DNA of 26,528 bases, from the IMG/VR virus record IMGVR_UViG_3300010413_000960, positions 1 to 26,528 of that record. One strand, written 5' to 3'. The DNA comes from a virus. This document shows, piece by piece, positions 1 through 26,528 of this stretch. A model generated the notes under the pieces. The model was not told where the DNA came from. It saw only the letters and a program-made list of their open reading frames with translations, and ran no database searches. Both the position numbers and the translations under genes were made by a program. Within the stretch, counting starts at the first letter, position 1. Each line of letters starts with the position of its first letter.

Positions 1-737
1 TTGGTGAACTGTTGGGCCTGAGAAGTGGCACCAACCACAGAACCATCAACGTTGAGATAGTTGGCAAGATCAGAATCATAGGCATAAGTAGTGTCAGCGT
101 ATTGGCGATTGACAGCATCACGATCAGCCTGGGGGTCAGCAAGATTAGAAAGGTTGACAGGATTTTGTTGAGCTGTACCATCATCTACAATTACACCAGT
201 AGCACCACGCAGGTAAAGAGAACCATCAGAAATGATGCTGATATACTGGCCAGAATGGATAGCAAGCATCTTTGTGGTGTCAAGTTTGACGTCAATAGGA
301 TCGCCAAGATCAAACTGAATGGAGAACTGTGCAATTACCGTATCGCCAAAGTCTGGATGGTGCCATTTAAGACCATAGTTATCGAACTGACCACCCTCTG
401 TTGCAAAGGTAATGCCAGTTCGGTCGAAGCGCATGTAATCCCAAAAAGTAAGACGGTCGTAGTTAGTCGGTGTGGTATCAACAGTGAGATAGGGTGTACT
501 GTCAGCACCTAAGAGTTGAAAAGCTGTAGCACTCTCAAGAACGGGCAGCTTGAGAACGGCAGTCTGTATACCATTGGTGAATGACTGGATTTGTGATGTA
601 GCGCCAGCAACAGAACCATCTTGGTAGAGATAGGTTGAGTTAGCAACGCTGACAAGTTCATACTGAGCATGTGCATCAACAGCACCTCGGTTGATGAGTT
701 CGGCATGATCGTCAATAACTTTGATAGCTTGTGGCAT
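1..737 (-). CDS. Tail fibre-like protein (3' end cut by window edge)
   Basis: An open frame starts at ATG 737, two bases after the stop of the upstream gene, and runs off the left edge, giving at least 245 residues (MPQAIKVIDDHAELINRG...). It contains NPVNLSNLADPQADRDAVNRQY, cited in part here as the DPQADRDAVNRQY pattern; a 'DP..D.DAVNR.Y' motif is common in repeat regions of phage tail fibres. A motif of the form DGSV.GATSQ.Q.FT occurs twice, about 191 residues apart, with the second copy at the window edge, so the protein is probably built of long repeats. As the last visible gene of the tail operon, it is likely a fibre that contacts the host surface. The identity is inferred from motif and position only. 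The start has just a weak GGTGA upstream and is probably coupled to the gene before it. Confidence 0.75.
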   Translation of the reverse strand, partial: MPQAIKVIDDHAELINRGAVDAHAQYELVSVANSTYLYQDGSVAGATSQIQSFTNGIQTAVLKLPVLESATAFQLLGADSTPYLTVDTTPTNYDRLTFWDYMRFDRTGITFATEGGQFDNYGLKWHHPDFGDTVIAQFSIQFDLGDPIDVKLDTTKMLAIHSGQYISIISDGSLYLRGATGVIVDDGTAQQNPVNLSNLADPQADRDAVNRQYADTTYAYDSDLANYLNVDGSVVGATSQAQQFT

Positions 738-738
738 A

Positions 739-3700
739 TTAGTTCACCGAGTTGGATAGACCGCACGAGCTGGCAGTATGGCTAACCCAGACGTTACCGT
801 CAGGTCGTCTTTGCCATGATGCGACAGCAGTAGAGTTGATGGTAGTTGTATCGCGGATAGTTCCGCTTGCATCTTTAAGGGTGAGAGCGCCAGTTGTGAT
901 GTATGTTTGTGTCTCGTACCAGTCTACAGCATAAATGACGTAATGACGACTAGGATAGATATAGACGTTATAGGGGAACTGATAGAGAACTGTACCTGCA
1001 TTTTCAATAGTCCAATCGCGCATATTGACAGTATTGCCGGAACTATTGTAAAGCTCAATGCACTGGTCGAACACAGGTTCAACCAGACCGTTGCCATTGG
1101 CATCGTCATTGCCAAATGCAACACTGTTGAGGATGGTGCCAAAGACAATAGGGGTTGGTGTAAGTGTAGGGGTTGGTGTTGCCGTAACAGTACGAGTAGG
1201 TGTCGGGGTGGGTGTATTTGTTAGCTCTGGTGTGACAGTGGGGGTCGGTGTATTGGTAGCTACTGGTGTTGGGGTGGGGGTAGCTGTAGGAGGAGGAGAG
1301 AGCCAGTATTGGTTGAAACGATTTTGCCAACAAAGTGCCTCTGCAGGGCTGAGTGTGCCAAATGCTGCGGAGATCTCATAGTAGTCTCCGGTAATAGCAG
1401 AGTCTGTACTATCGGGAATGTTAAGATCGGTGCCAAGCGCCCAATTGGTCGTTGTGCCTGAGGTTGAAAATGTGCCTCTTGTTTCTGTAAAAACATAAAG
1501 CGCGGAGTCAGTATCATCTGCCTCGTGCAAGAAGCAGAAAGGTTCATCAATAGTAATGGCGTTCAATACTTCGATAAACTCGGCGCCACCCACGCGGAGG
1601 TTAGGACCTATAATCTCCATGCGATAGTTTCTGCTGGCAGTAGACCAGACAAGACCGGTAGAGAGGGGATTGACACAACCTGAGATAGTCCATGGTGAGC
1701 CATGACCTGTGAATGTGCCAGTAAGACGATCTCCGGTGTCAAAGAAGATTTGATTGTACCCCTTAGGGCTTAACGCTGCCTGGAAGACAGGCCACCGGGT
1801 AGAGTTGGCATTACTCCATGACTCATTTGTGTTGTACCAGTTGTACCAGTCAACAACCAGATCGGCAGGAGATAGGTCAATGTAATCGGTATCTAGAGAA
1901 CTAAGCATCACCAATGTTTCGCCAGTATCCCAACAAACGCTAGTGCCAGGTGTGGGAATGGCTGTTGGTGTAGCAGTGGGAGTTGCTGTTGGTGTTGGTG
2001 TAGCAGTCGGTGGAATGGGTGTTGGTGTCGGCAATGAGCTGTTGAGTGCGACAATTGTATCTATAAAAGAATCCCAATAGCCGGGAAGGGTGTCCCATGG
2101 GTTAGGTAGATTGTCGTCAGTGGTGTAAAGCCAACCATAGTTACTATCCCATGCCTCTTGTATGGCTGTTTGCATCTGCAAGCTACTGGTCTCGTAGATG
2201 AGGGCAGAGAAGTTGCTAGACGGTGTTGTAGCCATCCATGCAGGAGGTGAGTAAGGATAGAAGTTAGCATAGGTGTTCTCGTAGTAAACATCTATGTCAT
2301 TGATTGCCAGATAAGCGTTTGACGATGGTTCAGTACCATGATTGTGAACAACTTGAAGGCCATAGTTAGTCTTAACGTAGTTGTAGAGCGTTGTGTAGTA
2401 GTTGAATGGTGTGGCCGCTGTACTGGTGCTAACCTCGTCAAAGAAGATACCCGTTACCCAGGTCGAATAAGTTGTAGCCCACATGTCAATGTCGGCGTAA
2501 ACTTCAGAGATGTTGCGGCCGCTATAGTTGGTGCTAACATAGCCGTACATGGCAACATTGCCGCTAGCCAGCTCATTCATACCGGTGGTATGATCGCTAT
2601 TGGGATAAGGTGGGTTGTAAACACCTACTCCACAAACATCACTTTCGCGACCGGGACCATTACACCAGTTAAGAACGGCGATAATGTCAACATCATTGCC
2701 GCGGGCAGAAACATCATCGTAGATGTAGGCGCTCGGGTTATACCAGTTAGGATAGCTGTAGAGTGGTATAAGGACACCCATGTCTCCACGAATAATTGGC
2801 GTAGCTGTTGGTGTTGCTGTCGGCGTTGGTGTTTTTGTTGGCGTATGTGTCGGTGTAGGCGTGCGCGTAGCAGTCGGCGTCAAGGTAGGCGTAGCTGTGG
2901 GGATAGAACCGACCCAAAAATCTTGATTCTCAATCGAACCGTTGAAGAATGTGTAACACGCTGGCCTGACAGCCGGGTAGATAATGGGCTGACTGGTGTA
3001 GGGTGGTGGTAGTGATTGTATGTCAAAACATGATTCACCATCGGGGAGCTGGTTATAGGTATAGACACCAGATGGATTTGTTACAACAGTAGCTACGGCT
3101 GCACCACTAATAGCAATGACAGCCCCTTCAATGCCAGGATCGAGGACATCACAAATGTCGTTACCATCATCGTCATAGCAAACAAAACCTTGTATGCTGC
3201 TTGGCAGTGAAGTAGGCGTAGCAGTGGGGGTAGGGGTGTTAGTTGGTGTAGCTGTTGGTGTACCAGTGGGAGTAGCTGTAGGCGTGCCAGTTGGGGTAGC
3301 TGTGTTTTCTGTTGTAGCAGTTGGCGTTGCTGTCGGCCCCTCATGATAGACAACAAGATAAGGTCTGAAGGTGGATATTTCTTCTCTGGTTGAGTAAGAG
3401 TATTGGACAGCAAAAGCAGTTGTAGGGTCGTTGCGTATGTAGAAACCGTAATTGTTGGCGCCACCATGCCATGCCTGAACCATACTGGTGACATCGGCAA
3501 CAATCCAGCCAGGATAATCACCACTGTTGGTAGGCATGACAAAAGAAGACTCAGAAGCACCAATGTCTGCCGCGCCAAGGGCCATCTGTGATTGCCATGC
3601 TAATGAGCTAGATGCTTGATTGGCTGTAACTTCAGTTTCAACCCAAGGTTTGAGTAACCTGTGGAAGTTAAGCGTCATCACATTGGCATTAGATCGGCCA

Positions 3701-5808
3701 GTAGCATAAATGTGCAGTTCTGCATCATGAACGACATTCCCAGCAGGAATAGAGCTTAGATCAAATTGAATGAGTGATGAGTAAGCCGGATTTGGTCTAA
3801 TCCTCATTACCGTTTGTGTGCCAAAGTTGGTATTCTCATCACCAGCTATATAGTTGCTGATATAAGCATCTTGCAGTGGTGTAATGGTAGCAGCACTCAA
3901 AATGGGTGTTGCTGTTGGTGTAACTGTCGCAGTAGGAGGCGTGCCACCAGGGGTAGGGGTAACAGATGCAGCAGCTAATCTGCCACTCATCGTCTCAATG
4001 TCGCAGAGGATTAAACCTTGATAGGGATCAAGTGATACAGAAGAACTAAGCTTGGCAGTAGAGTAAGGTAGTGCGTAACGATCAGCGGGAATAGTGACAA
4101 TGCGGGGATTGGCAGTTGGATTAACAACGGCAGCTCCATATTGAAAGTATCGAACCCAGGGATCGTTATCAACATTTTGCCATGATGAACTTGTCAGCCA
4201 GTCGCTCATGGGGATGCCGCTGCCATTACGTAGTGGGGCGGTTGTGGGAAAACCTAACCACTTAGCACCATTAGGATCAGTGCCGGGTACACAACGACCA
4301 CTAGGACCACTAAGAGGATCAAAAGTAATCCTGTAGTTGTCATACCATGGTGGTACGGTCAAACCTAACGGCTGCCATGAGAAAAACGAGTTATTGAGTA
4401 GAGTAGATGCGTAATAATACTCTTGCATCTCGGCCTCAGTATCCCAATAGCTATAATTAGAAGACAACAAGTTTTTAGTGCCAAGAAAGACATTTTGTTT
4501 GCCATTCTGATCAAAGTCATAGGCAATTTTTTGCATACAATCCCACTGACAGGCATAAGCGGTGCCATTCCAGTTCTTCATATAACCAAATGGAGGAATG
4601 GTGTAATTACCACCGTCGATGATCTCCATCATGAAACCGTCAACGGATGCCATTTGCATGTAAGTGAGTGGGAAAAGGCCGGTGCTTAATGTGTCAGGCT
4701 CCCACATGCCATTGCCCCAAATACGTATGTCGTTGTTACGCAAACAGGCATAAAGATCGTAAAGGCCATAATTGTTCATCATGTCCTGGCCTCTTTTACC
4801 TTCTTCACCACCGCCAAATTGAGTCTCGTCTAAAGTACCATTATAGTCAGCGTCATGGGGCCATGTGAGGTAAGTGTGAAAATGCTGGACAGCAGCATCG
4901 TCACGAATAAAATCAGCACCATTGGCATTCCACAATGTGGTCAGGAAATTGCAATACCATTCAGTATAAGTATCGTCGCCATTGATACGGTGCGCCTCGG
5001 GGCCATTGTAGTTATTGAGTTGGGGCCATGAGAATGTAAGAGGATGAGGAGTAGCATTTTGATCACACATGCCAAACCCCTCGCCAGTACAGGAAGCAGA
5101 CCAGTTTGTAGGATTTTTATTAGCAGCAAGGTAGTCCCTAATGCGGCGAGAGCACCAGATATCAGACGGATTACAAACGGGTGTAGTTGTTGGAAACGTA
5201 CCAGGAGTAGCCGTTGGTGTTGGTTGAAAATAAGTGGGACTGGTGCCATGCCAACCAGCCTGACCATACGTTTTAAATTGCGTGTGTCCGGCAATACGCA
5301 TGGTGCCAGGGTAGTCGCGTTGGCTTTTCAACCACTGTCCATACGTGCCGCTAGGTACAGGTGTGCCACCAATCGAGGTGACCAGCATCCCCTCATGTTG
5401 AATTTCAACAATATCATACTTTTTGGCATTATTAACGGCAGCAGCGCCAAGAAGGTCGTCAGGAAGATTACTGAGCATCAAAGCATAGATACGAGGAAAC
5501 TCATCGTCAAACTCTGGCAGTCTAGCCGGGGTGGGGGCAAGCGGGGGAACATAAGGTGTACCCCACTTCACTTGACCGGGCCAGAAGGGGGGAGCGTCAG
5601 ACAAGATCATAAAATCTGGTTCTGGTGTAGCTGTAGCAACAAGAGAACGCGCACTTTTTGAAGGTGGTTCTTCTATATCATGGAAAATATTATGCCAACA
5701 CAGATGCCCAAGAGCGATCATTACAAGAACAAAGATGATAAAAACGACCCTTTGTTCTCTACTCAGGTTCAACCACTTTTCTTTGGTGAGGTTCAAAAAG
5801 TTTCTCAT
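739..5808 (-). CDS. Membrane-anchored multidomain glycoside hydrolase-like protein (1689 aa) with Thr-Pro linkers
   Basis: Layout by residue: cytoplasmic start 1-19; one hydrophobic helix 20-38 (signal anchor); a GH-like region of about 65-610 with two calcium-loop-like stretches (DADYNGTLDETQF near 319, DFDQNGK near 431); linker 616-640; DNRLRE-like beta domain 640-825; linker; SdrD-B-like domain 869-967 (CYDDDGNDICDVLDPGIEG); linker; Spherulin-4/GH135-like domain 1008-1256; linker; an unrecognised domain 1291-1503; linker; lamin-tail-like domain 1554-1689. The Spherulin-4 call rests on VLIPLYSYPNW, NGPGR, YGYVSTNYSGR and GIFFDE. D1124 and E1125 match the acidic pair known to matter in GH135, and E1177 (YYENTY) is a candidate third acid. 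Spherulin-4 relatives cleave galactosaminogalactan-type polymers. The protein probably degrades or binds cell-surface polysaccharide. It sits between tail genes, overlaps none, and has a short TAGGG upstream of the start. Whether it is in the virion or displayed on the host is unknown. Confidence 0.85.
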   Translation of the reverse strand: MRNFLNLTKEKWLNLSREQRVVFIIFVLVMIALGHLCWHNIFHDIEEPPSKSARSLVATATPEPDFMILSDAPPFWPGQVKWGTPYVPPLAPTPARLPEFDDEFPRIYALMLSNLPDDLLGAAAVNNAKKYDIVEIQHEGMLVTSIGGTPVPSGTYGQWLKSQRDYPGTMRIAGHTQFKTYGQAGWHGTSPTYFQPTPTATPGTFPTTTPVCNPSDIWCSRRIRDYLAANKNPTNWSASCTGEGFGMCDQNATPHPLTFSWPQLNNYNGPEAHRINGDDTYTEWYCNFLTTLWNANGADFIRDDAAVQHFHTYLTWPHDADYNGTLDETQFGGGEEGKRGQDMMNNYGLYDLYACLRNNDIRIWGNGMWEPDTLSTGLFPLTYMQMASVDGFMMEIIDGGNYTIPPFGYMKNWNGTAYACQWDCMQKIAYDFDQNGKQNVFLGTKNLLSSNYSYWDTEAEMQEYYYASTLLNNSFFSWQPLGLTVPPWYDNYRITFDPLSGPSGRCVPGTDPNGAKWLGFPTTAPLRNGSGIPMSDWLTSSSWQNVDNDPWVRYFQYGAAVVNPTANPRIVTIPADRYALPYSTAKLSSSVSLDPYQGLILCDIETMSGRLAAASVTPTPGGTPPTATVTPTATPILSAATITPLQDAYISNYIAGDENTNFGTQTVMRIRPNPAYSSLIQFDLSSIPAGNVVHDAELHIYATGRSNANVMTLNFHRLLKPWVETEVTANQASSSLAWQSQMALGAADIGASESSFVMPTNSGDYPGWIVADVTSMVQAWHGGANNYGFYIRNDPTTAFAVQYSYSTREEISTFRPYLVVYHEGPTATPTATTENTATPTGTPTATPTGTPTATPTNTPTPTATPTSLPSSIQGFVCYDDDGNDICDVLDPGIEGAVIAISGAAVATVVTNPSGVYTYNQLPDGESCFDIQSLPPPYTSQPIIYPAVRPACYTFFNGSIENQDFWVGSIPTATPTLTPTATRTPTPTHTPTKTPTPTATPTATPIIRGDMGVLIPLYSYPNWYNPSAYIYDDVSARGNDVDIIAVLNWCNGPGRESDVCGVGVYNPPYPNSDHTTGMNELASGNVAMYGYVSTNYSGRNISEVYADIDMWATTYSTWVTGIFFDEVSTSTAATPFNYYTTLYNYVKTNYGLQVVHNHGTEPSSNAYLAINDIDVYYENTYANFYPYSPPAWMATTPSSNFSALIYETSSLQMQTAIQEAWDSNYGWLYTTDDNLPNPWDTLPGYWDSFIDTIVALNSSLPTPTPIPPTATPTPTATPTATPTAIPTPGTSVCWDTGETLVMLSSLDTDYIDLSPADLVVDWYNWYNTNESWSNANSTRWPVFQAALSPKGYNQIFFDTGDRLTGTFTGHGSPWTISGCVNPLSTGLVWSTASRNYRMEIIGPNLRVGGAEFIEVLNAITIDEPFCFLHEADDTDSALYVFTETRGTFSTSGTTTNWALGTDLNIPDSTDSAITGDYYEISAAFGTLSPAEALCWQNRFNQYWLSPPPTATPTPTPVATNTPTPTVTPELTNTPTPTPTRTVTATPTPTLTPTPIVFGTILNSVAFGNDDANGNGLVEPVFDQCIELYNSSGNTVNMRDWTIENAGTVLYQFPYNVYIYPSRHYVIYAVDWYETQTYITTGALTLKDASGTIRDTTTINSTAVASWQRRPDGNVWVSHTASSCGLSNSVN
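1150..1296 (-). repeat. Low-complexity DNA encoding the longest Thr-Pro linker
   Basis: On the plus strand this reads as imperfect GGTGTNGGNGT repeats. On the minus strand it encodes residues 1505-1553 of the multidomain protein, almost entirely T, P, A and V. Four further linkers in the same gene lie at 1945-2031, 2797-2904, 3205-3336 and 3889-3963, with a short one near 5179-5226. Each falls at a domain boundary, so they are protein hinges. Their similarity makes them candidate sites for recombination and domain shuffling. Confidence 0.85.
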
Positions 5809-5810
5809 AA

Positions 5811-7706
5811 CTACCCTACTGTGAAAACGATAATGCCTTCGACAATGTTAGTGGATCCTGTTTGACTGGCATCTGAGCTTGCTACAAAAGAGAGGGTGTC
5901 ACCGTCAGCAACATTGTAAGCGCCTTCGCAGGAAGCTGAAAAATCAAAATTGCCTGATCGCGTATGGGCAAGTACTGAAGCTATGCCAGCAAAACGATTA
6001 GCACCAGCACCAGAAAAGCTATCGGTAATATCAACAAGCGCATCTTGATTTGTAGAGGATAACGCAAACTCGGTACGAATGCTAAGATTAACTTTGAGCA
6101 TAATGTCAAGGCCAAACGTCCAAACACCAGTAGCATAACTGGCAAGCATGGCCGTGTCACCGTCAGAGAGATTGGCGTCAAATGTCCAGGTTAAAGTCGT
6201 GCCACCAGAAGCAATGCTGCTTGCTGCGGTAACGTACCAGACTTCTTTGTATGTATCGACATTGGTACTGCCGACAATAAACCACTGTGTACCATCATAT
6301 TGCCAGATGACAAGGGCGCCAATAGAGAAAAGTTTGACGGACGTGTTTTCGACAGTGAGGGGGTAGGGATTCTCAATCGTAGTTGAGCCGGCAGTGACTG
6401 TCACAATGTTGCGGCTTGTGTCGGTCAACTTAACGCCAAAACGATCATTGGCATTGGGTGAGGTTGGAGCTGTGATTGTGAAGTCACCACCACTGGCGTC
6501 AGCGAGTACAAGGTCACCGACCACAGCCTGATAGGTTGTGTCTTTGACAATAAAGGTGAGTGGGCGTGAGTACGTTGTACTATTGGTAATCAAGCCATAG
6601 TTGCCAAGTGCGGCAAGCAAGTTCTTCTCAGCTTCTGAGAGGGAGACGCCAGTAATAGTCGGCTTGGCGATTGGGCTAGAGCTGAAAAAAGCGAGTTTGT
6701 CTCGCTCGGATTGAATAACTGCGCCGATCATCCTGGCCCATGTGTTGGCGCTATCATCAAAAGTAAACTCGTCGATCAGCTCGCCTTGCGTGGTCTCTAT
6801 ACGGTGCGACTGATCATTGCTGGTCACACGTTGACCACCAGTAAGGGTAGTAGGATGAACGGCAGTAAACCAAGGCCGACCAGTGACAGATAACACAGCC
6901 AACCCATTCCCGGCTGGTGTCTCACCCAATGAAATAGCGTCAGGTTGATTGTAAGGACGTGCGGTGATGCTGCCACGTGATGTGATGTCATCCTGGATGA
7001 TAATGCGGTCAGCGACCATCAAACCGGAGAGAAAAGCATTGGTGAGCGCAATGCCATGGGTATCCCATTCTTCGGGCAGCACTTCAGGAAAGAGGTCTTT
7101 GTAAGACTGTGGCACACCAGTTAGACGACCATAGCGACTCTTCCAGACAGGTACACTGTTCTCAACTGCCCACACGTTGACATTAGGGATGCCGCCACCA
7201 GGGATGCCGCTACTGAGCACAAAGTAGCCGCCACCTTCGTCAAGAACGGTGAGTTGCACAAGCATTGTGTTGTAGGCCGGATAAGCATTAGCTTGTGTAT
7301 TTGCAACAGCCCGGGTAACGTTGTAGGTGTAACCTCCGGCTTCGGACACCTCACCATCATTGTCAATAGAGATGATCTCGTAACCGTCGCGATCCTCAGG
7401 TGGATCGACCGGGTTCATAACACTGTAGTGCTGTAGAGCAACCCAAGAACCGGTCCTAAAGAGCTGAGCACTGACGCGTATGGTCGTTTGTATGTTGTCG
7501 ATGCTATCTAAAAGCCAACATGACGGACCTATATACTGCGCATACGGTAGGCCATCGAGCATAGTATCAACAATCTGCTTGACGACCTCGCCAGTATCAA
7601 TAATACCACCACCTTCGCCGGTAATCTGGATGATGGTAGAGCCACCGCTTTTTGAACCCTGGTAACTGCCGAGGTCAATAGATCGTACAACAGCACGTTT
7701 AGGCAC
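5811..7706 (-). CDS. Tail fibre / receptor-binding-type protein (631 aa)
   Basis: I chose GTG 7706 because GGAG lies 7 bases upstream and the GTG overlaps the stop of the previous gene (AGTGCCTAA). The longer open frame up to 7763 has no such support. The N-terminal part has a Gly-rich stretch (STIIQITGEGGGIIDTGE, about 23-40). Residues about 390-480 (VGDLVLADASGGDFTITAP ... IWQYDGTQWFIV) resemble a beta-rich module often found in phage tail and collar proteins. The last 130 residues (about 500-631) are beta-rich and end in VEGIIVFTVG, which could be a C1q/TNF-like jelly-roll used for receptor binding; that is a tentative fold guess. It follows the tail-tip genes and precedes the multidomain enzyme, which fits a distal tail structural role. 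Exact function is unknown. Confidence 0.8.
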   Translation of the reverse strand: MPKRAVVRSIDLGSYQGSKSGGSTIIQITGEGGGIIDTGEVVKQIVDTMLDGLPYAQYIGPSCWLLDSIDNIQTTIRVSAQLFRTGSWVALQHYSVMNPVDPPEDRDGYEIISIDNDGEVSEAGGYTYNVTRAVANTQANAYPAYNTMLVQLTVLDEGGGYFVLSSGIPGGGIPNVNVWAVENSVPVWKSRYGRLTGVPQSYKDLFPEVLPEEWDTHGIALTNAFLSGLMVADRIIIQDDITSRGSITARPYNQPDAISLGETPAGNGLAVLSVTGRPWFTAVHPTTLTGGQRVTSNDQSHRIETTQGELIDEFTFDDSANTWARMIGAVIQSERDKLAFFSSSPIAKPTITGVSLSEAEKNLLAALGNYGLITNSTTYSRPLTFIVKDTTYQAVVGDLVLADASGGDFTITAPTSPNANDRFGVKLTDTSRNIVTVTAGSTTIENPYPLTVENTSVKLFSIGALVIWQYDGTQWFIVGSTNVDTYKEVWYVTAASSIASGGTTLTWTFDANLSDGDTAMLASYATGVWTFGLDIMLKVNLSIRTEFALSSTNQDALVDITDSFSGAGANRFAGIASVLAHTRSGNFDFSASCEGAYNVADGDTLSFVASSDASQTGSTNIVEGIIVFTVG

Positions 7707-9426
7707 TTGGCAACTCCGGTACTTCAATAGCGTAGGAAACACCTTTGAGTGTGTACTCAGCACCTACATATAAACCACTTAGTGTATTGAGGTCTAATAG
7801 TTGCCACTCGTTAGGTGTGCCAGACAGAGCAATAGCGGGGTTATTACGATAGCTGATAGATGCGTTGACAGACTCGGTAGCATGTTCAAACATCCAGTAA
7901 AGCCAGCGATGTTTTCTAATGAAATAAATAGGACTAAACACAATATCTGGCCTAGCAGCGATAGAAACTTCTGGACGATATTTAACACAAGCTGGATTAA
8001 AAAATCCTGTCTGTGTTACAAGAGTTTGTAAATCATTCATAGCTGAAGCTATGGAAGCTGGGCCACCACCATCTGTTATAAAATCGCCCTTCCCCCATCT
8101 AGGTTGTGGTAAATGAGAAATCCAACTTGTGGGAACATGTTTGGAAGCAGATTCAAAAAGTCCTTCAAAATAAACATGTAAGTTTTTTGGAAGATTATCA
8201 TCTGTTGGTTGATAGATATATCCGTTGATAGTGACGGTATAAAATTGACCGCCAGTTCCATAAGGGTTGTACATTTCACCAACAAAAACAACACTACCAT
8301 CAGATTTTTCGGTAGTATACCATCCGTGTTCATCATTGCGGAGAGAGCGAAAATTTCTTTTTTCCGATCCTATATCCCAGGCATAAATAGGTGTTTCGTC
8401 AACACCACGTTCGCAGTTAATGTAGACGTTCGAGGCAGATTGGGAACCTAACCTTATATGTTCCTCGGCTGCACCATCGCGAAATAAAATAACATCGCCT
8501 GGATGGAAAGCGTGTTGGCAAAATTCACTGATTGTTAACGTTGTGTCGGTCGTGCTGATGCCAGGTGATTTAAGATATCCCCATCCCCAGGAGTCAAGAT
8601 TATTGTTTTCAGATCTAAGTGAAGCGGTGTAAACGCGGTATTCACCAGACCCAGGATATTCCATTCTGAATTGATAGATCAGATCATTGGCATCATTATC
8701 TACTTTAAGAGCAGACGCATAAGCAGCATTAGGTGAATTAAAGTTAATACTTTGTGTTTCATTGTTGACAACACCACCAATGCCTACAAAGCCTGAATGG
8801 GGGGTAGCAAGGGAATCATTAACAGAACTTTGAGCTAATGAAAGATTATTCCATTGTGTGGCTGTTGGTGATGTGCCTATAGCAAAGTTTGGATGTGCAG
8901 AATAACTTTGGCTTGCTCGCTCAGCTATGCCAAGAACAAGAAAGGAATCATCTGCGCCAACAAATTCAAAACCATAAACATCTATGGTGACATAATAAAA
9001 ATTGCCTCTGGTAATAGACCATCCAGTAGAACTTAGTGCAATAGTTCTTGTCTTGGTTGTATTTTGGCCTACTGATTCAGTCCATGTATCAGAGTAAACC
9101 TGTCCGGTCAAAGGATTAACGAGCTGAATACGTATGTTAAGAGCGTCTTCAACTGTTTTTATGTCATAAGTAATCTGAACAGATGGTGTATAAAAAGGAG
9201 CTGGAAAATAGTGATAGATGTAAGCTTTATAAAGCCTTTGCCATGGTCCAGACTGGCTAAATCCCTCTTGTAGGTAGTTCTTTGAGTAACGGTATCCTAT
9301 CAAAAATGGACGCGCAGTATAGACTGCGGAGAACAGTTGTTCTACATTCTCTGCCAAAACATTGAGTTGTGCTTCAGCACTTATAATCTGTCCTGTAGAA
9401 AAAGAGGGTGGTGTTTGAAAGGGCAT
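7699..9426 (-). CDS. Distal tail structural protein, probably fibre or baseplate component (575 aa)
   Basis: The ATG at 9426 overlaps the previous stop (TAATG). The N-terminus reads FSTGQIISAEAQLNVLAENV. The pattern 'F..G..lsA..lN.La.N' recurs at the start of phage tail-tip and fibre proteins and probably forms an attachment helix. The rest is beta-rich with many aromatic residues and no catalytic motif I can recognise. No membrane segment or signal peptide is seen. The DNA is visibly AT-richer than the flanking major capsid region, which could reflect mosaic exchange. Position between the hub-like gene and the next fibre gene supports a role in the tail tip. The family is not firmly recognised. 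Confidence 0.75.
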   Translation of the reverse strand: MPFQTPPSFSTGQIISAEAQLNVLAENVEQLFSAVYTARPFLIGYRYSKNYLQEGFSQSGPWQRLYKAYIYHYFPAPFYTPSVQITYDIKTVEDALNIRIQLVNPLTGQVYSDTWTESVGQNTTKTRTIALSSTGWSITRGNFYYVTIDVYGFEFVGADDSFLVLGIAERASQSYSAHPNFAIGTSPTATQWNNLSLAQSSVNDSLATPHSGFVGIGGVVNNETQSINFNSPNAAYASALKVDNDANDLIYQFRMEYPGSGEYRVYTASLRSENNNLDSWGWGYLKSPGISTTDTTLTISEFCQHAFHPGDVILFRDGAAEEHIRLGSQSASNVYINCERGVDETPIYAWDIGSEKRNFRSLRNDEHGWYTTEKSDGSVVFVGEMYNPYGTGGQFYTVTINGYIYQPTDDNLPKNLHVYFEGLFESASKHVPTSWISHLPQPRWGKGDFITDGGGPASIASAMNDLQTLVTQTGFFNPACVKYRPEVSIAARPDIVFSPIYFIRKHRWLYWMFEHATESVNASISYRNNPAIALSGTPNEWQLLDLNTLSGLYVGAEYTLKGVSYAIEVPELPSA

Positions 9427-10982
9427 TAGTACCAGACCTTTTTATTTGTAGCTATGGCATTGCCAATGTAGAAATAGTTGGCATCCTGGGCGTAGATGGT
9501 TGTAGCATCAACTACATCAAACGTTTGGTTGAAGAAAAGACCACCGGCACCACCAGTACTTTGCGGCACGCGGAATGATGTAGTTATAGAACGCACGAGC
9601 ACATCACGAGCACTGCCAACGGTCAGACCGTCAGTAATGGTCACCCTGTCTCCAAGTTGAATAGCTGGCATGGGTGCAACTGATGAAAGAGTCCAGACAG
9701 GGATTACCCTTTCGTTTTTGTCTCTCAAAAATGATGCTAAACTGGCAGCTTGAGCTTTTGTTTGAACGTAGAAGGAGTTGCGGATAGAACGAGTGCGAGC
9801 ATAGCCTACAGGGGCTGAGGGCCACGATCCAGTATAGTCTCTGCGTTCTTCTGCTGAAGGTCTGCCGATAATGGGAATGCCTCGAATCTCAAGCTGATTA
9901 AGGTTGGCAGAATAATAAGCATTGTTGTTATAGAGTTCTACGGTTACAACCTGGGCATGTGTATCAGCTGAATTGATGGTTAACGTACAGTCAACGTTAA
10001 TGTCAACGCCACCTTCACGGACAAAGAAATAATCCACATTTTTGACAGGTGGGACAATAGCATAAATAGGCTGGTAAAGACGTATGTCAAAGCGCAGCGT
10101 CTCTTTAGGTTGTACTGTTTTTTGTTCCTCTAATGTCCAGATGACTTCTGCAGGTCCTAATGTCCTTGGTGCATACTCAACAATAGTTGTTGATGATAGC
10201 ATGTCAGGATTGATATTCATTGGGAGATTGGCGAAGTCATAGGCTGTGAAGTTCCAGACAGAAGTATTTTTCAACCAATGGTCATTGGTCCAGAAGGTGA
10301 ATAGGCCATTTTCATCAAAGAAGCCTACACCTGCCTCGGAAGCAATGAGGTCGTAAATGTCGTCAAGTACGGAATCTTCATCCATCCATGCGTAAGGAAC
10401 AATACGAGCTGAAGAATCGATCGATGTGGCGCCATAGACGATAGGGCTTGTGCTTAGGTTGATATACTCTTTAATCAGCCAATCGGCCGTTTTTCCGGTG
10501 TAGACTTTAGAACTTATCCGCTCCTGAAGGGATAGAAGACCATAGTCGCGAACTTCAAGCGTGGTTGTACCACGCGCTGCTGAATTGGTGTGCGAGTAGA
10601 TGAAGCCGGTAAATAGCCTCACCCATTCAGGCCCGCCATCGAGGTCGAAACCAACGTCAACATAAAACATTTTCCCATACATGCCAGCGCGACCCGAAGA
10701 TGTCCTCGGGTCGAAGCGACTGCGGATAGATTCATCGCCGCCTGTGGCATAGGGACTATAGCGGTTATTAAAGTTATTGAGGACAATTGTCCCGCCATCA
10801 ATAGTACCAGATGGGGAGATGTCGCCGCCGACCATGCTAAAGATGCTTCGTGTCAGGGTGAAGGAGATAAGGTAAGGCGTCTCGTCAACCCACCCATCCC
10901 CCCAATCAACGCCAATACGAGCGATAGGCTTGTTGTAGGAAGCCTGTGCAGCATCTTTGAAGTCCTGGCTAACAGTAATCAT
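9426..10982 (-). CDS. Tail-tip / baseplate hub-like protein (518 aa)
   Basis: The ATG at 10982 overlaps the previous stop (TAATG), and the stop overlaps the next ATG in the same way. Features seen are VDWGDGWVDETPYLISFTL near the start, LFTGFIYSHTNSAARGTTTLEVRDYG at about 125-150 (a 'G.i......l.v.D.' pattern seen in tail hub proteins; cited only as a region), and MDEDSVLDDIYDLIASEAG at about 219-237 followed by GFFDENGLFTF. These resemble the hub domains that join the tail tube to the baseplate or tip. It follows the tape measure and one small tail gene, which is where hub genes normally lie. No peptidase or lysozyme motif is visible. Role by analogy; family not proven. Confidence 0.75.
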   Translation of the reverse strand: MITVSQDFKDAAQASYNKPIARIGVDWGDGWVDETPYLISFTLTRSIFSMVGGDISPSGTIDGGTIVLNNFNNRYSPYATGGDESIRSRFDPRTSSGRAGMYGKMFYVDVGFDLDGGPEWVRLFTGFIYSHTNSAARGTTTLEVRDYGLLSLQERISSKVYTGKTADWLIKEYINLSTSPIVYGATSIDSSARIVPYAWMDEDSVLDDIYDLIASEAGVGFFDENGLFTFWTNDHWLKNTSVWNFTAYDFANLPMNINPDMLSSTTIVEYAPRTLGPAEVIWTLEEQKTVQPKETLRFDIRLYQPIYAIVPPVKNVDYFFVREGGVDINVDCTLTINSADTHAQVVTVELYNNNAYYSANLNQLEIRGIPIIGRPSAEERRDYTGSWPSAPVGYARTRSIRNSFYVQTKAQAASLASFLRDKNERVIPVWTLSSVAPMPAIQLGDRVTITDGLTVGSARDVLVRSITTSFRVPQSTGGAGGLFFNQTFDVVDATTIYAQDANYFYIGNAIATNKKVWY

Positions 10983-11362
10983 TACGGTGCTGGCACTTGA
11001 TCAAAGCGGAGCGTAATATCGTAGCGGAATTGATCTAAGAGTTTGTTGTAGCGTACTGTCTCAGTCCAGCCATTGTGAACAGCAAGGACATAGATAACGT
11101 CCATGTAGGCTTTGTTGCTATCTTCGACTTCAAGCGCGGCTACAGTATCATTGTACAGGTTCCACGCATTTTCAAGTGTCTGTCTTTGCGCTTCAGTCAG
11201 ACGATCCCAGGTAATCTCTATCTGGTACTTGGTAGCATGTTCCTGAACGCGGAGATCACCACTCATCACACGATTGGTAGCGCCAAAGAACTGTTTGTTT
11301 CGGCGCATAGATGTTGCGCTGCGCAGGGTTTGTGTTCCCCATTTTAAGCTGGTAAGTGCCAT
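10982..11362 (-). CDS. Small tail protein downstream of the tape measure (126 aa)
   Basis: It begins at ATG 11362, one base after the tape measure stop. The sequence holds WDRLTEAQRQTLENAWN (about 53-69), a helical stretch, and beta-rich ends (YQIEITW, FRYDITLRFDQV). Proteins of this size and pattern directly after the tape measure are often distal-tail components that begin the tail tip. It has no signal peptide or enzymatic motif. The role is inferred from position and size. Confidence 0.7.
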   Translation of the reverse strand: MALTSLKWGTQTLRSATSMRRNKQFFGATNRVMSGDLRVQEHATKYQIEITWDRLTEAQRQTLENAWNLYNDTVAALEVEDSNKAYMDVIYVLAVHNGWTETVRYNKLLDQFRYDITLRFDQVPAP

Positions 11363-11363
11363 G

Positions 11364-13775
11364 TTATTCTAGTGGTCCATAGCCACCAACAGAGCCATTG
11401 CTGGCATTGTCATTAGGAGGTGGTAAGTTCTCGTCAAATGGATCTGAACCTTGATTTTTGACTAAATCTTCAAGCCTGGATTTGTAACCGGCAAATATCC
11501 AATCAGCGACAGATTTGCCTATGTCGTTAAATTTGCTTTCCTGTCCGGTAAACTGATCGCCCCAGGTCTTTGAAGCAAATATGCCAAGGTTAGAGCCTGT
11601 CATAGAAGACTCTAACGCTGAAGTGATAGGGTCTTTTTTGCCTACGGCGACCTCAAGCTGGCGCTTGACATCGGCTTTCTTGAAACCTCCAATAAGACCG
11701 GCCTCAGTCAGGCGCTTCATAGCCTCGGCAATGACAGCCTCTTGACCGGCCTCAAACTCCATTTGCTTTTGGAACTCTCGCAAGAAGGCGTCCCAATTGA
11801 TACGCGAGGGATCGGCAAGATTACTAACTGCTTGTTCAGTGGTAGCAGCCCATTGTTTAAGTTGTATTTCCGATCCGGTAAGAATTTCTTGAGGAATCTG
11901 AAGAATACCGGCCCAATCTGGATGTGCGTCAAGCTCGCTAAAACCACGCTCAACAATAGCTTGAAGACGCCTGGCATTCTCCAACGGTGCATCTTCGTAG
12001 ATGCCAGCTTCTGTTAGAGCAAAATCAAATGGTTTTACTTCACGTCCACGTTGAAGGACAGTTTGAATAGTATTTTGTAAACTCTTTAATCTTTGTTCGG
12101 AAGCTCTAGCAGCTTCGCTCTCTAATCTTTCTCGTTCGCGAATAGACTCACGGCGCAAAACGCCTTCTTCAAGAAAGGCATCTTTCCAATTAGAGATATA
12201 AAGGGCTTTACTTGCTTCATCGGCACCCTCTAACCAAAAGTAAAAACCCTCGGCCTGATCTCTAGCTTTGCTATAAGCACTTGTTATTTCGGCTGCGGAA
12301 AGTACATCTTTTTGCGCTACAAGACCTGATAAAATACCACTAAGTGCGCTATCAACTTGTTTTGAGGCATCACTTAAATTCCATGCTGCATCAGCGGTGC
12401 GTTCCATCTCAGTAGCTAACTTTCCGGCAGTACCTTGAGCTTTAGTTAATGGAAAGGCTATACCTTCAGCAGAGTTAGCTGCCGAACTAAGATATTTATC
12501 TAAAGCTTCAGTTTGAATTTGGGCATAATACAATTCACTGTTGCCTTCCATTAGTGCTTGAATGAATGCGGATTGCCATGCGTGATAACGTTCTGCATTA
12601 TTGGCTATATCAGCGGTGCTGGCGCTAGCATCTTTCATTGCTTCAGACAACTCGCCAGGGGCAGCACCTAAAAGTCTTTGAATAAAATGTAAACTTTTAA
12701 TAAGGGGGTTAGCAGCCTGATCGGTTCTATTAAATTCACTTTGAAGACTAATCATGCCACCAGTGGTATTTTGTGTGGCATTAGCAGTATCTCTGAGGGC
12801 ATTGGCTACAGCATCTATAAGACCAGCCTCTTGAACAACTTCACCTATAGCAATCTTTAGGTCTTTGAGTGCTATTTGAACTTCGCCAAGACTGCGAGCA
12901 TACTGAAGGTTTTGCCCACCTAGACCCTCGGTGAATGTGTCAGCTTCAGCAAGCACTGCATTCATAGTGGCAATACGGCGCTCGTATTGGTCTAATTCAT
13001 CAGATGATTTACCTATACTTGCAGCATATTCTTCGACAGCATCACCAAGCTTAATGTAGATGCTGGCATTGTCAATAAGTCTGGGTTCACCACGGCTGAT
13101 ACCATCGATCAACGTCTTGAAAACGTAATCTGCTTTTTCACCAGTGGCTGCGGCGGCTGCTATGGATATCTCTAGTAATCGTGGCAAATTTCTTGCCATT
13201 TCTTCGCCAACGGCAAGCAAACCACGGTTGGCAACACGCATTAAATCTGTTTCGTGTATATAGCCTGCGGCAGTTGTTCTTAGATCGCTAAGTAATCTAT
13301 TAGAAGAAATGCCGTATGAATCAGCAAGAGATAAAAATGATGATTCTACAGATTGGTTGACAGCAGCTAATTGAGATGCTTCAGTAATGTATTGTGATAC
13401 CTGACGGACAGCAAAGGCAGCGGTGAAGCCAGCTATAGAACCACGGAGCAAGTTAAATGAACCTGTAGCGCGTGTATTGGTATTAGAAATATTGCTAAGC
13501 TGCCTGTCATACCCCTTTAATGAATTGGTGAGGTCTTCTGTTTGTCTGCGTGCGGCAGCAAGACGCGCTACGTCTTGTGTGCTTACTATAGTGCCAGGCT
13601 TTAACCCAAATAAATTGCCTGACTTTGCCCTAAACCCAATATCAAACGCATCGGCCAGCTCCTTATCAAGGACTTTAGCCTGAACGGCTGCATCCTTCAT
13701 TAAGCTGTTGAGCAAATTGATATTTTTGGAAAACTGATCTTGGACCAGGATATCTATGTTAACGTTATTTGCCAT
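11364..13775 (-). CDS. Tail tape measure protein (803 aa)
   Basis: It sets tail length and acts in DNA ejection, occupying the lumen of the tail tube. The sequence is long, Ala-rich and mostly helical, with many AA/LA repeats and a hydrophobic stretch near residue 108 (GSIAGFTAAFAV). It lies directly after the chaperone genes, as in nearly all long-tailed phages. I chose ATG 13775 (MANNVNIDIL) because TGGAG lies about 10 bases upstream; an ATG 24 bases further upstream is also possible. The first 11 bases overlap the end of the frameshifted chaperone ORF. By the usual rule of about 1.5 angstrom per residue, the tail would be about 120 nm. No lysozyme or peptidase motif is visible. Confidence 0.9.
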   Translation of the reverse strand: MANNVNIDILVQDQFSKNINLLNSLMKDAAVQAKVLDKELADAFDIGFRAKSGNLFGLKPGTIVSTQDVARLAAARRQTEDLTNSLKGYDRQLSNISNTNTRATGSFNLLRGSIAGFTAAFAVRQVSQYITEASQLAAVNQSVESSFLSLADSYGISSNRLLSDLRTTAAGYIHETDLMRVANRGLLAVGEEMARNLPRLLEISIAAAAATGEKADYVFKTLIDGISRGEPRLIDNASIYIKLGDAVEEYAASIGKSSDELDQYERRIATMNAVLAEADTFTEGLGGQNLQYARSLGEVQIALKDLKIAIGEVVQEAGLIDAVANALRDTANATQNTTGGMISLQSEFNRTDQAANPLIKSLHFIQRLLGAAPGELSEAMKDASASTADIANNAERYHAWQSAFIQALMEGNSELYYAQIQTEALDKYLSSAANSAEGIAFPLTKAQGTAGKLATEMERTADAAWNLSDASKQVDSALSGILSGLVAQKDVLSAAEITSAYSKARDQAEGFYFWLEGADEASKALYISNWKDAFLEEGVLRRESIRERERLESEAARASEQRLKSLQNTIQTVLQRGREVKPFDFALTEAGIYEDAPLENARRLQAIVERGFSELDAHPDWAGILQIPQEILTGSEIQLKQWAATTEQAVSNLADPSRINWDAFLREFQKQMEFEAGQEAVIAEAMKRLTEAGLIGGFKKADVKRQLEVAVGKKDPITSALESSMTGSNLGIFASKTWGDQFTGQESKFNDIGKSVADWIFAGYKSRLEDLVKNQGSDPFDENLPPPNDNASNGSVGGYGPLE

Positions 13776-14525
13776 TAGAGGCCATCTCCAAAAAATCAAT
13801 TGCCCTGAGAGGGTGCATAGGCCCTAATTTATCTTCAATTTTTCGCGGCGAAATAGATTCGGCCAAAATAATAGATTGAGCGGCAGTAAGCTTATTTCCT
13901 TCAGTTGGTAAAGGCCACTGACCGAACCTGTCTAATAAGATAAATTTGGTACGCGCCGCACCCCTTAACCGAAAGGGAGCAAGTTGATCTCAGAAAGATA
14001 AACAGAAACTTTTTCAAGGATAGCTGTGCGTACTCGAGGCGATAATGCGTTAAAGTCAACTGGCTTACCGTCAGCATCTTGCAACAGTTTTTGAGCCATG
14101 TAAGTGTTGCGATAACGGCCGACATGTTCATCTATGATGGATGTTGCACTGGTGCGTTTCTCCAACAAGGAGTACAAGCGTTCCATGCGCTCGTCCCAAT
14201 ACTTAACAAGTTCGGGATTGTCTTCCTCGGCAATAAGCGCCTTGTGCTGAAGTTTAGCCACGCTTTTGAGAGCTTCAACTTCTTCTGCAGGAGCTGGTTG
14301 CTTGGATAACGCTACAACATCATCGCGCAGAGCGACTGTTCTGGCTTCAATGGAACAGAGAAGTTCAACATCGTTCATTTCCTCTGGTGTAGGTGGGCGT
14401 AAGTAGAACTGTCGCCCACCTACTTCAAAGTACATACCAAGACCATTGACATGATCGCTGAGTGAGACTGCCGGCTTTTGATACTCGGGTAAATCGAGGA
14501 TCGTTTCTTCTCCTTTTTTCGTCAT
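13765..14525 (-). CDS. Tail-assembly chaperone, long form made by -1 frameshift (GT-like)
   Basis: This is the lambda gpGT-like product. Ribosomes start at ATG 14525, read to the CCCTTTC heptamer (13977-13971), slip back one base and continue in the -1 frame. The result is 185 residues of the short form plus 68 more, ending at TAA 13767-13765. The extension begins RLRGAARTKFILLDRFGQWP and ends RAIDFLEMASNGK; it is fully open although no initiation codon suits it. The stop overlaps the tape measure start by 11 bases. In characterised phages the short form binds the tape measure and the long form recruits tail tube subunits. Neither form is usually in the virion. Confidence 0.8.
13948..13977 (-). 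promoter_or_regulatory. Programmed -1 ribosomal frameshift element
   Basis: The minus-strand heptamer C-CCT-TTC (13977-13971) fits X-XXY-YYZ in the correct zero frame. It is followed by an 8-base spacer that contains the zero-frame TAA, then a 6-bp hairpin with a 3-base loop, GGTGCG-GCG-CGTACC (13962-13948, one G-U pair). Slippery site, spacer of about 8 and downstream hairpin form the usual set for programmed -1 frameshifting. Confidence 0.8.
13965..14525 (-). CDS. Tail-assembly chaperone, short form (gpG-like, 186 aa)
   Basis: It begins at ATG 14525, overlapping the stop of the tail tube gene (TAATG), and ends at TAA 13967-13965. The sequence contains FEVGGRQFYLRPPTPEEMND (near 33-52) and is then mostly helical. 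The order tail tube, chaperone, tape measure is strongly conserved in long-tailed phages, and this gene carries a slippery heptamer two codons before its stop. The short form should be made in excess of the frameshifted form. Sequence similarity to chaperone families cannot be confirmed by eye; position and frameshift signal carry the call. Confidence 0.85.
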   Translation of the reverse strand: MTKKGEETILDLPEYQKPAVSLSDHVNGLGMYFEVGGRQFYLRPPTPEEMNDVELLCSIEARTVALRDDVVALSKQPAPAEEVEALKSVAKLQHKALIAEEDNPELVKYWDERMERLYSLLEKRTSATSIIDEHVGRYRNTYMAQKLLQDADGKPVDFNALSPRVRTAILEKVSVYLSEINLLPFG

Positions 14526-15007
14526 TACAAAGCTACCTCGTACTTATCAGTAGCAAGGCCCTCAAACACGAGCTGGGCGTAGTCGTCAGCATCAAGGCTG
14601 GCTGTAAGGGTTCGCCATTTGACAGCTTCCCAAATTTCTTTGCCAACCGGTACGCCAGCTTTGGTATAGAAGTCCAGTTGTACCCAAATTTCGGCAGTGG
14701 GGTCAAGGCGTATTTTGTCGCCCGGTGTAGGTGCAGAGAACACGCCAAGCAGGGCATAGAGTTCGTCCTGGCTATGTGCCCTCAAGACGGTTATACCCGC
14801 GTCATAGGTGATGTTCTCAGCTTCAAGCTGCTCGCCAGAACCAAAGGTTCGCCAGCTATCCTCACCTGAGCTTTCTCCCATCGAATAGTTGGTTGCCTGA
14901 CCAATGTTGATAGGGGATGATGTCAGATTAGCGAGCGAGTCAGCAACCTTGACAAACACATAATCGGAGTGAATACGAGTTGGGGTATTGGCTGATGGTA
15001 ATGCCAT
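14525..15007 (-). CDS. Major tail tube protein (160 aa)
   Basis: It begins at ATG 15007 with AGAGAGGT upstream and ends in TAATG shared with the chaperone gene. The protein starts MALPSANTPTRIHSDYVFVK and is beta-rich (EIWVQLDFYTKAG, VKWRTLTASLDADDYAQLVF), as expected of tail tube proteins that stack as hexameric rings. Size is in the normal range. Its place between the tail terminator candidate and the chaperone genes is the standard position for the tail tube. No extra Ig-like domain is present. Confidence 0.8.
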   Translation of the reverse strand: MALPSANTPTRIHSDYVFVKVADSLANLTSSPINIGQATNYSMGESSGEDSWRTFGSGEQLEAENITYDAGITVLRAHSQDELYALLGVFSAPTPGDKIRLDPTAEIWVQLDFYTKAGVPVGKEIWEAVKWRTLTASLDADDYAQLVFEGLATDKYEVAL

Positions 15008-15020
15008 GGTTTATACCTCT

Positions 15021-15398
15021 CTAAAAATTGATGGAGATGATGAAGTCGAATCGCGAGCCGCCCACTTCAAGGTCCTGGTACTCTACTCTGTTGCCTTCAC
15101 CGATAGTTACCTCGGTGTTGGCAAGTTCGTTGGGCTGTCTCATCCATGATAGGAAGTTGCTAAGTAAGCTCTGGAAATCATATTCGTCTGCAATGTGGAT
15201 GCTGACAGTGTAATCTGCAATGAGTTTGAATGCACCAAAAAACTCTGATGCCGGAGCCAGACGAACGAGGGAGAAGGAGACAGCCTTTTCATTAACGAGC
15301 GGTCTACCATAACCTGGGTAGTTGAGGATGACCGGTATGCCAAACAGTGTGTTGAGTTCAGCCGCTAACCATTCGGTTAAGTCGATCAGTGTCGTCAT
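15021..15398 (-). CDS. Tail terminator-like / tail completion protein (125 aa)
   Basis: The ATG at 15398 overlaps the stop of the previous gene (ATGA-type junction). The sequence has an N-terminal helix (TLIDLTEWLAAELNTLFG), then beta strands and the segment ADYTVSIHIADEYDFQSLLS, a pattern typical of tail terminator proteins that cap the tube. The gene directly precedes the tail tube gene, which is where that role is usually encoded. The function is inferred from position and secondary structure pattern. Confidence 0.65.
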   Translation of the reverse strand: MTTLIDLTEWLAAELNTLFGIPVILNYPGYGRPLVNEKAVSFSLVRLAPASEFFGAFKLIADYTVSIHIADEYDFQSLLSNFLSWMRQPNELANTEVTIGEGNRVEYQDLEVGGSRFDFIISINF

Positions 15399-15814
15399 CG
15401 GTATGTGTCCATTCTGCTAAGTACACAATTAACCCAATCGGCTTGCTCTACATGTGATTGAAGGATGAAGCGTTCATCGCCAATGACAAGGCGCCAAGCG
15501 TCTTTGAGTATGGTTAGTTTGTCGGACTTAATGATAACACTTCGGCTACCAGTTTCAACAACACCGGAAGCTATGAGAATGGGTAACGTCTCGTCATTAG
15601 AGTTAGGGACAAAAAGAACGAGATCGTAGGTCCAATGTGTGCTAAGCGCACTATCAGCCAGAGGTGAGCCGCCAGCATCTTCAAATCGATCATAGGATCG
15701 GTTGTAGCTATACCCATCTGGCAACCATTCGCTAAAAGGTTTGATAGCGCGCAGGCATGGTCTGCCAAAACGTCTATTCACCCTTACAAATGCACCGGCG
15801 CCTGAAATGGTCAT
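15395..15814 (-). CDS. Neck / head closure-type protein (139 aa)
   Basis: It begins at ATG 15814, overlapping the stop of the gp10-like gene (ATGA), and ends overlapping the next start by four bases. The protein is beta-rich (YDLVLFVPNSNDETLPILIASGVVETG, here given as a region at about 63-89) without enzymatic motifs. In this gene order the slot between the gp10-like protein and the tail terminator commonly encodes a head closure or neck subunit. The family is not recognised from sequence alone. Confidence 0.6.
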   Translation of the reverse strand: MTISGAGAFVRVNRRFGRPCLRAIKPFSEWLPDGYSYNRSYDRFEDAGGSPLADSALSTHWTYDLVLFVPNSNDETLPILIASGVVETGSRSVIIKSDKLTILKDAWRLVIGDERFILQSHVEQADWVNCVLSRMDTYR

Positions 15815-16302
15815 AAGTTCAACATACCTAGAAACTTACCATCTAGTTCAAAGACAGCTCTGGTAGCGCCAACGCGCACACCATCGGCAAAGTAGTGTTT
15901 AGGTTTAATCACGACAGTACGACGATGGATAAGTTCGCCGGTAAAGATGTTCGTGAAAACCATAAATTCAACGTTACGGGCGCGTATAATGCGCCCGCTT
16001 TCATGAATTTCCGCGTATAAAGCAGCCTTGCGGGTGCGTTGGACACCCACATGAACACTCCAACCATTACCATGACGACGCGGTGCCTGGGCGACAATCG
16101 AGGTCTTCAAACTCCCTGTCTCCGGCTTAGAGCCGGTCTCCCAACCAGGAAACCGGCCTTTGCCGCCAGGTGGTATATTGCTGCGTATTTCTTCCTTGAT
16201 GATCCTGCCAGCTTCACGAGCGGCATCACGAGTAGCAATAAGAAATGCTCGTTGTGGATCCTTTAAGTTGGAAGTAAAACGCACACGTGCCGATCTAGGC
16301 AT
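15811..16302 (-). CDS. HK97 gp10-like neck / tail completion protein (163 aa)
   Basis: I chose ATG 16302 (MPRSARVRF), which overlaps the end of the connector gene by eight bases; a GTG 12 bases upstream is an alternative. The protein begins with a basic helical region (AREAGRIIKEEIRSNIPPGG), followed by an 'RTG.L..SI.......' type segment (ETGSLKTSIVAQ) and the sequence YAEIHESGRII. These match the pattern of HK97 gp10-family proteins, which help join head and tail. Its place between connector and tail genes agrees. Confidence 0.75.
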   Translation of the reverse strand: MPRSARVRFTSNLKDPQRAFLIATRDAAREAGRIIKEEIRSNIPPGGKGRFPGWETGSKPETGSLKTSIVAQAPRRHGNGWSVHVGVQRTRKAALYAEIHESGRIIRARNVEFMVFTNIFTGELIHRRTVVIKPKHYFADGVRVGATRAVFELDGKFLGMLNL

Positions 16303-16678
16303 CGTCGTATTCACTAACGACAGTTAACCAAGGACGTTGCGTTGTTTTGCTCATCTTCGCCAGTACGCCAGATGTGTCAAGGAACTTGACGTGCCTGCCG
16401 TAGCGAGTCGTGTCAAGAGCATCCAAACTTTGGGTGAATGGAACATCATACGTCTGGCTCAATGAGCCAAAACGTTCCTGTGACACCTGAGGATGTTCTA
16501 TAGAGACAAGATGTGCAGCTAACCAACGCGTGATCTCATCAAGTCTGGCTGCGCTATGGCTTGACCCTGCAAGGTCTTCTGAAACGATTAACTTTGCAAG
16601 ATCAAGGTGCGGCGTTATGTCAGACAGGGAGATTTCTACATCTAAGATGTGCAGAACGTCATCTTCGTTAATTGTCAT
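16295..16678 (-). CDS. Head-tail connector (adaptor) protein (127 aa)
   Basis: The ATG at 16678 overlaps the stop of the preceding small gene (ATGA). The protein is mostly helical with ARLDEITRWLAAHLVSIEH (about 44-62), followed by SLSQTYDVPF and DTTRYGRHVKFLDTSGVLAK. Helix-rich proteins with this 'yLAAH ... Y ... YG..v..LD..G.La' pattern encoded after the capsid gene are adaptor proteins that bind the portal ring. The assignment is by pattern and gene order. Confidence 0.75.
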   Translation of the reverse strand: MTINEDDVLHILDVEISLSDITPHLDLAKLIVSEDLAGSSHSAARLDEITRWLAAHLVSIEHPQVSQERFGSLSQTYDVPFTQSLDALDTTRYGRHVKFLDTSGVLAKMSKTTQRPWLTVVSEYDDA

Positions 16679-16836
16679 TTTTTGGTAGTGCGCTTAGGTG
16701 TGCTCTTTGGCTTTTCCTCAACGACAAGTTCAAGCTTGTCAGGGAACGACTCAAGTTCAACTTCTGTCACTTCAATGATGTCGCCCGGTTGATGTTGCTT
16801 GAACATGCCGTAAGGGGCTAAGACCTTAGCTTTCAT
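16675..16836 (-). CDS. Small conserved-type head/neck protein (53 aa)
   Basis: A 53-residue ORF starts at ATG 16836, sharing one base with the capsid stop (TAATG), and ends in the ATGA junction with the connector gene. It starts MKAKVLAPYGMFKQHQPGD and ends in a Lys/Thr-rich tail (KSTPKRTTKK). Small proteins with a 'VL.P.G.....GD.iEV.' pattern are common beside phage capsid genes, but their function is not established. The tight junctions on both sides argue that it is real. Confidence 0.75.
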   Translation of the reverse strand: MKAKVLAPYGMFKQHQPGDIIEVTEVELESFPDKLELVVEEKPKSTPKRTTKK

Positions 16837-17861
16837 TAGCTTGCGCCGGTAGCGTGTACGATTCCGGAATTGCCGCTATAGTCGCTCTTGATGCGTGGCA
16901 CCTGAATGGCGACAACTCGGAAATGATTGGTCCATCCATCAGGGCTAACCCACTCAACAAGGCGAGTAGACCATGTCTGGCCCCACTCCACCACGTTGCG
17001 TGTCATCTGGACAAGCAAGACCTGCCCGGAAGTCATCGTCGGGATTTCGACCACAGCCTGAATCTCCGGCCAGCTTAGCAAACGCTGCAAGTACGAGATG
17101 TCTAAACTGGCAGGGTAGGTGTGAGCGACAATCGAGTAGAGATTGAGCGGGAGATAGAGGACGTAAGGCCCATAGTGGTTTTGAGCCTTGGCAGCACTAA
17201 TCATACCCTGAACAGTCAGAACAGAGTCCGCAGCATCGGTGACCCATGACCCACCGCCATAGTTGGTAGCAGTGTCTGTGGCGCGGTGCGGGTGATTGGT
17301 GTAGCCGTAAATGACGGAGCTGCCGAAGTTGATAGAGCTGTCACCGGCAAGCAACATACTTTCCAGCTTCTCACTCACCACACGTGCAGCGGCCTGAGCA
17401 TTGGTCACATCAACGGTCTCGCCAAAACGACGACTGGCTTCTAACTCGCGAGTGCCGATGGTGAAGTCCTTCCATGTGATCGGGATGGGCACACCCCTCA
17501 GATCAAACTCCTGGCGATCTTCATTTCCTTGAGATCGGCCAGTCATTGAAATGCTGGCTGCGTCCATCTCACTGGCAACGCTCCAGGTGGAGAGCTGCAC
17601 ACCGATAGAGTTGTGCTGCCGGACAAGGCCACGGCTCGTCAAGTCATTGACAAGCCTGAGAGGGGCGACTGCGGCCTCCATGACCATCGAGTCCATTTCC
17701 TCCCACTCATCTTTGCGGAGCAGGGAGTTGACCACGATGCCACGAGGGGTAGAAACCTGCACGACGCCAGTGTGTTTATTGACGCGAAGCGGGCGGCCTG
17801 CCTGTTCTACAACGGCTGCGCCTTCAGTTGTGTTGAAATCTGCTACTTGGATGTCTGTCAT
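16836..17861 (-). CDS. Major capsid protein, HK97-fold type (341 aa)
   Basis: It forms the icosahedral shell. The ATG at 17861 has TGAGG about six bases upstream. No enzymatic motif or signal peptide is present. Typical capsid features are an N-terminal arm, a long helical segment (DVTNAQAAARVVSEKLESML, about 151-170), a Gly/Ser/Asn-rich region around 171-205 (GYTNHPHRATDTATNYGGGS), and a C-terminal beta region (VEWVSPDGWTNHFRVVAIQVPRI). The layout resembles encapsulin-like and HK97-fold capsid proteins. It follows protease, scaffold and decoration genes and precedes the connector genes, the normal slot. Exact subfamily cannot be set without a search. Confidence 0.88.
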   Translation of the reverse strand: MTDIQVADFNTTEGAAVVEQAGRPLRVNKHTGVVQVSTPRGIVVNSLLRKDEWEEMDSMVMEAAVAPLRLVNDLTSRGLVRQHNSIGVQLSTWSVASEMDAASISMTGRSQGNEDRQEFDLRGVPIPITWKDFTIGTRELEASRRFGETVDVTNAQAAARVVSEKLESMLLAGDSSINFGSSVIYGYTNHPHRATDTATNYGGGSWVTDAADSVLTVQGMISAAKAQNHYGPYVLYLPLNLYSIVAHTYPASLDISYLQRLLSWPEIQAVVEIPTMTSGQVLLVQMTRNVVEWGQTWSTRLVEWVSPDGWTNHFRVVAIQVPRIKSDYSGNSGIVHATGAS

Positions 17862-17863
17862 GT

Positions 17864-18331
17864 TTACCTCACAAGCATTTTGACGCGACCATCCGCGCCA
17901 GATGGGGCAGCCGCTTCAGTGGCAAAGCCGATGACCTGAGTGTTGTTGGTAGCAGGATCGGCTACCACAACCATCTTGCCAGCGGTAACACCAAGAGCAG
18001 AGCCAACGGACGCACTTTCACCGTCAGTCAGGATGACATTCACAATGTCTCCCGGCTGAGCGTAGAAATAGCGTGTGGTCTGTCCAGTCGTGTAAGCGGT
18101 GTCGATTGCCGCAGTCGGCGTAAGGCCGACAGTCGGCGTGATGTACGGGTTGACGTCTGCAAAGAGCAATGGGATTGCCGTTCCAATGGTGGCATTCTGA
18201 AGGGCGACACCAGTGGCAGTGATCTTGAGTGCCATACCTGGGGTAATGCCAGCATCAGCCTTAGCCTCAAAGATGGGACGGTCATTATCATTGCGAGTGA
18301 CCAGGATAACGCTTTTTGTAGATTTAGCCAT
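17864..18331 (-). CDS. Head decoration / capsid-stabilising protein (155 aa)
   Basis: The ATG at 18331 has a strong AGGAGA about eight bases upstream, consistent with high expression. The protein is beta-rich and Ala/Thr/Gly-rich (ITPGMALKITATGVALQNAT, GSALGVTAGKMVVVADPATN), without catalytic motifs. Small beta-rich proteins encoded between scaffold and capsid genes usually bind the outside of the mature shell. It ends two bases before the capsid ATG. The function is inferred from composition and position. Confidence 0.75.
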   Translation of the reverse strand: MAKSTKSVILVTRNDNDRPIFEAKADAGITPGMALKITATGVALQNATIGTAIPLLFADVNPYITPTVGLTPTAAIDTAYTTGQTTRYFYAQPGDIVNVILTDGESASVGSALGVTAGKMVVVADPATNNTQVIGFATEAAAPSGADGRVKMLVR

Positions 18332-18343
18332 GTGTTATATCTC

Positions 18344-18808
18344 CTACATCTGTGGAGCTTCGTAGGCTTCCCATTCGGAAGTTTCCCTTTGCACAAAGGG
18401 GGATGCTCCCGCAAAGTTTGCCGTCTTAGGTTCAAACGCTTTCGCCATCTTTGCGAGAGTGGCAAGGGGGAGGTCCTTCAGGTCATCCTCTGCCATCTCG
18501 CTGTTGGCAACAATGACAGCAACATGGTTGGCGCGTTGCGTGATGTTGTTGTTCATTGCCGTTTCAAGCGCTTCCAGCACCCTGGCTTCCCCATGATTGG
18601 CGATAAATTGCTCAATCGCGGAGAGTTCGCTAGCAGGTTCTGGATCAATGTCACTGCTGTTTGTCACCGGCTCGGGTTGTTCCTCTACCGGTTCCTCGAC
18701 TGCTGGCGGCGTCTGATAAGCAGCCAGCAATTCCTCGTCGGTCATGGCTTCAAGTGCTTCTTGGGTGAAACCCTGCTCAACGAGAATGTTGATGATAATA
18801 TCTCGCAT
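18344..18808 (-). CDS. Nested scaffolding protein (internal in-frame start, 154 aa)
   Basis: An internal ATG at 18808, in frame with the protease gene, is preceded by AGGAGA (18819-18814) five bases upstream. That site is stronger than the one of the full-length gene. It would make the C-terminal 154 residues (MRDIIINILVEQGFTQEAL...), precisely the scaffold-like half. This copies the lambda C/Nu3 arrangement. Production of the short form is a prediction. Confidence 0.6.
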   Translation of the reverse strand: MRDIIINILVEQGFTQEALEAMTDEELLAAYQTPPAVEEPVEEQPEPVTNSSDIDPEPASELSAIEQFIANHGEARVLEALETAMNNNITQRANHVAVIVANSEMAEDDLKDLPLATLAKMAKAFEPKTANFAGASPFVQRETSEWEAYEAPQM

Positions 18809-19369
18809 AGTTGTCTCCTGTGTGAGATGATTGATTCTAGGAACACCGCAACCGTCTTGAATGCTGCAAGCGCCCTGATGATCAGGCAAAAAAGCTAAGT
18901 GGTCTGGTAGAATGGCTTTGGTGAGAAACTTATAAGGCTTACCTCCGAAAGAACCTGGGGTTTGGTCAAGGTCTGCAAAATAAGCGGTGCTAACCTCAAT
19001 CATTCGACCAGATTGTAGCTGGTTCAAGACTCTGGCAGCATCACCGTTGGCCTTGGCTGCTTTGCCTATGTCAAACCAAGACTCACCCTTCATTTTGCCG
19101 TTATCAATGGTGGCATTTCGGAAAAGACCAAAGTGCATGACGTTATCGGACTTTGCACTGATTGGCTCACCTTTGGCGTTTAAAGGATGATTGATGACAA
19201 TAGGCACCTCCCACCCATCCAGGCTAGTCTCCAAGTCTTTCATAAGGACAAGACTATCATTCAAAACGCCTTCAACGACAGCAACAGTAGGAAGGACTAA
19301 GTAATTAGTCGATCCCTCCGTGACATAGCGTAATGAACCTAAATCAAAACTGGCATTTGTTAGAAACAT
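18344..19369 (-). CDS. Prohead protease fused to scaffold (341 aa)
   Basis: The first half resembles phage prohead proteases of the DUF2213 type: EVPIVINHPLNAKGEPI with H61, MIEVSTAYFADLDQTPG with S127, and ILPDHLAFLPDHQGAC with H157. These are candidates for the catalytic His-Ser-His set of assemblin-like proteases. The second half (about 188-341) is Glu/Pro-rich then helical and looks like a scaffolding domain. A strong ribosome-binding site in the middle suggests the scaffold is also made alone. The first ATG, 19369, has only GGTGA three bases away and sits just after an intrinsic terminator. Release of the scaffold by self-cleavage is the known way such proteins act. Confidence 0.85.
   Translation of the reverse strand: MFLTNASFDLGSLRYVTEGSTNYLVLPTVAVVEGVLNDSLVLMKDLETSLDGWEVPIVINHPLNAKGEPISAKSDNVMHFGLFRNATIDNGKMKGESWFDIGKAAKANGDAARVLNQLQSGRMIEVSTAYFADLDQTPGSFGGKPYKFLTKAILPDHLAFLPDHQGACSIQDGCGVPRINHLTQETTMRDIIINILVEQGFTQEALEAMTDEELLAAYQTPPAVEEPVEEQPEPVTNSSDIDPEPASELSAIEQFIANHGEARVLEALETAMNNNITQRANHVAVIVANSEMAEDDLKDLPLATLAKMAKAFEPKTANFAGASPFVQRETSEWEAYEAPQM
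18814..18819 (-). promoter_or_regulatory. Ribosome-binding site for the nested scaffold
   Basis: Minus-strand AGGAGA lies inside the protease coding sequence, five bases before an in-frame ATG. It is among the best ribosome-binding sites in the window, which is unexpected inside a gene unless it is used. Confidence 0.65.
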
Positions 19370-19377
19370 AGGTCACC

Positions 19378-19411
19378 AAAAAAAGAAAAAACCCCGGTCG
19401 ATGGACCGGGG
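19378..19411 (-). terminator. Strong intrinsic terminator between the control promoter and the capsid operon
   Basis: On the minus strand a perfect 8-bp stem CCCCGGTC/GACCGGGG with a four-base loop (19411-19392) is followed by TTTTTTCTTTTTTT (19391-19378). There is no T-run on the plus-strand side, so it works only for minus-strand transcription. It ends nine bases before the protease ATG, so any upstream transcript must pass it to express the capsid and tail genes. Confidence 0.9.
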
Positions 19412-19431
19412 CAAAAGGTGGATCTGTGCTA

Positions 19432-19460
19432 AAGATAGCAAAAATGTTCGATTGTGTCAA
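19432..19460 (-). promoter_or_regulatory. Sigma-70-like promoter for the capsid/tail operon
   Basis: Minus-strand TTGACA (19460-19455), a 17-base spacer and TATCTT (19437-19432) form a good match: full -35 consensus and 4 of 6 at -10. The predicted start is A at 19425, 14 bases before the terminator stem. An inverted repeat ATGTTC/GAACAT (19444-19449 and 19465-19470) is centred on the -35, a possible operator. Confidence 0.65.
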
Positions 19461-19495
19461 CGATGAACATGTGGTAAGATAAGGCGGGGGAACAT
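19444..19495. promoter_or_regulatory. Candidate operator: three ATGTTC/GAACAT half-sites
   Basis: ATGTTC at 19444-19449, GAACAT at 19465-19470 and GAACAT at 19490-19495 (plus strand) surround the -35 of the capsid promoter. The first two form an inverted repeat centred on the -35; the third repeats after 25 bases. A repressor or activator site is possible. Six-base words can recur by chance. Confidence 0.35.
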
Positions 19496-19514
19496 CCGGC
19501 ACATGTCTGTTGCG

Positions 19515-19546
19515 ATAGTTAGTTAGAGAACACTCTAACTAACTAT
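19515..19546. repeat. Perfect 14-bp inverted repeat with 4-base loop
   Basis: ATAGTTAGTTAGAG (19515-19528), loop AACA, and its exact complement (19533-19546). The stem is AT-rich and contains direct GTTA repeats. No T-run follows on either strand, so it is not a standard terminator. It lies about 55 bases upstream of the capsid promoter -35 and could be a regulator-binding site or an RNA processing hairpin. Confidence 0.85.
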
Positions 19547-19559
19547 GTCCATAAATGGT

Positions 19560-19585
19560 AGAACCGGCCTGTAAAGACCGGTTCT
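19560..19585 (-). repeat. 10-bp hairpin after the HNH gene
   Basis: The minus-strand RNA forms AGAACCGGTC/GGCCGGTTCT with loop TTTACA (one G-U pair). There is no T-run after it. It lies 85 bases beyond the HNH stop and may protect the 3' end of the packaging transcript or act with the next hairpin. Confidence 0.7.
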
Positions 19586-19670
19586 GTCTCAATCCAACCA
19601 TTCCCAAAATAGGAAGAAGCAACAAGATCGTACTATAGTTTTAACCACTACGCAAGCCGGGATGGGGGGG

Positions 19671-20027
19671 CTAAGCGTGCTCCTTGGTGTGACAATCCTT
19701 GCAGAGCACCATCAAGGCGTCAAGCGGCTCATCTCCAACGCGGTCATAGCGCAAATGATGAATGTGCAGGTTCTCCCTGGCACCGCAACGCTGGCAATAA
19801 CGACCATTACTATAGAACACTTGTTCTCTTTTCTGGCGCCAAGCGTCGGAGTAGAGGTAGAGCTGATAGAAGCGTCGCCAGATGCTATAGGGTTCGCCTC
19901 TGATCTTGGCGAACTGATTGGCCCATAGTTCGGGAGAAGCTGAGAGGATAATGTGTAGATCGCGCGCAGACAGACCCTCGCGCTGGGCGAGGTTCATTAG
20001 TTGCTGTGGGTACATTTGTTCTACCAT
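19671..20027 (-). CDS. HNH endonuclease (118 aa)
   Basis: The C-terminal half has the HNH/zinc pattern: CQRCGARENLHIHHLRYD (about 78-95, the paired His at 91-92), then LDALMVLCKDCHTKEH (about 102-117). The four Cys (CxxC and CxxC) should bind zinc, and the HH and later CH provide the nuclease site. The first half is basic and helical. HNH proteins near terminase genes often assist DNA packaging in HK97-type phages. Here the gene sits after the minor head genes and before the control region rather than beside the small terminase. The start ATG 20027 overlaps the end of the tiny lipoprotein ORF by seven bases. A homing nuclease is the alternative. Confidence 0.9.
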   Translation of the reverse strand: MVEQMYPQQLMNLAQREGLSARDLHIILSASPELWANQFAKIRGEPYSIWRRFYQLYLYSDAWRQKREQVFYSNGRYCQRCGARENLHIHHLRYDRVGDEPLDALMVLCKDCHTKEHA

Positions 20028-20152
20028 GATAGTTCAGTCTTTCCACTAGGTGATTTGATAGAACCGCTAGGTTCACCGTCAAAAAAGACGCATGAGAACA
20101 TAAGTGCTAAAAAAATGAGGATGAGGATAAGTCTATGAATTTTCTTCGTCAT
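20021..20152 (-). CDS. Tiny lipoprotein-like ORF (43 aa)
   Basis: A short ORF with a textbook secretion signal: MTKKIHRLILILIFLALMFSC. The Lys-rich start is followed by about 12 hydrophobic residues and a Cys at position 21 in a non-ideal lipobox (LMFSC). The remaining 22 residues are polar (DGEPSGSIKSPSGKTELSW). It overlaps the upstream gene by 20 bases and the HNH start by seven, so it fills the otherwise empty gap exactly. Phage-encoded small lipoproteins often act in lysis or in blocking superinfection; which applies here is unknown. No strong ribosome-binding site is visible. Confidence 0.6.
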   Translation of the reverse strand: MTKKIHRLILILIFLALMFSCVFFDGEPSGSIKSPSGKTELSW

Positions 20153-20321
20153 AGGTGCGCCATACCCTATCTATCTCGTTGGCAAGTCGGATGTACTCGC
20201 GGCGACGTTGCATATCACGTTTGCGAAGGAAGGTGACAAGTTCGTGATCGTTCTTGGCCTGTAAGGCTCGGACGATATGAAGTTCGGTAATGGTTACCTT
20301 CTCCTCCGGCTCCCTATCCAT
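20133..20321 (-). CDS. Small charged helical protein (62 aa), unknown function
   Basis: It starts at ATG 20321 with GAGG seven bases upstream and overlaps the end of the MuF gene by 28 bases. The sequence is highly charged and helical (RKRDMQRRREYIRLANEIDR). I do not recognise a family. Its place between minor head and HNH genes suggests a packaging or head role, but nothing in the sequence shows it. Confidence 0.65.
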   Translation of the reverse strand: MDREPEEKVTITELHIVRALQAKNDHELVTFLRKRDMQRRREYIRLANEIDRVWRTYDEENS

Positions 20322-20965
20322 TTTTCAGCCTCAGATGCAGGTATAGAGCGCCGGTGCATGGAACAACGGCAGTTAGAACGACATTGAGAATCTTCGCAGG
20401 GAGGGGGAAGGGTGCCAGCGAGTTGCCAACCTTCGTCGGCATAGTTGACGCAATCACTACAATGTTCTGCAACACCGAGGAAACGACGTTCGATAACGAC
20501 GATGCCTTCTCGTGAATCGAGACAACGACCGCGGTAGAAGGTGCGACGGATGTTGCCAACATACATAGTGCCACGGTTGAGGGCTTGAGCACGGCTAACC
20601 GTTCCATCCATGTAGCCTTCGATGAGCGTGTCAATGCGCCTGTAGTCGGAACCGAGAATGCCACCAATGCGGCCGTAATGGGTGTTGTCAAGGCGATCAA
20701 AGCCACCAACAGCAAGAGCTGAGTATTGAAGGCCGGCGTTTTTTAACTCGAAGCGTAGAGCCTGACGGAAAACATCGGGGTGCAAGTTATCATCATAAAG
20801 GCTGTTGACAAGCTTGGTTACCTGTCTGTCGTAGGTAGCTGTTGTGGATTGTACGAGATCGTCAAGCCAGGACTCGCTAACAGCCCTGCCGTTGCTATGA
20901 TAGTAGCGGCACGCATCCTCATCATAGAAGAACTCTCTATTCGCGATCAGTTGGGTTGAGCACAC
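20294..20965 (-). CDS. MuF-like minor head protein with Cys-rich C-terminus (about 223 aa)
   Basis: Minor head proteins of this type sit near the portal and are encoded after it, as here. The central part (about 70-150) is helical with GYMDGTVSRAQALNRGTMYV. The C-terminal part, EHCSDCVNYADEGWQ ... LPPPCEDSQCRSNCRCSMHRR, has the Cys-rich pattern (C..C...A..GW....LP.P....C..NC.C) seen at the end of MuF-family proteins and probably binds zinc. No in-frame ATG exists at the start. I chose GTG 20965, with GGAAG about ten bases upstream; the open frame extends to TTG 21013. It overlaps the preceding small gene. Confidence 0.8.
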   Translation of the reverse strand: MCSTQLIANREFFYDEDACRYYHSNGRAVSESWLDDLVQSTTATYDRQVTKLVNSLYDDNLHPDVFRQALRFELKNAGLQYSALAVGGFDRLDNTHYGRIGGILGSDYRRIDTLIEGYMDGTVSRAQALNRGTMYVGNIRRTFYRGRCLDSREGIVVIERRFLGVAEHCSDCVNYADEGWQLAGTLPPPCEDSQCRSNCRCSMHRRSIPASEAEKWIGSRRRR

Positions 20966-21143
20966 GTGCTTTAGCTTCCGGTGTGATTTTGTACCAGTGG
21001 ATAGAAGCAGCAAAAACGTCGATGGGATCGATAAGTGCTGTGATGGGGTTGGCTATTGCCTGAAGGATGCGTTCAGCATCATAGACATCATAGCCAAGGC
21101 TGAGGAGTTCCCTCAATTGCTCACGACGATTCAGATCTGGCAT
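20937..21143 (-). CDS. Small protein between portal and MuF genes (68 aa)
   Basis: ATG 21143 overlaps the portal end by 23 bases. The sequence MPDLNRREQLRELLSLGYDV is followed by YDAERILQAIANP, a helical pattern, and ends NPTDRE. I do not recognise a family. The tight overlap with both neighbours supports a real coupled gene, probably with a head role. Confidence 0.65.
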   Translation of the reverse strand: MPDLNRREQLRELLSLGYDVYDAERILQAIANPITALIDPIDVFAASIHWYKITPEAKARVLNPTDRE

Positions 21144-22578
21144 CTTGTTCAAACAAGGCTAGTAGTTCGTTTATGTTGGAAACGTAACGGCCTTGCACCT
21201 GGCGATCTGCCACAGATTGGGGCTTGGCCTGATAGGTGCCATCTTGTTCGGGTAGTTGGGATTGGTCCTCTCTCAGCTCGCCCATGCCTTCTTCAGGCTC
21301 AGCCGGGATGCGTAAGAAGATTTTGCGGAACTCCTGCGATGTAATGATGTTGGGAGATTGAGCAACAGAAGCAATAGAAGCGGCCACAGAAGATGTGACG
21401 CGAGCCTGATCGACTTCAGTGAGGTCAATCACAGGTCGCCACGCAATGTCATACTCGCCGTTGATGGGCTGAGGAAGCGCGCCAATCAAGATCAGACGGT
21501 CAATGAAAGGACGAAGTATGAACGGTTCGGCGTAGCGCGTTCTGCGCCGATTGATGACTTTCGCCCAGTTCTTCTCGTCCTGGCTACTGGCAAGCTCGCC
21601 GCGTTCAGAGCCGACTAACATACGCTTGGGAATGTTGGTGTGTGCGCTGATGAGGCTAAGGATGATGTCGAAAAGACCGGTAGGGTCTACTACGTCAGAA
21701 CCAAGCTGAGAAACGTTAACCCCTCGGGTTAACAGAATGCGGCGAAGTCCATGTTCAAATTCCTGGATTTGAGTGAGCATCTTTTCTTCATCTTCTTCGT
21801 CAAGGCTGAACTCAGGGGAGACGTCGAAGGTATAGCCCTTGTCCATAAGCTTCCATGTAGCCTCGGATCCACCACCAACAAGCTTTTCAAGGTCAATGAG
21901 ACGGTTGATGACTCCCTGCAGGCGAGGTCTGCCGATAATGCCATCGTCGCTATCCTCGGCAAGGTGGATGATCCTTGACCAGTGGATCTCTACGGCTTGC
22001 TCGCCTCCTTTACCATCATTGATGCTGACAGTGTAGAGCACAGGCTGGCCGTAACGTTCCGACGCTGTGTTGTCGTCCCATTCCTTGATGTCGATGGAAC
22101 CGGCCCGGTAAGGGGTCAAGTACGCTATGTCATCGGGAGAACGGATGAAGCCAACAGGCTGATCAAGATCGCGCCCGTCCTTGAGGCCAATAAGCAAGAT
22201 GCCGAAATCGCCAATACCTGAAACAATGTCGCCGCGTTCAATGCGGGAAATGATAGGAAGGCGCTTGCAAAGATGAAGGAAAGCACGTTCAAACTCGGTG
22301 CCTTGTAGCTCGAACGTGTGCAGAGCTGGCGGCTTGCCATCGTAGATGATAGGGTCGTCTGCCCAGGTAGCTTCTGGTGCAGACTCGACAATACGAGAAG
22401 CAATGTCCTGACGTGTATAACGGTCAAGATAGTAGTCGTAGTCAAGATCGTTAGGATAGCCAAGCACAAGGTACATGTCCCTGTTGCCCTCGTGCGTAGA
22501 GAAAGAGACACCGGCGCCAAAGTAACGGTCAAGCAGCGCGTTCACCATAAGTGTTCTGGTCAAAAGTTCGTTAGCCAT
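21121..22578 (-). CDS. Portal protein (485 aa)
   Basis: It forms the dodecameric ring through which DNA enters and leaves the head. I chose ATG 22578 (MANELLTRTLM), which overlaps the large terminase stop by eight bases and has a G-rich segment upstream; the open frame reaches further up without support. Features include YLDRYTRQDIASRIVESAPEA (about 50-70, cited as a region), RGDIVSGIGDFGILLIGL (about 115-132), IHWSRIIHLAED (about 199-210) and NIPKRMLVGSERGELASSQDE (near 315-335). The last matches the 'P...L.G.s..G.as...D' region of DUF1073-type portals. Gene order after the large terminase is standard. Confidence 0.9.
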   Translation of the reverse strand: MANELLTRTLMVNALLDRYFGAGVSFSTHEGNRDMYLVLGYPNDLDYDYYLDRYTRQDIASRIVESAPEATWADDPIIYDGKPPALHTFELQGTEFERAFLHLCKRLPIISRIERGDIVSGIGDFGILLIGLKDGRDLDQPVGFIRSPDDIAYLTPYRAGSIDIKEWDDNTASERYGQPVLYTVSINDGKGGEQAVEIHWSRIIHLAEDSDDGIIGRPRLQGVINRLIDLEKLVGGGSEATWKLMDKGYTFDVSPEFSLDEEDEEKMLTQIQEFEHGLRRILLTRGVNVSQLGSDVVDPTGLFDIILSLISAHTNIPKRMLVGSERGELASSQDEKNWAKVINRRRTRYAEPFILRPFIDRLILIGALPQPINGEYDIAWRPVIDLTEVDQARVTSSVAASIASVAQSPNIITSQEFRKIFLRIPAEPEEGMGELREDQSQLPEQDGTYQAKPQSVADRQVQGRYVSNINELLALFEQDARSESS

Positions 22579-24085
22579 TGTTCTGCCCCCATAGGCCAGC
22601 TTTATACTGTTTAGGTTTACCTCGCAAGTCGTACCACGAGTAAAAAGAAGCGTCAAAAAGATCGTAAGGCTTTTGCTTGGGGAACCTGTTCAACGCGTGT
22701 TCAAGAACGGTATGCGTTCCTAAGACATGAACTATGCGACCATTCTCATAATCTGTCAACTCCTGACGCGCTCGCTGCATCTTGGAACCACCAGAGGTTG
22801 ATGCCTTCTCAGAGTCAAAAGCAGGATAAACAATGTCTTCCGGAATGAGCTTTTTCTCAATCATCTTATGCAAAGTTGCTTCATAGACTGTCACCCAGGT
22901 GTCACCACCCTGGTCAGTCTCAATGCCAACCTTGGTAGCGCCAAGCTGGATGCTTTTGAGTATGGCGTGCTCTATTGCCTCAGTAGGCGAAGCAATACGC
23001 TCCCAGGAATAAAGACGGTAGATCGTGTCGTCCTCAGCTATGCCATCTATCTGTATGGCGCAACTGTCAGATTGGTCAGTCGATGTGATCGCAGGATCGA
23101 GCCATGTAACTATGCGAAGCAGTTGTGGCACTTCGTGTAGTGCAACGTGACGGTACTCTAGGTGGTTGAAAACACCACCTTCAACGCGTTGCACTTCGTG
23201 TTGTCCTTCGAGTAGGAAGCTGGTCAAGCCCCAGGTGCGTATGAAGTTTTCGCAGTCTTCGAGGGATTGGCCTGCCCAAGTGGGTGTGCCGTGGGTGATG
23301 TGGTAGAGCCCATCTTCGCTCAGATCAAAGGCGAGGTCTTCTACCGCGGGAATGGGGCCGACGACAATAGCATCGGTTAAAAAATTGGTGGTCTTGTTGG
23401 CAAAACGAGCAAAGACGCCATCGGGCAAGATCAGGTTCTGGATGCCTATGATGACCGCGTTAGAAGCGAGGGCCGGCAACAATGAGCGGGAAAGGGTATT
23501 GATCTTCTGTTCGGTCACTGCCGGTGAGTCGTTCAGCTCGTCGATGTCATCCATGATGAAGAAGTCAGGACGACGCTTGTCAACGCGGCTACCACGTTGG
23601 GCAGAGTCAAGGCCGAAACCCTCTATCACAAAGTCGTTCAGTGTGTGGATGTAGTCGCGGCGCCATCCCTTCTTTTGGCCGAACTTGCCAAGCTTTCTGT
23701 CTCCAAGATGGGGGTAGAGTTCCTCAATGGAGAGGTCCTCTAGCAATGTCATGATGTTGGCAATAGACTCGTTTGCCTGATCTTGCGTAGCACGCACATA
23801 TTGGCCGTAGCTCCGCTTCCCCAACGCGCCCAAGGCGATGACTGCGGCCTCAGCAGAAGCCGACTTGCCACCGCCTCGAGCGAGGATCATGATGTAAGGG
23901 TTCGGGCGTTTCTCATCTATCGACCATAACCAGCGGTAGAAATTGGCGTGATGTTCGGCAAAGGGCTTGTTGAGCAAGTCGCCGTAGAGACGTTTGAGCC
24001 ATTTTTGCCAGTCCTCGGCTATGGTCGCTATCTCTTCGCGGCGTCTTAACTCAAGTTCAGCCAGGATCGCTGTATTCGACGTCAA
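22571..24085 (-). CDS. terL: Terminase large subunit (504 aa)
   Basis: This ATP-driven motor and nuclease packages phage DNA. Walker A is ARGGGKS at 69-75, Walker B FFIMDD at 175-180, with D180 or the next acidic residue as catalytic base. The nuclease half has WLDPAI (D330), GIETDQGGD (E389, D391) and YDLFDASFY (D475, D478), the acidic residues of the RNase H-like fold. Length is normal for the family. The open frame begins at TTG 24085 within the small terminase gene (29-base overlap); no better start or clear ribosome-binding site was seen, so the first residues are uncertain. It is followed directly by the portal gene. Confidence 0.93.
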   Translation of the reverse strand: MTSNTAILAELELRRREEIATIAEDWQKWLKRLYGDLLNKPFAEHHANFYRWLWSIDEKRPNPYIMILARGGGKSASAEAAVIALGALGKRSYGQYVRATQDQANESIANIMTLLEDLSIEELYPHLGDRKLGKFGQKKGWRRDYIHTLNDFVIEGFGLDSAQRGSRVDKRRPDFFIMDDIDELNDSPAVTEQKINTLSRSLLPALASNAVIIGIQNLILPDGVFARFANKTTNFLTDAIVVGPIPAVEDLAFDLSEDGLYHITHGTPTWAGQSLEDCENFIRTWGLTSFLLEGQHEVQRVEGGVFNHLEYRHVALHEVPQLLRIVTWLDPAITSTDQSDSCAIQIDGIAEDDTIYRLYSWERIASPTEAIEHAILKSIQLGATKVGIETDQGGDTWVTVYEATLHKMIEKKLIPEDIVYPAFDSEKASTSGGSKMQRARQELTDYENGRIVHVLGTHTVLEHALNRFPKQKPYDLFDASFYSWYDLRGKPKQYKAGLWGQNNG

Positions 24086-24545
24086 TGATCTCGCTCTCTC
24101 TGTTTAGAACGGCTTCAGGACTCTCACCACTGGCAAGACGCTTGAGCTGCTCCGTGGTCATGTTGGCGTAGTCAATACGCGTCAGGTTGATAGTCGTGCC
24201 ATTGTTGATGTCATAACCCCTTCCCTTACCCTGCGTGCGAAGGAAAAAGATGGTGGCCTGGGTGTTGCCTGACAATGACTGGTTGTATAAGCTGTCCTCA
24301 ACATGGTCTATGCGCGACTCTCGAACGTCTTCAAGGTACTCAGTCAAGTAGCTGTTGCCTCTCACACGCCGGTCAACAAACTGGCGCCCTACGCCAAGGC
24401 GTCTCGCAGCAAGAGCAAGGTTGCCACGAGCGTGCAAAATGGCGTCAGCAATCTGCGCGTCCGTGACATCAACGCGGTCAGGCATCTTGCGGTAAGCAAG
24501 CGTCGCCTTCTCCGGCACCGGTGGTAGTTTAGGTTTGCGTGACAT
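24057..24545 (-). CDS. terS: Terminase small subunit (162 aa)
   Basis: It recognises phage DNA for packaging and feeds the large subunit. I chose ATG 24545 (MSRKPKLPPVPEK), with AGGAA nine bases upstream, over TTG nine bases further up. Residues about 27-60 (VTDAQIADAILHARGNLALAARRLGVGR, cited as a region) form a helix-turn-helix: 'A...L.V.R' of the terminase small subunit type. The C-terminal half is helical and acidic. It overlaps the large subunit and follows the methyltransferase gene by overlap, which fits co-transcription. Confidence 0.85.
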   Translation of the reverse strand: MSRKPKLPPVPEKATLAYRKMPDRVDVTDAQIADAILHARGNLALAARRLGVGRQFVDRRVRGNSYLTEYLEDVRESRIDHVEDSLYNQSLSGNTQATIFFLRTQGKGRGYDINNGTTINLTRIDYANMTTEQLKRLASGESPEAVLNRESEIIDVEYSDPG

Positions 24546-25818
24546 AAGGTTCAATTCCTGTTGTTTGGTGGAAACGTTCTAACGCGGCGGCAGCAATTCT
24601 CGGATCTCGCTCCACACCATAAGCAACGCGCTCGCGGCGATGGGCGGCTAAGATGGTGGTGCCAGAACCTGAGAAGGGGTCAAAGACCAACTCACCAAGA
24701 CCGGTGTACATACGTATGTAACGCTCCGGCAGCTCCAAAGGGAAAGCGGCGACGTGCTTGCCTCCCACATAAGGGTCGTTGGTCAAATCGTCCCAAATGC
24801 CCAAGAGGGGCCACGGCTCTTGCAGGAACTGACGACCACGCTGATCACCAGTAGGGGAGTAGAACGTTGCTAGGTAGTCCCAATCTATGCTGTCGTGCGT
24901 GTAAAGGGCCAGGTGCTCAAAACGCTGTTCCATAAAGTCGGCCTTGCGGCTCACCTTCTTAGGGATAGTAGAATGCTTGTTCCAAATTCGCAGGTGACGT
25001 AAAAGCCAACCTTGCTCGCGCAAGGCGTTTGTCCACTTGTCCACAAGTAGCAACTGCTCCATGGGCCTATGCTTGTCAATGCGGTGCAAACTGCCCAAGC
25101 CCGTGTTGATGACCACACGCGTGTTGTCTGGCGCGATTACCCCCATCCAGGCTTGAACTGCGGTTTTGACAAAGTTGTCTATCTCGGCCAAGTTCTGCTC
25201 ACTCTCATACTCCTTGCCCAACCAGTAAGGGGGCGAGGTAAAGAGTAGATTCGCCACCCGACCGCTAGCCTGAAGGGGGGGCAGTATGGCGTCTGTTGTC
25301 GAAGATCCGATCAGTAGCATGTGCGGGCCAAGTTGCCACAATTGCCCATCGGCAGTACCCCACTTCTCGCGGTAGTGGTCGAGATCAGCTAAGAGCACTG
25401 GCGAGTCCTCAGAGACAGGCGGGCGGTTCGATGCCTCTATGTCGCGGAGAGACTTGAGATCGGAAGCGTCAAAAAGGTAGCTGGATTCTTCGGTGAGCCG
25501 TTCCTCGAGGGCCTCTATGTCCCAAGCCAAGCCAAGCTCAGCAGAACGGTTGTCCGCTATAGATAGCTCCTGCGCCTCCGGATCGTTGAGAAGGTCTAAG
25601 TCGCGGCGCTTGACCACAACCAACGAGGAACCATCTGTCTCTACCTCTACAGTTGGCCCGTCCCACTCAGAGTAGGTCTTGTTGCCAGCTATGATGTAGC
25701 CTTCCTTGTCTACAACAATAGAACGGCCAGCACGAAGACGCTGAAGGGAACGACGAACAGCCTCTCGACCTTCAGGTGTACCACGATTGGCGTTATTAGG
25801 GTCTTGTTTGTATGTCAT
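24529..25818 (-). CDS. ParB-like domain fused to class-beta DNA methyltransferase (429 aa)
   Basis: Residues about 8-110 resemble the ParB-like N-terminal domain of phage methyltransferases (GRSIVVDKEGYIIAGNKTYS, ELSIADNRSAELGLAWD). The methyltransferase half has motif IV TSPPYW (194-199), motif X-like KHVAAFPLELPERYI (354-368), motif I FDPFSGSGTT (379-388) and GVERD (401-405). Motif IV before motif I marks the beta class; SPPY suggests N4-cytosine or N6-adenine methylation, not resolved here. It probably protects phage DNA from host restriction or marks it for packaging. ATG 25818 has no ribosome-binding site; a promoter places the predicted RNA start on that ATG, so translation may be leaderless. 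The gene overlaps the small terminase gene. Confidence 0.9.
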   Translation of the reverse strand: MTYKQDPNNANRGTPEGREAVRRSLQRLRAGRSIVVDKEGYIIAGNKTYSEWDGPTVEVETDGSSLVVVKRRDLDLLNDPEAQELSIADNRSAELGLAWDIEALEERLTEESSYLFDASDLKSLRDIEASNRPPVSEDSPVLLADLDHYREKWGTADGQLWQLGPHMLLIGSSTTDAILPPLQASGRVANLLFTSPPYWLGKEYESEQNLAEIDNFVKTAVQAWMGVIAPDNTRVVINTGLGSLHRIDKHRPMEQLLLVDKWTNALREQGWLLRHLRIWNKHSTIPKKVSRKADFMEQRFEHLALYTHDSIDWDYLATFYSPTGDQRGRQFLQEPWPLLGIWDDLTNDPYVGGKHVAAFPLELPERYIRMYTGLGELVFDPFSGSGTTILAAHRRERVAYGVERDPRIAAAALERFHQTTGIEPYVTQT

Positions 25819-25824
25819 GCTCAA

Positions 25825-25853
25825 ATGATAGGGTAGTTTGGCCTTACCGTCAA
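25825..25853 (-). promoter_or_regulatory. Strong sigma-70-like promoter, leaderless for the methyltransferase
   Basis: Minus-strand TTGACG (25853-25848), a 17-base spacer and TATCAT (25830-25825) match the consensus at 5 of 6 bases in each box. The first base seven positions beyond the -10 box is A at 25818, the first base of the gene's ATG. The packaging operon would thus begin as a leaderless transcript. Confidence 0.75.
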
Positions 25854-25908
25854 GTCATCATCCGATTTTGAAAGTGTCAGAAATGTACGAGGGGGGTGCC
25901 GGAGATGC

Positions 25909-25939
25909 GGTAACGCGGCCGCGGTCGGCCAACGTTACC
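25909..25939. repeat. GC-rich interrupted inverted repeat upstream of the packaging genes
   Basis: GGTAACG (25909-25915), then GGCCG-CGGT-CGGCC (25917-25930), then CGTTACC (25933-25939). The outer 7-bp and inner 5-bp stems are separated by one base on one side and two on the other. There is no T-run after it on either strand. It is just upstream of the packaging promoter; a terminator-like end of the preceding gene or a packaging-recognition site are possible. Confidence 0.75.
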
Positions 25940-25958
25940 CCCGGTGATAGTCTACGGT

Positions 25959-26402
25959 CTAGTCTGTTGATATTGTAGTTATTTTGGTATGTGTAATACG
26001 GCCTATACTGATTAACGCACGGTTTAACATATCGATATGGCATGATATAAGCTGCTTAAGATCGTCCGCGTTATGGTATTCAATTTGATAATCGGTGTAT
26101 AGTTCATGGAAGTCTGATATGTTAGCAAAGCTTTTGTCATAGAATAGCCAGGTGTCAAGTGCTAACATGTGAAGCACCGCGCGGATTATCATTATATCCC
26201 CATGTAAGCACACAATCTCAGATTGATTTATTGCAAACTTATGAGATAAAACGGCGTCTAGTTCGGTTTCTGTTATGTCAACTATCTCAGATAATATCAT
26301 AGATATGCTGTTAATTATCCGTAGCATATCATGATATGAATCATAGTGATCTATGTCAGACAGTATAGTGGTAGCAATCCTGTTTATTTCATATCGATTC
26401 AT
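25959..26402 (-). CDS. AT-rich orphan gene (147 aa), unknown function
   Basis: It starts at ATG 26402 with AAGGAAA nine bases upstream, a good site. The protein is helical and rich in Ile, Asp, His and Tyr (ATTILSDIDHYDSYHDMLRI, LALDTWLFYDKSFANISDF). I recognise no family, signal peptide or metal motif. The DNA is clearly richer in A and T than the packaging genes beside it, which suggests a different origin or an early class gene. It stands alone between two inverted repeats and is separated from the methyltransferase by 140 bases. Confidence 0.7.
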   Translation of the reverse strand: MNRYEINRIATTILSDIDHYDSYHDMLRIINSISMILSEIVDITETELDAVLSHKFAINQSEIVCLHGDIMIIRAVLHMLALDTWLFYDKSFANISDFHELYTDYQIEYHNADDLKQLISCHIDMLNRALISIGRITHTKITTISTD

Positions 26403-26422
26403 TTTTATGTTTCCTTACAAGT

Positions 26423-26464
26423 ATGCTGCGCGGTCTAGAGATATAAGAAAAGACCGCGCAGCAT
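26423..26464. repeat. Perfect 14-bp inverted repeat upstream of the orphan gene
   Basis: ATGCTGCGCGGTCT (26423-26436) and its exact complement (26451-26464) flank a 14-base AT-rich loop. The stem is GC-rich. No T-run follows on the minus strand, where the next element is the ribosome-binding site of the orphan gene. It may be a terminator-like stop for the upstream gene, an operator, or a 5' stabilising hairpin. Confidence 0.85.
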
Positions 26465-26481
26465 TGTGAGATTAAACTATA

Positions 26482-26528
26482 CTAGCTGCTAGTAGCGGGT
26501 GCGTCTTCGGCGTTGTCAGCTTGTGCCC
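26482..26528 (-). CDS. 3' end of an upstream gene (cut by window edge)
   Basis: One minus-strand frame enters from the right edge and ends at TAG (26484-26482) with AQADNAEDAPATSS, an Ala/Asp-rich tail typical of C-termini. Only about 15 codons are visible, so this is a weak call based on composition and on the hairpin that follows. Confidence 0.35.
   Translation of the reverse strand, partial: AQADNAEDAPATSS

Follow-up and report, generated by a model that had tools for sequence, protein, structure and literature searches.

Where would a phage use a Spherulin-4/GH135-like domain that is encoded among its tail genes, on the virion or on the infected cell? The question is raised by one gene of the window, which is the whole 26,528-base IMG/VR virus fragment IMGVR_UViG_3300010413_000960. 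The open reading frame starts with an ATG at position 5808, preceded 5 bases upstream by AGGG, and encodes a large protein with several domains joined by Thr/Pro-rich linkers. The gene begins 2 bases past the preceding stop codon and its end is separated from the next gene by 1 base, all three genes being on the same strand. The features of the region are listed in Table 1.

Table 1. Tail-region genes of the window and the parts of the Spherulin-4 protein.
Feature	Coordinates	Strand	Basis
Tail length tape measure protein, five genes upstream	11364..13799	(-)	phrog_1107, E 3.4e-6; phrog_167, E 1.6e-5
Upstream gene, 650 aa, tail module, between tape measure and Spherulin-4 genes	5811..7763	(-)	phrog_8859 (unknown function), E 1.5e-11
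Multidomain Spherulin-4 protein, 1689 aa	739..5808	(-)	ORF list and translation
N-terminal hydrophobic segment, about residues 21-43, predicted signal anchor	5680..5748	(-)	Hydropathy
Region of no recognised family, residues 61-620	3949..5628	(-)	Null searches
CBM96 carbohydrate-binding module, residues 639-820	3349..3894	(-)	Pfam PF24517, E 8.4e-16
SdrD_B-like domain, residues 872-928	3025..3195	(-)	Pfam PF17210, E 1.1e-5; 26.0 bits, below the cut-off of 29.7
Spherulin-4 (PF12138, GH135-type) TIM barrel, residues 1008-1256; D1124, E1125, E1177	2041..2787	(-)	Pfam, PDB, AlphaFold
Region between two Thr/Pro linkers, residues 1285-1500	1309..1956	(-)	No Pfam match
Lamin-tail domain (LTD), residues 1572-1657	838..1095	(-)	Pfam PF00932, E 8.5e-9; 36.2 bits, cut-off 34.3
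Downstream gene, 245+ aa, runs off the contig; fibre-like repeats	3..737	(-)	Sequence; sub-threshold T7 tail-fibre match, E 0.029

The close same-strand neighbours and the tape measure gene upstream bear out the tail-operon location given in the original prediction. The region upstream of the tape measure gene encodes capsid, protease-like, portal, terminase and methyltransferase proteins; a fused ParB-like and DNA methyltransferase protein is encoded at 24529-25824, beside the terminase genes. In the downstream gene (3-737) the motif DGSVxGATSQxQxFT is repeated, and this gene is probably the start of a fibre protein. The GC-content of the Spherulin-4 gene is 0.475, as against 0.41-0.50 in the five upstream genes. 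A recent foreign insertion is unlikely, since the composition matches that of the tail genes. Because the gene abuts same-strand neighbours and has a tail-like composition, it is most likely part of the late operon.

The family assignment could be confirmed. The motifs VLIPLYSYPNW, NGPGR, YGYVSTNYSGR and GIFFDE, on which the original prediction was built, are all present in the minus-strand translation of 2041-2787, and the plus strand of this segment is interrupted by stops. The predicted residue numbering, including D1124 and E1125, proved exact. The Pfam Spherulin4 profile matched residues 1012-1252 with an E-value of 5.7e-35 and 121.4 bits against a cut-off of 30.2, covering profile positions 2-239 of 239. 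A phmmer search of the PDB returned only the two entries of Sph3, with E-values of 1.5e-16 and 2.1e-16. The AlphaFold model of the domain, run with 17 viral relatives in the alignment, has a pLDDT of 90.6 and a pTM of 0.90 and shows eight strands in barrel order. This confident TIM barrel superposes on Sph3, which was the top Foldseek match (E 2.1e-16, TM 0.80). A missing barrel would have refuted the original prediction, and the prediction stood up to this check. The structural aligner (VIA) gave a Z-score of 27.1 to both 5d6t and 5c5g over 228 residues with 30% identity; the next-best chain, a chitinase-type barrel, reached 15.9.

In the phmmer alignment, D1124, E1125 and E1177 are the counterparts of D166, E167 and E222 of Sph3, so the two acidic residues proposed as hallmarks are joined by a third. 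In the model, strand 4 ends at D1124, and E1177 belongs to strand 6. E167 of Sph3, the counterpart of E1125, is taken here to be a catalytic acid. The catalytically inactive variant of Sph3 is D166A (PMC8546845), and for the role of E222 a structural paper of 2025 prints the pair Asp196/Glu222 (PMC12054363), where Asp196 is probably a slip for 166. The domain of the window is thus a member of the Spherulin-4 family with an Sph3-type barrel and all three acids kept, and it would act as a GH135-type hydrolase, for which endo-alpha-1,4-N-acetylgalactosaminidase activity is predicted. Sph3 of Aspergillus clavatus (GH135; PDB 5c5g, 5d6t) shares with it the family, the barrel and the D, E, E triad, but is a fungal enzyme of galactosaminogalactan synthesis, whereas the window protein is phage-encoded, multidomain and 1689 aa long. 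Sph3 degraded re-N-acetylated Pel and not native Pel (PMC9135694). The substrate suggested for the window domain is extrapolated from the fungal enzyme and may differ in so distant a relative.

The triad is kept in most viral domains, the window domain included. The first acid is lost in the viral protein L007 (D to Y), the second-acid position is occupied by R in L018 and in copy 1 of L022 (E to R) and by A in L020 (E to A), and L108 has Q in the triad. Such replacements suggest that some viral Spherulin-4 members may only bind; the window domain does not appear to be among these. It is very unlikely that its barrel merely grips a polymer as a non-catalytic sugar-binding module, a possibility to which the losses in L007, L018, L022 copy 1 and L020 lend some weight, given that the window domain keeps all three acids in a confident Sph3-like barrel. 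L007 (3745-4806), the nearest viral relative of the window domain, carries GIFFYE instead of GIFFDE and has no export signal. Two Spherulin-4 copies occur in one viral protein in L022 (9839-12910) and in L024 (9038-10588); in L022, copy 1 reads FFDR, with the acid lost, and copy 2 reads FFDE, with the acid kept, which suggests one binding and one cutting copy.

The 1689-aa protein opens with MRNFLNLTKEKWLNLSREQR, which is positively charged; next comes a long hydrophobic stretch, and after that an acidic one. The hydropathy of the segment is the highest among the genes of the window, 2.41 over 19 residues and 3.62 over 12 residues, and none of the other genes starts in this way. By the positive-inside rule, the segment would be an N-in/C-out signal anchor, and one long hydrophobic segment with the remainder outside is the predicted layout of an exported, anchored protein. 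Hydropathy was compared among 43 cellular and 27 other viral Spherulin-4 proteins over the part that precedes the domain, to a maximum of its first 90 residues, with a threshold of 2.0, which was reached in 33 of the cellular proteins and in two of the viral loci: Virus Rctr41k (3.29) and one at the threshold. The window protein scores 3.62 in this comparison. L127, a viral locus identified afterwards, likewise begins with positive charge and a hydrophobic stretch (2.59), before sequence that resembles a fibre.

The other recognisable parts point in the same direction. With CBM96, the SdrD-like domain, the LTD and the Thr/Pro linkers, the protein looks like one that bacteria secrete to their surface and unlike an ordinary tail fibre; Pfam and PHROG searches found no tail-fibre family in it. 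Residues 61-620 have no relative in Pfam, the PDB, phages, viral contigs or genomes, and a single-sequence structure model of this region was uninformative (pLDDT 29.8). One weak Chloroflexota match to the N-terminal region was lost on realignment. Residues 1285-1500 gave no Pfam match at E-values up to 1. The third acid, the N-terminal segment and these additional domains go beyond the original prediction.

Starting from the computed features (family, fold, acids, operon position, N-terminal hydrophobic segment and recurrence in phages), we infer export, catalysis, substrate, timing and benefit as follows. The late tail operon of the tailed phage would give rise to a very large protein of several domains, the Sec pathway of the host would export it, and the N-terminal helix would keep it in the host membrane. 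Flexible Thr/Pro linkers would hold out the carbohydrate-binding module and the Spherulin-4 barrel, and the barrel would probably hydrolyse, late in infection, an alpha-linked N-acetylgalactosamine-type (or close amino-sugar) polymer of the envelope or matrix of the infected cell. The benefit may be that progeny are freed from the matrix, or that rebinding of progeny, or the binding of rival phages, is blocked. The best reading of the locus is thus an amino-sugar polymer hydrolase that is made late, exported by Sec and anchored in the membrane of the infected cell, and we give it about an even chance of being right.

The main rival, in line with the original prediction, is a virion-borne depolymerase of the tail fibre or baseplate, which would cut a surface polymer before infection and use the helix for attachment or assembly; we consider it rather unlikely, and it draws on comparative evidence. 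A tblastn search found the domain in two GenBank phages, Virus Rctr41k and Rothia phage Spartoi, and three alignment-based scans of IMG/VR gave 31 loci (19, then six new and six new), with a few near-duplicates among them. A viral structure library contains matches from Rctr41k and Spartoi, along with several entries that bear the name 'Spherulation-specific family 4'. Viral contigs were also scanned with one protein sequence at a time (domain, portal, N-terminal region or Rctr41k domain) and gave no match, and the mention of GH135 in an Exiguobacterium phage paper was a false text match. A subset of the loci was checked for tail sequence within the protein or a tail gene close by, and over a third of the viral cases showed such evidence (L008, L010, L012, L013, L015, L017, L018, L020, L022, L023, L024, L110 and L111). 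Some phages have the domain in one chain with tail-fibre or minor-tail sequence, and in others its neighbours are genes for tape measure, central fibre J, baseplate or fibre proteins. Spartoi gp21 and the proteins of L008, L013, L015, L017, L022 and others resemble the window protein in being encoded near or within tail genes, but Spartoi gp21 and the tail-associated IMG/VR proteins lack an export signal; several carry tail-fibre or minor-tail sequence and many belong to a separate, all-viral clade of 14 members. The majority of viral Spherulin-4 proteins lack a signal and have the look of virion components, and the survey turned up few phage cases with export. In L014 (10001-10648, near a helicase gene) and L131 (9872-10609, near a ribonucleotide reductase gene), Spherulin-4 proteins of about 215-245 aa stand alone, without a signal, in a non-tail setting.

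The window gene shares with these phages its position between tail genes, and a virion protein could also carry such an N-terminal helix. Against a place on the virion stand the strong signal anchor, which is absent from 25 of the 27 other viral members, and a domain set that is that of a secreted bacterial surface protein, with no recognisable tail-fibre or attachment domain. The original prediction of a phage depolymerase thus holds for family, fold and acids, and a role in the tail is doubtful. Its view that phage use of the domain would be unusual did not hold: many phages carry the domain, often in or beside tail-fibre, baseplate and tape-measure genes, and viral cases were published in 2021. 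Phage use of Spherulin-4 is recurrent and in part already published; what is unusual is that a tail-operon protein should have the make-up of an exported and anchored one.

The published cases come from a study of Atacama soil viruses, which described three viral Spherulin-4 proteins with a mean length of 1265 aa and suggested a role in sporulation (PMC8269230). These 'Spherulation-specific family 4' proteins are large and viral, as in the window, but were read there as sporulation genes; one of the viruses was linked to Actinobacteria and Chloroflexi (PMC8269230). Apart from the family name and this suggestion, a stress or sporulation function finds little in the window protein, for which it is scarcely credible: the characterised member of the family is a glycoside hydrolase (PMC12054363), and a role on surface carbohydrates suits both the place of the gene and the domains of the protein. 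The sporulation-gene reading of Spherulin-4 in viral metagenomes is probably wrong.

The nearest parallel is APU89257.1 (KX853513), a putative lipoprotein encoded by Virus Rctr41k. It has a putative export signal, Thr/Pro linkers and a Spherulin-4 domain, and its gene directly follows tape-measure and tail-fibre genes, which is the same slot as in the window. The two proteins differ in that APU89257.1 has an FSAC lipobox instead of a signal anchor, a beta-helix-like N-terminal half and a domain 33% identical to that of the window; CBM96, SdrD-like and LTD domains, present in the window protein, were not found in it by Pfam. In the part of Rctr41k that was compared by tblastn, no other window gene had a match. 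Rctr41k encodes an integrase-like protein, and this, with the exported multidomain make-up, would suit lysogenic conversion, in which a surface protein made by the lysogen alters matrix, adhesion or a phage receptor to the benefit of the host. Such a role is distinctly unlikely: tight same-strand packing in the tail operon favours expression late in the lytic cycle, shuffled sequence gives as many promoter-like matches as the region does, and no integrase is seen in the window, which is a partial record.

The search for the host of the window phage did not single one out. The terminase gave two weak matches to phage records and one weak match to Chloroflexota, the capsid protein gave matches of 26-34% to phages of very different hosts, and the window holds no tRNA. 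The Thr/Pro linkers suggest a Chloroflexota host; however, PF12138 occurs in only 6 of 400 Chloroflexota genomes, and for this reason no host is claimed. DNA of Rctr41k is present in a Chloroflexota bin as contig L071, with 99.8-100% identity, and an 8-kb stretch of Rctr41k structural genes found only short repeats in that bin; the L071 match is weak host evidence for Rctr41k. Compared with Rctr41k (L002, 12079-15357), the 4-kb contig has about 760 extra bases between two matching blocks.

The origin of the domain was studied in a tree of 73 Spherulin-4 domains, in which the bootstrap is not fully settled and exact placing is tentative. The all-viral clade is supported at 100/99, and the window domain lies outside it. 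Its partner is L007 (91/88), and the pair belongs to a group of mainly bacterial proteins (90/91), neither branch passing the strict threshold; this placing counts in favour of the exported reading. The viral label requires at least seven changes on the tree, three of which are forced by strongly supported branches, so the domain crossed between phages and cells more than once. Secreted bacterial Spherulin-4 proteins (e.g., L026, L030 and L068) are among the nearest to the window domain. Cellular Spherulin-4 proteins have, in most cases, a hydrophobic export segment before the domain, as in the window protein, but are mostly short and single-domain, unlike the latter.

It is possible, and is put forward tentatively, that some tailed phages use their tail operon to build on the infected cell a membrane-anchored polymer hydrolase that acts outward and whose capture from secreted bacterial proteins was separate from that of the tail-fibre versions. 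The usual place to look for phage depolymerases is the virion. If such exported, cell-displayed depolymerases exist, virion proteomics and tail-based searches would miss them, and they would offer a route to study release from, and protection within, the biofilm matrix. Spherulin-4 itself is a recurrent, little-noticed tail-associated phage domain with intact and catalytically degenerate members. Among the cellular proteins, that of L117 (229-2175, Chloroflexota genome G282) combines a protein-kinase-like domain, a transmembrane segment, a Ser/Thr-rich linker and a Spherulin-4 domain with intact acids, and is possibly a receptor kinase sensing a sugar polymer.
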